A stretch of DNA of 64,000 nt. It comes from Thermoplasmata archaeon. Its GTDB lineage: Archaea > Thermoplasmatota > Thermoplasmata > RBG-16-68-12 > SOIM01. Under the pieces are notes generated by a model. It had not been told where the DNA came from and searched no databases. It saw only the letters and a program-made list of their open reading frames with translations. The translations under genes were made by a program, and so were the position numbers. Shown here piece after piece: positions 1 to 64,000 of this stretch; the first letter of the stretch is position 1; the number at the start of each line of letters is the position of its first letter. The stretch is taken from positions 72,578-136,577 of the forward strand of contig JAGLME010000004.1 of the NCBI GenBank assembly GCA_023140195.1, read 5' to 3'.

Positions 1-13
1 GCGTAATGAAAGG

Positions 14-343
14 ATGAACAAGGCGGAGGAGGACGGCATGATAGTCGAATTCAGCATATTGCCAGTTGGAGCGGGAGAGAGTCTCAGCAAGCACGTGGCC
101 AAGGCATTGGACATAGTGGGTGAAAGCGGACTGAAGTACCAGTTCACCCCCATGGGAACGATTCTGGAAGGCGAGTACAAGCCGATAATGAGAACGATAA
201 AGAGATGTCACATGGCGGTATTGGAGGACTGTGAGAGGGTGATCACCACAATAAAGATGGATGACAGAAAGCACGCTGTGGGGGAGATCGAGAGGAAGAT
301 CGCATCCGTGGAGAACCGGCTCGGCAAAGAGCTGGAGAAGTGA
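14..343 (+). CDS. MTH1187/DUF77 family thiamine-binding-like protein (start may be ATG at 38)
   Basis: ORF MIVEFSILPVG...; family-typical VEFSxxPxG, TPMGT and EGE motifs. Confidence 0.85.
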   Translation: MNKAEEDGMIVEFSILPVGAGESLSKHVAKALDIVGESGLKYQFTPMGTILEGEYKPIMRTIKRCHMAVLEDCERVITTIKMDDRKHAVGEIERKIASVENRLGKELEK

Positions 344-344
344 T

Positions 345-1517
345 TCATTCCCTCATTATGCTGGTTAGCATCGTTGCGGCTATGACAGATAGTACCATCC
401 CGTAGAGGAACGCGTACTGGACACCGACGAAGGTCCACAAGGCGCCTGCAAGGATACTGGCGGTGAGTTTTCCGATCCCCACGCTCATGTGGTAGGTTCC
501 CAGGCAGGTGGCCTTGATTCCCTCGGGTGCGAGATCGCTGACGAACGCTCTCTGGACCCCATCTATGAATCCATTGGATAGACCGAACATTATGAAAGAG
601 AATGCGATCAAGATCGCTTCTATCTCATACGCGAACAGGAAGCTCATGGCGGCGAAGAACACATAGCCGACCGCTATTGTTGGCACCCGTCCTATCTTAT
701 CGCTCAAAGCCCCCGCAGGGATCGACGAAGCTGCAAACCAGATGTTCATCAGCAGATAGAATGCCAGAGCCATCACTTGGCTCTGTCCCAGGTCCACAGC
801 CCTCAGCATCACGAAGAAGAACGAGAAGTTGCCCAGGGCGAAGATGGTGGCGATCACAACGAAGACCCTCAACCGGACGGGCAGGAACTTGAAACCTATC
901 TTGACTTTGGCCTTGTCCTTCTTGGGCTTTCTCTTTTCCTTTAACAGCAATGAGAGCCCGAAGGCAACGAATGCTGGAATGGCGGCGATGAGGAAGATGG
1001 GCTGGTACGAGGTCGCGAAGATGGCGAGCAGGATTATTCCGAAGATCGGTCCCAGAATGGCACCGCCGGTATCGAGGGCCCGTTGGAAGCCGAACGCCTT
1101 TCCCAAGGTCTTGGGAGAGGTGGACTCGGCCACGAGAGCGTCCCTGGCCGGTTCACGGATCCCCTTGCCCACCCTCTCCGCGATCCTAAAAACGAAGAAG
1201 TGCTGCCAGATGGCGGAGAGGGAGAAGAAGAGCTTCATTATGGCGGAATGGCCGTATCCACCGGAGATGAACGGTTTCCTCTTCCCGGCCCGGTCGGACA
1301 AGTGCCCTGAGAACACCTTGATGACAGAGGCAACGAACTCTGCGGCACCTTCCATGATCCCTACGATGAAGTAGCTGGCCCCAAGCTGGATGACCATGAA
1401 GAAGGGGAGCAGGGGGAAGATTATCTCACTGCTGAGGTCAACGAAGAAGCTGACCACGGCAAGAAGAACGACGTTGGCCGAAAGGCCGGCACCGAATCTC
1501 TTTATCGAAGATCTCAT
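345..1517 (-). CDS. MFS transporter
   Basis: 390 aa, ~12 hydrophobic segments, MFS loop motif GHLSDRAGKRKP and second-half GALSDKIGRVP. Confidence 0.9.
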   Translation of the reverse strand: MRSSIKRFGAGLSANVVLLAVVSFFVDLSSEIIFPLLPFFMVIQLGASYFIVGIMEGAAEFVASVIKVFSGHLSDRAGKRKPFISGGYGHSAIMKLFFSLSAIWQHFFVFRIAERVGKGIREPARDALVAESTSPKTLGKAFGFQRALDTGGAILGPIFGIILLAIFATSYQPIFLIAAIPAFVAFGLSLLLKEKRKPKKDKAKVKIGFKFLPVRLRVFVVIATIFALGNFSFFFVMLRAVDLGQSQVMALAFYLLMNIWFAASSIPAGALSDKIGRVPTIAVGYVFFAAMSFLFAYEIEAILIAFSFIMFGLSNGFIDGVQRAFVSDLAPEGIKATCLGTYHMSVGIGKLTASILAGALWTFVGVQYAFLYGMVLSVIAATMLTSIMRE

Positions 1518-1527
1518 CCGCTCCTCC

Positions 1528-2616
1528 CTAAGGGTGGAAGAAGAACCCTATCGCTATGATCGTGTAAACCATGATCAGAAGGACACCTTCGTACCAGTTG
1601 GATTTCCCGTCAGCAGAGACCATATGGACAACCACGACCGCCAAAGCGATGGCCACCAGCTCGAATATCTCGAAGGCCAAGGTCATTGGGGTGGCGAAAA
1701 GGTGGGAGATGAAGACCAGGACAGGCGCCACGAAGAGCGCGATCTGGGTGCTGGAACTGATTGCTATCCCGACACTCAAGTTCATCTTGTTCTTCCATGC
1801 CATCAAGACGGCGCTGCCGTGCTCCGCCGCATTGCCCACGATGGCGATCACGATGACGCCTATGAAGATCTCCGAGATGCCAGTTACCTTTATGGAGGTT
1901 TCAACGGACGATATCAACAATTCGCTTAGGATGGCCACCCCGATGGTCGCAAGAGTCAGTACGATAATGCCCTTTCTTTTGCTCCAGATGGGCTCACCCT
2001 CTTCGCCCCGGGGATTATAGAAGTGCTTATGCGTCTTCAAAGAGAAGACCAATCCCAGGATGTATGCCGCGATGAGGATGCCGGATATTCCAATGCTCAT
2101 GGCATCGGTTATTCCTTCGACGCCTTCCTCGTGCACGAAAAGCACAAAAAGGGTCGGCATGGCCAAAGCGATGACAGCGAGGGTCAACATGGTCGACCGG
2201 GTGGTTGCCGCACTGGATTCGAACTCCTGTTCCTTGTATCGAGTTCCCCCGACCAGCATGCTGATTCCCAGGACCAGCAATATGTTCCCGATTATCGAGC
2301 CGGTGATGGACGCTTTCACGATCTCGATCATTCCAGAGCTCAAGGCGAAAACGGCGATTATGAGCTCAGTGGCGTTGCCAAAGGTGGCGTTCAGCAGACC
2401 CCCTGGACCGGGTCCCAGGTGAGCAGCCAGTTCCTCCGTCGCCTTTCCCATGACATATGCCAACGGAATTATGGATATGGAAACGAAGATGAAGGTGGAA
2501 ATGCCTGGATCGGCAAGAGATACGAAAAGACTCAGGATGACAAAAACAATGCACAGAATGAATATCTTCTTCGACCTTCTAGCATCGGCTTCTTCCACAT
2601 CCCCAGACTCGTTCAT
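1528..2616 (-). CDS. Ca2+/H+ (calcium/cation) antiporter, CaCA superfamily
   Basis: Two CaCA repeat motifs: GGLLNATFGNATELIIAVFAL and GNAAEHGSAVLMAWKNKMNLSVGIAISSSTQIALFVAP. Confidence 0.92.
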   Translation of the reverse strand: MNESGDVEEADARRSKKIFILCIVFVILSLFVSLADPGISTFIFVSISIIPLAYVMGKATEELAAHLGPGPGGLLNATFGNATELIIAVFALSSGMIEIVKASITGSIIGNILLVLGISMLVGGTRYKEQEFESSAATTRSTMLTLAVIALAMPTLFVLFVHEEGVEGITDAMSIGISGILIAAYILGLVFSLKTHKHFYNPRGEEGEPIWSKRKGIIVLTLATIGVAILSELLISSVETSIKVTGISEIFIGVIVIAIVGNAAEHGSAVLMAWKNKMNLSVGIAISSSTQIALFVAPVLVFISHLFATPMTLAFEIFELVAIALAVVVVHMVSADGKSNWYEGVLLIMVYTIIAIGFFFHP

Positions 2617-2694
2617 CGGAATAGGGAAAAGACCGTTGAATATAAATATAACCGTCCAAAAAGATTGATATAGTGCACCCCTTCTTTTCCCGCC

Positions 2695-4134
2695 GTGCTA
2701 CCCTTCAAGGAGATAAATGTCCTGGACAGGAACTCAGAATTTCACGGGGTCCCCACCATCAAGTTGATGGAGAACGCTGGTGAGGCGGTCGCGAATGTCT
2801 TAGAGAAGAAGTTCGACCTGGAAGGGAAGAAGATCCTGGTGATCTGCGGGACTGGCAACAACGGAGGGGACGGCTTCGTCGCGGCCAGATACTTGAGCGA
2901 GCATTGCGGAGTGCAGGTTGCCCTGGCCAAAAGCGTGGAGGAGATCAAGTCCGGGATAGCGACCAAGAACTTCGCCAGGATCGAAGATGAATTGGACATC
3001 GTTGAATCTGCATCCAATCTGGGCGTTCTCTTACGCGGCTCCGACATCATAGTGGATGCTTTGCTCGGGATCGGAATATCAGGCAATGTCCGGGAACCCT
3101 ATCGGTCCATGATCAAGAAGGTGAACGCTTCCAAAAAGCCAGTGGTCTCAATCGACGTCCCAAGCGGCCTGGGTGCGGACCTGGCCATTCGTCCGACGAT
3201 CACGGTGGCGTTACACGACAAGAAGGAAGGCCAGACCAAGGAGAACTCAGGTCAGATATTCGTGAGGAGCATCGGAATCCCGGAGGAGGCTGAACGATAC
3301 GCTGGCCCTGGAGAGTTCGTTTACTATCCCATACCAAGAGAGGATTCCCACAAAGGGGAGAACGGAAGGGTGCTGGTCGTCGGCGGAGGACCCTTTACGG
3401 GCGCTCCAGCCCTGGTGGGCCTGGCTGCCTACAGAATCGGTGCGGACCTGGTTCACATTGCGACCCCCAAGAACGTTCACGACGTGGTCGCGTCCTTCTC
3501 ACCCAATTTCATAGTACATCCATTGTCTTCCGACAAGCTTGTTCCGGACGACATACCGGTTATCCAAGAGACTGCCAAGAAGGTCGAGGCGATCGTGGTG
3601 GGACCCGGCCTGGGAACGGATGCACAAACGCTGGAGGCAGTGAGATCACTGGTCAGAAAGATCGACCTGCCTTACGCGATAGACGCCGACGGCATCACCG
3701 CAGTCGCTCAGGACCCGACCTGCCTGAAGAATAGGAAGGGTGTCTTGACCCCACATTCCAACGAGTTCAAGAAACTCACCAAGTCAAAAATGTTGAAGGG
3801 CCTGGACGGACAGATCAAGCAGGTGGCTTCACTCGGAAAGTCCACCAAATTCACCATACTCAAGAAAGGCAGCACGGACATCATCTCGGACGGGAAGAGA
3901 ACCAAGCTGAACCAATCCGGCAATCAGGCCATGACAGTGGGGGGCACCGGTGATGTCCTGGCAGGCATAGTCGGAGGACTTATCTCCAAGGGTGTGGAAC
4001 CCTTCAATGCAGCAAGGATGGGTGCGTTCGCGTCGGGTTACGCGGGTGATCTGGCTTTCAGGAAGAGGAGTTTCGGAATGATGCCCATGGATGTGGTCGA
4101 TGAGATTCCCAATGTTCTTAAGGAGTTCCTCTGA
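2695..4134 (+). CDS. nnr: Bifunctional NAD(P)H-hydrate epimerase / ADP-dependent NAD(P)H-hydrate dehydratase (GTG start)
   Basis: YjeF N domain (CGTGNNGGDGFVAARYL) plus carbohydrate-kinase-like domain (LTPHSNEFKKL, NQAMTVGGTGDVLAGIVGGL). Confidence 0.93.
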   Translation: MLPFKEINVLDRNSEFHGVPTIKLMENAGEAVANVLEKKFDLEGKKILVICGTGNNGGDGFVAARYLSEHCGVQVALAKSVEEIKSGIATKNFARIEDELDIVESASNLGVLLRGSDIIVDALLGIGISGNVREPYRSMIKKVNASKKPVVSIDVPSGLGADLAIRPTITVALHDKKEGQTKENSGQIFVRSIGIPEEAERYAGPGEFVYYPIPREDSHKGENGRVLVVGGGPFTGAPALVGLAAYRIGADLVHIATPKNVHDVVASFSPNFIVHPLSSDKLVPDDIPVIQETAKKVEAIVVGPGLGTDAQTLEAVRSLVRKIDLPYAIDADGITAVAQDPTCLKNRKGVLTPHSNEFKKLTKSKMLKGLDGQIKQVASLGKSTKFTILKKGSTDIISDGKRTKLNQSGNQAMTVGGTGDVLAGIVGGLISKGVEPFNAARMGAFASGYAGDLAFRKRSFGMMPMDVVDEIPNVLKEFL

Positions 4135-4137
4135 ATT

Positions 4138-4896
4138 ATGATGCAAGGGCCCAATATGGAAGCAATGCCCATTCCCAACACACCAGCGCTGATCATTGAT
4201 GACAGGATTCTGGTCGTTGCCGACCTCCACATAGGGATGGAGAGAGAACTGAAGGAAGCGGGTTTCATCCTGCCCAGCCAGACAGATAACATCACCAACA
4301 GGCTCATCTCGATCCTCCAGGACAAGAAACCAGAGAAACTGATAGTCCTCGGTGACCTCAAGCACAACGTTCCCAAGACCTCCAGGCAGGAATGGGACGA
4401 GATACCGCTCCTTGTTCAGACGCTGCAAGAACACGTGGAGGAGGTGGAGGTGCTGCCCGGAAATCACGACGGAGGCATTGGCAGGTTATTACCGGTGAGC
4501 GTGAGAGTGTGGACATCGAAGGGGACGGTGGTCGGAGATGTCGGGCTGTTTCACGGACACGCATGGCCGTCCAAAGAAGTGATGAGTTCCAAGATCGCCA
4601 TAATGGGCCACGACCACCCGACGGTGAAGTTCGTGGACAATCTGGGAATGAAGGCCTCGAAGAGATGCTGGGTAAGGACCAACTTCAGGAGAAAGAGCGA
4701 GAGGTATCAGAAGCTGCCAAAGGAGCTCATTATCATGCCAGCGTTCAACGACTTCTGCGGAGGGACGCCGATTAACGACCCCAAGTCCAAGCTGTTGGGC
4801 CCTGTGCTCTCCAACAAGTTCCTGGTCCTCAACAAATCTAAGCTACACCTTCTCGATGGGACGTACCTGGGCATGAGATCGGACCTGATGCTCTGA
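4138..4896 (+). CDS. Archaeal metallophosphoesterase
   Basis: VVADLHIGME, VLGDLKHN, LPGNHDGG and GHDHP metallophosphoesterase motifs. Confidence 0.9.
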   Translation: MMQGPNMEAMPIPNTPALIIDDRILVVADLHIGMERELKEAGFILPSQTDNITNRLISILQDKKPEKLIVLGDLKHNVPKTSRQEWDEIPLLVQTLQEHVEEVEVLPGNHDGGIGRLLPVSVRVWTSKGTVVGDVGLFHGHAWPSKEVMSSKIAIMGHDHPTVKFVDNLGMKASKRCWVRTNFRRKSERYQKLPKELIIMPAFNDFCGGTPINDPKSKLLGPVLSNKFLVLNKSKLHLLDGTYLGMRSDLML

Positions 4897-4940
4897 TTCG
4901 GATTAGTGCCTTTCTTCCTAGCTGGCACCCAGGTCGACCA

Positions 4941-4953
4941 AAAATCTTTAAAT
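4941..4953 (+). promoter_or_regulatory. Candidate TATA box for the giant surface protein gene
   Basis: aaatctttaaatg about 55-65 nt upstream of the ATG at 5007. Confidence 0.4.
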
Positions 4954-5006
4954 GGACAAGTATATCGGTCGTTGCTGGGCAACGGCCCTCCTGAGGAGAG
5001 GTTGAA

Positions 5007-8000
5007 ATGAGGAGATACATCGGTTCGGGGGTATTCTCGATAGTCTTGCTTTTGATGGTGGCGACCACTTTTTCGCCGATAGCGATTGCGAGCGTGAGCT
5101 TGCTGAACGGAGCTAGGAGTGAATCCGTGGACGTTCAGGAAGGATTGGAGGCCGACCGGCCTACGGGAACGCCCATGGGCTGGGAACCGCCAAAGCCCCT
5201 ATTCTTCCCTCCAGATATACAGTTCTGCAACGCTATTCCGAGTCCGCAGCAGGTAGGAAGCGCAGTGAACATCACGTGCATGATCAATGATGATGTTGGA
5301 ATGCTGAATGCTTGGGTGGAGGTGACTGACCCCGACGGTTTGGTCGTTGGCAACTTCTCCATGCTCTTCGATTCAGGATCGATGATGTGGTACAACGAGA
5401 CCATCTACTACAAGGCTGGAGTGTATACATTCACAGTTACAGCGGAGGACACCGAGGGGCTATTCGATTGGGACGATGGAATGGGTGCCTGGGTTTTCCT
5501 GATGACTGACATTACTCCGCCCACGATCACGAATGAAACCGCCGCTCCATCACCGCAGGAGACGGGTCAGAACGTGAACATCACGTGCGACGTGACGGAC
5601 AACGGTGTGGTGGACGAGGTCTGGGTGGAGGTATGGGACCCGGGCATGATCTCGCTTGGGAATTGGTCTATGAGCTTGGATTCGGGCACCGGAAAATGGT
5701 ATCTCGATCAACCGTACCTTGATGTGGGCTCACATTCGTTCACCATCACGGCCTATGATTCTGGCGGGATGTGGGACGTGGCCACGGGCAACTTCATCAT
5801 GGAGGACACGACGCCGCCTACCATCTCCAGTGTTCAAGAGGACCCGAATCCTCAGCAGATGAACGACAACGTCAACATATCGGCTATCGTGACCGACCTG
5901 GACGGAATATCGGAAGTCAGGCTGAGGGTCGTGGACCCGACCATGGCGGAAGTGGGCAACTGGTCCATGAGCCTGGATGCTGGAACCGGAAGGTATTGGG
6001 ACAACAGGACGTACACGATGATTGGTGTTTACAATTATGAGATATGGGCCAGGGATCCCAGCGGTAACTGGAATTCTTACTTCGGCACGTTCACCATACT
6101 GGCCGATGTTACCCCGCCTACGATCTCCGGCCAGATCGCAACACCCGATCCACAGGAGGTCTTCTTCAATGTCAACATAACTGCCACGATCACCGACAAC
6201 ATTGCTGTCTTTGGAGCCTGGGTCCAGGTATGGGACCCGACGATGGGTCTGGTAGGTAACTTCTCCATGGGTGACGCTGGCGGCGGAGTGTACTTCTACG
6301 AGCAGTCGTACGGCATGCTGGGGACGTATACCTTCACCATCTGGGCGAATGACACCTTCGATTGGTGGAGCTCGGCCTCAGGTTCCTTTGTGATGCAGGA
6401 TACGACCGTACCTGTGGTCGACACGATCACCGCCATTCCCAATCCACAAGAGGTCTTCTTGCAGGTGAACATCTCATGCAGGGTTACGGACAACTTCGGA
6501 GTGCAGGAGGTTTGGGTGGAGATCCGCGATCCTACAATGGTTCTGGTCGGCAATTTCAGCATGGTCTACGACGGGGGCACTGGAAGGTGGTCATATGAGC
6601 AGGCGTACGACATCGTGGGTCAATACTCGTTCATCATATGGGCCTTGGATACGAGCGGGAACTGGGGTATGAACACCGAGTTCTTCCTGATGGAGGACAC
6701 CACGCCACCTCAGATAACCGGCACGATAGCGACACCCAACCCGCAGGAGTCCGGCAGCATAGTGAACATCACGGCGACCGTCACGGACAATTACTTCGTC
6801 TTTGAGGGTTTCGTCGAGGTCTTCGATCCCTTTTTGGCGCTCGTGGGCAACTTCTCCATGATATGGGATTCGCTGGCAGGCGAGTTCAGCTTCGAACGAA
6901 GCTACTGGGAACTGGGAGACTACGATTATGCTGTTTGGGCAACCGACCTGGACAATAACTGGGACTCGCTTCAGGGGAACTTCACCATAATCGACACCAC
7001 GGATCCAGTCATATCCAGCGTCCAGAGGACGCCGCAGCCTCAGGAGGTTCACCTAGGCGTGAACATCTCCGCCATCGCCACGGACAATTACATGGTCCAA
7101 CAGGTTGTCATCGACATACTGGACCCGATAGGGGGCGCTGTGGTCAGCACAGACATGGGCTTCGATGTCGGGACAGGGAGATACTTCTACGCGCAGAACT
7201 TCGACATGGTCGGAACGTACTCATGCACCATCTGGGCGAGGGACACCATGAACAACCAGGCCACTTCCGGATGCGACTTCACCATGGTCGATACGACGCT
7301 TCCGATAATCTCGGCCATAACCAACGTACCGGCCCCGGGAGAAGTCAATGCGCCGCTGAACGTCTCCGCGATGGTAACGGACAACTATCAGGTGGACGTG
7401 AACAACGTCTGGCTGAACGTCCTTGACCCGTTCGGGGTGCCAATCGGCAACTTCTCTATGCTCTTTGATTCAGTATCAGGTAGGTTCTACTACGAACGAT
7501 CTTACAGTCAATTGGGTCTGCATCCCTTCACCATATGGGCGGCCGACGTCGGTGGGCTCTGGGTAAAGGCTCAGAATGGATTCCTAATCGATGACAATAC
7601 ACCGCCGATGATCTCGAGTGTGACCGAGACTCCGGACCCGCAGGAGGTCTACGGAAACGTCAACATCTCGGCGGATGTGACGGACAATTACCAGCTGGCA
7701 GAGGTGAAGGTGGAGATAAGGAACCCCATCGGCGGACTGGTCGGCAACTTCAGCATGGTCTACGACGGGGGCACTGGAAGGTGGTCATATGAGCAGGCGT
7801 ACGACATGCTTGGCATATACACGACCGCCATCTACGCCAGGGACATCAGGAGCAATGTGGCGGCAGTTCTGGGGTCGTTCCTCATTCGGGACACAACACC
7901 TCCAACACTGCTGAACACCATCGCGTCACCTGACCCGCAGGACGCTGGCGGTCTTGTCAGGATAGACTCGGAGGTCTCGGACAACTTCTTGCTCGATCTG

Positions 8001-10181
8001 GTCTACGTGGAGGTCTTTGATCCGTTAATGGTCTCGATCATCAACACGACCATGACGGCAGGAGTGACCACACATTGGTACGAACAGGCATATACCCAGC
8101 TGGGAACCCACACATTCACCATAACCGCCTGGGACAGCGAGGGGAACGTTGCGATCGACACAGGGAGCTTCGTCATCGTTGATCTCACCCCACCGAACAT
8201 AGGGGCACCGACGGCAACGCCGGATCCGCAAGAGGTGTACGGAAGCGTCAACGTCACGGTCGACGTGACGGACAACAATCAAATCCAAAACGTGTACATC
8301 AACATAACTGATCCAACTGCAGGCTCTGTGGGCAACTTCAGTATGATAGACCTGGGAGCCGGCATGTTCGGCTATGAGCAGACGTACGATATGCTTGGAA
8401 TATACACGTGCACCATTTGGGCGATGGACACGAGCAGCAATCCGGCCTCAAGGGCATGCTCGTTCGTGGTCCAGGACACAACAAAACCATTGATATCGGG
8501 CCCGACGGAGGACCCACAGCCGCAGAACATTGGCGGAAAAGTGAACATCTCGGCACTGATCACGGACAACTTCCAGATGCTGATAGTCAAGCTGGAAGTC
8601 TTTGATCCAAATTCACTGCCCCTCGGGAACGAGACCATGAACTTCGACGCCGCGAGCGGCAGATACTACTGGGACTCGGCATACGTCACCGTAGGTACGT
8701 ACGACTACAACATATTCGCCTGGGACACCAGCAGCAACGTGGGAGCTTACAGCGGAACATTCGCGATCGACGATATGGTCTCACCGACGCTGACCAACAC
8801 GATGGCGACACCAGACCCGCAAGAGGTGTACAACGATGTCAACATCACATCGAGGATAGAGGACAACCTGAACATCATTCAAACTGCGAACGTGGAGATA
8901 ACCGACCCCGCAATGGGATTCGTTGGCAACTTCAGCATGATCGACCTGGGGACAGGTGTGTTCAGCTATGAGCAGACCTACGACATGCTTGGAACGTACA
9001 CATTCGTCATATGGGCATCCGATCCGGCAGGCAACTGGGGAACGGACAGCGGTTCGTTCGTGATCAGGGACACGACGCCTCCGGAGATCTCCAACATAGT
9101 CACAACATCTCCGCAGGAGATCGAGGTCGGGGCGATAGACATCACGGTCACGGTAACGGACATCTTCGATGATAGTTTCAACATCTCGGTTTGGATAACG
9201 GTGCTTTATCCGGACGGCACCTTGTTCGAGAACGTCTCCATGAGCTATGATGCAGGCAATGGCTGGTTCACCTACCAGAACACCTTCCAGGTAGAGCTGG
9301 GAACTTACGATTTCGAGATATTCGCACTTGATGTGCAGAACAACCAGAACTCTGTTCAGGACTCATTCTTGATACAGGATACGCAGGACCCGGTCGCGGA
9401 TGCGGGACTCGATCAAAACGTGGATCAGGCTGTCCAGGTCACCTTCGACGGCTCGGGGTCGAGCGACAACGATCCGCTGTTCGATACCACTGTCAACTAC
9501 ACGTGGACCTTCGACGACCTCGGAACCCAGACCATGTACGGAGTGGCCCCAACGTATGCATTCGTGAGGGGCGGGGAGTTCATCGTAACACTGACGGTGA
9601 CGGACAGGGCAGGGAACACTGGCACTGATACGGTGACCATCCATGTCGTTGCCGGTCCGAGCCCGCCGTTGACCCCGAGGGTCACCGACCCGACCGAGAC
9701 CACGCTGACAATCTCATGGGACCCGCCGGCTACGTACACTGATGGAACGGTGATACCCGGAGCGGACATCAAGGGCTATACGATATATCGGGCAGCGTCC
9801 TCTGATGGACCCTACACCGAACTGACATTCGTTACCACTCCGACCTACACCGATACTGGACTGGTGAGGAACACCTCATACTTCTACAAGGTCACCTGCT
9901 GGTCACTGGGGGACGATATCGAATCTGAGATGTCAGACTATAAGTCGGGTACTACGACAACCGTGGCTCCGCCTCCACCTGACGATGGCGATGGCGACGA
10001 ACGGCAGGACATGATGATGTACTATCTCCTGATAATCATCATTATCGTTGCAGTGGTCCTCGCGATAGCCGCTGTTGCGATGCGGAAGAGGAAGAAACCG
10101 GAGGAGGAGGAACTCTTGGATGAGGAGTACGAGGATGAAATCTACGAAGACGATGACTATCTCCCGCCTCCGCCTGCATAG
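5007..10181 (+). CDS. Giant membrane-anchored surface protein: signal peptide, 14 tandem Ig-like repeats, PKD domain, FN3 domain, C-terminal TM and acidic/Pro cytoplasmic tail
   Basis: 1724-aa ORF; ~98-aa repeat with consensus TPPxI...P.PQEV..VNIT..VTDN...VWVEV.DP...VGNFSM..D.GTG...YEQ.YDMLGTY.FTIWA.DTSGNW...GSFVI.DT; PKD (VADAGLDQNV..FDGSGSSDND); FN3; TM LLIIIIIVAVVLAIAAVAMRKRKK. Confidence 0.95.
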   Translation: MRRYIGSGVFSIVLLLMVATTFSPIAIASVSLLNGARSESVDVQEGLEADRPTGTPMGWEPPKPLFFPPDIQFCNAIPSPQQVGSAVNITCMINDDVGMLNAWVEVTDPDGLVVGNFSMLFDSGSMMWYNETIYYKAGVYTFTVTAEDTEGLFDWDDGMGAWVFLMTDITPPTITNETAAPSPQETGQNVNITCDVTDNGVVDEVWVEVWDPGMISLGNWSMSLDSGTGKWYLDQPYLDVGSHSFTITAYDSGGMWDVATGNFIMEDTTPPTISSVQEDPNPQQMNDNVNISAIVTDLDGISEVRLRVVDPTMAEVGNWSMSLDAGTGRYWDNRTYTMIGVYNYEIWARDPSGNWNSYFGTFTILADVTPPTISGQIATPDPQEVFFNVNITATITDNIAVFGAWVQVWDPTMGLVGNFSMGDAGGGVYFYEQSYGMLGTYTFTIWANDTFDWWSSASGSFVMQDTTVPVVDTITAIPNPQEVFLQVNISCRVTDNFGVQEVWVEIRDPTMVLVGNFSMVYDGGTGRWSYEQAYDIVGQYSFIIWALDTSGNWGMNTEFFLMEDTTPPQITGTIATPNPQESGSIVNITATVTDNYFVFEGFVEVFDPFLALVGNFSMIWDSLAGEFSFERSYWELGDYDYAVWATDLDNNWDSLQGNFTIIDTTDPVISSVQRTPQPQEVHLGVNISAIATDNYMVQQVVIDILDPIGGAVVSTDMGFDVGTGRYFYAQNFDMVGTYSCTIWARDTMNNQATSGCDFTMVDTTLPIISAITNVPAPGEVNAPLNVSAMVTDNYQVDVNNVWLNVLDPFGVPIGNFSMLFDSVSGRFYYERSYSQLGLHPFTIWAADVGGLWVKAQNGFLIDDNTPPMISSVTETPDPQEVYGNVNISADVTDNYQLAEVKVEIRNPIGGLVGNFSMVYDGGTGRWSYEQAYDMLGIYTTAIYARDIRSNVAAVLGSFLIRDTTPPTLLNTIASPDPQDAGGLVRIDSEVSDNFLLDLVYVEVFDPLMVSIINTTMTAGVTTHWYEQAYTQLGTHTFTITAWDSEGNVAIDTGSFVIVDLTPPNIGAPTATPDPQEVYGSVNVTVDVTDNNQIQNVYINITDPTAGSVGNFSMIDLGAGMFGYEQTYDMLGIYTCTIWAMDTSSNPASRACSFVVQDTTKPLISGPTEDPQPQNIGGKVNISALITDNFQMLIVKLEVFDPNSLPLGNETMNFDAASGRYYWDSAYVTVGTYDYNIFAWDTSSNVGAYSGTFAIDDMVSPTLTNTMATPDPQEVYNDVNITSRIEDNLNIIQTANVEITDPAMGFVGNFSMIDLGTGVFSYEQTYDMLGTYTFVIWASDPAGNWGTDSGSFVIRDTTPPEISNIVTTSPQEIEVGAIDITVTVTDIFDDSFNISVWITVLYPDGTLFENVSMSYDAGNGWFTYQNTFQVELGTYDFEIFALDVQNNQNSVQDSFLIQDTQDPVADAGLDQNVDQAVQVTFDGSGSSDNDPLFDTTVNYTWTFDDLGTQTMYGVAPTYAFVRGGEFIVTLTVTDRAGNTGTDTVTIHVVAGPSPPLTPRVTDPTETTLTISWDPPATYTDGTVIPGADIKGYTIYRAASSDGPYTELTFVTTPTYTDTGLVRNTSYFYKVTCWSLGDDIESEMSDYKSGTTTTVAPPPPDDGDGDERQDMMMYYLLIIIIIVAVVLAIAAVAMRKRKKPEEEELLDEEYEDEIYEDDDYLPPPPA

Positions 10182-10705
10182 GCAGTAACCTCAGGCCTCA
10201 TTGTCCAATGGACCGCCGCATCTCAATAGAGAAAAAAATATCCGCGCCTACCCACTACTCTCGAGAGTTCTTGGCTTTCTTGGTTTCACGGAAGGGGATA
10301 TTCTCATTGTTCCAGAGATGGTAGGCGCGAGTTCCCCCGTTCTCCCCTCCTCTTCTTCTATAGACTCCACCCACATCCGGGAAGGCGTTGGAGGGCCTAT
10401 GGAGCTTTTAAGAGTCAGATCAGATGGGCATGTGTCCAGCATTCGAAGGTCTTTCACTTCAGCCATTTCAGAGCCGGGCCACTTCAGAGTTATCACTCTT
10501 CGAGAATACGTAAGGATACCTCCTCCATAGCAATATGCAAAAGCTGCCATGGTGTCTGCCCACTGCCACCAGTATATACTCTGTAAATGCTGATATTTAT
10601 AACTAATGATGAAGGAGCGCGGATATTCTCACGACAAGAAACTTATAAACATACAATTCATTGCCACAAGTGGTGTAAGAGGGGATTCAACCCACTGGAG
10701 GGAGC

Positions 10706-11395
10706 ATGTTGCACAAAACGGTGAGGGGGATATTTGTCTGGTTTCTCATATTCATAGTGTTCATGCTTGGTGGTACTACGGCGATGAGCCTCTTGGAGAA
10801 CGAGCTTCGATCGAGCCCGGCAATGATTGACAATCACACAGTCAGCTGGGACTTTGACCTCACAAGCGATCATACTGAAGATCACGTGTGGGAGATTGCG
10901 TTCGACGATTTCTTCCCAGAGGATTCTACAAATTACATTGTCTATCCGAAAATCCATACGAAGTTCGACATGGAAGGGTTCTTCTATGGATTCCACGAAA
11001 TCGCAATCTGGTACTACTTGAATGGAGTCAGGATATCAGGCGCTGTATGGGATTTCAGTGGGTCAAGCGGATGGACCGGCATAGACACTATGCAACCGAG
11101 CGGAGATTATCTGGGTTCTTTCTCTGACTCGACGCCACTGAAATCTGGTAACCTCTTTGAGACGAAGCTCGTCTTGACATCAATAGTCTCGGAGCCATAT
11201 GATGGGGAGATAAACATAACCGCGGGACCTCTCTACCTTTACGCCCAACGAACGGAAAGCCTGAATACAATACCGACTCTGTCCGCATTGGCCCTTATCT
11301 CCGGAGTCATCGCACTCCCAGTTTCGCTGGCGGTTATTCGACTCAGCCAAAGGAGCACCGAGGACCATTTGATAGAAAGAGACCGGGCTATCTAG
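10706..11395 (+). CDS. Hypothetical bitopic membrane protein with extracytoplasmic domain
   Basis: 229 aa; N-terminal hydrophobic segment (FVWFLIFIVFMLGG), C-terminal TM (LSALALISGVIALPVSLAVI); upstream AT-rich region. Confidence 0.65.
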   Translation: MLHKTVRGIFVWFLIFIVFMLGGTTAMSLLENELRSSPAMIDNHTVSWDFDLTSDHTEDHVWEIAFDDFFPEDSTNYIVYPKIHTKFDMEGFFYGFHEIAIWYYLNGVRISGAVWDFSGSSGWTGIDTMQPSGDYLGSFSDSTPLKSGNLFETKLVLTSIVSEPYDGEINITAGPLYLYAQRTESLNTIPTLSALALISGVIALPVSLAVIRLSQRSTEDHLIERDRAI

Positions 11396-11472
11396 TGAAT
11401 GGTCCCGAGTTTCAATTCAGAAGACAAAGGTTTTTCTCCATTGTTCATTATCACACCCTGACCAGTGATTCT

Positions 11473-12321
11473 ATGCCATGGAGAGCTAGCTCAAAGACTT
11501 GCCTGATAACCGGCGCCAACTCAGGCATCGGAAAAGTAATGGCCCTTGAGATCGCTAAGAAAGACGCCAACGTAGTAATGGTCTGCAGGAGCAGGGAGAA
11601 GGGGGAAGCTGCCAGGAACGATATCATCAGAGAATCCAGCAACGAATCCGTCGAACTTATGCTGGCAGACCTGTCCTCCATGAAACAGGTCCGCAAACTT
11701 GCAGAGGAGTTCAAGCAGAAGCACGACAAGCTCCATATCCTAATCAACAACGCCGCCCTCTGGCCCACCAAGAGGATAATGACATCAGAAGGCCTGGAGA
11801 CACAGTTCGCCATCAACCATCTCTCTCATTTCCTCCTCACCAACCTTCTCCTGGATATCATCAAATCAAGCTCCCCGGCGAGGATAATCAACACCTCTTC
11901 CGGGCTGCACAAGCGAGCGAAGATCGACTTCGACAATCTCCAGGCGGAGAAGAGCTACAAACACATGAGGGTGTACGGACAGACAAAGCTGGAGAACGTG
12001 TTGTTCACCAAGGAACTCGCGAGGAGGTTGGAGGGTACGGGGGTTACTGTGAACAGCTTCACACCTGGAATGACTTCCACCAATCTGGGGAGGTACATGA
12101 GTGGAGGCGCTAAGTGGTTCATGAGGCATATGGCAAGGTCTCCTGAGAAGGGTGCAAGCACTGGCGTCTATCTCGCGACATCCCCTGAGGTTGAAGGTGT
12201 CACCGGGAAGTATTTTGGGGACCGCAAAGAGATGAAGTACAACAAGATCGGTGACGATGTGGGGATCGCGAAGAGGTTGTGGAATGTAAGTGAGGAGTTC
12301 TCGGGGCTTCGCGAAAGTTGA
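11473..12321 (+). CDS. Short-chain dehydrogenase/reductase (retinol-dehydrogenase-like)
   Basis: TGANSGIGKVMA Rossmann motif, NNAA, YGQTKLEN active site; start placed at MPWRASSKTCLITG. Confidence 0.9.
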   Translation: MPWRASSKTCLITGANSGIGKVMALEIAKKDANVVMVCRSREKGEAARNDIIRESSNESVELMLADLSSMKQVRKLAEEFKQKHDKLHILINNAALWPTKRIMTSEGLETQFAINHLSHFLLTNLLLDIIKSSSPARIINTSSGLHKRAKIDFDNLQAEKSYKHMRVYGQTKLENVLFTKELARRLEGTGVTVNSFTPGMTSTNLGRYMSGGAKWFMRHMARSPEKGASTGVYLATSPEVEGVTGKYFGDRKEMKYNKIGDDVGIAKRLWNVSEEFSGLRES

Positions 12322-12331
12322 CGGTAAGCAA

Positions 12332-13024
12332 ATGACCAAAGGCATCAAGAAGATATTCTCAGAGGTTCCCCAGACCTACGAACTGGTCAATCATGTTCTG
12401 ACATTCGGCTTGGACATACTCTGGCGGAAGAAGGCGGCGAAAATAGCCACAGAGGGAAGAGGTTCCAGGTTACTGGACATTTGCAGTGGTACTGGTGAGA
12501 CCGCGATCAACCTTCTCCATTTGGCTGAAGATGGAGGAACAGTGGTCGCTGCCGACTTCTCAGATCCGATGATCAGAAAGCTTGCCGAGAAACCCGAAGC
12601 CGATCGAATTCTCCTGACCTTGGCCGATGCCAGCTCCCTACCGTTCGCTGATGAAACATTTGACGCCATCACCATCTCCTTCGCTACCCGCAACATCAGC
12701 GTGAGCGATGACTTCCGGATGAAGTGCTTCTCCGAATTCCACAGGGTGTTGAAACCGGGGGGAGTGTTCATTAACATGGAGACCACCCAGCCCCCTTCAA
12801 GGCTCATCAGAAGACTGTTCCATTGGTATGTCAGAGCATTCGTCAGACCCATGGCCAACGTCATCTCGGGTTCGAAGGCCAGTTATGCATACCTAATGAA
12901 CTCGATCCTCAATTTCTGCGATGCTGAGGAGCTGGCAGACTCCATTCGACAGGCAGGCTTTTCGACAGTTGAGTTCGATCTCCTGCTGTTCGGAATCGTG
13001 GCGGTTCACAAAGCAACCAAATGA
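12332..13024 (+). CDS. ubiE: UbiE/MenG-like demethylmenaquinone methyltransferase
   Basis: YELVNHVLTFGLDILWRKK, LDICSGTGETAINL, FDAITISFATRNI, LKPGGVFINMETTQPP. Confidence 0.85.
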   Translation: MTKGIKKIFSEVPQTYELVNHVLTFGLDILWRKKAAKIATEGRGSRLLDICSGTGETAINLLHLAEDGGTVVAADFSDPMIRKLAEKPEADRILLTLADASSLPFADETFDAITISFATRNISVSDDFRMKCFSEFHRVLKPGGVFINMETTQPPSRLIRRLFHWYVRAFVRPMANVISGSKASYAYLMNSILNFCDAEELADSIRQAGFSTVEFDLLLFGIVAVHKATK

Positions 13025-13106
13025 CCGTCCCAAAAGAGGAATCGGTCTCACAACTCCCACAAGGATTTATTACTCTGTTTTCCATTCCCACCCAGGGGTC
13101 GGAGGA

Positions 13107-14069
13107 ATGATCGAAGAAATAAAAGCGAGCGAATTGAATCCGGAAGAGTACATCTCAAAACAGGTTGAGAGCATCGGAAGCACGGTTGGAGAAGGAATAG
13201 GCATCAACGCCCTTTCGGGCGGGGTCGATTCATCGGCTGTCACCTTGATCGGGCACAGGGCCATGGGCGACAAGCTGAAGACCATCTTCATAGACCACGG
13301 AATGATGAGGGAAGGGGAGCCGGAGTACGTGCGGGATGTTTTCAAGAACCTCGGCGTGGATGTCCAGATCATAGATGCAAAGGCAGAGTTCTACGGAGCT
13401 TTGAAGGGTCTCACGGACCCGGAGGAGAAGAGAGAGGCGATAACCAGGACGTTCTACAAAGATGTCTTCGGGAAGCTGGTGAGGGACACTGGTGCAAAGC
13501 ACCTGATGCAAGGGACGATCCTGACGGACGTGGACGAGACGGTCGCGGGGATCAAGAGGCAGCATAACATCCTCGCGCAGGTGGGCATCGATACCGAGCA
13601 GGAGTTCGGTTACAACGTCGTGGAGCCGCTGATACACCTCAGGAAGGACGGGGTCAGGAAGTTGGCCGCGGCTTTGGGCCTGCCGGAAGAGATCTACAAC
13701 AGGATGCCTTTCTTGGGACCTGCTCTGGCTGGAAGGATTATCGGAGAGGTTACACCGGAGAAGGTGGCGACCATCAAGCAGGCGACGGTGATAGTTGAAG
13801 AGGAACTGGCGGACTCTGGGGCTTTCCAGTACATGGCGATCCTGCACGACAGCAGGGTACCGGGAATGAGAGACGGTAAGCGGGAGTACGGTCAGCAGAT
13901 CGAAGTTCGGTGCTGGGACAGCGTGGATGCGAGAGTTGCCACTCCGACGAGGATTCCTCATGAGAAGCTCGAGAGGATCGCTGAGAGGCTGGTCAACGAG
14001 GTCCCGGAGGTTGTGAGCGTCACGTATAACATAACTCCAAAACCACCGTCTACCATGGAAGCGGTATAG
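13107..14069 (+). CDS. guaAB: GMP synthase, ATP-pyrophosphatase subunit
   Basis: ALSGGVDSSAVT PP-loop, FIDHGMMR, LMQGTILTDV, C-terminal ITPKPPSTMEAV; SD ggagg before the ATG at 13107. Confidence 0.95.
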   Translation: MIEEIKASELNPEEYISKQVESIGSTVGEGIGINALSGGVDSSAVTLIGHRAMGDKLKTIFIDHGMMREGEPEYVRDVFKNLGVDVQIIDAKAEFYGALKGLTDPEEKREAITRTFYKDVFGKLVRDTGAKHLMQGTILTDVDETVAGIKRQHNILAQVGIDTEQEFGYNVVEPLIHLRKDGVRKLAAALGLPEEIYNRMPFLGPALAGRIIGEVTPEKVATIKQATVIVEEELADSGAFQYMAILHDSRVPGMRDGKREYGQQIEVRCWDSVDARVATPTRIPHEKLERIAERLVNEVPEVVSVTYNITPKPPSTMEAV

Positions 14070-14076
14070 AGAAGAA

Positions 14077-14165
14077 TGGGCCTGGGCGGATTTGAACCGC
14101 CGATATTCACCTTTCTCATCCGGAGATTGTAAGGGTGACGTCATAGGCCACTAGACCACAGGCCC
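14077..14165 (-). tRNA. tRNA-Val(UAC) containing a 15-nt intron
   Basis: Minus strand GGGCCTG...GTCACCCTTACA[ATCTCCGGATGAGAA]AGGTGA ATATC GGCGGTTCAAATCCGCC CAGGCCC A; all four arms pair; 3' CCA not encoded. Confidence 0.95.
14113..14127 (-). other. BHB-type tRNA intron at position 37/38
   Basis: CTTA pairs with TGAG to give a 4-bp helix flanked by 3-nt bulges CAA and AAA; canonical splice sites CA|A and AA|A. Confidence 0.88.
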
Positions 14166-14219
14166 TTGGGTCAGCAATCAACGACAGCCCAAAAAAACCT
14201 TTCTGTCCGCTCACAAGAA

Positions 14220-15752
14220 CTAACCGAGCAACGCGGCCGCCGCATCCTGAGCAAACCTGATTATTGGCTCAGCAAGCAGGCCGGTGATCACGATCCCAAT
14301 CGTCGCAAGTAACACGGCGATGTAAAGACCAGTTGGCGCCTTCACCTTCGTCTCATCCGGTCCTTCCAGTATGTACATGTACTTGATCACCCGAGCGTAA
14401 TAGTACAAGGAGATAGCACTGTTCAGCACACCAGCAACCGCCAACCATACGAACCAATCCCCGGCGTTCACCGCAGAAGAGAACAGAACGAACTTGCTGA
14501 AGAATCCTCCCAACGGCGGAATACCGGCCAACGCTAGAAGTAGCACCATCATGCAGAACGCAACAATGGGCATCCGTTTGTACAGTCCTTTGTAGTCATT
14601 GAGGTTATCACCTATCTTCGCCATCGAGGTCAAAGCAACGACCAAGAACGCCCCGCCCGTCATTAAAGCGTGGGTGAGCATGTGGTAAAGACCGCCTGCG
14701 AGACCGTATTGGGCAGTGCTAAGAGTCGCTGGATCAACTGCCAAAGTGCCCACACAGACGGCGATCAAGACGTACCCCGCCTGCGCGATGCTGGAATATG
14801 CCAACATCCTCTTCAAATCTGTTTGGACAATAGCTAAAACATTGCCTACGACCATGGTGACAACTGCGAGGACCGCGACAAGGAAAACCCATTCCATTCT
14901 CGCAGCAATCAGCCCCAACAGGAATATCTTGAAGAACGCCGCGAAACCGCCTTTCTTTGAACCGGCAGCAAGGAAGGCAGATATCGTCGTGGGACTGCCT
15001 TGATAAACGTCGGGTGCCCACATGTGGAACGGGACGACCGCTATCTTGAACCCGAAGCCAGCAATCAGAAGAACAATCCCCAAGATGATCGGGATGGTCA
15101 TTCCTTCCATGGTCAGGCCAACGGCCAGTGCGTCAGAGATCCCAGCGAGGTCGGTAGTAGCTCCACCGGCAAATGCTGTTACACCATAAATGATCGAGAT
15201 GCCGAACAGAGCGATGGCGGACGAAACCGCACCTATCAAGAAGAACTTCAATCCAGCTTCCGCGGATGCCTTGTCCTTCCTCTGGAACGCCGCCAAGGCG
15301 TATGTGGATATGCTAGCTAACTCAAATGAGAGATATAACACGAACAAATCCGTCGCAGATGCGATGAGCATCATCCCGACCAGGGCCAGCAGCATCAGTG
15401 AGAAGTATTCCGCCCTGTATTTCTCCTCCTTGTCGATGTACGAGATGGACCCGATGGTGACCAGGATCCCAACGAAGATGAAGATCATGTACAGGAACAG
15501 AGAGAACGAATCCACCTTGATCTTCAGATCTGAGAAGTACACGTCAACAGGGGAAGACCACAGATCCAGACCCATCGCGCTCGTGAAGGAGAGCCCGGCC
15601 ATGTCCGCGACCAAGAACAAAGCAACGATCAACCCGACGAGCGTCAAGTAGGCGTAATACCTCCTCTGGCTCTTCACGAAGACGCTCAATATCATTATCG
15701 CAAAGGAGAACGCTAGAAGGATGAATATCGGGGACAGGACTGCGTATGTCAT
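14220..15752 (-). CDS. nuoN: Complex I-like subunit N
   Basis: LYLSFELASISTYALAAF, VPFHMWAPDVYQGSPTTISAFLAAGSKKGGFA, Lys-containing antiporter-type helices; start MTYAV. Confidence 0.93.
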   Translation of the reverse strand: MTYAVLSPIFILLAFSFAIMILSVFVKSQRRYYAYLTLVGLIVALFLVADMAGLSFTSAMGLDLWSSPVDVYFSDLKIKVDSFSLFLYMIFIFVGILVTIGSISYIDKEEKYRAEYFSLMLLALVGMMLIASATDLFVLYLSFELASISTYALAAFQRKDKASAEAGLKFFLIGAVSSAIALFGISIIYGVTAFAGGATTDLAGISDALAVGLTMEGMTIPIILGIVLLIAGFGFKIAVVPFHMWAPDVYQGSPTTISAFLAAGSKKGGFAAFFKIFLLGLIAARMEWVFLVAVLAVVTMVVGNVLAIVQTDLKRMLAYSSIAQAGYVLIAVCVGTLAVDPATLSTAQYGLAGGLYHMLTHALMTGGAFLVVALTSMAKIGDNLNDYKGLYKRMPIVAFCMMVLLLALAGIPPLGGFFSKFVLFSSAVNAGDWFVWLAVAGVLNSAISLYYYARVIKYMYILEGPDETKVKAPTGLYIAVLLATIGIVITGLLAEPIIRFAQDAAAALLG

Positions 15753-17230
15753 AAGGCGGCCACCCACTCGAATATCTTATCCATGAGTAGAATCGGAAGG
15801 ATGCCGAAGAGGACGAATGTGAATGTCAGCACGGCCAACGGAACGGTCTCGAAGGGCCTGAGGTCCTTCGGATCCTCCACCATCTCATTGTACGGACCGA
15901 AGATGGACCTTTGCATGGCGAACAGGTAATATCCAGCCGTCAACGCGACAGAGATTATCGGGAAGAATATCCACAGGCCGAACGCCTCCCAGGTTCCCAC
16001 GAAGACGCTCAGCTCCGCTACGAACCCGACCAGACCAGGTAAGCCTAAAGACGCTAGGAACGCCACCATCATGAACCCTGCTGTCTTTGGCACCTTTGGA
16101 GCAATCCCCCCTAACTCAGATATGTTCCTGGTTCCAAGGTTGTGTCCAACAGAACCTGCGATCATGAACAACGCTGCTGAGATGAGGCCGTGAGCAAACA
16201 GCTGGAATATCGCACCCGCCATTCCAATCTGGCTTCCACCCAGGGCCCAGGTCGAGATCCCCAACATCACTATGCCCATGTGGCTGATGCTGGAGAAGGC
16301 GATCATCCTCTTCAGGTCGTCCTGAGCAAGGCAGACGAACGCGCCGTACACCATGCTTATTACACCAATGACCCCGAACATCACCCAGACCCAGTCGGAC
16401 ACCGAATCGAACATCTGGACGTTGAACCTTATGAGACCGTAGCCGCCCATCTTCAGCAAAACGCCGGCAAGCAGAACGGACCCCGCGGTAGGCGCTTCGA
16501 CGTGCGCATCAGGTAACCACGTATGCACTGGCACCATCGGTAACTTGGTCCCGAACCCGAACATCATGACGATGAACAGCAGGTCCTGAGAAGCAGCCCC
16601 TATCGGATTGTTCTCGATGAAAGCGACCATGCTGAAGGTGTGGGGGTCGGAGGAGAACCAGAACGCGAAAATCCCTATCAGCACCAAAATGCTGGCCGCC
16701 TGGGTGAAAAGGAAGAACTTGATGGCCGCATACTTCTTGTTGGGACCGCCCCAGATGGCGATCAGGAAGTACATCGGAACAAGACCGACCTCCCAGAACA
16801 TGAAGAAGAGGAAGGAATCGAGAGAGACGAACACCCCGATGATGGTCGTCTGCATGAACAGAAGCATGGCGTTGAATTCCCTGTGGCGATGGGTCTCATC
16901 CCACGAATGAATCAGGGCCAGTGTAACCAAAAGAGATGTCAGGAAGACCAGTACTGCAGAAAGGGCGTCCGCACCGATGTGGTAGTTTATGCCCACCTGC
17001 GGAATCCATTCGGCATTCTCGACCGCAAAGAAATCGCCTTCCTGGGTAAGATCGACGAAGTCGGTTAGAACGCCCAGAATGAGCATCGTGGACAGTATCA
17101 GCGGTATGATGGACATGACCACGGCCACTATCTTCGTGTCCCTGTTCTTCAGTGGTAGAATGTAAACGAGTAGGGCTCCGACTATCGGGAAGACGAGGAT
17201 GAGCGATATCAAATGGATCTCAAGCGCCAT
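15749..17230 (-). CDS. nuoM: Complex I-like subunit M, second copy
   Basis: FWEVGLVPMYFLIAIWGGPNKKYAAIKFFLFT, PVHTWLPDAHVEAPTAGSVLLAGVLLKMGGYG. Confidence 0.95.
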   Translation of the reverse strand: MALEIHLISLILVFPIVGALLVYILPLKNRDTKIVAVVMSIIPLILSTMLILGVLTDFVDLTQEGDFFAVENAEWIPQVGINYHIGADALSAVLVFLTSLLVTLALIHSWDETHRHREFNAMLLFMQTTIIGVFVSLDSFLFFMFWEVGLVPMYFLIAIWGGPNKKYAAIKFFLFTQAASILVLIGIFAFWFSSDPHTFSMVAFIENNPIGAASQDLLFIVMMFGFGTKLPMVPVHTWLPDAHVEAPTAGSVLLAGVLLKMGGYGLIRFNVQMFDSVSDWVWVMFGVIGVISMVYGAFVCLAQDDLKRMIAFSSISHMGIVMLGISTWALGGSQIGMAGAIFQLFAHGLISAALFMIAGSVGHNLGTRNISELGGIAPKVPKTAGFMMVAFLASLGLPGLVGFVAELSVFVGTWEAFGLWIFFPIISVALTAGYYLFAMQRSIFGPYNEMVEDPKDLRPFETVPLAVLTFTFVLFGILPILLMDKIFEWVAAL

Positions 17231-17233
17231 TTA

Positions 17234-18760
17234 TCAGATACCTCCCAGTAATGTTGACAGCCCCTCGGCATACGGTCCGATGAATTGTACCACCGGAGCC
17301 GGATAAAGTCCGAAGAATATGATGAAGAACATTAGAATTGCCAGAGGAACCAGTTCATACCCGGTCACATCCCTTACCTCACCCAAGGATTCGTTGAACT
17401 TACCGAACAGCACCTTGTGCATCGTCCAGATGTAATAAGCCCCTGTGATGATAATGGCCAGCAAGGGAATGATGAGATACTTCCCGAAGGTCCCGAAAGC
17501 CCCCACGAAGACCATGAACTCGCTGACGAAGGATGCCAGCCCCGGAAGTCCTAAGGAGGCGAAGAAGCCCAGCATGAGTATCAGGGAGAACTTGGGCATC
17601 TTGTTGATGAGACCTGTGAGCTTTGGTATTTCCCTGGTGTGACAGGCCCTTTTGGCGACCCCGGCCAACATGAACAACACCGCGGTTATCAGCCCGTGGG
17701 TGAACATCTGGTATATGCCGCCCATGATACCGATGGTCGAAAGGCTGGCGGCACCCAGCAGGACGAATCCCATATGGCTCACGCTGGAATAGGCGATCAA
17801 TCTCTTCAGGTCCGTCTGAGCTAAACACACGAACGCGGCGTAAACCATGCTCACGATCCCGAATGAAGCGAGGACCCACCACAGCTCAACGGCAGCTAAC
17901 GGGAACATGGTCAATCCAATTCGGAACAAGCCGTAACCGCCCATCTTCAGCAGCAAGCCGGCAAGTATGACCGAGCCGGCGGTCGGGGCCTCGACGTGCG
18001 CATCAGGGAGCCAAGTGTGGAACGGCACCATGGGCATCTTGACCCCGAATCCGAAGAACATGGCAATGAAGACCGGCATTTGAAATGCAGCGCCCAGATA
18101 TGTCGGGTTCTGCCCAGCCTCGTTGGCGAGCACGATCAGGTTGAAGGTGTTCCCACCAGTCAGATTGGGTGACGCCGTGAAGTACAAGGCGAATATCCCC
18201 AGCAACATTATGATGCTGCCCACGTGGGTGTAGATAAGGAACTTGATAGCGGCATAGTGTTTGTTCGGGCCTCCCCATATCCCGATGAGGAAGTACATTG
18301 GTATCAGCACGAACTCCCAGAAGATGAAGAACAGGAAAAGGTCCAGCGAGACGAAGACGCCGGTGATCGCCAGGTCCATCAGCAGCAACAGAGCGAAGAA
18401 CTCCTTGGTCCTCTTCCCTTCCTTCCAAGAGAAGACTATCCCCAAAGCCACCAGCAGATGCGTGAGCAAGATGAGCGGGATCGAGAGCCCGTCAACGCCC
18501 AGGGTGTAGCTTATACCCAGAGTCGGGACCCAGTCGGCGTTCTCGTAGGCCTTGAAACTGCCAGTGACAGGATCTCCGACGAGAGCAAAGGGGATCTCCC
18601 AGACGAAAGCAAAGACCAGAATGAACGAGATGAGAAGGTTTACCAGAGACGCGATGAGACAAATCCACTTCGCCTTGGGGCTGTCCTTGGGGAGAACGAG
18701 TGTGATAATGGTCCCGACCAGTGGGACGAGCAACATCAGGGAAAGCAAAGGCACGTCCAT
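17234..18760 (-). CDS. nuoM: Complex I-like subunit M, first copy
   Basis: FWEFVLIPMYFLIGIWGGPNKHYAAIKFLIYT, PFHTWLPDAHVEAPTAGSVILAGLLLKMGGYG. Confidence 0.95.
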   Translation of the reverse strand: MDVPLLSLMLLVPLVGTIITLVLPKDSPKAKWICLIASLVNLLISFILVFAFVWEIPFALVGDPVTGSFKAYENADWVPTLGISYTLGVDGLSIPLILLTHLLVALGIVFSWKEGKRTKEFFALLLLMDLAITGVFVSLDLFLFFIFWEFVLIPMYFLIGIWGGPNKHYAAIKFLIYTHVGSIIMLLGIFALYFTASPNLTGGNTFNLIVLANEAGQNPTYLGAAFQMPVFIAMFFGFGVKMPMVPFHTWLPDAHVEAPTAGSVILAGLLLKMGGYGLFRIGLTMFPLAAVELWWVLASFGIVSMVYAAFVCLAQTDLKRLIAYSSVSHMGFVLLGAASLSTIGIMGGIYQMFTHGLITAVLFMLAGVAKRACHTREIPKLTGLINKMPKFSLILMLGFFASLGLPGLASFVSEFMVFVGAFGTFGKYLIIPLLAIIITGAYYIWTMHKVLFGKFNESLGEVRDVTGYELVPLAILMFFIIFFGLYPAPVVQFIGPYAEGLSTLLGGI

Positions 18761-18761
18761 T

Positions 18762-20768
18762 CTACCCTCCCGTAATCTTGATGTAGATCCAGGCGAAGGC
18801 GATCACGAAGCATATGCCGAGCACGACAGCCGCCAGGTAACCCTGAATGTTCCCGGTCTGGCTCCTCCTGAGACCTCTGCCGCCTCTCACGATCCCCCGA
18901 CTGATTCCGTTGACAGCGCCGTCAATCCCTTTCTGGTCGAAGAACCCGCTGGCCTTGCCCACAAGCAAACTGCCTTTGGCGGTTCCGTTCACAACACCGT
19001 CGATGACCCTGCGGTCGAAGAAGTCCGCGACCTTGGCGAAGCCATAGGCGATCTTCAGCCCGAACATCCTGTAGGCCCAGTCCATTCCGTATCTCTTCAC
19101 GAGCATGGTGTGGATGGCCTTCGTTCCCTTGGATGAGACGAAGATGGTGGATGAGATGGTTCGCTTATTGTAGATCAAGTATGCCAGCCCGATACCCAGA
19201 CCGGCCATGCCGATGGAGAGGAAGGTCAACGGATTGGTGAACACGTGGATGATCTCCTCCACGGCGTGTCCATGCGCCTGCTCAAAGAAAACCAGCTGAC
19301 CGAACCCGTCCATGAAGAATGTGAGAATCCCGGATATGAGCGCGAACGCAGCGAGAATAATCAGCGGAATTGTCATGGATTTGGGGGATTTGTGAGGCTC
19401 GCCGGGCGATCTTTTCTCTCCAGTGAACGTGAAGAACCACAGCCTGAACATATAGAATGCGGTCATGAACGCGGTGATGATGCCGAGTATCCAGATGATG
19501 AGGAAGGAGGGGTCATTCATTCCTGCTTCGAACGCGACTTCAAGAATACCATCCTTGCTCCAGAACCCGCTTAATGGTGGAATGCCGGCGATGGAGAGAG
19601 CACCTATGAGCATTGCGAACGAGGTTATCTTCATGTGTTTGTGCAGGCCGCCCATTTGCCGCATGTCGTTGGTGCCGACTGAGTGAATAACGCTACCGCT
19701 ACCCAGGAACAATAAGGCCTTGAAGAATGCATGGTTCACCAGGTGGAAGATGGCGAAGGTGTAGCCCAGAGCCTCGTGTCCGTGGTGGTAGAGGTACGCA
19801 CCCGCGCCTAATCCGAGCATCATGTAGCCTATCTGGCTGATCGTAGAATACGCAAGCACCCTCTTGATGTCCATCGCTACCAGCGCCATGGTTGCGGCAA
19901 AGAAGGCCGTGAAGCCGCCTATGACAGCTACAACTAAAGTCGCATCAGGAGAATTGGCAATAAGCGGGAAGCTGCGAGCTGTCAGATAGACGCCCGCCTT
20001 TACCATCGTTGCAGCGTGAATGAGAGCACTCACCGTAGTGGGACCTTCCATGGCATCCGGTAGCCAGACGTGTAACGGGAACTGTGCGGATTTACCAACG
20101 GCCCCGCCAAAAAGAAGCAGTGGTATAATCGTAACAAGATGTACGGGTATGTCTCCTGCGTGCTCCTGTATATGGATTATGTTGAAAGTGTCAAACGTGA
20201 CAAAGAGAACGATGATGCCAATCAAGAACAGTATGTCCCCGATCCTGGTGACCAAGAACGCCTTCTTCGCGGCACTGGCCGCCTCGGGCTTCTTGTACCA
20301 GAATCCGATGAGCAGGTAAGAGCAGACGCCCATTACCTCCCAGAAGATCAGCAGCTGGAAGAAGTTGTTAGCGCTGACGGTTCCGAGCATTCCAGCGGTG
20401 AACAGAGCTATCTCGGCATAGTAGCGGGGCTTCCCTTCCTCATCGTGCATGTAACCCGCCGAATAGATGGCTATCAGAAGACACAGGAAAGAGACCAGCA
20501 GGAGCAATAACGCGCTGAGGTTGTCTATCAGCAGTCCGATCTCGATGCCGGGTATCCACTCGAACGCGATGATCTCTACTTGCACTCCGCCGCCCAAAGC
20601 ACCCTGACCCAGGACATCAATGAACAGATAAAGGGAAACGACAAACGAGAACCCGATAGCACCAATGGTGAAGGGCGCACCGCCCTCCCACACCTTCTTG
20701 CCGAACAGTATGGATAAGAGGAATGCCACCAGGGGCGAGATGATGATCAGCCAAGCATACTCGTACAG
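18762..20768 (-). CDS. nuoL: Complex I-like subunit L; probable CTG start at 20768 (first canonical start, GTG at 20729, truncates TM1)
   Basis: FWEVMGVCSYLLIGFWY, FPLHVWLPDAMEGPTTVSALIHAATMVKAGVYL; upstream in-frame (L)YEYAWLIIISPLVAFLLSILFGKK matches the usual NuoL N-terminus. Confidence 0.92.
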   Translation of the reverse strand: MYEYAWLIIISPLVAFLLSILFGKKVWEGGAPFTIGAIGFSFVVSLYLFIDVLGQGALGGGVQVEIIAFEWIPGIEIGLLIDNLSALLLLLVSFLCLLIAIYSAGYMHDEEGKPRYYAEIALFTAGMLGTVSANNFFQLLIFWEVMGVCSYLLIGFWYKKPEAASAAKKAFLVTRIGDILFLIGIIVLFVTFDTFNIIHIQEHAGDIPVHLVTIIPLLLFGGAVGKSAQFPLHVWLPDAMEGPTTVSALIHAATMVKAGVYLTARSFPLIANSPDATLVVAVIGGFTAFFAATMALVAMDIKRVLAYSTISQIGYMMLGLGAGAYLYHHGHEALGYTFAIFHLVNHAFFKALLFLGSGSVIHSVGTNDMRQMGGLHKHMKITSFAMLIGALSIAGIPPLSGFWSKDGILEVAFEAGMNDPSFLIIWILGIITAFMTAFYMFRLWFFTFTGEKRSPGEPHKSPKSMTIPLIILAAFALISGILTFFMDGFGQLVFFEQAHGHAVEEIIHVFTNPLTFLSIGMAGLGIGLAYLIYNKRTISSTIFVSSKGTKAIHTMLVKRYGMDWAYRMFGLKIAYGFAKVADFFDRRVIDGVVNGTAKGSLLVGKASGFFDQKGIDGAVNGISRGIVRGGRGLRRSQTGNIQGYLAAVVLGICFVIAFAWIYIKITGG

Positions 20769-20769
20769 A

Positions 20770-21081
20770 TTACCACCTCAACATCTTGCCTTTGTCCAGA
20801 TCGATTGTGTTGAACGTCCGGTAGAAGACGATGAACATCGCAAGTCCTATAGCCGCCTCGGCAGCGGCAACCGCAATGGCGAAAAGGGCGAAGACCTGGC
20901 CGGCAGCATTTCCCCCGTTCTCGGCGTACGAAGAGAATGCCACGAAATTCATCACGGCTGCGTTCAGGATTATCTCCACGGACATCAGCACGACGATGGC
21001 GTTCTTCCTCCTCAGGATGCCGTAGATGCCTATGGCGAACAGGACGGCGGAAAGCACCAGCTCATATTCGAGAGCTATCAA
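20770..21081 (-). CDS. nuoK: Complex I-like subunit K
   Basis: GILRRKNAIVVLMSVEIILNAAVMNFVAF with the conserved TM Glu. Confidence 0.95.
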   Translation of the reverse strand: MIALEYELVLSAVLFAIGIYGILRRKNAIVVLMSVEIILNAAVMNFVAFSSYAENGGNAAGQVFALFAIAVAAAEAAIGLAMFIVFYRTFNTIDLDKGKMLRW

Positions 21082-21326
21082 TCCTTCACCTCCTTCCTCG
21101 CCAGATAGATGCCGCCCAGCACCGACGCGGACAGCAGCATTCCGAGGATGACCAAAGCAAAAGAGTAATCGTCAAACAGGGAGTGGGCCACATCTTCCAC
21201 CGGGACCTCGTTGATATCGGTCGTCTCCCATGCTTCGGATGAAATCAGAGACAAAGCCATCATGTAACCTAGAAGGACGGCGGCCGTCACCACTATGATC
21301 TGCGTTGCCTCACTATTCTCCTTCAT
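21078..21326 (-). CDS. nuoJ: Complex I-like subunit J, C-terminal part (split gene)
   Basis: Second half of NuoJ topology: soluble linker ending in SLFDDYSFALVILGMLLSASVLGGIYLARKE. Confidence 0.8.
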   Translation of the reverse strand: MKENSEATQIIVVTAAVLLGYMMALSLISSEAWETTDINEVPVEDVAHSLFDDYSFALVILGMLLSASVLGGIYLARKEVKD

Positions 21327-21585
21327 CTGGCTCCTCCATTATCCGCCTTCTGGTTAGAACGATACCGAAGATGAACAGCACCGGCACCGCACCCGCATAG
21401 ACGAGGATCTGAACGACGGCCACGAACTCGGACCGCAGAAGTATGTAGATCCCACCCATGGTGATCAGGGTGATAGCCAGCCAGAATGCGCTGTGCACGA
21501 GCTTCTTTGATGTGACGACCAAGATGCTGGCGACAATCTCAACGACAGAAAGCGTAATGAACATCACAAGGTCCCATTCAACCAT
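21313..21585 (-). CDS. nuoJ: Complex I-like subunit J, N-terminal part (split gene)
   Basis: VVTSKKLVHSAFWLAITLITMGGIYILLRSEFVAVVQILVYAGAVPVLFIFGIVLT. Confidence 0.9.
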   Translation of the reverse strand: MVEWDLVMFITLSVVEIVASILVVTSKKLVHSAFWLAITLITMGGIYILLRSEFVAVVQILVYAGAVPVLFIFGIVLTRRRIMEEPDEGE

Positions 21586-22293
21586 TCAGATCTCCTCCAT
21601 TGTCAACGATCCAGGCTTGCAAACGTCGCAACATGTGCTGCATCCGATGCACTTCGAGTAGTCGAATTCCGGGATCTCAATCGGCTTGTCCTTCCTCATC
21701 TTGGGCCCGGGGATCATGGTAATGCATTGGGTAGGACACTCGTTGAAGCAGCGCTTGCACCCGATGCAGGTCTCCACATCCAGCTTGGGATTCTCCAGTA
21801 TCTTGTTAATGAGCTTCTTGCTGGGTCCTCCTTCGGTCTTGACCTGCTCGGCAGAATAGATCAAGGCGTCCCTCTCGAACTCTGTGAGCTCTACCAATAT
21901 GGTCTGGGTCCAGGCGTCGGTGGGGCAGTACTCGCCGCAGTTCCCGCAGAACAGGCATCTTCCGATGTCCACGCCGGGTCGGTGAATTCTGTTCTTCTTT
22001 TCCGACATGTGGGATCGGCGTGGTCCCTTGTAGTTCTCGTCGACCTCGATGTCCTCCATCGTGATGCACTGGTTGGGGCACACCCTGGAACACAGCCTGC
22101 AGCCGATGCATTTCAGCCAATCGATCTCGTGATGGCCTCGGAAGTTCTCCCGCAGAGCTTCCCATTTGTCCCTTTCCTTTTCGAGGGGATAAAGAATGGT
22201 CGACGGCTTCCAGAGGGCCTGGCGCATCTCGCGTAGGGTGAACCTCATGGGCTGAATGATCCATCCCTTGAGACGCCTCTTCTTCTTGGCCAT
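21586..22293 (-). CDS. nuoI: Complex I-like subunit I with C-terminal extension carrying two additional [4Fe-4S] motifs
   Basis: CIGCRLCSRVCPNQC, CLFCGNCGEYCPTDA, CIGCKRCFNECPTQC, CIGCSTCCDVCKPGS in one 235-aa ORF; ATG overlaps the nuoH stop. Confidence 0.92.
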   Translation of the reverse strand: MAKKKRRLKGWIIQPMRFTLREMRQALWKPSTILYPLEKERDKWEALRENFRGHHEIDWLKCIGCRLCSRVCPNQCITMEDIEVDENYKGPRRSHMSEKKNRIHRPGVDIGRCLFCGNCGEYCPTDAWTQTILVELTEFERDALIYSAEQVKTEGGPSKKLINKILENPKLDVETCIGCKRCFNECPTQCITMIPGPKMRKDKPIEIPEFDYSKCIGCSTCCDVCKPGSLTMEEI

Positions 22294-23435
22294 CAGAACC
22301 ACCCTACCCATTTGAAAGCAGCCGCGATCACAATAGAGATTATAGCGATGGGAATCAACCAGTTCCAGCCGATCCTCACGATCTGATCGATACGGGACCT
22401 CGGGAAGGACCAGGTCGCCCAAACGATGATGACGAAGACGATGTAGGATTTGATGATGAACCACAGCTCTCCCGGCAGCACAGGGCCGGACCAGCCGCCT
22501 AAGAATAATATCGTGATCAAAGCCGCCCCCGCATACGTCCTAACCCACTTGGACACAAAAACCAGTCCGAACCTCATGCCTGAGTACTCGGTGAGCCAGC
22601 CCTCAACGAGCTCGGCCTCAGCCTCGGGGAGGTCGAAGGGCAGCCTCTCAAGCTCCGCGAACAGAGCCACCATGAACACGATAACAGCAGGGAACAGGGG
22701 AATGATGTACCAGTTCTCAACGCCAAGGACCGACGTCTGCTGCTGGGCATGCACTATCTCAATGGGATTCAGAGAGCCGGAAAGGAGTATGACGCCGATG
22801 ACGGAGAGGATCAACGGTATCTCATAGCTGAGCATCAATGCGGCGCCTCGCAGTCCGCCGATCAAAGTGAACTTGTTATTACTGGACCAGCCAGCCAGCA
22901 CGACCGCCAAGGGCGCGATAGCCAATATTGCCAGAATGAATATGAGACCGGCGTTGATGTTGGCGACATAGAAAGTCTCACTGAAGGGAATAGCAACAAA
23001 GGCCAGTATGGAGGTGGTGGCGATTATGGCGGGTGCAATGTCGTACATCCATTTGTCCGCGTTCTTTGGCGTGATCAGCTCTTTCTGAATGAGCTTCATA
23101 CCGTCGGCAAGGTTCTGCAGGAATCCAGTGCCCTTGTGGGTCTTCTTCCAGGGTCCTGGGAGCATGATGCCACGGCGGTCGTGAATCCTACCGTACATCT
23201 TCCTCTCGATCCACATGATGATGAAGAGGTTGATTATGGAAACAAAGACCATCACCGCCGCTCCACCAATGAATATGGCAACAAGGTTCAGCACGTTGAC
23301 CGACATCAGCCAGTCGGCGAAATCAGAAAGAGGACCGATCCACTGACCGAAGAAGTTGAGGATGGCTGCAACTATACCCATCAGGAACTCGCCGATCGCG
23401 TAGCTGATGTTGTACAGGTTTATCCACGAGCTCAT
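22293..23435 (-). CDS. nuoH: Complex I-like subunit H
   Basis: WIERKMYGRIHDRRG, AELERLPFDLPEAEAELVEGWLTEYSGMRFGL. Confidence 0.96.
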   Translation of the reverse strand: MSSWINLYNISYAIGEFLMGIVAAILNFFGQWIGPLSDFADWLMSVNVLNLVAIFIGGAAVMVFVSIINLFIIMWIERKMYGRIHDRRGIMLPGPWKKTHKGTGFLQNLADGMKLIQKELITPKNADKWMYDIAPAIIATTSILAFVAIPFSETFYVANINAGLIFILAILAIAPLAVVLAGWSSNNKFTLIGGLRGAALMLSYEIPLILSVIGVILLSGSLNPIEIVHAQQQTSVLGVENWYIIPLFPAVIVFMVALFAELERLPFDLPEAEAELVEGWLTEYSGMRFGLVFVSKWVRTYAGAALITILFLGGWSGPVLPGELWFIIKSYIVFVIIVWATWSFPRSRIDQIVRIGWNWLIPIAIISIVIAAAFKWVGWF

Positions 23436-24511
23436 TTGTCAGTGTCTCCTATGCAGATATCCACGCTTCCCATTATCGCGAGCAGGTCCGCAACCGAGGT
23501 GCCTTTCAACATTACTGGCACCGCCCTCATGATGGCGAATATGGGGCTTCTGATCTTCAGCCTGTACGGGGACTCCCCACCTTGACCGATGACGTATATC
23601 AGCGCCTCTCCCCTGGAGTCCTCGGTCCTTCTGAAGCCTTGTCCAGTTGGTCTTAAGGGAGCCTTGACCCTCACCGGGCCATCGGGAATCTTCTTGAGGG
23701 CGTCACGAATTATCCTGCAGCTCTCCCTCATCTCTCCCATTCTCACGGCATAGCGCGAGAAGACGTCACCTTCCTTCCCCACCTGAACTTCCCAGTCCAG
23801 CTCGTCGTACACCTCGTAGGGGTCGTGCGTCCTCATGTCGATCGGGCAGTTGCTCCCCCTCAGGGCGGGTCCGGTGACGCCCAGGTCCAAAGCGTCCTCC
23901 TTGCTCAGGACCCCCACTCCCATCGTCCTCATCCGGAAGAGCTTGTTATCGTCAAACAGCTGCTTGTACTGCTCCAGCTTCTTCTCGAAGTAGTCCAGTT
24001 CCTTGAAGCACCTGTCCGGGAACCCAGCGGGCATGTCGTTCCTGACACCGCCGATTCGGGGGTAGTTCTGGTTCATCCTGGCGCCGGTCAGCCATTGAAG
24101 CATATCAAGGAAGTGCTCCCTCTCCCTCATCGAGTACAGGTATGCCGAGAACATACCCAGGTCCGGGGCGAAGGCCGCCAGCCACATGAGGTGGGAAGCG
24201 ACCCTCTGGAGTTCCAGTGCGATGACCCTGAGATACTTCGCCCTATCTGGAACCTCGAGCCCCATCATCTCCTCGACGGAGATGCAGTAGGCATGTGACC
24301 AAGTCAAGGAAGAAACGTAGCAGAGCCTGTCCATCAGCGGGATTATCTGGTTGTAGTCCCTCTTCTCGCACAGCTTCTCCACACCTCTGTGCAGGTATCC
24401 CAGAACGGGTATGGATTCAACCACGATCTCACCATCCACACGTACCTTCAGGTTCCAGAGCCCATGGTTCATGGGATGTTGCGGACCCATATTTATCCAC
24501 ATATCACTCAT
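23432..24511 (-). CDS. nuoD: Complex I-like 49 kDa subunit D
   Basis: NMGPQHPMNHGLWNLKVRVDGE, LGYLHRGVEKL, RSPIFAIMRAV. Confidence 0.96.
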   Translation of the reverse strand: MSDMWINMGPQHPMNHGLWNLKVRVDGEIVVESIPVLGYLHRGVEKLCEKRDYNQIIPLMDRLCYVSSLTWSHAYCISVEEMMGLEVPDRAKYLRVIALELQRVASHLMWLAAFAPDLGMFSAYLYSMREREHFLDMLQWLTGARMNQNYPRIGGVRNDMPAGFPDRCFKELDYFEKKLEQYKQLFDDNKLFRMRTMGVGVLSKEDALDLGVTGPALRGSNCPIDMRTHDPYEVYDELDWEVQVGKEGDVFSRYAVRMGEMRESCRIIRDALKKIPDGPVRVKAPLRPTGQGFRRTEDSRGEALIYVIGQGGESPYRLKIRSPIFAIMRAVPVMLKGTSVADLLAIMGSVDICIGDTDK

Positions 24512-24953
24512 CGGATTGACCCTCGAAGTCCTTTCTCAACGGATAATAGTCAACATCATCTGGTAGTAGAATGCGCCTGAGATCTGGATGACCTTCGAAT
24601 GTGATGCCCATCATGTCGTAGGCCTCTCTCTCGGGGAAGTCGGCCGCCCTCCAGATCTCGCTCAAGGAAGCGATCTTGGGGTCATCCTTAGGGACCTTGA
24701 CGTGCAGCTCGACCATGTATTCCTCGAGATAGGATGTGAGGTGGTAGACGCACTCAAAATCCTCAGGCCAGTCCAGGGCTGTGACAAGGTTGAGATGTTC
24801 GCAGTGAAGCTCGTCCCTCAAGAACTTACAGAACGGAAAGATGGAATCCCTGGGGACCGAGACCCTGACAAGATCCTCTCTTGGGAACACGATGTCGCTG
24901 ACTAGGTCTCCGAAATGTTCCCTGAGCGCTCCCGCAACTTCAGTCCCCTTCAT
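24504..24953 (-). CDS. nuoC: Complex I-like 30 kDa subunit C
   Basis: DWPEDFECVYHLTSY, WRAADFPEREAYDMMGITFEGHPDLRRILLPDD. Confidence 0.95.
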   Translation of the reverse strand: MKGTEVAGALREHFGDLVSDIVFPREDLVRVSVPRDSIFPFCKFLRDELHCEHLNLVTALDWPEDFECVYHLTSYLEEYMVELHVKVPKDDPKIASLSEIWRAADFPEREAYDMMGITFEGHPDLRRILLPDDVDYYPLRKDFEGQSDE

Positions 24954-25155
24954 CCTCACAAGCCCCGATGATTGTCCGCTCTGAAAGGTTCGATGAATAC
25001 TCGTTTTGATATATGTTCATTTTGTCTGTCGGGGCAGGTTTGGATGCTGAATATGTCGGTGTAATAATGTCTCATGTCTGATTATCGACATCTAAAGACT
25101 GGCTATCGACGCAAACAAAAATGCATAGTGTGATGTAAGAGTGTCCAAAAGACAT

Positions 25156-25188
25156 GCCGGACTACCGGGGTGGCCCCGGTAACACGGC
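25156..25188. other. Strong two-tier hairpin downstream of the HTH gene, in the nuoC upstream region
   Basis: GCCG-gact-ACCGGGG-tgg-CCCCGGT-aaca-CGGC; perfect 7-bp inner stem (25164-25180) plus 4-bp outer stem. Confidence 0.5.
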
Positions 25189-25193
25189 TGGGA

Positions 25194-25517
25194 CTAACGA
25201 TTATGTTCGTCCAGGACGTGGATTCGGAGCTGCTTGCAGATGACGCACATTCTATCGATTCTGGCCGTAGTGGAGATCCCGTTGGTCAGATCCTCTCCCA
25301 AGGCCCGAATCTTCTTCTCGATGTCGGGATGTCGGTCAATGAGGGTTGGGTCACCTCTTTTGTCACTGAAATAATGACTCACGGCGGCTTGGCTTATTCC
25401 AAGAATCTCCGAAACCTCTGTCTGGTTCTTCCCCGCTTCTTCCATCAGGATCTTTGTAAGACCCCTCCTGATGGTCGGGAGAACTTTGTGCGAGTCAATC
25501 TCGCATGGTTGTGTCAT
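25194..25517 (-). CDS. Archaeal HTH (XRE-like) transcriptional regulator with C-terminal CxxC
   Basis: KNQTEVSEILGISQAAVSHYFSDKRG helix-turn-helix; CVICKQL. Confidence 0.85.
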   Translation of the reverse strand: MTQPCEIDSHKVLPTIRRGLTKILMEEAGKNQTEVSEILGISQAAVSHYFSDKRGDPTLIDRHPDIEKKIRALGEDLTNGISTTARIDRMCVICKQLRIHVLDEHNR

Positions 25518-25710
25518 GGTAACACGACGTTATACTCTAGCAAACCGGTTCTATATAATTGTAATGAAATGACGTGTCGTTTCACATAATCCCAAAGGCG
25601 ATTTTCGTAAGTCTGGCATACTATTCTCCCATAAACTGACATTCGCATGCAATTCGGTGATTTTCGAGGGGTAGAATACTTTTTATAATGATTTCCCAAT
25701 TCCTTCCCCG

Positions 25711-26073
25711 ATGCTCCTGGAAGACTATCTGCCCGTACTTGTCTTCGCGATAATATGCATCATTTTTCCGCCTGTCACCTACTTCCTAAACCGACTGTTC
25801 CGCCCGACGAAGAAGACACCTTTGAAGGACTCCACCTACGAATGCGGGGAGGTCCCGATAGGGACGGCGCACATACAATTCACCTTCCAGTACTACATGT
25901 ACGCGATACTCTTCGTGGCATTTGATGTAGTGGTCGTCTTCCTTGTTCTCTGGGCGCTGGTGTTCGACAGTAGCATGAGCTACGTGGCGCTCGCATCCGT
26001 GGCCCTCTTCGTCCTCCTGGTCGGAACGGCAGTGGGAGTCTCCCTCAAGAAAGAGAAAGAGGTCTTGATTTGA
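25711..26073 (+). CDS. nuoA: Complex I-like subunit A
   Basis: KTPLKDSTYECGEVPIGTAHIQFTFQYYMYAILFVAFDVVVVFLVLWA. Confidence 0.95.
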   Translation: MLLEDYLPVLVFAIICIIFPPVTYFLNRLFRPTKKTPLKDSTYECGEVPIGTAHIQFTFQYYMYAILFVAFDVVVVFLVLWALVFDSSMSYVALASVALFVLLVGTAVGVSLKKEKEVLI

Positions 26074-26633
26074 ACGAGCAGAAGACGGGCGTCGCCGGGA
26101 TCAGCTCCGAAGAGCTCATGGGATGGATCGGGAACGGTTTTGGGAAGACGATGGAGAAGACAAGGCTGAAGGATTTCGTTAACTTCCTGACCGAGAGGCT
26201 GTGGAACTGGAGCAGGAGGAACAGCCTGTGGCCATTGCACTGGGGGTTGATGTGCTGTTCCATAGAGATGGCGGCTGCTTTCTCTCCCAGGTATGATATT
26301 GAGAGGTTTGGAGTTCTGTTCAGGTCGACCCCAAGACAGGTTGACATCCTCCTTGTTAACGGTCCGGTGAGCCGCAAGGTGGCTCCGTCAATAAGAAGAT
26401 TGTACGAGCAGATTCCCGAGCCCAAATGGGTGATCGCCATGGGGGAGTGCGCCATATGCGGAGGCCCGTACTACGATTCCTACAACATACTGGAAGGCGT
26501 GGAAAAAGTGGTACCAGTTGACGTCTACATACCAGGGTGCCCGGTAAGGCCTGAAGCCCTGATAGATGGCTTCATCCAGCTGAGGGAGAAGATAAAGAAA
26601 GAGAAGAAGGGGATGTTCCTTCAGCCGAAGTGA
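26070..26633 (+). CDS. nuoB: Complex I-like subunit B (N2 cluster)
   Basis: WPLHWGLMCCSIEMAA, MGECAICGGPYYDSYN, VDVYIPGCPVRPEAL; overlaps the nuoA stop. Confidence 0.96.
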   Translation: MNEQKTGVAGISSEELMGWIGNGFGKTMEKTRLKDFVNFLTERLWNWSRRNSLWPLHWGLMCCSIEMAAAFSPRYDIERFGVLFRSTPRQVDILLVNGPVSRKVAPSIRRLYEQIPEPKWVIAMGECAICGGPYYDSYNILEGVEKVVPVDVYIPGCPVRPEALIDGFIQLREKIKKEKKGMFLQPK

Positions 26634-26688
26634 GCCATTCTGAAGGCTCGTCTTTTACACGATTGGAGATCTTAATCAGGCGGAACCA

Positions 26689-28116
26689 ATGAAGAACAAA
26701 GTGACTGAAGAGATGCAGAAGAAGATTGTCAGCGGTCCCATTCTCAAGACCCTCTTCATGCTCAGCTGGCCCATCATGGCGACACATTTCTTCCAGATAG
26801 CCTACAACCTGATAGACACCTATTGGCTTGGAAGGGTCAGCGTGGAAGCGGTTGCGGCACCGACGCTCGCATGGCCGATGGTATTCCTGTTGATATCTGT
26901 CGCCGGAGGATTATCGGTCGCCGGCGTGGCGCTTGTCTCGCAGTACGTTGGTGCCAACGACGAGAAGGAGGTCAAGAAGTCCGCTGGTCAGGTGATAACG
27001 CTACTCACGATTGTCGGTGTGATCGTGTCGACGCTGGGAATACTGGCAAGCGACTCTATCCTTCAATTCATTGGAGCCGAACAGGAGGTCATGGACCTCG
27101 CGTCACCGTACATCAAGATAATCTTCGCCAGCATGCCCTGGATGTTCGTCATAATGTCCTATTCCTTCATTCTTCGCGGTTGGGGGGACACGAGGACACC
27201 GATGTACATCTCGGCTCTGAGCGTGGGCCTGAACATCATCCTGGACCCCGTTATGATATTCGGAGTTCAGGGACTGATCCCGTCCATGGGAGTGACCGGA
27301 GCGGCGGTCGCGACATTCATTTCCCGAACAGTGGGAGGTGTGCTGGCCCTTTATCTGCTGTTCAACGCGAAGAAGACCCTGAGCATATCCAGATCCGACC
27401 TCAAGGTCGAGAAGGAGAAGGCTAAACAGATATTCAAGATAGGGATTCCAGCGTCCATCGGGCAGGCGCTGGTCGCGTTCGGTTTCGTGGTCATGGTCGG
27501 GTTCGTTGCCAGGGCGGGAGCAGACGCGATGATGGGGAAGGAGATAATCGCTGCCTACGGCATCGGAACCAGGATAATCAGCATCATTTTCGTCATAATC
27601 GGCGGCCTCACTGGCGCTGCAATAACCATGATCGGGCAGAACCTGGGAGCTGGCAAACCAGATAGAGCAGCGAAGACCCTGCGCATGACGATCTTATCGG
27701 CCATGCTGATACTCTTCGCGTGCACCTTCACGTTCTTCGTCTTCCGCGCGGAGATATATGGAGTTTTCATTGATGACGCAGTGGTGATAGAAGAGGGAGG
27801 GACGTATCTCACGATATTCGGCCTGTCCACGATGTTCTTTGGCGTCTATGCAAGTTCGCTCTCGGCATTTCAGGGGTCCGGCCAGACAGTGCCGACGATG
27901 ATCCTTGGGTTCGTCAGGCTCTGGTTGATGAGGATTCCATTCTCTTTCCTGCTGGCGTTCCAATTCGGATATGGAATTGAAGGTCTCTGGTGGGGGATGG
28001 CGTTAAGCAACGTCACGAGCGCAGCGGCAGCCCTGGCATGGGTTTCCTTGGGCAGATGGAAGAAAGCGGTGATAGACGAGCCACCCAAGGTTGGGGATGT
28101 TGAAGGAGTGTTATGA
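26689..28116 (+). CDS. MATE family efflux transporter
   Basis: LSWPIMATHFFQIAYNLIDTYWLGRVS, 12 hydrophobic segments, GTRIISIIFV. Confidence 0.93.
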   Translation: MKNKVTEEMQKKIVSGPILKTLFMLSWPIMATHFFQIAYNLIDTYWLGRVSVEAVAAPTLAWPMVFLLISVAGGLSVAGVALVSQYVGANDEKEVKKSAGQVITLLTIVGVIVSTLGILASDSILQFIGAEQEVMDLASPYIKIIFASMPWMFVIMSYSFILRGWGDTRTPMYISALSVGLNIILDPVMIFGVQGLIPSMGVTGAAVATFISRTVGGVLALYLLFNAKKTLSISRSDLKVEKEKAKQIFKIGIPASIGQALVAFGFVVMVGFVARAGADAMMGKEIIAAYGIGTRIISIIFVIIGGLTGAAITMIGQNLGAGKPDRAAKTLRMTILSAMLILFACTFTFFVFRAEIYGVFIDDAVVIEEGGTYLTIFGLSTMFFGVYASSLSAFQGSGQTVPTMILGFVRLWLMRIPFSFLLAFQFGYGIEGLWWGMALSNVTSAAAALAWVSLGRWKKAVIDEPPKVGDVEGVL

Positions 28117-28170
28117 GGGAACACGTGCCCCTTGCAGCAGTCTCGGATAGTCTCGAATCATCCTCCGATC

Positions 28171-29400
28171 CTAAACCACAGGACCAATACCATGTTTCTC
28201 ACCGGCCGGATCCTCAGCCTTGAGCAAGAAGACCCCTGTTATGACCAGCCAGAAAAAGCAGATCACGAACGGCAACGCGGTTATCCTATCGGGATCGGCG
28301 AACGTGGCAACAGCGGTCAGAACAAGGGGCCCAAGGACAAAACCTGCATCTCCAATCGTGCGGTACAACCCCATCGCGGTTCCCATGGTCTTCTTGTCGG
28401 AAAGATCCGCCGCCCAAGCGGCCATTGGGCCTGTAAGTCCCAGGCTTAGGCCGAAGATGAGCATGGCGACGACCAGACCGGTGAGATCCTCGGCCAAAGG
28501 TATGAAAAGACAGGACACGCCACCCAATATCAAGCTTGCCGTGAATGGGAACTTCCTTCCGTATTTATCCGCTATTATCCCCGCAGGCACGATCGTGATG
28601 AGAGATGTCAGGGCGACACCGGTCAGAACAAGACCTATGATGCCAGCGTCATATCCGAAGTTCTGGAAGGCCATGATGGGGAAGATGGTCCCAATGATCC
28701 CTCCCCTGGCGAAGAAAGCGGCCAGAGTGCCGGTATTCACGATGAGGAAGGAGCGATTGGACATGACCTTCTTGACCTCGGCCTTCACGTCCCTCTGGGC
28801 GAGTTCCTCCTTTGGGATACCTTCATCCTTCTTGATCAGAACAACATGGATCCCGAATCCGATGGCGGTCATGATGGCATAGGCAAGGAACGGTGCAGCG
28901 TTCCCGAAGTTCACCGCGACAAGACCTCCAATCCCGGGTCCTGTGACCATTCCCAAGAGCAACGCACCCACGAAGATGCTCATGTAGAAGCCTCTTCTCT
29001 GGATCTGGGTGTTCTTTGCCAGGTAGGAGGTAGACATGGTCGCATAGAAAGCCGATCCAACGCCCTCAAATATCCTGGCCAAAAGAAGTACCTGATATCC
29101 ATTGCCAAAGACCTTGTGAATGTCATATGCGAAGTATGCGATGATGGAGGCCACGATGATTATGACGAGTCCGATCGACATTGCGGTCTTGTTTCCGATT
29201 CGATCCCCGATGATTCCTGCGGGCAATGAGAGGAAGACCCTGGCAGCGGCGAAACTGCCCATCAGAGCTCCGATCATCACCCAGTCGGCGCCAAAATCCC
29301 CAGCATATGCCGGCAGGATGGGAGATATGATTGTAACGCCGGTCATAACCAGATAGATGATTATGGAAAGTACCAGCACGGTTCTCATTTCTTTGTTCAT
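28171..29400 (-). CDS. MFS transporter
   Basis: LPAGIIGDRIGNKTAM and GIIADKYGRKFPF loops; 12 hydrophobic segments. Confidence 0.92.
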   Translation of the reverse strand: MNKEMRTVLVLSIIIYLVMTGVTIISPILPAYAGDFGADWVMIGALMGSFAAARVFLSLPAGIIGDRIGNKTAMSIGLVIIIVASIIAYFAYDIHKVFGNGYQVLLLARIFEGVGSAFYATMSTSYLAKNTQIQRRGFYMSIFVGALLLGMVTGPGIGGLVAVNFGNAAPFLAYAIMTAIGFGIHVVLIKKDEGIPKEELAQRDVKAEVKKVMSNRSFLIVNTGTLAAFFARGGIIGTIFPIMAFQNFGYDAGIIGLVLTGVALTSLITIVPAGIIADKYGRKFPFTASLILGGVSCLFIPLAEDLTGLVVAMLIFGLSLGLTGPMAAWAADLSDKKTMGTAMGLYRTIGDAGFVLGPLVLTAVATFADPDRITALPFVICFFWLVITGVFLLKAEDPAGEKHGIGPVV

Positions 29401-29590
29401 CGGTTCTCTCTGCTAAAGTCCCCAGTTTATTAAAGCTTGCTTGGTGGGTATCGAGCTTCAGGCGACATGTTCTCAATACATCTAAATAGAGATTCAGAGT
29501 CGCCATCGGAAATTGAATAGATACTCTAGTCTGGCTTCATTAAGAGCACAGTAAGAAAACACTATATAGAAAGCACGAATTGAGGCACCC

Positions 29591-30595
29591 ATGAACCCGG
29601 AAACGAGGAAGGTACAAGTCACCGGAGGATCGACCTACATCATCTCACTCCCCAAGAGCTGGGCAGAGAGCAGCAAGATACAGAAGGGGGACAGTCTCAC
29701 GCTCTGGCCGAGGGACGATGGCCATCTCATTGTTGAACCCAGGACCATCTCGAAGAAGAAGATGGAAGAGATAACGCTCTCAGAGGAGCCGCCAACGCAC
29801 CTGCTCAGAAGGCTCATAGGACTCTACATGGCCGGCCACCGTCAGATGAAGCTGAAGACCGAGAACAGGATGAGCCAGAAGACCAGGAAGGCGATTAAGG
29901 AACTGACAAAGCGTGCCGTCGGCACGGAGATAATAGAGGAGTCCAGCGACTTCGTCCTGATACAGGATTTCCTGGACCCAAGCGATCTTCCGATGGACAA
30001 GACGGTTAGACGGATGTTCGTGATGGCGTCATCCATGTTCACGGACAGCATCATATCGGTCATGGACAGCAACATAGACCTGGCCAAGGACGTGCAATCG
30101 AGAGATGATGAGATAGATCGTCTATACTGGCTGGTCTCAAAGCAGTTCAACATGGTCCTCAACGACCCCATACTTGCATCAAAGATGGGCCTGACGAGCC
30201 CCCAGTGCATGAACTTCAGAGCGGTCGCCAGGACGATAGAGAGGATAGCGGACCACGCGTGCAAGATCGCGGCCAACTCCGCAGAACTCAAGAAGGAGGA
30301 TGTCGCACCTAGGACGTTGAAGCTCATCGATGAGTATTCGACCTTCTCGGCCGGTCTCTTCGACAAATCGATGAAATCCTTCTACGGGAAGGACCTCAAG
30401 CTTGCCAACGAGACCATGGACGTTGAGGAAGAGGGTGCAACATTCAGAAAGAAACTGGCAAGGAACATACCCAAGGCGGATTCCACAGTTGCCGTGGCCC
30501 TGGCATTCATCAGCGACAGCATAGAAAGAGTGGCGTCCTACTCGACCAATATCTGCGAGATAGCGATCAACCATGTGACGCTTGAAGAGACCTAG
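29591..30595 (+). CDS. AbrB-PhoU fusion, phosphate-uptake-regulator-like
   Basis: N-terminal SpoVT/AbrB-like (GGSTYIISLPKSWAESSKIQKGDSLTL); two PhoU three-helix repeats. Confidence 0.9.
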   Translation: MNPETRKVQVTGGSTYIISLPKSWAESSKIQKGDSLTLWPRDDGHLIVEPRTISKKKMEEITLSEEPPTHLLRRLIGLYMAGHRQMKLKTENRMSQKTRKAIKELTKRAVGTEIIEESSDFVLIQDFLDPSDLPMDKTVRRMFVMASSMFTDSIISVMDSNIDLAKDVQSRDDEIDRLYWLVSKQFNMVLNDPILASKMGLTSPQCMNFRAVARTIERIADHACKIAANSAELKKEDVAPRTLKLIDEYSTFSAGLFDKSMKSFYGKDLKLANETMDVEEEGATFRKKLARNIPKADSTVAVALAFISDSIERVASYSTNICEIAINHVTLEET

Positions 30596-31194
30596 TCCTC
30601 TTCCTCGGGTTCCTCTTTTGGCTCCTTGACCTCTTCTTCGTCCTTTCTAATCTTCTCACGAATGTAGGACTGGAGCATATCATGCCATCTCTTGGTGTCC
30701 TTGATCAGAAGCTCTCGGGAAACCTTCTCCTCTTCGCTGGGCAGGTACACCTCCCCGAATGCCTTCCCCGCAATACTGCCAATGAGGGATATTGGTAGAA
30801 GGAAGATTGAGGAAAGGACGACGGATTGCCTCTCCTGGTCAGTGGATCCCAGCTGGGTCATATCCTGGACAGTGCCGGTGATCAGGGGGAGGAACAGTAC
30901 GACGAATATCAGGCCAATCGCCATGCCAGTAAGGATGAACGAGCCGTAAACGGCGACCTTCTCATCAAACTCGCTGAGCATCGCCCCTGTAACGAAGCCG
31001 CAGAAGCCTGGAACGACAAGGAAGGCAAGGCCGGCATCTCCCGGGTCGATGGGCGAGAACTCCGGGAAGAAGGTGGAGAAGAAGAAGTACGTTATGATCA
31101 CAGCTGAAGCTAGGGTCCAACCCAGGACCATGAGGACAACGTAGGACCTCTTAACGGGTTTCAATTCAATAGGGCTCGACTCCTCTTGCTCCAA
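30592..31194 (-). CDS. Hypothetical 4-TM membrane protein, last gene of the peptide-transporter operon
   Basis: 200 aa, four hydrophobic segments and a charged C-terminus; overlaps the upstream gene by 29 nt. Confidence 0.75.
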   Translation of the reverse strand: MEQEESSPIELKPVKRSYVVLMVLGWTLASAVIITYFFFSTFFPEFSPIDPGDAGLAFLVVPGFCGFVTGAMLSEFDEKVAVYGSFILTGMAIGLIFVVLFLPLITGTVQDMTQLGSTDQERQSVVLSSIFLLPISLIGSIAGKAFGEVYLPSEEEKVSRELLIKDTKRWHDMLQSYIREKIRKDEEEVKEPKEEPEEED

Positions 31195-31732
31195 GGAATG
31201 ACACTCCTCTTACTACTTCGATCAGATCTATGTACTCAAATGTGTACCACATGGTCCCGAAGACATATGGATAGTATTTCCCATCATAAGTGGTGTTGAG
31301 AATCGACATGAACACTGAACCGCCACTGACCGTCATGAGGACGGGAATGGTCATCGACTCTCCCGGACGGATGATGTGGGAATCGGCCTTCTGGAGATTG
31401 AACTGGCCTACGCCAACGAGTATCTCATTCATCTTCTCCAGGAAGGGGCGGATATCGGAATAGTTGTCCATGTAGATGTAGGCCTCGATGCTGGTAACGT
31501 AAATGGTCAGACTGGACGGATTAGAGACTGTGAAAAGAACCTCCACGGTCCGGTCCTGCGACTCGTCGGTGATGAGCGGAATGCGGACCTCGGATATCAT
31601 TATGTTCTGCGGGATCTCGGAAGCGGTCTCGGTGTAGTTCAGGTAGTTGACCGAAGTGACGTATAGAAGCCCGAATGAGAGAAATGAGATGATTGTGAAG
31701 GAAATGCCGATCAAACGAACGAGCTTGTTCAC
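31166..31732 (-). CDS. Hypothetical bitopic protein with extracytoplasmic domain
   Basis: N-terminal TM (IGISFTIISFLSFGLLYVTSV), beta-rich ectodomain; adjacent to the ABC ATPase gene. Confidence 0.75.
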   Translation of the reverse strand: MNKLVRLIGISFTIISFLSFGLLYVTSVNYLNYTETASEIPQNIMISEVRIPLITDESQDRTVEVLFTVSNPSSLTIYVTSIEAYIYMDNYSDIRPFLEKMNEILVGVGQFNLQKADSHIIRPGESMTIPVLMTVSGGSVFMSILNTTYDGKYYPYVFGTMWYTFEYIDLIEVVRGVSFLGARGVEPY

Positions 31733-31740
31733 GCGAACAC

Positions 31741-32943
31741 CTAGAGTTCCTTACCGCAAACCGTGCATGCCTTCACCCGGTCCGCACATTCCTCATGATA
31801 GTTGGCTCCGCAAGAATGCTGTACCGAGGCCATGCCCTTCTTGATGGTGGCGTTGCAGTACTTGCATATCTCCTCGGTAACGTACTCGTCGTCGGGCTTC
31901 ACAATGGGCAGCTCACCGGCAAAGTGACAGAGAACGAAATGACCCGGTTCGACCTCCTTGAACTCAGGGACCTGGGACTTGCAGATGTCCTTCTTGTACA
32001 GGCATCTCGGATGGAAGGTGCAGCCGGGTGGCAGGTTGATAGGACTGGGCAGGTCACCTTTGATCTTCACTCTACCATGCTTTGCGGTCGGGTCGGGAAC
32101 GGGAACGGCGGATAGGAGCGCCTCGGTATACGGATGCATCGGGTTCTTGATGACATCTTCTGACCCGGCCAATTCCACGAAACCTCCCAGATACATGACG
32201 CCTATCCTGTCGCTCATGTACCTTGTCACGGAGACGTCGTGGCTTATGAACATGAAGGGGATACCGTACTCCTCCCGAAGGTTGAGCATGAGGTTCATGA
32301 TCCCGGCCCTGATGGAAACATCAAGCATGCTGACCGGTTCGTCCGCGACTATGAACCGGGGCCTCAGCACCAGTGTTCGAGCAATGGCAACGCGCTGTCT
32401 CTGACCGCCGCTGAGTTCGTGCGGATACCTGTACATGAACTCCTCCGGGGGTTTGAGCTCCGCATATTCAAGCGCCTTCCGAACGAGCTCCTCCCTATCC
32501 TCGATGGTGTCGCCGACACTGTGGACTATGAGAGGTTCTGCGATGGTGGCAAAGACCGAGAGCCTGGGGTTGAGGGATTCATACGGGTCCTGAAAGATCA
32601 TCTGGACGCTCCTTCTGAATCTCTTCAGCTCCCTCCCCTTGAGCCCGCCGATCTCCTGACCGTGGAACTGCATGGTGCCCCTTGTAGGTGTCTCGAGGCG
32701 GACCAGAAGCCTTCCGCACGTCGTCTTGCCACACCCGCTCTCACCCACGATGCCAAGGATCTCCCTGTCATAGATCTCGAATTCCACGTCGTTGACCGCG
32801 TGGACGTTCGTCTCCTTGCCCAGAAGGGATGCGATGAAGCCTGCCTTTATGGGGAACAGTTTGGTGAGGTTCTTCACCTCCCAGACCACTCCGGATTTCT
32901 TCCCGACTTCCTCGGTTGTAGCATCCGTGACTTCTGCTTCCAT
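31741..32943 (-). CDS. Oligopeptide ABC transporter ATP-binding protein (DppF/OppF-like) with C-terminal RING-like zinc domain
   Basis: Walker A GESGCGKTTCGR, LSGGQRQRVAIARTL, C-terminal oligo_HPY region; terminal CKYC-x14-C-x4-H-x2-C-x7-C-x2-C. Confidence 0.93.
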   Translation of the reverse strand: MEAEVTDATTEEVGKKSGVVWEVKNLTKLFPIKAGFIASLLGKETNVHAVNDVEFEIYDREILGIVGESGCGKTTCGRLLVRLETPTRGTMQFHGQEIGGLKGRELKRFRRSVQMIFQDPYESLNPRLSVFATIAEPLIVHSVGDTIEDREELVRKALEYAELKPPEEFMYRYPHELSGGQRQRVAIARTLVLRPRFIVADEPVSMLDVSIRAGIMNLMLNLREEYGIPFMFISHDVSVTRYMSDRIGVMYLGGFVELAGSEDVIKNPMHPYTEALLSAVPVPDPTAKHGRVKIKGDLPSPINLPPGCTFHPRCLYKKDICKSQVPEFKEVEPGHFVLCHFAGELPIVKPDDEYVTEEICKYCNATIKKGMASVQHSCGANYHEECADRVKACTVCGKEL

Positions 32944-32945
32944 GT

Positions 32946-34229
32946 CTAGACCTTCATCTTTCCAGTGTATATCTCCTCTGCGAAATGACAATATGATCTG
33001 TGATTCTTTGCGACCTCGATGGTCGGGGGCATCTTCTCCTTGCAGATGTCCTGCGCCAGCTTGCACCTGGGGTGGAACACGCATCCAAGCGGGGGATTCG
33101 CAAGGTCCGGAGGGGAGCCTGGTATGGACTTCAGTCTCTTCTTCTTCCCCTTGATGCTCGGGAAGGCGCCGGTGAGGCCGATGGTATAAGGATTGGCCGG
33201 GTTCTCGAATATTGAGACTATATCCCCCTGCTCGAACAACTTCCCGCCGTACATGATTGCGATCTTCTCGGAGACCTCCGCGACCACGGATATGTCGTGA
33301 GTGATGATCATCATGGCCATGTGCATCTCCTTCTGCAGGTCCCGTATCTCGGCGAGTATTCGGTCCTGCATTATTACGTCCAGAGCGGTTGTGGGCTCAT
33401 CGGCGATTATCAACTGTGGGTTCAGTGCCAGTGCCATGGCGATGATGGCTCTTTGCCTCATTCCTCCGCTGAACTCGTGCGGGTATCCAGTGACCCTGTC
33501 CGGCTTAAGTCCAACGAGATCGAACAGTTCAAGTACCTTCTGGTGGGCCTCGTCCTTTGACATGTCCTCGTGAGTGAGAAGTGCTTCCGCGATCTGATCG
33601 CCGATGCGGTAAACAGGATTGAACGCATTCATAGCACTCTGGAAGATCATGGAAATCTCTGACCACCTGATGGCGGCCATCTTTGCCTCAATCTCCTTCT
33701 CTATCTTCCTCTTTCTCCTGTCGGCGAAGAACCCGGTGGTCTCGGCCTTACCGGCATCGTGGAGCATTTCCTTGAGCTCCACCGGCTCCACCTTGTCCTT
33801 GGTGGCCAGGATATCACCGACCTCCTCTAGGAAGATCTCCTCCTCGGCAAGCAGGATCTCTGATTCCCCTGGCATCTCGCCGAGTCCCTTCTCCTTGAGG
33901 GCGTGCATTGCGTTCTGCCTTCTCTCGAAGAGGGCCTCGACCCTGGGCAGCCATCTCTCACGCTCCAGGAGCTCCAGCATCTCGGTGGCCATGTCCGCCC
34001 TTGCCAGCACCACGTCGTTGAACAATATCTCTCCACCGACGACATGTCCGTTGAAGGGCAGTAGCCGGGTGATTGCGAATGCTGTGGTCGTCTTCCCGCA
34101 CCCGCTCTCGCCGACCAGGCCCATGGTCTCACCTCGGTCCAACTGGAACGAGACTCCGTCAACGGCCTTCACCTTGCCCTTGAGGATCTCGAAGTAAACT
34201 CTCAGATTCCTTATGTCCAGCATTACCAT
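32946..34229 (-). CDS. Oligopeptide ABC transporter ATP-binding protein (DppD/OppD-like) with helical insertion
   Basis: GESGCGKTTT, FSGGMRQRAIIAMALA, IIADEPTTALDV; ~100 extra residues between Walker A and the Q-loop. Confidence 0.94.
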   Translation of the reverse strand: MVMLDIRNLRVYFEILKGKVKAVDGVSFQLDRGETMGLVGESGCGKTTTAFAITRLLPFNGHVVGGEILFNDVVLARADMATEMLELLERERWLPRVEALFERRQNAMHALKEKGLGEMPGESEILLAEEEIFLEEVGDILATKDKVEPVELKEMLHDAGKAETTGFFADRRKRKIEKEIEAKMAAIRWSEISMIFQSAMNAFNPVYRIGDQIAEALLTHEDMSKDEAHQKVLELFDLVGLKPDRVTGYPHEFSGGMRQRAIIAMALALNPQLIIADEPTTALDVIMQDRILAEIRDLQKEMHMAMMIITHDISVVAEVSEKIAIMYGGKLFEQGDIVSIFENPANPYTIGLTGAFPSIKGKKKRLKSIPGSPPDLANPPLGCVFHPRCKLAQDICKEKMPPTIEVAKNHRSYCHFAEEIYTGKMKV

Positions 34230-34238
34230 GTTCTCTGA

Positions 34239-37200
34239 TCACCTCTTCCTCAGACGCGGGTTGACGATCTGTTCGAATGCCCTGCCAATGAGATAGAATG
34301 CCAATGAGATGAATGTGATAGCGATACCGGGTGGCATCAACCACCACCACGCTGCTAGCACGTTCTCGGTCTGGACCGCCTGGAGCATCAGACCCCAGCT
34401 GGCGGTGTTCACATCTCCAAGACCAAGGAAGCTCAGCGCCGCCTCCGCGAGGATGGATCCGCTCACCGCGAGAGTCATGTACAGGAATGCCAGGGGCATC
34501 ACGTTGGGTGCCAGATGTTTGAACATTATGCGGATGTTGCTTGCACCCGTGACCCTTGCGGAATCGATGAAAGGCCTTTCCTTCAAAGAAAGGACCTCCG
34601 AACGAATGACCCTTGCAGTACCTGGCCACCCAATGATGGTCAGCACGAAGATGATGTTCCAGTAGCTCGGACCGAGCACTGCGGCGAGAATGATGAGGAA
34701 GGGCAAACCGGGCAGAACCAGAATGACATCAGTGAACCTCATCAGAACCGAATCAATCCTACCGCCCGAGTATCCGGATACCAGACCTATGACCGTGCCG
34801 ATACCTATGGAGCCTCCAGCTGCCAGAAGTCCGACCGTAAGAGCGATCTGTGAACCCCACATCAACTGGCTGAAGATGTCCCTGCCCTGTGAGTCCGTCC
34901 CAAGTGTGTAGCAGTTACCGGAATCGTAACATCCCGGCGGCAGAGGCGCCATGTTCTCGCCGGTGGAAGAGTATGCGTTCGCGATGCCCTCGCTTGTTCC
35001 GAACCAGATGCTGGGTGTCGGGTGAGTGCCCACATTGTCCTTCCAGATCGTGGGCGTACCTCCGATCCTGCCCTTGACCGTTATCCTCCAGGATAGGTTA
35101 CCGTCCTCTCCGAGGGTGAAAAGAGTCCCCATATCATCGTCCAAATCCGCTGGAGTGGTATATCCCTCATAGCCAACGGCGAACAGCAGCCGGGATTCTC
35201 TTACGAATCTCACACCGCCGGTGTAGCCGAAGCCGGCGTTGACAAGGATCCTATCGGAGTAAATCCAAACCGTGGATCCCGCGGGATAGCCTGGCAACGG
35301 GTCCCTGCGGATCGCGTAAAGATGACCTGAGCTCGAGCCCAGATAAATGAGATCCCCAAAGAAGTCCGGTGTTGTAAGGACACCTCCGTCGAATGTCACC
35401 AGGTCAATCATTACCGGGATTCCTCCATCGGTGGCGGTCATATTGTCGTCAAGTCCCCGCTCCTCCCAAGATTCCAGAGAACTGCCGTTGTTCGCATACC
35501 TGGCATATATCCAGCCGTGATCGGTGGATGCATAGACAGCCTCAGTGAAATCAGGTCCTATCTGATCTGGAACCGCGACTACCGGGGTGTTGGTCCATTC
35601 CGGACCCATGTCAAGGGGGGGTGTGCCCCATGCATCAGTACCATCGTATGTGTTAATCGCGTGGAGCCCTCCGTCGTTGACGAAGATCATGGTCCCATTC
35701 GCGTTCAATGACGGGGAGTAATTGGGATCGGTGGGCGTGCTCAGAGGGAATCCAGCCATCAGTATGGGGTCCTCGGTGCTCAACTGCCGGTACCACAGCC
35801 TGCTGAAGGTCCGGTCGTCCCCGCCGAAGAGATGTATCTCATTACTGGTCGAGTCGTAGACCATCGAGTGCCCGGTCCTTCCCGAGGGAGTTAGAGCTGG
35901 TGGGGCGGGTGTAAGCTCTGTCCATGCAGCACCATCAAAGGCCCAGGTCTCGTCCCAACCAGTATCTCCTCCGAACATCAGGGTGCGGTTGTTGAAAACG
36001 TCAAAAACAATGTCGTGGAACATCCTCGGGGATGGTCCGGCGGAAGGGGTAAGGTCGGTCCAGTCGTGAATAGATGAATTGTAAGTCCATGTTTCATTAC
36101 CGCCGTCGCTTCCGCCGATCATGACGGTCAAACCGCTGACGCTGTCATATGTCATTGCGTGCCCATGTCTGCCCGTAGGGAAATTGCCGGGCGTCCTAAG
36201 TACCCATCCTGCTCCGTCAGCATAGGTCCAGGTCTCGTTAGATCCGTGATCTCCGCCGAACATCACTGTCACACCAGTACCTGCGTCGAAGGCCATTGCG
36301 GAGAATGCCCTTGCCGAAAGAGTTGGTGGGGTGCTCACCTGGGTCCAAGTGTTTGTGTCCACGTCGAAGGTCCAGGTCTCATTGCTGAAAGGATTGGCCC
36401 AGTTGTCGATGACGCCTCCGTAGAGCACGACCTTCCGTGCATTGGAATCGAAGGCCATCGAATGGCCGTATCGGCCAGAGGGATGCGGATTGGTATCGAT
36501 CCTTGTCCAAACCTGTGTCGCGGGATCGTATGTCCAGGTCTCATCGTTGAGGAGCCCGTCGTCACCTCCAAAAAGAACCATCTTGTCATTGATGGAATCG
36601 TAGACCATGCTGAAGTTGGTCCTCGGGGACGGCTTGATCTCGCCTTCTCCGAGTGGTGTCGTGGACCAGTTTCCCGAACCGAATATCCAATCCTCGTTGT
36701 CGAACTTAGTGACGGAATATTCATAGAGCCAACCGCCATCGGTCCCAAAGAAGTACTTCTCCATGGGGCCCCGTCCAGACCCCGGATTGCTGTAGAGGGC
36801 CGTAGATGTTATCGCGCTGTCCAGATGCTCGTAGTACACGCGTCCGTTGGCCACTGACGGGGTAGGCTCCCTAAGGATGGCCGGGTCGCCGTCGTAATCC
36901 TCTATTATGTAGATGTAACCGTCGTTTGTACCCACTCCGAGGAGGTAATCCACCTCGGCCGGATCGTACTGGTTCCCAAAGTTGGCCACCACGACGTCAG
37001 TGGAAAAGTGGGCATCGGTGATGTGCCTGAAATCGAAGTTCTCAGGGGTGCCCAAATCGGTCCAATAGGATCCTGCATCGCCCGGTTTCAAAGAGAATAA
37101 TCGATTCCCTGAAGTGAAGTACACCCTGTCAGATTCCAGCGCCTGGGCGCCCGCGGGTTTTACCCGGAAGGACACAGTCTTGTTGATAGGTTCGCCCGCA

Positions 37201-37454
37201 TTCCATTGTATTTGGGAAACGTTCCTTCCAACGCCCCACCACGAGTTCACCCGGATTATGTCTGCATCTGGTGCCCTCCAGTTGATGGGGTCCCTGAGGT
37301 TCATGAAAGGAGCGATGATTGCCATTCCGAGAAAGAAGAGCACGATGATGACTCCTACCACGCCGATCTTGCTTGCCTTGAACAGGTCCCAGTTCTGCTT
37401 GAAGACCTTTCGATACGCTCGAATCTTCTCCTTGAGCCTGGCAGTATCCACCAT
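34239..37454 (-). CDS. Oligopeptide ABC permease (DppC/OppC-like) with large extracytoplasmic kelch/PQQ-like propeller insertion
   Basis: N-terminal TM1; kelch repeats (GRYGHSMAFDSNARKVVLYGG...NETWTFD); C-terminal YTLGTDSQGRDIFSQLMWGSQ and BPD_transp motif EVLSLKERPFIDSARVTGASNIRIMFKHLAPN. Confidence 0.95.
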   Translation of the reverse strand: MVDTARLKEKIRAYRKVFKQNWDLFKASKIGVVGVIIVLFFLGMAIIAPFMNLRDPINWRAPDADIIRVNSWWGVGRNVSQIQWNAGEPINKTVSFRVKPAGAQALESDRVYFTSGNRLFSLKPGDAGSYWTDLGTPENFDFRHITDAHFSTDVVVANFGNQYDPAEVDYLLGVGTNDGYIYIIEDYDGDPAILREPTPSVANGRVYYEHLDSAITSTALYSNPGSGRGPMEKYFFGTDGGWLYEYSVTKFDNEDWIFGSGNWSTTPLGEGEIKPSPRTNFSMVYDSINDKMVLFGGDDGLLNDETWTYDPATQVWTRIDTNPHPSGRYGHSMAFDSNARKVVLYGGVIDNWANPFSNETWTFDVDTNTWTQVSTPPTLSARAFSAMAFDAGTGVTVMFGGDHGSNETWTYADGAGWVLRTPGNFPTGRHGHAMTYDSVSGLTVMIGGSDGGNETWTYNSSIHDWTDLTPSAGPSPRMFHDIVFDVFNNRTLMFGGDTGWDETWAFDGAAWTELTPAPPALTPSGRTGHSMVYDSTSNEIHLFGGDDRTFSRLWYRQLSTEDPILMAGFPLSTPTDPNYSPSLNANGTMIFVNDGGLHAINTYDGTDAWGTPPLDMGPEWTNTPVVAVPDQIGPDFTEAVYASTDHGWIYARYANNGSSLESWEERGLDDNMTATDGGIPVMIDLVTFDGGVLTTPDFFGDLIYLGSSSGHLYAIRRDPLPGYPAGSTVWIYSDRILVNAGFGYTGGVRFVRESRLLFAVGYEGYTTPADLDDDMGTLFTLGEDGNLSWRITVKGRIGGTPTIWKDNVGTHPTPSIWFGTSEGIANAYSSTGENMAPLPPGCYDSGNCYTLGTDSQGRDIFSQLMWGSQIALTVGLLAAGGSIGIGTVIGLVSGYSGGRIDSVLMRFTDVILVLPGLPFLIILAAVLGPSYWNIIFVLTIIGWPGTARVIRSEVLSLKERPFIDSARVTGASNIRIMFKHLAPNVMPLAFLYMTLAVSGSILAEAALSFLGLGDVNTASWGLMLQAVQTENVLAAWWWLMPPGIAITFISLAFYLIGRAFEQIVNPRLRKR

Positions 37455-39179
37455 CTACAACCTCACCCTTGGGTCCATAAAGGCGTACAGCACGTCTGCA
37501 GCCACGTTAGCAAGAATAGTCAGAACCGCCAGAAGGAAGAAGACTCCTTGAACGGCGGGATAGTCCTGTTGCAGGGTTGATTGGACCAGGTAGAATCCCA
37601 TGCCCGGCCAGGAGAATATAGTCTCCGTAAGAACGCCGCCACTGACAACGCCACCCACCGACATCGCAATCACGGTCACGACCGGAAGCATCGCGTTCCT
37701 AGCGGCGTGTTTGTACATCACCTTCCTTTCGCTCAATCCCTTTGCCTTGGCGGTGGTGATATAATCCTCCCCGAGGACCTCGAGCATTGAGTTCCTCATC
37801 AGAAGAATGGTGAAAGCGAGACCGACCATCATCAGCGTGATCAATGGAAGCACCATGTGAGTGCCTACGTCTGCGATCTCTGCCCATATGTCCGGATATC
37901 CTTGAGACGCTAACTCCGCGGTTACCATGCCTCCGAACGGGAACCAGCCTAGCTGGAAAGCGAAGGCCCATATCAGAATGATCCCGAACCAGAACAGGGG
38001 TATCGAGTAGAAGAAAAGAGAGATAACGACCGCACTCAGCTCCATCCTTGTCCCCCTTCTCCAGGCAAGGAGGACGCCTATCAGTACGCCGAACACGGCC
38101 TGAAGTATCAGTGCAGAGCCGAAGAGCAAGATGGTGGGTGGGGCCTTCTCCTGGATCTCGGTCCACACCGGTCTTTGAGAGTAAAACGACTTGCCAAAGT
38201 CCAGCTGCAACATGGACGTGAAGTACACCCAGAACTGTTCGAAGATGTTCCTCTCGGCGGTTACCTCGGGGTGGTACAAATCAACGACATCCACACTTGC
38301 GTCAGGTCGAACGATAGTTGCGACCACCGTGTTGTTGGTGTTCAGGATCTTGGCGTCATCGGACACGATGGCTATGCTGACCCTTCCCGAAGCCGCGCTG
38401 AATTCGTCCGGGTAGGTGAAGACTCCGCCTTCATCGGCAATCAAGGAGAACGGTAGAAGCTGAGAATCCGGAAGGTCTGCTGCGAATGCGTAATGAATCG
38501 TCATTGATTCATTTCCGTCCAGATCCCGTGCTGTGATGGTTACATCATAGTGACCGGCCTTGTCGGGCGTTATTGGACCGGAAGAGTACCTCTGCCCAGA
38601 TGCAGTGAAAAGAACATCAAGCATGAAATCCTCGGTCGCTCCGGTCGGGCTTATGTAGGTTACATTCGCCCGAACTTCAACATTGGATGGTGGTGTACCA
38701 TCGAAGTTGGCGTAAACCGTCACGCTGTCGCCGATAGCAGCAGTCCCCAACCTCTCCATTGGTTCATTGAAGAACTCCAAGCCTCCGTCCTCGAGGAAGT
38801 TCACAAGCAAGGGTTCAACAGAGGCATGGACCTGCAGAAGATCGGTCAGAGCGTATTGTTCCCGCACGTTGTAGGTCGCATAAAGCTCGGCTGTGTTCCC
38901 GTCTTCATCTACCACGTTGATGGTGACCAGATACGCACCGGGGAGGTCTGCCTCAGATATGGAGGCTTCCCGGTATTCGCCAGGAGCGTCCACCCAGTGC
39001 CTGAAACCGAACTTCACCAGGAGCCTGTCTCGTGTATCCTGGGTCTGACCGGGCTCGATGAAGAACCTGGTCGGGTCTCCGGGCATGAGGCGAAAGATTA
39101 TGAAGAGCAGAACAAGCACGACTAGCAGTGTGATTACGGTGTGTATAGCTCTCTTGAAGAGGAATGTGCGCAACCTCAC
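37455..39179 (-). CDS. Oligopeptide ABC permease (DppB/OppB-like) with Ig-like extracytoplasmic insertion
   Basis: RLMPGDPTRFF; LQLDFGKSFYSQRPVWTEIQEKAPPTILL; EVLGEDYITTAKAKGLSERKVMYKHAARNAMLPV. Confidence 0.95.
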   Translation of the reverse strand: MRLRTFLFKRAIHTVITLLVVLVLLFIIFRLMPGDPTRFFIEPGQTQDTRDRLLVKFGFRHWVDAPGEYREASISEADLPGAYLVTINVVDEDGNTAELYATYNVREQYALTDLLQVHASVEPLLVNFLEDGGLEFFNEPMERLGTAAIGDSVTVYANFDGTPPSNVEVRANVTYISPTGATEDFMLDVLFTASGQRYSSGPITPDKAGHYDVTITARDLDGNESMTIHYAFAADLPDSQLLPFSLIADEGGVFTYPDEFSAASGRVSIAIVSDDAKILNTNNTVVATIVRPDASVDVVDLYHPEVTAERNIFEQFWVYFTSMLQLDFGKSFYSQRPVWTEIQEKAPPTILLFGSALILQAVFGVLIGVLLAWRRGTRMELSAVVISLFFYSIPLFWFGIILIWAFAFQLGWFPFGGMVTAELASQGYPDIWAEIADVGTHMVLPLITLMMVGLAFTILLMRNSMLEVLGEDYITTAKAKGLSERKVMYKHAARNAMLPVVTVIAMSVGGVVSGGVLTETIFSWPGMGFYLVQSTLQQDYPAVQGVFFLLAVLTILANVAADVLYAFMDPRVRL

Positions 39180-39219
39180 TTGTTCATCTCCGATCTACCT
39201 CTGAAGGAAGGGACGGTTC

Positions 39220-42054
39220 CTACTCTTCCTTGAGTTTCTGGATCTTGCGCCTTCTCTTCCTCTTTCCACCCTTCATCATCATGAAGGCGACAATGCCCGC
39301 CACCACGCCAGCAACGGCGATCCCCGCTCCGACAATGAGCCAGGGGAAGTCACCTCCCGTATCGGTGACCTTGGCCGCCACGGTCATGGTGAAGTTCCTG
39401 TCAGTAGGTTCGTGGTCGGCTAAAGTGGCGGTAATGGTGATCAAATGGTCTTGATCGTCATCCACTGCCGGCGCTATGAACTCGATGTTCTCGACGCCGT
39501 TGATGAAACCGTTCGTATCGGTGGTTCCACTGCTGGGAGTGATCTCAGCAGGGGGATTTGAACTGATGACAACGCTCGCGTCATAGACCGGATTCTCGTC
39601 CTGATCGGTGATCTTGACTCTCATCAGCGTTGGTCTTCCTTCTTCCACCAGGTCCCCACCCAGCAAGTTCACCGTCATGGACAGGAACTTTCCGCCGGGC
39701 GGATGTACAACGATTGTGATCGTAGCGTTCCTTGATTCAGGATAGTCCGCATGTGTTGCCTTTGCATAAATGAACATTGTTCGTTGTGTATCGTTCTTCA
39801 CCAAGGTAGGCGGTTGATAGGTCACCTTGAATTGCCCGTTCAAGTCGGTGGTGCCAGTTACATGGTTGGATACTGTCGCTCCCAGCACGAAATCTCCATC
39901 CGTGGCAGCAACGTATGCCTCAACTGTGGCCCCTTGAAGAACATCGCCGTCCGGTTCCCTAACGGTCGCAATGAGCTTGGCCGTCTTGTCCGTCTTGACA
40001 GCGGTCTGGATCGATGATGTGATTCGCAGCGGATCCGGCGGAGGCTGGTGAATGCCCAGCCATGACCAGTAGCTGAAGATGGTTCCCGCGGCGCCAACAG
40101 TCCAGTTGGTGAACTTGTCAGACCTGTAGGCCTCGATGTTCGTTCTGAAATAGAGAACGTCGTAAGGTCGGTCGAATGCCAGCACTCCCTGTGCCCTCTT
40201 GATGAGGTCGACTTGTTTCTGCGGCTCGAGCTCTTCTCTGGCATCAAGTATCAGCTGGTCGAACTCGTCGCTCTGATATCCGGGATAGTTCTGACCCTGA
40301 GCCGCGTTCCTTGAGTAGAAGAAAGCGTGGAAGTAGTCCGGCGGATCCGAACCTATCCTCCATCCGAGGATGAACATCTGGAAGTCTCGCGCGTCAATCC
40401 TGGTTACGATCTCTCCGAAGGCGGTTGGAATGGACCTGACATTTACTCCAGCGTCGTTCATCGCCTGTGCAATGAGAGTTCCGGCGGCGGCCCTGATCGG
40501 ATCGTAGTCGGCGTTGGGAGTCAATATCTCTATCTCGCTGTTCCCCACCACCGGGAATGACCTGCATCCAGATGGGGTGGAAGGCCCACAGGGACCATCC
40601 GATGGATCCCAGAGATCATAAGTGTCAAGAAGAGCGTCAGCAGCTGCTGGGTCGAACGGGAATTGTGGTAGCGAGCTGTTGTACCATCTGGCCAGCGTCG
40701 GGCTCACAGGACCGTCAGCGACGATACCGTAGTTCTGAAGCAGGCTGGTGACGATCGTCTTCTTGTCGATCAGGTGCGCGATGGCCTGTCGGAAATCCTT
40801 GCCCAGGTCCGGATTCCTTGGATCTCCACCTTGGTAACCGAAAGGCTCACCTCTCATATTGTAAGATAGATAGAAGAAACCCTTTTCGGCCGTGCTTGTG
40901 ATGCCGATGTTGGCGTCGTTAAGCAGTTCCGGAACGAATGCGGGTGGGATCGACCATGCGATGTAGTCAACTTCCCCGCTCCTGAGGGCGAAGACGGCTG
41001 TCTGGGTGGTCTTGAACACCTTGAAGAGCATCCCGTTGATGTACGGCTTGTGGATGTATCCTTCACCTGTGTAGAAATCTTCGAACCTGGTAAGACTGGA
41101 GAACTTGCCGGGTACCCATTGGTCGAACATGAACGCGCCGGTTCCAATCACGTATTCGTCCGGAATGTCCCAGCTCTCGGCCAGACTGTAGTCGAACTTC
41201 CTGGAATCGCTCTCAGGCACGCCGTTCCCGGTAACGGGATCGTATGCGATACCGAAGGAATCCATAGAGCTTCCGTCTATGTTCTTGTGAATGCCGCACT
41301 TGAAGGTTGAGGTATCCTTCTCATAGATGCAACCAGTACCCTCCCAGAGATGTCTGGGATATGCACTCCAGGACATTGTAGCTCTGTAGAAGTTGGCATA
41401 AGGGGCCTGTTGCTTGAAATGCACAGCGGCTCTCAGACTCATGTTGTAGCTGGGGTCGGAGTAGTCCTTGTTAATCGCCCAGTCGGCAGCAGGCGTGAAT
41501 CCGCTCAGCTGGTTGAGATGCAGCCATCTTGTGATGCTGTAGTTCGATCCGGGAAGGTTGTTCTTTTCCTTCAATACGTCCAGTGAGATGGTCCTTGGGT
41601 CCTTTGCAACCATGTGGTATGTGAACAGAAGATCCTCAATGGTCGCCTGATATCCGTCATGGAACAGGACGCCGTTGAAATCGTAAAAGGCAGTCACTTC
41701 CCGAGGTTTTCCGGGAATGCTGGTGAAGATCCCATATTCGTTGTCGTCGAATACACCGTCCCCATCCACGTCCGTACCCTTCAGGATGTATGGCATCAAC
41801 TCCTCGGTCTCCGGATTCATCTGGGTCACAGAATCGTAAACCGGTCCCAGAACGTTCTGGGTCCATACGTCACCAGATGCGAGTATGTTCCTGGTCTTGG
41901 GTTCGTCCTGTGCTCCTATGTTCAGAATCACGACTTCGTCCCCTCTCGTGTTGTCCCCAGCGACGTACAGGGGAAACGAACCGAGCAGCATGGAGAATAC
42001 AAGTAATACGCTCACAATAGAGGCTATTCCTCTTCGGCTGTTTCTTCCGCCCAT
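39220..42054 (-). CDS. Family 5 extracellular solute (peptide)-binding protein with C-terminal Ig-like domains and TM anchor
   Basis: SBP_bac_5-type sequence (GVLFHDGYQATIEDLLFTYH, RQAIAHLIDKKTIV), invasin-like Ig repeats, TM WLIVGAGIAVAGVVAGIVAFMMM + KRKRRRK; SD AGGAGG before the ATG at 42054. Confidence 0.94.
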   Translation of the reverse strand: MGGRNSRRGIASIVSVLLVFSMLLGSFPLYVAGDNTRGDEVVILNIGAQDEPKTRNILASGDVWTQNVLGPVYDSVTQMNPETEELMPYILKGTDVDGDGVFDDNEYGIFTSIPGKPREVTAFYDFNGVLFHDGYQATIEDLLFTYHMVAKDPRTISLDVLKEKNNLPGSNYSITRWLHLNQLSGFTPAADWAINKDYSDPSYNMSLRAAVHFKQQAPYANFYRATMSWSAYPRHLWEGTGCIYEKDTSTFKCGIHKNIDGSSMDSFGIAYDPVTGNGVPESDSRKFDYSLAESWDIPDEYVIGTGAFMFDQWVPGKFSSLTRFEDFYTGEGYIHKPYINGMLFKVFKTTQTAVFALRSGEVDYIAWSIPPAFVPELLNDANIGITSTAEKGFFYLSYNMRGEPFGYQGGDPRNPDLGKDFRQAIAHLIDKKTIVTSLLQNYGIVADGPVSPTLARWYNSSLPQFPFDPAAADALLDTYDLWDPSDGPCGPSTPSGCRSFPVVGNSEIEILTPNADYDPIRAAAGTLIAQAMNDAGVNVRSIPTAFGEIVTRIDARDFQMFILGWRIGSDPPDYFHAFFYSRNAAQGQNYPGYQSDEFDQLILDAREELEPQKQVDLIKRAQGVLAFDRPYDVLYFRTNIEAYRSDKFTNWTVGAAGTIFSYWSWLGIHQPPPDPLRITSSIQTAVKTDKTAKLIATVREPDGDVLQGATVEAYVAATDGDFVLGATVSNHVTGTTDLNGQFKVTYQPPTLVKNDTQRTMFIYAKATHADYPESRNATITIVVHPPGGKFLSMTVNLLGGDLVEEGRPTLMRVKITDQDENPVYDASVVISSNPPAEITPSSGTTDTNGFINGVENIEFIAPAVDDDQDHLITITATLADHEPTDRNFTMTVAAKVTDTGGDFPWLIVGAGIAVAGVVAGIVAFMMMKGGKRKRRRKIQKLKEE

Positions 42055-42168
42055 TTCCATTCCTCCTCTCCTGACCGCCAAGAAGGCAGAGTGAGAGTGG
42101 CATATTGGGTTGACATTATATACTTTTTCTTGCCAACCGAATATACTGTTTCTGTCTATGCTGGGTGG

Positions 42169-42212
42169 AATATATAAGGAAATTTGTAAGCGGTTTTGTG
42201 TATTATATAACC
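42169..42212 (-). promoter_or_regulatory. Shared upstream element, copy 1 (upstream of the first binding-protein gene)
   Basis: 33/44 identical, ungapped, to 43386-43429; contains ACACAAAA, TACAAAT and CTTATATA on the minus strand. Confidence 0.5.
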
Positions 42213-42323
42213 ATTATGGTTGTGGGTTTTGTGGATTCTTGGGTTTCTGTTGAAGTTGGTGACGGTCTTTGGGAAGCATAGGCTCTTCAGGATAAACCTG
42301 TGTCTGAAAACATATCTGAAGGA

Positions 42324-43352
42324 TCACAACCTGGTCGGGGATCCCGAATCGTCCGGGTAATACATCCTCTTGCGGCCATCCTTCCGCACCTGCACGAGGC
42401 CTTTCCTGGCTAGTATCCTGAGATTGTAGCTTGCGACCTGCTGACTTATCCCAAGGTCCTCAGCGATGTCCTTCTGGGTCGGGGCCGGCCTGCGCCTCAA
42501 AGCGGCAAGAATGGTGATCTGCATGTCGCTCAGTTTGACGCCCTTGTCCCGAGGGAACTTCATCTCAATGGGATAGAAACGCCTGTAGATGCTCTCCTTC
42601 CTTGATTTGATGAATCCCTGGACCTCCAATGTCCTAAGATGGTAGGACAGCGTACCGTTCGTAACCTGCAACTTCTCCCTAATCGAGTTATAATGTTTGC
42701 CCGGGTTGGAGACGATGTATTGGTAGATCTGACCCCGAACGAAATGGTCCAGGACCTCGTCCTTCTTTATCCTCGAGTACAACGGGAAGGCGAAGATGTT
42801 GAAGAGCGAGAAGCCGGCGGATTCAGTGCTCGCGACGGCCATGGATGCGAAGGCTGCAAAAAGCGCTCCCAGCTGGAAGTACACGAAAGGGATTTCCTCC
42901 TCTTCCTCTTCTGGGGGCGGAACGACGATGAAAATCTTGATGGAATCGTTCACTTTTTTCGAATCAAGAGCATCAGCAGAAGCAAGGACGGTGAAGTTGC
43001 CACCAACATCGTCCGCCGTCTCGAACTCAGCCCACCAGATTCCCGTTTCATTTGCCGTTGTCAGATTAAGGTACTGGGTCCCGTGGGGATCTTCCATAGT
43101 GACGGACACATACGTACCATTCACATCTTCTCCTTCAACCAGGCCTTGAAGAAGAAAGACCAATCCTGCCTCATACGTCTCACCGTTGGAGAGGAATGAA
43201 ACAACGTAGAAATTCTGTGGGCTTCCGGCAATGTCGGGAATTGACCTTGAGACACCTTGAGATGATGCACTCGATTCTTGAGGTATGAGAAACAGCGAGA
43301 GGGCTAGAACAAAGGCAACACTGACAGTGATAATGACCACGTTGGGTCGCAT
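42324..43352 (-). CDS. Membrane-anchored transcriptional regulator: extracytoplasmic domain, TM, cytoplasmic tandem winged HTH
   Basis: N-terminal signal/TM, ectodomain, TM VYFQLGALFAAFASMAVAS, then HYNSIREKLQVTNGTLSYHLRTLEVQGFI and PTQKDIAEDLGISQQVASYNLRILARKGLV. Confidence 0.88.
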   Translation of the reverse strand: MRPNVVIITVSVAFVLALSLFLIPQESSASSQGVSRSIPDIAGSPQNFYVVSFLSNGETYEAGLVFLLQGLVEGEDVNGTYVSVTMEDPHGTQYLNLTTANETGIWWAEFETADDVGGNFTVLASADALDSKKVNDSIKIFIVVPPPEEEEEEIPFVYFQLGALFAAFASMAVASTESAGFSLFNIFAFPLYSRIKKDEVLDHFVRGQIYQYIVSNPGKHYNSIREKLQVTNGTLSYHLRTLEVQGFIKSRKESIYRRFYPIEMKFPRDKGVKLSDMQITILAALRRRPAPTQKDIAEDLGISQQVASYNLRILARKGLVQVRKDGRKRMYYPDDSGSPTRL

Positions 43353-43385
43353 TATTTCCTCTCTGAGAACATATTGGTCTTGCGA

Positions 43386-43430
43386 ACTATATAAGCTCAT
43401 TTGTAGGGGCTTTTGTGTGATATTTAATCC
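43386..43430 (-). promoter_or_regulatory. Shared upstream element, copy 2 (upstream of the regulator gene)
   Basis: See copy 1; ATTTGTA and TTTTGTGT blocks identical at the same spacing; TATA-like CTTATATA about 37 nt before the ATG. Confidence 0.5.
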
Positions 43431-46400
43431 TTGTGTTCTTCCTCTGGGGTTGAGATTGTGGGTTCTTCGAGAGATTCTGCCTCTTCAGTTGATTCGTCGG
43501 ATTCGGTTCTCTTTCTTGCCTTTGCCACCAAAATGAGAGAAGCGACCAACAGGACTACGATGACAGCAATCAAGCCCAGCCAACCAATGATAGGCAGTAT
43601 TCCTCCACACTCGGTCCCATCTGGACAATCTGTAACAACTTCATTGTCGACTGTGAAGGGGATTTCGAGTGTCGTTGAATAATCAGTACCATCATAGGCC
43701 CTCAATTGGAGCGTGTGGTTTCCGTTCTCAAGATCAAAGGTATTCAACAAGAAACTCCAGCGTGATGTGCCAGTTGCGTTCAGCCAATTGCCACCATCGA
43801 TCCGAACTTCAACCCTGATGATCTCGTCATTCCCATCCTCATCGCTGGCATCTCCTGTGATGTTAACCTCTCCAGATAGTTCCTGACCCGGGGAGATTGA
43901 AATCGCGGAGATGGAAGGAGGTTCATTCCGGTCTACGACGACAGTGACCGAAGCAATCGAGGAATACTCAGTCCCGTCATAGGACCGTGCAAATATCGTA
44001 TGGGTGTCTTCAGACAGGTTGGTGGTGTTAAGACTGAAACTCCAGCTCGTTGTTCCACTGGCAGTTTCCCAGCTCCCTCCATCGATCCTGACTTCCACGA
44101 TCACCAATTGTGAGTTTCCATCAGGGTCGTCAGCACTTCCAGAAACGAGAACCACTCCAGTGAGAGTTTGACCTGGGGAAAAGGAGGTAATTGACACATT
44201 TGGCTTTCGATTGTTCTTGACGGTCAGAAACAGACTCTCGACGGCGCTATCATAGCCCGGCTTCTGAGCGATAATCGAAATGAGATATTGAGTGTGACCA
44301 GTAACATTGGGAGCGAAGAATATAACGCCCGGTAGGCCACTGATGAAGCCGTTTGCGTCCGTGACCCCGCTACTGGGATTGATCGTCGCCGGAGGGGTTG
44401 AATTGATGTAGACATTCGCACCAGTGGCCGGGTTCTGGTCTTGGTCAACAACCTGAATCTCAATAGAGGCTGAACTCCCTTCGGGCACCAAGTCTCCATC
44501 GGGCAAATCGATCAGTAGAGAGAGAAAGTTCTCGCCAACTCGGTGAACCACGATAGTCTCTGTGGCATTTCTAGATTCATTATATCCGGGATGATTGGCC
44601 CAGGCATAGATGAAGACTGTTCTTGCTGTGTCGTTAGCTGCAAGAGTGGGCGGGACATAGGTCACAACCAAGTCCCCGTTCGTATCCGTCTGTCCACTCA
44701 CCAGGTTCGACCTCTGAGGACCAAGCACGAATTCCCCGCAAAAAGGATCGACATAGACACTGACCGTTGCACCCAAAAGGGCATTCCCATTGGTGTCAGT
44801 GACGGTTGCTGTGAAAGTAGCTGTGCTGTCCGTCGTCACATCGGTCTGAATTGAAGTCGTGATTCGAAGGGGGTCGGACGGTGGTTCATGAATGCCCAGC
44901 CATGACCAGTAACTGTAGATGCTTCCATATGACCCAACGGTCCAGTTGACAAATCTGTCTGACCTGTACGCCTCGATGTTCGTTCTGAAGTACAGAACGT
45001 CGTATGGTCGGTCATAGGCCAGCACACCCTGTGCCTTCTTGATGAGGTCGACCTGTTTCTGTGGATCGATCTCTTCTCTGGCATTAAGTATCAGCTGGTC
45101 GAACTCGTCGCTCTGATATCCAGGATAGTTCTGACCCTGGGCCGCATTCCTTGAGTAGAAGAAGGCGTGGAAGTAATCCGGCGGATCCGAACCTATCCTC
45201 CATCCGAGGATGAACATCTGGAAGTCTCGCGCGTTAATTCTCATTACGATCTCACCAAAGGCGGTTGGAACCGATCTGGCATTTATCCCAGCACTGTTCA
45301 TCGCATGTGCAATGAGAGTTCCGGCGGCGGCCCTGATCGGATCGTAGTCGGCGTTGGGGGTCAATATCTCTATCTCGCTGTTCCCCACCACCGAGAATGA
45401 CCTGCACCCACTCGGGTTCGCATTAGTGCACGGACCGTCCGTGGAGGAATCCCATGGATCGTAGGTGTCAAGCAAAACGTCTGCCGCGGAGAGGTCGTAC
45501 GCGAATTGGGGCAGTGAGCTGTTGTACCATCTAGCCAACGTCGGGCTCACAGGACCGTCGGCAACGATGCCGTAGTTCTGAAGCAGGCTGGTGACGATCG
45601 TCTTCTTGTCGATCAGGTGCGCAACGGCCTGTCGGAAGTTCTTGCCCACATCAGGGTTCCTTGGATCTCCGCCTTGGTATCCGAAAGGCTCACCTCTCAT
45701 ATTATAAGATAGAAAGGAGAACCCTTTGGGTGACGTTGAAACAACACTGATGTTGTGATCGTTGAGAAGTTCTGGAACGAGCACCGGTGGGATCGACCAT
45801 GCGATGTAGTCGATGTCCCCGCTCCTGAGGGCGAAGACGGCTGTCTGGGTGGTCTTGAACACTTTGAAGAGCATTCCCTCGATGTATGGCTTGTGGAGAT
45901 AGGATTCGCCAACGAAATAGTCGTCGTTTCTGTCCAGACTTGTGAACTGTCCTGGCACCCATCTGTCAAATGTAAAGGGCCCTGTTCCGATTACGTATTC
46001 GTCAGGAATGTCCCAGCTCTCGGCAAGACTGAAGTCGAACTTTCTGGAATCGCTCTCGGGCACGCCGTTCCCGGTAACGGGATCGTATGCGATACCGAAG
46101 GAGTCCATGGCGGATCCGTCTATGTTCTTGTGAATGCCGCACTTGAAGGTTGAGGTATCCTTCTCATAGATGCAACCAGTACCCTCCCAGAGATAGGCGG
46201 GTAGGAGGGTCCGAGACAAGGTATTTCGGAAGAAATCCCAGTATGGAGCTTGTTGCTTGAAATGAACGGCAGCTCTCAGGCTCGTGTTGTAGCTGGGGTC
46301 AGAGTAGTCCTTGTTAATCGCCCAGTCGGCAGTAGGCGTGAATCCGCTCAGCTTGTTGAGATGCAGCCATCTTATGATGCTGTAGTTCGATCCAGGCAGG

Positions 46401-46882
46401 TTGTTCCGGTCCTTCAATACGTCCAGTGAGATGGTCCTTGGGTCCTTTGCGAACATGTGGTACGTGAACAGAAGATCCTCAATGGTCGCCTGATATCCAT
46501 CATGGAACATGACGCCGTTGAAATCGTAAAAGGCAGTCACTTCCAGAGGTTTTCCGAGATTGCTGGTGAAGACCCCATATTCGTTGTCGTCGAATACACC
46601 GTCCCCATCCACGTCCGTTCCTTTCAATATGTAGGGTTTCACCTCTTCTGTCTTGGGATCGGACTTGGTTACGGAGTCGTAGACTGGATCAAGAACATTG
46701 TGGGTCCATATGTCATTCGCTGCGAGTATGTTCCGGGTCTTGGGTTCGTCTAGGCATCCGACGTCCAATATGGTGTCTCCTTGGGCAATGACTTCATCCG
46801 AGTTGAGCACGGCGAAACTGCCGAATAGCATGAAGCAACTCAGAACCGAGACGAGAATGCGCCGGCCAATTATTCTGCCCAT
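43424..46882 (-). CDS. Family 5 extracellular solute (peptide)-binding protein, paralog, with additional Ig-like domains and TM anchor
   Basis: 1152 aa; closely similar to the 39220-42054 product; extra domains (SITSFSPGQTLTGVVLVSGSADDPDGN...); C-terminal TM. Confidence 0.94.
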   Translation of the reverse strand: MGRIIGRRILVSVLSCFMLFGSFAVLNSDEVIAQGDTILDVGCLDEPKTRNILAANDIWTHNVLDPVYDSVTKSDPKTEEVKPYILKGTDVDGDGVFDDNEYGVFTSNLGKPLEVTAFYDFNGVMFHDGYQATIEDLLFTYHMFAKDPRTISLDVLKDRNNLPGSNYSIIRWLHLNKLSGFTPTADWAINKDYSDPSYNTSLRAAVHFKQQAPYWDFFRNTLSRTLLPAYLWEGTGCIYEKDTSTFKCGIHKNIDGSAMDSFGIAYDPVTGNGVPESDSRKFDFSLAESWDIPDEYVIGTGPFTFDRWVPGQFTSLDRNDDYFVGESYLHKPYIEGMLFKVFKTTQTAVFALRSGDIDYIAWSIPPVLVPELLNDHNISVVSTSPKGFSFLSYNMRGEPFGYQGGDPRNPDVGKNFRQAVAHLIDKKTIVTSLLQNYGIVADGPVSPTLARWYNSSLPQFAYDLSAADVLLDTYDPWDSSTDGPCTNANPSGCRSFSVVGNSEIEILTPNADYDPIRAAAGTLIAHAMNSAGINARSVPTAFGEIVMRINARDFQMFILGWRIGSDPPDYFHAFFYSRNAAQGQNYPGYQSDEFDQLILNAREEIDPQKQVDLIKKAQGVLAYDRPYDVLYFRTNIEAYRSDRFVNWTVGSYGSIYSYWSWLGIHEPPSDPLRITTSIQTDVTTDSTATFTATVTDTNGNALLGATVSVYVDPFCGEFVLGPQRSNLVSGQTDTNGDLVVTYVPPTLAANDTARTVFIYAWANHPGYNESRNATETIVVHRVGENFLSLLIDLPDGDLVPEGSSASIEIQVVDQDQNPATGANVYINSTPPATINPSSGVTDANGFISGLPGVIFFAPNVTGHTQYLISIIAQKPGYDSAVESLFLTVKNNRKPNVSITSFSPGQTLTGVVLVSGSADDPDGNSQLVIVEVRIDGGSWETASGTTSWSFSLNTTNLSEDTHTIFARSYDGTEYSSIASVTVVVDRNEPPSISAISISPGQELSGEVNITGDASDEDGNDEIIRVEVRIDGGNWLNATGTSRWSFLLNTFDLENGNHTLQLRAYDGTDYSTTLEIPFTVDNEVVTDCPDGTECGGILPIIGWLGLIAVIVVLLVASLILVAKARKRTESDESTEEAESLEEPTISTPEEEHKD

Positions 46883-46922
46883 TATTCTTCCCTCCGTGAC
46901 AACCTCCTTAGGTCACAGCAAA

Positions 46923-46941
46923 TCTCAAATCACGTTTGAGA
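46923..46941. promoter_or_regulatory. Inverted repeat TCTCAAA-N5-TTTGAGA abutting a TATA-like AATATATA
   Basis: Perfect 7-bp arms, ~40 nt upstream of the start codon of the 43424-46882 gene. Confidence 0.45.
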
Positions 46942-47070
46942 ATATATAGCCTTTCCTATGACGCATCAGGAATCCGCTGGCCCATGCCTTTGCGTGAAAA
47001 TCATCGAAACATATCTCAGCCAAATCTATTAGTACCCAGTGCACGATTTGAAGGCGAGTGTAGATTCTAG

Positions 47071-48066
47071 ATGGATATTGAACGGCAAAACACCTGCAGG
47101 CACTGCGGCGTGGAGCTCGATGATACTTCGACCTGTCCTCTGTGCGGCGAGTTCTACGGTGTGTCCAAGACTGGAACCACTCCGATCCCCGTCAGATCGC
47201 AACTGCCGACAACGATGATCACAGATGAGAGCGGTTGCATGGTATGCGGCCACATAATGGACGACGATGCTACCACCTGCCCCATGTGCAACAGCCCCAT
47301 TCTGTCAGAAGAGGAGAACGAACCCGAGTTCCGTTGTCCGGTGTGTGAGAATCCATTAGAGATGAACGCCGTCGTCTGCTCCTTCTGCGAGGTCGCCCTT
47401 CAAGGAAAGGAGGAAGAGAAGAAGGAGATGAGCTATGGGTGTCCAGCGTGTCAGGAAACAATGCAGATCGATGATCATCAATGTAAGAAATGCGGGGCAA
47501 AGATATGGTTGGACCTGGAGGAGGAAGTGCGCAGGATCGAAGAATACCGGTGTCCGATGTGCGATGAGGTCGCGCAAGAGGATTCCGAGAAATGTGCCAA
47601 GTGCGGCGCGGACATTTGGATGAGAGATGAGGACGCCCTCAAAGAGGAGGCCACGTCCAAGTTGGAGGAGGCGGTGACCCAGATCAAGATCGAGAAGGAA
47701 GAGACTAGTTCCGACCTCTCGAACGCCATAAGGTTTCTGACGGTCGCACGGGAGGCAATGGACTTGAATGACTACGGAAGAGCATCAAGGTGCGCCTCGC
47801 TCAGCCTGGACCTTGCCAGGTCCGCGGGGTTCCAAAAGAGATTGCTGGTTGATGCGCTGCAGAGAGCGGAGAATACGGTGACCCTGGTCAACAAAAAGGG
47901 CGGGGATGTGGTCAAGGCGATGGAACTTCTGGAGAGCTCCAAGGACGAGGTCCGGAAAGGCAACTACAGGAAGGCGCTGAAGATGGCCATAAGGGGAAAG
48001 GTGCTCGCCGAGTCCACGATCGGTCAAGAAGCCGTTCTGATGATAGATGCTGACAGTCTTGAATGA
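47071..48066 (+). CDS. Multi-zinc-ribbon protein with C-terminal alpha-helical repeat domain
   Basis: About ten CxxC knuckles (CRHCG, CPLCG, CMVCG, CPMCN, CPVCE, CSFCE, CPACQ, CKKCG, CPMCD, CAKCG) then helical repeats. Confidence 0.88.
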   Translation: MDIERQNTCRHCGVELDDTSTCPLCGEFYGVSKTGTTPIPVRSQLPTTMITDESGCMVCGHIMDDDATTCPMCNSPILSEEENEPEFRCPVCENPLEMNAVVCSFCEVALQGKEEEKKEMSYGCPACQETMQIDDHQCKKCGAKIWLDLEEEVRRIEEYRCPMCDEVAQEDSEKCAKCGADIWMRDEDALKEEATSKLEEAVTQIKIEKEETSSDLSNAIRFLTVAREAMDLNDYGRASRCASLSLDLARSAGFQKRLLVDALQRAENTVTLVNKKGGDVVKAMELLESSKDEVRKGNYRKALKMAIRGKVLAESTIGQEAVLMIDADSLE

Positions 48067-48178
48067 AATATCACCTCATGATAGGTATTTGTTAATGGAG
48101 TTGTGAAACTGTCCTCAATTGGACATAATCATATTGAATCGTTCCAAAGAATACTTATTGATAGGATTACAGATTGTT

Positions 48179-48790
48179 ATGGAAGGTGAGGAGTGGGATA
48201 TAGGAGGTAGGTGGGAAGCTTTGGAAGAGCACTACATTACGGTTCTTCATTGTCCGGGTTGCAGCGAACAGCTCGAAGATCTCGATGTCGTGTGCCCATG
48301 GTGCGGCGCCAAGGTCAGAGAGGCCGCCAAGTTTTCCAAGGAGAAGGACCCCAATATACGTGAGTACAGGCTGATAGTCGAGGGCGCGATGGCATATGCC
48401 ATGACCATCATTGCCAACGGCAAGAGGAATGGTGCCGTGTTCCCCGCCGCGGAGGTCCTACTGGCGAGGGCAAAGGTCGCGCTTTCGGAGAATGAGTACC
48501 CGGTGGCGCTGGAGATGGCTTCCCGTGGCGGTCAAGAAGCCGAGGTCATCGCGAGGCAGTTCGATGCTTTGCTCCTTCGACTGGGGAGAGCCGAGAGGAA
48601 GATCAACCTTGCGAGCGAAGCTGGGGGAAATGTGGAAGATGCACTGGGACTCTTGGAGAAGGCCAGGGTCGAGATGGAGAAGGGTGAATACAGAAATGCG
48701 ATCAAGTTCTCCATACGCAGTTCGGCCAATGCGGACAAATCCCGTATGATGCATGACGCCTGGAAGGTGGAGGTCGGGGACTACCTCTGA
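48179..48790 (+). CDS. Zinc-ribbon protein with alpha-helical repeat domain (related to the upstream gene)
   Basis: CPGC...CPWCG ribbon; EAGGNVEDALGLLEKARVEMEKGEYRNAIKFSIRSS similar to the upstream protein. Confidence 0.82.
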   Translation: MEGEEWDIGGRWEALEEHYITVLHCPGCSEQLEDLDVVCPWCGAKVREAAKFSKEKDPNIREYRLIVEGAMAYAMTIIANGKRNGAVFPAAEVLLARAKVALSENEYPVALEMASRGGQEAEVIARQFDALLLRLGRAERKINLASEAGGNVEDALGLLEKARVEMEKGEYRNAIKFSIRSSANADKSRMMHDAWKVEVGDYL

Positions 48791-48844
48791 AGCCGATTGG
48801 GCAAATCTTTTCTATTTCATTCCGTTTCACTAACCGGGTTTCCG

Positions 48845-49306
48845 ATGGCGCATGCGATTGTTCCCTTTCCCGAGGTCTGCACGGGCTGTAGATTGTGCGA
48901 GATGGTCTGTTCTGTGTGGCATGAGGATGTTTTCAATACGACGAAATCCAGGATAAGAATCACAAAGAAGGGCGTCAGGTTGGACGTGCCCATCGTCTGC
49001 ACCCAGGGGAATGCATGTGAGCAGGAATGTGCCGCGGTCTGTCCGGTCGACTGCATCAGAGTGGTCGAGGGAACCGCCATCGAAGTGGTGGAGGATGAGT
49101 GCACCGGCTGCGAGGCGTGCATCGAAGCATGTCCTTTCGACTGCATCTGGATGAAGGAGGATCTTGCGACCAAGTGCGACCTGTGCCACGGCGACCCGAT
49201 GTGCGTCAAGTTCTGCCCGATACAAGCTGTGCAATACCTGGACGGTTCTGAAGGGGGAGTGAGCGAGAAATGGACAGAGGCCAGAAGGCTCTCGGGAGGT
49301 GATTGA
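48845..49306 (+). CDS. Poly-[4Fe-4S] ferredoxin-type electron-transfer protein, AOR-associated
   Basis: CTGCRLCEMVC, CEQECAAVCPVDC, CTGCEACIEACPFDC, CDLCHGDPMCVKFCP. Confidence 0.92.
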   Translation: MAHAIVPFPEVCTGCRLCEMVCSVWHEDVFNTTKSRIRITKKGVRLDVPIVCTQGNACEQECAAVCPVDCIRVVEGTAIEVVEDECTGCEACIEACPFDCIWMKEDLATKCDLCHGDPMCVKFCPIQAVQYLDGSEGGVSEKWTEARRLSGGD

Positions 49307-51137
49307 AGTGAAGGGCTACGGTGGAAGCATCCTGCATGTGGACCTCGGCACGGGCACGATTTCCAAAGAGGCTCTGCCAGATGAGATGGTCAAGAAGTAC
49401 CTGGGCGGGGCCGGATTCGCTGTCAGGCTTCTTTACGACAGGTCGCAGCCTAAGCATGACGCCTTCGACCCATCAAACCCGCTCATAGTGACACCGGGGC
49501 TCTTCGACGGGTTCGGGGTGCCAACGGGCGGCAAGGTCGTCTTCTGCACAAAGTCACCGCTCACAGGTCTGATAGGAGATTCGGTCATGGGCGGGAGCAT
49601 AGGGTCGGAGCTCAAACATGCTGGATATGACGCGTTGGTCATCACCGGCAGAGCCAAGGAGCCCTCATATCTGCTCATAGACAATGATGATGTGGAGATC
49701 AAGGATGCATCGGATCTATGGGGGTCGACGGTGCCAGTTACGGCCGAGACGGTCAAGGAGAGGGAGGGCGACGTCAAGGTCGCATCCATTGGACCCGCCG
49801 GAGAGAATCTGGTGAGATACGCATGCGTTGACTGTGATGACAGGCAGGCGGGTAGGGCCGGTGTGGGCGCGGTGATGGGATCCAAGAATCTCAAGGCGAT
49901 AGCCGTTCGGGGCACAAAGGACCTCGTTCCGCATGACCCGAAGGCCTTGCTGGACCTCAGCCTGGAATACATAGACAAGATGACCGAGAGCTCCGCGTAC
50001 GAATCGGACACCAAGTACGGGACAGGGGAGTTCTTGGAGTGGATAAATGCCGACCGAGGCGTCTTCCCGACGCGGAACTGGAGAGAGGGGATGTTCGACG
50101 AAAGAAAGGAGATCGACCCTTACCACTGGGCTCCAATATACATGAAGAAGAACAAGGCTTGCTTCTCGTGTTCTAAGCCCTGCGGCAGATTGTTCACCAT
50201 CGACGAAGGGAAATTCGCGGGACTGGCAATCGATGGAATCGAATACGAGACCTTGTACTCCCTGGGGGGAGTGTGCGGGACGGGTGACATAGAGACGGTC
50301 GCGAAGGGAAACGAGATCTGCGACTACGAAGGCATGGACACGATATCGGCCGGAGATGCGATCGGGTTCGCCATGGACCTGTATGAGAACGGGATACTGA
50401 CAAGAGAAGAAACGGGCGGGATGGACCTGAACTTCGGGAACTCGGATGCTGAGCTTAGGTTGCTGGAGATGATCGCCAAGAGAGAAGGCCTGGGTGACAT
50501 ACTGGCCGACGGAGTCAAGATGGCTGCCGAGAGGATCGGAAAGGGCGCCGACAAGTATGCGGTCCACGTGAAGGGGATGGAGCCTCCGGCCTACGATGTA
50601 AGGGGGATCAAGGGAATGGCCCTGGCCTTCATGACCTCGACACGGGGTGCATGCCATCTGAGGACGTGCGCATATGCGCTCGAGCTCACCGGGAAGTTCT
50701 GGAAGTTCAAGGATGTGGACAGGTTCTCATCCGAGGGAAAGGGCGAAGAGATAACGGACATGGAGGACCTGGTGGTTCTGTACGACGCTTTGGGCGTGTG
50801 CAAGTTCTCCAGGGGATATTTCTTTGCAGAGGGGTTCACGGATGTTCTGAAGGCGGTGACGGGAGCGGAGATCAGCGAAGAAGAGCTGCTCACGACGGGT
50901 GAGAGGATAAACAACCTGAAACAACTTTACAACCTGCGAGAGGGTATGACCAGGCAGGATTACGTTCTGCCAGAGAAGATAACGAGCGTACCCATACCGG
51001 AAGGAGAATCGAAAGGGCACCTGGTGACAGTGGAGGAGATGGACAAAATGCTGGAGGACTATTTTATCGCCAGAGGGTGGGGTCCGAACTCTGTTCCCAC
51101 TAGAGAAAAACTGAATGAACTTGGCATAGATTTCTGA
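49299..51137 (+). CDS. Aldehyde:ferredoxin oxidoreductase family (tungsten/molybdopterin) enzyme
   Basis: GYGGSILHVDLGTG, CDDRQAGRAGVGAVMGSKNLKAIAVRG, CFSCSKPCGR; GTG start overlapping the preceding gene. Confidence 0.94.
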   Translation: MIEVKGYGGSILHVDLGTGTISKEALPDEMVKKYLGGAGFAVRLLYDRSQPKHDAFDPSNPLIVTPGLFDGFGVPTGGKVVFCTKSPLTGLIGDSVMGGSIGSELKHAGYDALVITGRAKEPSYLLIDNDDVEIKDASDLWGSTVPVTAETVKEREGDVKVASIGPAGENLVRYACVDCDDRQAGRAGVGAVMGSKNLKAIAVRGTKDLVPHDPKALLDLSLEYIDKMTESSAYESDTKYGTGEFLEWINADRGVFPTRNWREGMFDERKEIDPYHWAPIYMKKNKACFSCSKPCGRLFTIDEGKFAGLAIDGIEYETLYSLGGVCGTGDIETVAKGNEICDYEGMDTISAGDAIGFAMDLYENGILTREETGGMDLNFGNSDAELRLLEMIAKREGLGDILADGVKMAAERIGKGADKYAVHVKGMEPPAYDVRGIKGMALAFMTSTRGACHLRTCAYALELTGKFWKFKDVDRFSSEGKGEEITDMEDLVVLYDALGVCKFSRGYFFAEGFTDVLKAVTGAEISEEELLTTGERINNLKQLYNLREGMTRQDYVLPEKITSVPIPEGESKGHLVTVEEMDKMLEDYFIARGWGPNSVPTREKLNELGIDF

Positions 51138-51485
51138 TCAGGAGTCCTCCAAGGACTCCAGCAAGATTCTGGAAGAATCAACGACCAAAGAGGGATCGGT
51201 CTCTGGAGGTACAACGACAACAAGTATCCTCTTCCTTCCCGCGTTCATAATGACCGTCCTCACATCGGATGAGTCCAATACTATCCTCTGCGGAGCGCTC
51301 TTCTTGAGTTCTATGGCAGCGGTTACCCCAGCACCCATGATCGTTGCGCTCATTATTGCAAAAGTCTCTCTGGAGACGTCCTCTGGTATATCACTGTCCA
51401 CCACAGCTCCATCTTTGCTGATGATCGCTGATGCCATCGCATTGCAGTCGTTCTTCAAAGTCGCCAGTAATCCCTTGTATGACAT
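51138..51485 (-). CDS. Roadblock/LC7 domain protein
   Basis: AIISKDGAVVDSDIPEDVSRETFAIMSATIMGAGVTAAIELKKSAPQRIVLDSSD. Confidence 0.82.
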   Translation of the reverse strand: MSYKGLLATLKNDCNAMASAIISKDGAVVDSDIPEDVSRETFAIMSATIMGAGVTAAIELKKSAPQRIVLDSSDVRTVIMNAGRKRILVVVVPPETDPSLVVDSSRILLESLEDS

Positions 51486-51487
51486 TG

Positions 51488-51901
51488 TTATCCCTCTTTC
51501 TCGATCTTGAACACGCAATTCTCAGCGCCGAGAGTCTCGCACTCCGTCTCGACGATCTTGACCTGTTGCTGCATGAATATCTCCAGCACCTTGCTGAGAA
51601 TTCCCCTCAGCCTGTGGCATGTTTCCAGTCCGGTGCCATCATCCTCGGAGACCTCGATGCAGCCCTTGACGATGATTCGGTCGTTCTCGAATGAAATGCT
51701 GTCCACCCAGCCCCTGCCCACAAGCACGTTCGAAATGACGTGGATGAACTCGTCGGGGGTCTTCTCCGCTATCTTGGCCATCTCCTCACCCAGAAAAAGA
51801 CCCTCGCGGTAGAAAAGCCCGTGAGAAGCGTAGGACATGACGCCTTCGTACAGGTTCCTGATCTTCGATATTTCATCCTGAGATACCTTTACGAATCTCA
51901 T
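51488..51901 (-). CDS. V4R (4-vinyl reductase) domain protein
   Basis: C-terminal VKIVETECETLGAENCVFKIE typical of V4R. Confidence 0.78.
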   Translation of the reverse strand: MRFVKVSQDEISKIRNLYEGVMSYASHGLFYREGLFLGEEMAKIAEKTPDEFIHVISNVLVGRGWVDSISFENDRIIVKGCIEVSEDDGTGLETCHRLRGILSKVLEIFMQQQVKIVETECETLGAENCVFKIEKEG

Positions 51902-51946
51902 TCCTTCGTGCCAGTCGGGTCAGTATTTATAATCCTTTTGAGCCGA

Positions 51947-52468
51947 TTATCTCTCGCGACACTCAGGGCACAAAAGCTGACCGTCCAGCTCCGCCAACGA
52001 TGTGGAAAAAACACGGCAGCTCTCGCAGTAGCCGCTTTCTATCTCCATCCCAGCGTCGGTCATCCCGATCTTCTGGTACTCCCGGGTGACCTCAATGAGA
52101 CCTGGCCACAGCTTGAGGATGTCATTCTCGGTCACCAGTCCGTGCAGTTGCGAGTCCTCGGTCACGACGAGCCTCCGGACGCCTTCCTCGGACATCTTCC
52201 GAGCGGCCTCCTCCACCTTCACATGCGGATGTACGGATATGACCGGGGCGGTCATTATGTCTGAGACCTTCAGCTTGGAAGGTAGCATATCCTGGGCGAC
52301 CACCTTTTGCACAACGTCGTAGTCGGTCATTATCCCGATGGCCTTGTTCCCGTCAACAACGACCAAAGCGCTGACGTCCTCTTTTTTCATCAAAGCCGCG
52401 GCTTCCGAGACGGTCTGGCCTCGCGTAATGGTCGCCGGATCCCGGGTCATGACCTCCATAACTGGCAC
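51947..52468 (-). CDS. CBS-domain pair protein with C-terminal zinc ribbon
   Basis: EVMTRDPATITRGQTVSEAAALMKKEDVSALVVVD... two CBS motifs; CESC-x14-CPEC. Confidence 0.9.
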   Translation of the reverse strand: MPVMEVMTRDPATITRGQTVSEAAALMKKEDVSALVVVDGNKAIGIMTDYDVVQKVVAQDMLPSKLKVSDIMTAPVISVHPHVKVEEAARKMSEEGVRRLVVTEDSQLHGLVTENDILKLWPGLIEVTREYQKIGMTDAGMEIESGYCESCRVFSTSLAELDGQLLCPECRER

Positions 52469-52630
52469 CTTTCTGTACACTGAGTTCACCGTTCGTATAG
52501 TAAACAGCTTTTGAAGATAAATCTTTTCTCCCTGACATGTCAGTGGCTGACTCAATATGAAAATCACATTTGATAATCCCAAGGGAACGGATTTTACTGC
52601 GGACAGGGATAAATGTAGTAAGTAGTCCAT

Positions 52631-52897
52631 ATGAACGACCTGGCCACATTCATAGTCATCAACATGGATCAGAACGCGAAGATCCCCGAAGATCTAGTGG
52701 AGGTCCTGAAGAAGCACGGATGGATGATGGTCAGGGAGGACTCGATATTCGTACTTCCCTGGGAGAGGATTCTGGAGGCGAATGGGAAGGATGTCAGCGA
52801 GCTCATGGCGCGCGTAGAGCATGTGCGCTTGACGCTCAGGAAACTGGGACTGGACTACGACATAAGGACAATGGGATCGGACCAGATACCAACATGA
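52631..52897 (+). CDS. Conserved-looking small protein of unknown function
   Basis: 88-aa ORF with good coding character between divergent promoters; no family recognised. Confidence 0.6.
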   Translation: MNDLATFIVINMDQNAKIPEDLVEVLKKHGWMMVREDSIFVLPWERILEANGKDVSELMARVEHVRLTLRKLGLDYDIRTMGSDQIPT

Positions 52898-52963
52898 TAT
52901 TCTTCTTCAGAACCGACAAATGGAATCGTAGGGTTTAAGATATCGGACACATTTATTGGGTCG

Positions 52964-53563
52964 ATGTACTCCATTGAGGAGGGAACCCTAGCAGTTAGGA
53001 TAGCCCGAAAGGTCATCGAGTGCTTTGTGGAAGGGAAGCCGTATCCAGATTTCAACTTTCCAGAGAGTTTCCTGGCCGAGTCTGGGGTCTTCGTCACCAT
53101 CAACACCCATCCAGAGGATCAACTGCGGGGCTGCATCGGTTACCCTTCACCCATATTCTCGCTCAAGAGAGCACTTGTGAAAGCAGCCGAGGGTTCCACC
53201 GAGGACCCGAGGTTTCCCCGCCTGTCTTCCGAAGAGCTGGACAGGGTCACAGTTGAAGTCAGCATCCTGACCTCTCCGGAGCAGATAGAGGTCAGCAAAG
53301 CGACGGAATATCCCAAGAGTATAGATATCGGGAACGATGGACTCATTGTGGAGAAGGGTCCCTACCGCGGCCTTCTCCTGCCCCAAGTCGCCGTGGAGTG
53401 GAAATGGAACGAGGAGGAGTTCCTCTCGCAAACATGCATGAAAGCCGGTCTTCCTCCGGATGCGTGGTTCGACAAGGACACCAAGATCTTCAAGTTCAAT
53501 TCAAGGATATTTGGAGAGATCTCCCCGGGAGGCGAGGTGGAAGAGAAGACCCTTGGTGGCTGA
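52964..53563 (+). CDS. AMMECR1 family protein
   Basis: GVFVTINTHPEDQLRGCIGYPSPIFSLKRALVKAA, DPRFPRLSSEELDRVTVEVSILTSPE, LLPQVAVEWKW. Confidence 0.95.
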   Translation: MYSIEEGTLAVRIARKVIECFVEGKPYPDFNFPESFLAESGVFVTINTHPEDQLRGCIGYPSPIFSLKRALVKAAEGSTEDPRFPRLSSEELDRVTVEVSILTSPEQIEVSKATEYPKSIDIGNDGLIVEKGPYRGLLLPQVAVEWKWNEEEFLSQTCMKAGLPPDAWFDKDTKIFKFNSRIFGEISPGGEVEEKTLGG

Positions 53564-53564
53564 G

Positions 53565-54818
53565 ATGCGGGTTGTTGAGGGAAGAGCATTTTTCCGGGGA
53601 AGGTTTGAGGAGTGTTGCATCGGCATAGAGAACGGGAAGATCACCGAGATCAAGAAGATACTCAAAGGGGATGAACGCCACAGTTTCGGGAGCAATTACA
53701 TCCTCCCTGCGGGGATTGACATTCACGTCCATTTCAGGGAGCCTGGCAGGACGCACAAGGAGGATTTTCGTTCAGGGTCTGCAGGGGCTTTGTGCGGAGG
53801 GGTGACCACCATCTTCGACATGCCCAACAATGACCCCTCGATAGTGGACGTCCGGACCTACCAAGAGAAGCGCAGGATTGTGGGAAGCAAGGCGAACGCG
53901 GACTTCGGCCTTTACGTGGCTCTGAAGGAGAACAGCAGCACTGACGAACTATCCAAACTGGGATGCCCGTTCAAGGTCTACATGACCGGAACGGCTGCGG
54001 GACTGGGATTCGGCGAGTACGATAGGCTGGGTGAGGTGTGCGAAGGTGTGGGAGGGGACCGGCACGTGGGCATCCACTGCGAGGACAAGAGCCTGGTGGG
54101 ATCCGGTGAGAGAGACTTGGAGGATTTTCTGCAAGTGAGGCCCAACGAGGCCGAGATGGCCGCCATCAAGAGGGTCATCAAATCGACGGACAGGAAGATC
54201 CATATCTGCCACGTGAGCGCCAAGGAGAGCATTCCTCTCCTGGAGAACCCGAGGCTTACCTCGGAGGTCACGCCTCATCATCTTCTGCTCAATATGAACT
54301 CTGATCTGGAAGGCTTCGGCAAGACCAATCCGCCTCTCAGAACCAAAAGCGACCAGATGGCGATGTGGGAGGCGTTGGTGTCCGGGAAGATCGATATCAT
54401 TGCATCGGACCACGCGCCGCACACGATAGAGGAGAAGGAGCAGTCGTTTGATGTGGCCCCTTCAGGAGTCCCCGGCGTCGAGACCTCGATCCCGGTGATG
54501 CTGGCATATGTGAAGAGAGGGAACATCACGATTGAAAGGTTGATAAACGCGATGATGGAGAGACCGGCAGAGATCATGGGTCTGAACAAGGGGAGGATCG
54601 AGGTTGGGATGGACGCGGACCTCATAGCAGTGGACATGCACAACGTCACCAAGATAAGGGGAGATGACCTGCACTCCAAATGCGGATGGACACCCTTCGA
54701 GAATTGGGAAGGCATCTTTCCACTGGCCACGTTCCTGAGGGGGAGGCTGGTGGCCAAGGACAGAGAGATGCAGGAGACCGGAAAAGGGAAGCTGGTCCTC
54801 GGAGATGAAAAACCTTAA
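53565..54818 (+). CDS. pyrC: Dihydroorotase
   Basis: PAGIDIHVHFREPGRTHKEDF, TTIFDMPNNDP, ASDHAPHTIEEK. Confidence 0.94.
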   Translation: MRVVEGRAFFRGRFEECCIGIENGKITEIKKILKGDERHSFGSNYILPAGIDIHVHFREPGRTHKEDFRSGSAGALCGGVTTIFDMPNNDPSIVDVRTYQEKRRIVGSKANADFGLYVALKENSSTDELSKLGCPFKVYMTGTAAGLGFGEYDRLGEVCEGVGGDRHVGIHCEDKSLVGSGERDLEDFLQVRPNEAEMAAIKRVIKSTDRKIHICHVSAKESIPLLENPRLTSEVTPHHLLLNMNSDLEGFGKTNPPLRTKSDQMAMWEALVSGKIDIIASDHAPHTIEEKEQSFDVAPSGVPGVETSIPVMLAYVKRGNITIERLINAMMERPAEIMGLNKGRIEVGMDADLIAVDMHNVTKIRGDDLHSKCGWTPFENWEGIFPLATFLRGRLVAKDREMQETGKGKLVLGDEKP

Positions 54819-54838
54819 CTATTTTTGTCATATGCGTA

Positions 54839-55465
54839 GTGAACTCAATGGCTTCATTTCTATTACCGATTGCGAACTGGTTCAAGGACGTTATCCAGGC
54901 GGTCGGCTATCCCGGTATCTTCCTGGCGATGCTGGTCGAGGGCATAGTAACACCCATTCCCAGCGAGATAATCATGCCGTTCGCCGGTTACCTGGCAGCC
55001 CAGGGCCAGTTCAACATAGTTCTCGTCATCCTGGTGGGTTCTCTTGGAGCGGTCATTGGTTCCACTGGAGCGTATTACATTGGCTACAGTCTGGGGAGAC
55101 CTTTCATCCGAAAATACGGAAAGTACTTCCGTCTCAAGGAAGAGCACATCGTCAAAGCTGAGGATTGGTTCGAGAAGTACGGGGACGCGGCGATATTCAT
55201 CGGGCATTCCCTGCCCGGAACCAGGTCGTTCATCTCATTCCCTGCTGGAATAGGGAAGATGAAGCTCCGCAACTTCCTGATATTCACGTTCGCCGGAGCG
55301 ATGGTCTGGAACACGGTGCTGGTCCTACTGGGTTATTTCCTTGGCGATGCGGTGTTTGGCCTGGCGGATACCTTCGAGTACTTCGACATAGCCGTACTTC
55401 TGAGCTTGTTGCTGGTGCTGGTAGCCTATTTCCTCTGGAAAAGAAAGAAGAATCAGGAAGAGTAG
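54839..55465 (+). CDS. DedA/SNARE-associated family membrane protein
   Basis: FLAMLVEGIVTPIPSEIIMPFAGYLA, GHSLPGTRSFISFPAGIGKM. Confidence 0.93.
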   Translation: MNSMASFLLPIANWFKDVIQAVGYPGIFLAMLVEGIVTPIPSEIIMPFAGYLAAQGQFNIVLVILVGSLGAVIGSTGAYYIGYSLGRPFIRKYGKYFRLKEEHIVKAEDWFEKYGDAAIFIGHSLPGTRSFISFPAGIGKMKLRNFLIFTFAGAMVWNTVLVLLGYFLGDAVFGLADTFEYFDIAVLLSLLLVLVAYFLWKRKKNQEE

Positions 55466-57222
55466 TAGTATTCGCCTTCTGCCTTCTGGTCCCTGTCCTT
55501 TGAAGATCCGAACTTGTTGATCCTGGGCCGGTTGGTCTCGCTGTCCCTTCTGAAAGTTATCTCCACCATCTTCAGGAACTTGTTCATCCCATCCCTCATT
55601 CCGAATGGGCCTTCACCAATGCCGCTAATCCCCGGCTCTCCGCCGAAGACCATCAGAGAATCCGATACGAGATCCAAGAAGTAGACGTCGTGGTCCACAA
55701 TGAGCCCGCTCAGCCCTTTCTTCTCCATGGTCCTTCTGATAGTCTTGGCCGCCTGCATCCTCTGGTTGGAGTCCAGGTAGGCAGAAGGTTCATCAATGAG
55801 GTACAGGTCCGCCTTCCTTCCGAGACACAGAGCGATGGCCGCCCTCTGCAGTTCGCCTCCGGATAGGCTCTTCAACTCCCTCTCAAGGTGCGGGACGACC
55901 CCCAGCGGCTGAAGTATCTGGCCCTGGAAGAAGTCCTCCTGGAATTCCTCGTAGATCTCTGTAAGGAACAACTCCCGTACCGAACCCGCGAACTTGGTCT
56001 CCAGATATTGAGGCTTGTAGCTGACCGTGACCTCGGTGCTAACCACCCCCGCAGTGGGCTTGAACTCGCCTGCCAGCATCTTGACGAAGGTGGTCTTTCC
56101 CGTGGCGTTGGGACCCACCACCCCAACGACCTCTCCAATGCCGATACTACCCTCACCAGTGCTCAGGGTGAAGCTCTTGAATCTCTTCCTAAGGGGCTCA
56201 AAGTGCAGCAATGGAACCTTCGACCATTCCTTCCTGGGCGGGTGGGACTCGAACTTGATCTCGGTATCCCTGAACCGGACGTTCTCCTCCTTCATGTAGC
56301 CTCCCAGGTAGACGTTGATGGCCGACCTCACCTGGCGAGGATGGGAAAGAACGCCGAATGCCCCCTCTGACCCGTACATAAGATAGACGTTTGTAGCGAG
56401 GAAATCGAAGACGGCCAGATCGTGCTCCACCACCACCGCGGGTTTGTTCTCGGCTAGCTTCTGGATGGATTTTGCGACCTGAAGGCGCTGGTAGATATCC
56501 AGGTACGATGAAGGCTCGTCGAAGAAGTACACGTCTGTCTCTTTCAGCAGTGTGGCAGCAATGGCCAGTCGCTGCATCTCCCCTCCCGAGAGCTTCTTCA
56601 CATCTTTGTTCATGAAGCTGGCAAGCTCCAGTTCATCCTTCACGTCAGAGAGCTTGTTGTTGTGATCTGCCTTCTTGAGGAGGTCGGAGACGGCACCTTT
56701 GTACGCCTTTCCGAGCTGGTCCACGTACTGCGGCTTCATGGCCGCCCCCCATTCCCCTTCAGCGATCTTCTCAAGATAATCATGTAGTTCCGTTCCGGCA
56801 AAATGCTCGAGTACCGGCTCCCAGTCAGGCTCCTCGTCATATTCCCCAAGATTGGGCACCAGCTCACCTGAGAGTATGGAAATGACCGTTGTCTTTCCAA
56901 TCCCGTTGGGTCCCAGCAGACCCACTACCATGCCGCTCTTCGGACAGGGCAGTCTGTAGAGCTGAAAGCCGTTCTCACCGTACTGATGGACCAGCTCCCC
57001 CTCCAATTCCTCGGGAAGGCCTATGATCCTGATGGCGTCAAAGGGGCATTTGTTGACACAGATGCCGCACCCGACGCACAGCTCTTCAGATATGATGACC
57101 TTGCCGTCCTCCCCCATGACGATGGCTTCGCTACCCGTTCTCACAGGGGGACAATATCTGATGCATTCGAGGGAGCATCTCTTGGACTGGCACCTATCCC
57201 TCAAAAGGACCGCGATTCTCAC
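55453..57222 (-). CDS. ABCE1/Rli1 ribosome-recycling ATPase
   Basis: N-terminal Fe-S domain (CQSKRCSLECIRYCPPVRTG, CVGCGICVNKCPFDAI), two ABC domains (GPNGIGKTT, GPNATGKTT; LSGGEMQR, LSGGELQR); GTG start 57222. Confidence 0.96.
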   Translation of the reverse strand: MRIAVLLRDRCQSKRCSLECIRYCPPVRTGSEAIVMGEDGKVIISEELCVGCGICVNKCPFDAIRIIGLPEELEGELVHQYGENGFQLYRLPCPKSGMVVGLLGPNGIGKTTVISILSGELVPNLGEYDEEPDWEPVLEHFAGTELHDYLEKIAEGEWGAAMKPQYVDQLGKAYKGAVSDLLKKADHNNKLSDVKDELELASFMNKDVKKLSGGEMQRLAIAATLLKETDVYFFDEPSSYLDIYQRLQVAKSIQKLAENKPAVVVEHDLAVFDFLATNVYLMYGSEGAFGVLSHPRQVRSAINVYLGGYMKEENVRFRDTEIKFESHPPRKEWSKVPLLHFEPLRKRFKSFTLSTGEGSIGIGEVVGVVGPNATGKTTFVKMLAGEFKPTAGVVSTEVTVSYKPQYLETKFAGSVRELFLTEIYEEFQEDFFQGQILQPLGVVPHLERELKSLSGGELQRAAIALCLGRKADLYLIDEPSAYLDSNQRMQAAKTIRRTMEKKGLSGLIVDHDVYFLDLVSDSLMVFGGEPGISGIGEGPFGMRDGMNKFLKMVEITFRRDSETNRPRINKFGSSKDRDQKAEGEYYYSS

Positions 57223-57301
57223 GAACCCTTTCAATAGACCCAATCTATTTAAACAATCCCAACGCTTTTTTAGAGAGAGTCAGATTACCAAAGTGATTCG
57301 T

Positions 57302-57652
57302 ATGATTCCAGGCGGACGGATGAATCCGAGACAGATGAAAAGAATGATGAAGCAGATGGGGATCGAGACCGAGGAGATAGAGGGTGTGGAAGAGGTCATC
57401 ATCAGAACTGTCTCGAATGAGTATGTTTTCAGGAACCCGGACGTGACCAGGACGACCGTTCAGGGGCAGGAGACCTGGCAGATAGTCGGCACTGCGGACG
57501 TGGGGGAAAGGGACGGGGATGTGAGCATCCCGATAGAGGACATAAAGCTGGTCGCGGAGAAGGCGAACGTCTCGGAGGAAGAAGCGAGAAAGGCCCTGGA
57601 AGAATGCGATGGAGAACCTGCTGAGGCTATTGTTAAGTTAATGAGCGGGTAG
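57302..57652 (+). CDS. nac: Nascent polypeptide-associated complex protein (archaeal NAC alpha)
   Basis: GGRMNPRQMKRMMKQMGIETEEIEGVEEVIIRT and C-terminal UBA. Confidence 0.95.
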   Translation: MIPGGRMNPRQMKRMMKQMGIETEEIEGVEEVIIRTVSNEYVFRNPDVTRTTVQGQETWQIVGTADVGERDGDVSIPIEDIKLVAEKANVSEEEARKALEECDGEPAEAIVKLMSG

Positions 57653-57671
57653 AACCCGGTTTTCTTCAGAA

Positions 57672-60600
57672 CTAATCAGTCGGCGGTGGGGGAGCCTCGT
57701 CGTCAGGGGGTGGGGGCGTCTCATCCGAAGGCGGTGGCGTCTCTTTGTCGGGCGGTGCTGGCGTCTCATCCGAAGGCGGTGGCGTATCTTCGTCCGGCGG
57801 CGGAGGCGGTTCGTCGGGTTCGGGCAGCAGATCTTCTTCCATCGGTGGGGGAGGCATTGTAGCTTCCATCCTGGCCCTCTGGGCAGCCCTCTTCTTTCCA
57901 AGCCGCGCCTGTCTCCTCCTCTTCTCCCTGAGTCTCTCTTCCTCTTCCTTCTTCCGTCTTCTGCCGCTGGCGAAGATTATCGGGAGGGCGATGGCAACAA
58001 GAAGGACCATCAAGAGTATGATCCACCAATAATCGGAGAGGAAGTTCCCCCCGGTGGTTCCGTCATCCTCGTTGGGTATTAGCGGAAGGTCGTCCTGACC
58101 GTCAAGTATCCCGTCGTCGTCGGTGTCGTTGTCCAGCGGGTCGGTCCCGAGTGCGATCTCGTCCGCATCCTCCAGGCCGTCATCATCAGAGTCCCGGCTC
58201 AACGGGTCGGTCCCTATCTGGTTCTCGTAGTCGTCCGTCAGACCGTCGCCGTCGCTGTCTTTGGCAGTGACGTCGACCCACGTTGTGTCCGTGTCCTTGT
58301 TACCGGAAGAATCGCTCACTTCGAGGGTTATTGTGTAGTTGCCAGGAATGTCAAAGGTAAACAATGGGTTGGACCCTGTCAACAATACCAGGCTTCCATC
58401 ATAATCGAACGTCCAGTTGAACTCATCCACGTTGCCGAAATTGTCGCTGCTTCCCTTTCCATCCAGGGAAACGACCGTCCCCTGCTCGACGGCTCGTCCC
58501 GGACCCGCATCCGCGACAGGTGGCGTCTGGTCAACGACCGTGAACGTCTCCCACGAGGCATTCCAGTTACCGCTTGTGTCCTTAGCGGCCACGAAGTAGG
58601 AGAACTCGCCGAGGGCGCCGAATGGAAGTTCATAGTAGTAGTTGGCCACGGCTCCTGGATTCTCGACCATGGTGAAGTTTCCAATCTGGATGCCTGCGGG
58701 GGTGTAGATGATCAACCAGGTTCCTTCGAGCTCGAAGTTGTCGGTCGCGTTCGCGGTCAGATTAAGGTCATTGTGCACTTCGACCTGCGGATTGCTTTGT
58801 AGCGGTGTGACCAAAGGTTCAGTACCGTCCTCTATCCTGAAGGTCTTGCCCAGTGAGATCCAGTTGCCCACGAAGTCGGACACCCATATCACATAGTCGA
58901 ACCTTCCAAGAAGGTCGTAACTTCTGGATAGCGAGTAGTTGCCGGGACTATCCTCGTTCATGGAGTAGTTCCCCACGAAACCGCCGCTCGGGTCGCTGAC
59001 GTTGACCCATGCTCCGATGACCATATGATTGTCCGATACAGTTGTGGTTATGTTGACCTCGAAGAACACTTCCTGAGGGTTGGGGTCGGCACCAATGCTG
59101 ATGAAGGTAGGGGGAAGGGTGTCCTGAATGAAGAACGACCCGCTGGAGCTGTTCCAGTTCCCGCTGAAGTCGCTCGCCCAGATGGTGAAGTTGTACGTGC
59201 CCAGTTTATCGTAGAAGTCCCTATAAAAGTGCTGAAGTGCCAAGATGAAGAAGCTCATTGAGGTGTTGGTGAAAGTAAGGCTGTCGGGGTCGGTGATGTC
59301 GATCAGGACCTGGTCCACCAGGTGGTTGTCGGTCACGAACAGGGAAACGTTCACGGATCCATGTATTTGTCGGGTTGTTGGATTGACACCAACGTTGTTC
59401 ATCTTGGGAGGCGTCCAATCATCGATGAAGAACGAACCTTGTGAGGAGTTCCAGTTGTCGTACACATCAATTGTCCAGATGGTGAAATCGTACGTTCCCA
59501 GCTCGGAGTACATCCTGCGGTTGTAGAAGAGGTCACCAGGCCCGGATGTCATGGACACGTTGGTGGTTGTCATGTCTGGTGCAACGACCTTGATCCACAC
59601 ATCGACCAACCCGTAATCATCCCACACGTCTGCTGAGATGTTCACGAAGCCGAAGATCTCCTGCGGGTTCGGTGTGGCGGCCACGTTCTGAATGAGAGGC
59701 GGATTGCGTTCAATGGTGCACACACGCATGGTGTCGACAGCATAATTGCCAGAGGTGTCTGTCACGTTCAGGTCGACATCATAGCAGGATGCGATTAGGA
59801 ATGTGTATTGGGGAGTCACCCCCATCATGGTCTGTGGAGCCCCATCGAAGAAGGTCCACACATAGGATGCGATCTGGTAGTTATCGCTGGATCCAGTACC
59901 GTCGAAGTTGACCGCCGTCCCGATCAGCATATCGTATTGATCTGGTCCCGCATCGGCAATGGGGAAGGTCGAATCCTGGATGACGAACTGCCCCCCGGTG
60001 GAGTTCAATAACCCCAGACTGTCGATAGCCCAAGCTGTGAAGTTATAGGTTCCAATGATATTGTATGCGTCGTTGTGATAGAAATTGTCGATAAGCCCAC
60101 TGTTCATGGTGAAGCTGGTCAAGGCCGATAACGGGTCTGTGATCTCCACCCAGACGTTGGATAATAGGAAGTTGTCAGTCACATCCAAAGAGATGTTGAC
60201 CGATCCGAACACCTCTTGAGGCGATGGCCCGGCCAAAAGATTGCTTAACTCAGGAGGCGTCGTGTCCTGTATTGTGAACATCCCTGCTGAAGTGTTCCAG
60301 TTGCTGTTGAGGTCCTCGGCCCAGATGTCAAATGTGTAATCCCCCAGGTCGGGGTATGTGTCGTAATAGAAGTACTTCAGGGAACCTACATCGAAGCCCA
60401 TGGTGAAGTTCCCGAAGGGAGTCAGGTCGGGTTTTGTGATGGACACGACCACCCTGTTCACGCCTGTGTTGTCCAGTACCAGTGTGGAGATGTTCACCAG
60501 CCCGTAAACCTCCTGCGGATTGGGCTGTGCGTTGACCTCAAGTATCAAGGGGAGTTCGACGTCAATGACATTCAAGATGATGTTCCCGCTGTTGTTGAGG

Positions 60601-62987
60601 AAGGTCTCGCCGAGGGAACTGGAATAACCGTCCACATTGAACGACTGTACTCCGACCGCGTCGGCCCTAACCTGCCAAGAGACCGTGCCGGTGGCCCCAT
60701 TGACAAGATTCCCTATCGAAGAGGGGTTCGAGCCACCGACCAAGGTAAGTCCCCCGGGCAGGTTGATGCGTCCGTTCACGTTCCACCCCTCGAGCTGTCC
60801 CAGGTTGGTGATGTTGGCGAACACGGTGAACTGGCTCCCGAAGAGAACGTTGGAAGGAGCGCTCACATTCACTATGTAATATGGAGGGATGATCTCGGTA
60901 TAGCTTCCCATGTGTGCTAGTGAGAAGGGTTCATTGACGGGTCCCCTGATGGTGCCGAACGCCCTCACCTTGAAGAGAACGTCTCCTCTCGCGGAATTGA
61001 AATTCAGCTGTTCGACATTGCTGAGAGAGAAGCTGGAACGTCCAAGTTCGTTCCTGGTGGGCATCTCGTACAGGTACAGATCGAGATCGTTGGGCGGCCA
61101 GTGCTGGAAGGGATAGCCGGCACCGATGTAGACGGAGTGCTTCTGCCAAGCCAGAGTTGCCTTGTCGCCGGCGGCCACAGAACCCCTGTAGAACCGGTAC
61201 CTGAGCGAGTCGTTGACGAAACCTTCGATGTGGTAGTCCATCCAGGTGAGGGTCTTGTCCATGTCGATGTACCCCCATCCGGTATCGTTGTCCACGCCGG
61301 AGATTATCCCCCAGTCCTCCGCATGGTTGATCATGAGGGCCCTGTAGATGGCGGGGAAAAGAGATGAATCGTTGGTGTAGTTCAGCATCAGAAGGGCGGC
61401 GGCTGCGACGTGGGGTGCTGCCATGCTCGTCCCTGACATGAGTATGAAATCGCTCCCGGTCGCCCACTTGGTGTTGGCGGACATGATGTTCGTACCCGGT
61501 GCCAAAACGGTCGGGGCTATCCTCCCATCGTCCAGTGGACCGCGGCTGCTGAAACCGCTGGTGAAATCGGTGAGCCTTGAGTCGGTATTGCGATCGTTCA
61601 TGCTTCCCACGCAGAAAATGTTGAAGGCGTCACCCGGGATACCCACCGTGCCAGAACCGGGTCCTGAGTTGCCGGCCGAAACTGCAATAGGGACACCGAG
61701 GTCGTCTATGACCGCGTCCAGGAATCTGGAGGGTCCGCTGTTACCGTTGGTGAGGCCTCCGCCTCCGTAGCTGAGGCTCAGGATATCAGCGCCGGCCGTC
61801 TGGACCGCCCAATCAGTGATCTGCATGAAGTCTCCCCAGTCTCCTCCGCCGAGTCCGTCGCTCGTGTCATATCCGAACTTGCCGTCGATAAGATTGCGCA
61901 TGCCGTATGCAACGCCCTGGTAGGTGGTGTCGTTGCTCAGGATGATACCTGCGATGTGAGTGCCGTGACCGTGGAAATCGTCTGTCGATGCTGGATTGTC
62001 TATGTACCTTGGGTCGAACTGGCCGTTGTCGTGAACGACCTTTTCGAATTCCTCGTGGAGGTTGGGATGTGTTCCGTTGATGCCTGTATCAGTGACCGTC
62101 AGGTCCCAGGGTCCTCCAGTTATGCCGCTGCTCCACATTACGTTGGCGTATATCGCGTTGGGACTGACATCGAGGTGCGGGTACATCTTGAAACTGGCGT
62201 GGACGAAACCCACATCCGGTCCATCAGCAATCGCTTGGATGGAGTGGACCGGCACCCAGGCTGAGAACGAGTTGAAGAGATGCCCCTGATAGCCCATACG
62301 GTAGCCCGATGATCCAAGGCGGCTGTACAGATCCTCCTGGATAAGGGCGTTCTCGACCTCGGTGATGTCCAGTATCTCCTTTCGGATCTCATACGTCTTG
62401 AGGTCGATCTTCAGATTGGTCAGCTCCAGGTGGCTGACCTCGGATGGCGTCATGGTGTTCTCGATCGGTCCTATGATGGAAACCGCATCAACGGGTATCC
62501 TGGCCTTTGCACCCTGATATATCGCCGTCCTCTCGTCCATCAGTGCCTGGAGCGCAGGCTTGTGCTCCGCCCTGGTCTTCAGACTGATCTCGTGAGAAGG
62601 CTGTCCTCTCATCTCCACCACGATGGAAACGATCTCGTTCTGTGAGCTCTCGTCCCCCATGGCCTCCTGAAGTTTGGGATCGATCTTATACGAAGACCCA
62701 TCTGCAAGGCCCAGTTCATATTCTGCCAGTGATTCAAGGTCCTCGAAGAGAATGCTTTCCCCAAGGTAGCTGGTCCTCTCCTCGACCATGTCTTTGATGA
62801 TGAGATACCTCTGACCCGAGACCGGACCAAAGAGATATTCACCCCGAGGAAGCGGTTCCTGCAACGCCTCTTCTGCTTGTTGGCTCTGGGCGCTTCCTTT
62901 TCCGGGTGTCAACAGAGGCGATAACGAGCCAACGAGGAAAAGGGCAGCGATGAGAATGGGAGCCATTTTCCCGATTATTCTGCCCAA
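57672..62987 (-). CDS. Subtilisin-like (S8) surface protease with Ig-like repeats, two PKD domains, Ca-binding DxDxDG repeats, TM anchor and Pro-rich cytoplasmic tail (TTG start)
   Basis: Triad: VTDTGINGTHPN (D), DDFHGHGTHIAGI (H), LMSGTSMAAPHVAAAALL (S); six repeats matching the 5007-10181 protein; DSDGDGLTDDYENQIGTDPLSRDSDDDGL; TM WWIILLMVLLVAIALPIIFA. Confidence 0.95.
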   Translation of the reverse strand: MGRIIGKMAPILIAALFLVGSLSPLLTPGKGSAQSQQAEEALQEPLPRGEYLFGPVSGQRYLIIKDMVEERTSYLGESILFEDLESLAEYELGLADGSSYKIDPKLQEAMGDESSQNEIVSIVVEMRGQPSHEISLKTRAEHKPALQALMDERTAIYQGAKARIPVDAVSIIGPIENTMTPSEVSHLELTNLKIDLKTYEIRKEILDITEVENALIQEDLYSRLGSSGYRMGYQGHLFNSFSAWVPVHSIQAIADGPDVGFVHASFKMYPHLDVSPNAIYANVMWSSGITGGPWDLTVTDTGINGTHPNLHEEFEKVVHDNGQFDPRYIDNPASTDDFHGHGTHIAGIILSNDTTYQGVAYGMRNLIDGKFGYDTSDGLGGGDWGDFMQITDWAVQTAGADILSLSYGGGGLTNGNSGPSRFLDAVIDDLGVPIAVSAGNSGPGSGTVGIPGDAFNIFCVGSMNDRNTDSRLTDFTSGFSSRGPLDDGRIAPTVLAPGTNIMSANTKWATGSDFILMSGTSMAAPHVAAAALLMLNYTNDSSLFPAIYRALMINHAEDWGIISGVDNDTGWGYIDMDKTLTWMDYHIEGFVNDSLRYRFYRGSVAAGDKATLAWQKHSVYIGAGYPFQHWPPNDLDLYLYEMPTRNELGRSSFSLSNVEQLNFNSARGDVLFKVRAFGTIRGPVNEPFSLAHMGSYTEIIPPYYIVNVSAPSNVLFGSQFTVFANITNLGQLEGWNVNGRINLPGGLTLVGGSNPSSIGNLVNGATGTVSWQVRADAVGVQSFNVDGYSSSLGETFLNNSGNIILNVIDVELPLILEVNAQPNPQEVYGLVNISTLVLDNTGVNRVVVSITKPDLTPFGNFTMGFDVGSLKYFYYDTYPDLGDYTFDIWAEDLNSNWNTSAGMFTIQDTTPPELSNLLAGPSPQEVFGSVNISLDVTDNFLLSNVWVEITDPLSALTSFTMNSGLIDNFYHNDAYNIIGTYNFTAWAIDSLGLLNSTGGQFVIQDSTFPIADAGPDQYDMLIGTAVNFDGTGSSDNYQIASYVWTFFDGAPQTMMGVTPQYTFLIASCYDVDLNVTDTSGNYAVDTMRVCTIERNPPLIQNVAATPNPQEIFGFVNISADVWDDYGLVDVWIKVVAPDMTTTNVSMTSGPGDLFYNRRMYSELGTYDFTIWTIDVYDNWNSSQGSFFIDDWTPPKMNNVGVNPTTRQIHGSVNVSLFVTDNHLVDQVLIDITDPDSLTFTNTSMSFFILALQHFYRDFYDKLGTYNFTIWASDFSGNWNSSSGSFFIQDTLPPTFISIGADPNPQEVFFEVNITTTVSDNHMVIGAWVNVSDPSGGFVGNYSMNEDSPGNYSLSRSYDLLGRFDYVIWVSDFVGNWISLGKTFRIEDGTEPLVTPLQSNPQVEVHNDLNLTANATDNFELEGTWLIIYTPAGIQIGNFTMVENPGAVANYYYELPFGALGEFSYFVAAKDTSGNWNASWETFTVVDQTPPVADAGPGRAVEQGTVVSLDGKGSSDNFGNVDEFNWTFDYDGSLVLLTGSNPLFTFDIPGNYTITLEVSDSSGNKDTDTTWVDVTAKDSDGDGLTDDYENQIGTDPLSRDSDDDGLEDADEIALGTDPLDNDTDDDGILDGQDDLPLIPNEDDGTTGGNFLSDYWWIILLMVLLVAIALPIIFASGRRRKKEEEERLREKRRRQARLGKKRAAQRARMEATMPPPPMEEDLLPEPDEPPPPPDEDTPPPSDETPAPPDKETPPPSDETPPPPDDEAPPPPTD
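57715..57785 (-). repeat. 45-nt (15-aa) tandem repeat in the Pro-rich tail of the S8 protease
   Basis: ggcgtctcatccgaaggcggtggcgt at 57715-57740 and 57760-57785, identical, period 45. Confidence 0.85.
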
Positions 62988-63085
62988 CTTTTACCCCCTA
63001 TGATGCGTGTGTAGGGTAGTCATATGTAGCTTTGTTCTAAAAAGTTTTGTGGTATGAATCTCGATATGGATTACGGTGGCCAGAC

Positions 63086-64000
63086 CTAGTCTTTGACACC
63101 GTTTCTTCGCTTGTTGGTCTCTTCTTCTATCGCCTTGAGGGTCTCGGTCATCTGAGCGTAGTCGTGCCCCCTCCGGAGGTTCTCAAGATCTTCCATCAGG
63201 TCGTTCACGTCCACGCCCTCTTCGTTGGCGACCTTCAGGAGCTCCTCCGTCTCCATGAGTGAGTTGTCGAAGATGTGCTTCTTGTCGATACTCTCTCCGA
63301 CCTCGGCAGCCCTGTTTATCTTGGCCAGTGCCTTAAGATATCCGTCGTCCGCGAGTACCTCTTCGGCCTCATACAGGACTGAAACGGCATCTTCAACGTC
63401 TGCGCCCTTCTCGCTGAGCTCGTTGACAAAATCCCGGACCTCTCCCAGCCTCGTCTCGGTGCTCTCCCTGAGCTCCCTCTTGACGGTGGCGACCATGGTC
63501 AGCAAGGCCTCCGTCCTCTCCAGCGCTTCCTTGGCAAGACCAAGAGATTGGATCTCCGCCCTTTCTCTCTCGATGTATGCTAGGTCGTTCCTTCTCACTT
63601 CCATGTTCTTCATTTCTTCGTCAAGAGACTCATTTAAATCCGTCAAATCTGAATCCAGTTCATCCAGCCCCGACTTCTCCTTCTTCAGAGCCTCGATGAG
63701 TTCATTGGCCTCGTCCACCTTTCCCTGTGACATAAGGTCCTCGGCGGAAGCCAGCACGGCTTCCAGGTTGGATACTTGGACACCTTTCCCTTTCAGTTCC
63801 TGGATCTCCATCCGGATGCCATCTAGATCAGCACCAGCATCCTCGCTCATGGACATCCTGAGGCTGTCCGCCTCCTCGGCAACGATCCTCAGTTTCTGGA
63901 GTGCCTCAGCGCCGTCAGAGGTCTTCAGGGCATCTTGGAGTTCGCTCGCAAGATTGGACACGCTGACGCCCCAGACAGCGGCCTTTTCGATAGCTTCCTT
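63086..64000 (-). CDS. Alpha-helical/coiled-coil repeat protein, partial (open at the window edge)
   Basis: Frame is open through 64000 (KEAIEKAAVWGVSVSNLASEL...); repeated [KN].xG[VA].V..[LA]...L..A..L...G....A...I..A. Confidence 0.8.
   Translation of the reverse strand, partial: KEAIEKAAVWGVSVSNLASELQDALKTSDGAEALQKLRIVAEEADSLRMSMSEDAGADLDGIRMEIQELKGKGVQVSNLEAVLASAEDLMSQGKVDEANELIEALKKEKSGLDELDSDLTDLNESLDEEMKNMEVRRNDLAYIERERAEIQSLGLAKEALERTEALLTMVATVKRELRESTETRLGEVRDFVNELSEKGADVEDAVSVLYEAEEVLADDGYLKALAKINRAAEVGESIDKKHIFDNSLMETEELLKVANEEGVDVNDLMEDLENLRRGHDYAQMTETLKAIEEETNKRRNGVKD

Follow-up and report, generated by a model that had tools for sequence, protein, structure and literature searches.

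The nuo locus of the analysed window, a 64,000-nucleotide stretch of a Thermoplasmata archaeon contig, very probably encodes a four-antiporter ('2M') complex I that lacks the NADH-input module and is strapped by a lengthened lateral helix of NuoL. The locus is a well-supported case of the published 2M complex I, known here from its genes and from the predicted structure of NuoL. We propose the following scenario for its origin: (i) in the ancestor of the order, nuoM was duplicated in tandem, (ii) a 26-codon piece of the nuoL lateral helix was also duplicated in tandem, (iii) the 26 extra residues of alpha helix, adding about 39 angstrom, would let NuoL strap an L-M-M-N array with its last transmembrane helix still anchored at the inner end, and (iv) the enlarged complex would translocate about five protons in each catalytic cycle in place of four.

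The nuo operon lies on the minus strand in the order N-M2-M1-L-K-J-J-I-H-D-C, and nuoA and nuoB are divergent at 25711-26633 (Table 1). The other membrane and Q-module subunits, A-D, H-K and N, were all found at the locus. The nuoJ gene is broken into two overlapping ORFs (window positions 21078-21585), one corresponding to the N-terminal and the other to the C-terminal half of the Pfam family. No match to the NuoF model TIGR01959 was found across the entire 2.98-Mb assembly (94.9% complete); therefore the electron donor is not NADH via the usual module, and the complex I of this genome is devoid of the usual NADH-input module.

Table 1. Features of the nuo locus and of the NuoL lateral helix (window coordinates)
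Feature	Coordinates	Strand	Description	Evidence
nuoN	14220..15767	-	515 aa, fourth antiporter-like subunit	TIGR01770 368 bits
nuoM2	15749..17230	-	493 aa; four conserved channel residues kept	TIGR01972 488.0 bits
nuoM1	17234..18760	-	508 aa; four conserved channel residues E, K, K, E kept	TIGR01972 530.9 bits
nuoL	18762..20729	-	655 aa; antiporter-like subunit with lengthened C-terminal lateral helix	NCBIfam TIGR01974 586 bits, NF005141 599 bits
NuoL last transmembrane helix (predicted)	18771..18848	-	residues 628-653	AlphaFold2 model
NuoL lateral helix HL (predicted, continuous)	18858..19094	-	residues 546-624	AlphaFold2 model, DSSP H546-624
NuoL lateral helix repeat copy 2	18867..18944	-	residues 596-621; FFDQKGIDGAVNGISRGIVRGGRGLR	self-comparison
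NuoL lateral helix repeat copy 1	18945..19022	-	residues 570-595; FFDRRVIDGVVNGTAKGSLLVGKASG	self-comparison; 26-residue gap in one-nuoM relatives
nuoK	20770..21081	-		Pfam PF00420
nuoJ, C-terminal part	21078..21326	-	separate ORF	Pfam PF00499 positions 73-146, below curated cut-off
nuoJ, N-terminal part	21313..21585	-	separate ORF	Pfam PF00499 positions 2-68
nuoI	21586..22293	-	iron-sulfur subunit; internal ATG start assumed	ORF and sequence, counterparts in related operons
nuoH	22293..23435	-		ORF; counterparts in related operons
nuoD	23432..24511	-		ORF; counterparts in related operons
nuoC	24504..24959	-		Pfam PF00329
nuoA	25711..26073	+	opposite strand	Pfam PF00507
nuoB	26070..26633	+	opposite strand	ORF; counterparts in related operons

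The first-pass annotation had proposed a 26-residue tandem duplication in NuoL, and this was borne out with exact coordinates: the two copies are offset by exactly 78 nt, or 26 codons, and share 11 of 26 residues and 45 of 78 bases. Their BLOSUM62 score of 56 corresponds to p = 5e-6 in a shuffle test (200,000 shuffles of one copy; mean -22.5, sd 13.3). The best 26-residue self-match of the entire protein is the one at offset 26, with 12 identities at residue 566, and the runner-up has 8. In the NuoL alignment, close relatives within the class have only one unit, and a gap of exactly 26 columns takes the place of the other; at its LR end, copy 2 corresponds to the single unit of the one-nuoM relatives. 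The tandem duplication is thereby confirmed. The same annotation took a single IDGxVNG unit before LRRxQTG to be the usual state of NuoL, correctly so, as the one-unit form is present in 105 of the 158 intact loci that were scored in a survey including named bacteria and archaea, and Chloroflexota.

In the AlphaFold2 model of NuoL, folded as a lone chain with an alignment of this window and the fetched loci only, both repeat copies sit within one unbroken lateral helix of 79 residues. The location claimed for the duplicated segment is thus supported, with low confidence for the second half of the helix: pLDDT is only 46-57 across residues 590-628, as may be expected of a strap modelled apart from its partner subunits. 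The lateral helix modelled for a one-nuoM Thermoplasmata relative (L113) spans H539-590, or 52 residues, and that of the window NuoL is 27 residues longer.

Helix span, taken as the distance between a conserved tyrosine at residue 553 and the glutamine of the QTG motif at residue 624, equals 71 in the window. The same span was observed in every genome of the order readable here (families f1 to f6), and the intact operons of these genomes are all L-M-M-N. Each intact L-M-N locus sampled from the phylum outside the order has one nuoM and a span of 45 or 46. Families f41 and f49, which may be Marine Group II-like lineages, were considered as further two-nuoM archaea and rejected, the loci sampled from them having one nuoM and a span of 45. 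Thus the expected co-occurrence of the extension with a second nuoM among relatives is perfect within the phylum, where both changes share the stem of one order. In the NuoL tree built with the helix columns removed, the order forms one clade (support 99) nested among short-helix relatives. Mean identity between genomes is 58% for copy 1 against copy 1 and 56% for copy 2 against copy 2, versus 37-38% for copy 1 against copy 2 (38% between the copies of one protein). These values point to one old event with no homogenisation, and gene conversion between the two units was rejected on the same grounds.

The two NuoM proteins, both above the TIGR01972 cut-off of 263.8 bits, are 48% identical to each other. 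Both retain the Glu of TM5, the Lys of TM7 and of TM8, and the Glu of TM12 (E. coli positions 144, 234, 265, and 407; these are the channel residues); since the charged residues are kept in both copies, one more proton per cycle would be expected if, as we infer, both operate in one complex. In the NuoM tree, the NuoM1 sequences of the order form one clade and the NuoM2 sequences its sister (support 100 each), the two being joined at 95, and thus the nuoM duplication, like the helix duplication, maps to the stem of the order. Judged from the sequence trees, the two duplications fall on the same ancestral branch. Horizontal acquisition of the second NuoM was rejected for the order on the basis of this sister relationship, which does not hold in Chloroflexota. 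In the two-nuoM loci of the latter phylum (L071, L194-L212), the second NuoM belongs to a different NuoM clade from the first, carries WSPDG or WSPTG in place of WLPDA, and is devoid of the TM7 lysine (K to L in 13 of 13 proteins of the tree set); its role in pumping may be different.

The survey extends the association beyond the phylum. A long helix was found in all 36 two-nuoM loci and a short one in 105 of 122 one-nuoM loci, the remaining 17 being one-nuoM loci with a long helix (Fisher p = 6e-23; the loci are not independent). Spans in intact L-M-N and L-M-M-N loci are either 45-47 or 70-76, with none between 47 and 70. On the NuoL tree, the 2M label requires at least 4 changes on supported branches. 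A tree-aware pairing test gave 4 usable pairs, about 2.6 of them concordant and 0 discordant, too few for significance; the little power of this test follows from the few independent origins.

The 17 exceptions (L036, L037, L048, L051, L052, L054, L055, L062, L067, L069, L083, L090, L214, L218, L226, L229, and L230) have extensions of +25 to +30. Sixteen are bacterial, from Ignavibacteria, KSB1, Poribacteria, Zixibacteria, Riflebacteria, Elusimicrobia, Bacillota, Vicinamibacteraceae, and several Chloroflexota, and one is a Njordarchaeota MAG. A whole-genome count of NuoM at a threshold of E 1e-80, covering 12 of the 17 (L036 to L090), revealed no spare nuoM: each NuoM either is adjacent to a NuoL of its own or is the sole NuoM of the genome. 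A hidden second nuoM elsewhere in the genome is therefore rejected for these 12, which contain no orphan NuoM. Thus the long helix can occur in the absence of a second nuoM gene, and the helix duplication was rejected as a diagnostic of one. The first-pass annotation had regarded the duplication as a signature of a four-antiporter complex. The part of this claim that stood is that every two-nuoM locus sampled has the long helix; the part that fell is sufficiency. One-nuoM loci with the duplication occur in distant organisms and were not found among the relatives. This earlier reading is therefore largely right for the lineage of the window and only partly supported in general, where the relation runs in one direction.

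Loci with fewer antiporters add a further step to the series. Two-antiporter L-N operons of the same phylum (L135, L140, and L179; K-L-N-B-C-D-H-I) have a span of 18, and their NuoL helix falls about 27 residues short of the length found in L-M-N loci; spans of 18-19 were measured in two partial loci (L184, L191). An operon of like layout that is L-M-N (L139) has a span of 46. Two L-M loci (L134 and L137, from G059) have spans of 43-45 and no nuoN detected nearby; they do not fit the pattern simply, and their nuoN may lie elsewhere. Two, three, and four antiporters are thus accompanied by spans of about 18, 45, and 71. Each added antiporter comes with about 26-27 residues of helix, or about 40 angstrom, so that the lateral helix behaves like a ruler, with about 26 residues per internal antiporter. 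A stronger version, in which the lateral helix and not the number of nuoM genes sets the antiporter count and the one-nuoM long-helix complexes would use the same NuoM twice, is a minority reading that we consider unlikely; it rests on the other survey loci and not on the window.

Alternatively, the extension could be a tolerated insertion independent of antiporter number, its match to the second nuoM of the order being a coincidence of one ancestral branch. The 17 one-nuoM loci with a long helix, among them a chromosome assembled as one contig (L090) and operons complete from A to N (L036, L048), favor such an insertion, as does the fact that the co-gain in the phylum is a single event. Against it, none of the 36 two-nuoM loci has a short helix over at least 4 separate 2M placements, and helix lengths fall into discrete classes of 18-19, 43-47, and 70-76 with none between, the two-antiporter operons being shorter by one unit. 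We thus regard a coincidental insertion as quite improbable.

Two other explanations fare worse. NuoM1 and NuoM2 could be alternative isoforms, of which an ordinary three-antiporter complex would contain either one or the other, and their sequence divergence is such as isoforms might show, but this leaves unexplained both the side-by-side position of the nuoM genes within the operon, seen in every readable member of the order, and the matching extension of NuoL; we hold it to be very unlikely. That the extra segment reaches beyond complex I, for instance to a neighbour in a supercomplex, instead of contacting the second NuoM could explain the long helices of one-nuoM bacteria, yet it is hardly credible for an extension that is mid-helix rather than terminal, repeats the native unit, and is an invariant +26 across the order. 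The four-antiporter complex strapped by the lengthened NuoL helix remains our preferred explanation, and the occurrence of a nuoM duplication and a matching 26-codon nuoL duplication on the same branch supports the view that complex I can gain pumps singly, provided that its strap lengthens as well.

Several elements of this design are already known. Passages citing Chadwick et al. (2018, ISME J 12:2668), who described the 2M complex I as having an extra nuoM and an extension of the NuoL lateral helix, place it in Nitrospira, with a lateral-helix extension of 26 residues (PMC9040806), in heterotrophic marine Thaumarchaeota (PMC7300363), and in Chloroflexi (PMC7117926). One more proton per cycle of the 2M complex is a hypothesis in this literature (PMC9040806, PMC7300363). 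The window locus resembles these systems in having the second nuoM in the operon, and its extension matches the Nitrospira form, as portrayed in the passage of PMC9040806, in 26-residue size and in position. Two points set it apart: its extension can be recognised as a tandem repeat of the native unit, and its NuoM pair originated by duplication inside the order, whereas the sampled Chloroflexota pairs come from different NuoM clades.

Four genomes belonging to the window's order (G023, G027, G030, and G036; family f4) have AMO/PmoA-family (PF02461) matches, and the window's own genome has none. The archaeal genomes matched by the amoA/pmoA model of Diamond et al. (2022; PMC9038741) fell in Ca. 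Angelarchaeales (GTDB RBG-16-68-12). Like that group, the window's order thus includes genomes with CuMMO-family matches, which makes a strong but indirect case that the two are the same. The complex I of Ca. Angelarchaeales was described there as having no E, F, and G and a duplicated subunit M, with ferredoxin suggested as the electron donor; the duplicated M of the order is therefore known at the gene level, while the NuoL helix extension goes unmentioned in the main text. The texts consulted describe neither the duplicated helix unit of this order nor the placement of both duplications on one branch, and they contain no broad list of loci that combine a long helix with one nuoM.

Comparison with solved structures places the window NuoL within the canonical membrane arm (E. 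coli NuoL, T. thermophilus Nqo12): the fold and the lateral helix are the same, and Foldseek matched the model to many solved NuoL/ND5 chains with a probability of 1.00. The difference is the second helix unit, absent from the listed sequence matches of NuoL to solved chains. In Complex_I_3 of Ca. Manganitrophaceae (Yu et al. 2022; PMC9040806), a lateral-helix extension of 26 residues likewise accompanies extra pumping subunits, but it resides in an MrpD2 subunit that replaces NuoL, and the pumping subunits are five. The insertion is also present in two Ca. Manganitrophaceae complexes of canonical gene content (PMC9040806), which resemble the one-nuoM long-helix bacteria surveyed here. Such exceptions are more widespread than that case and make the idea of the strap as a ruler directly testable.
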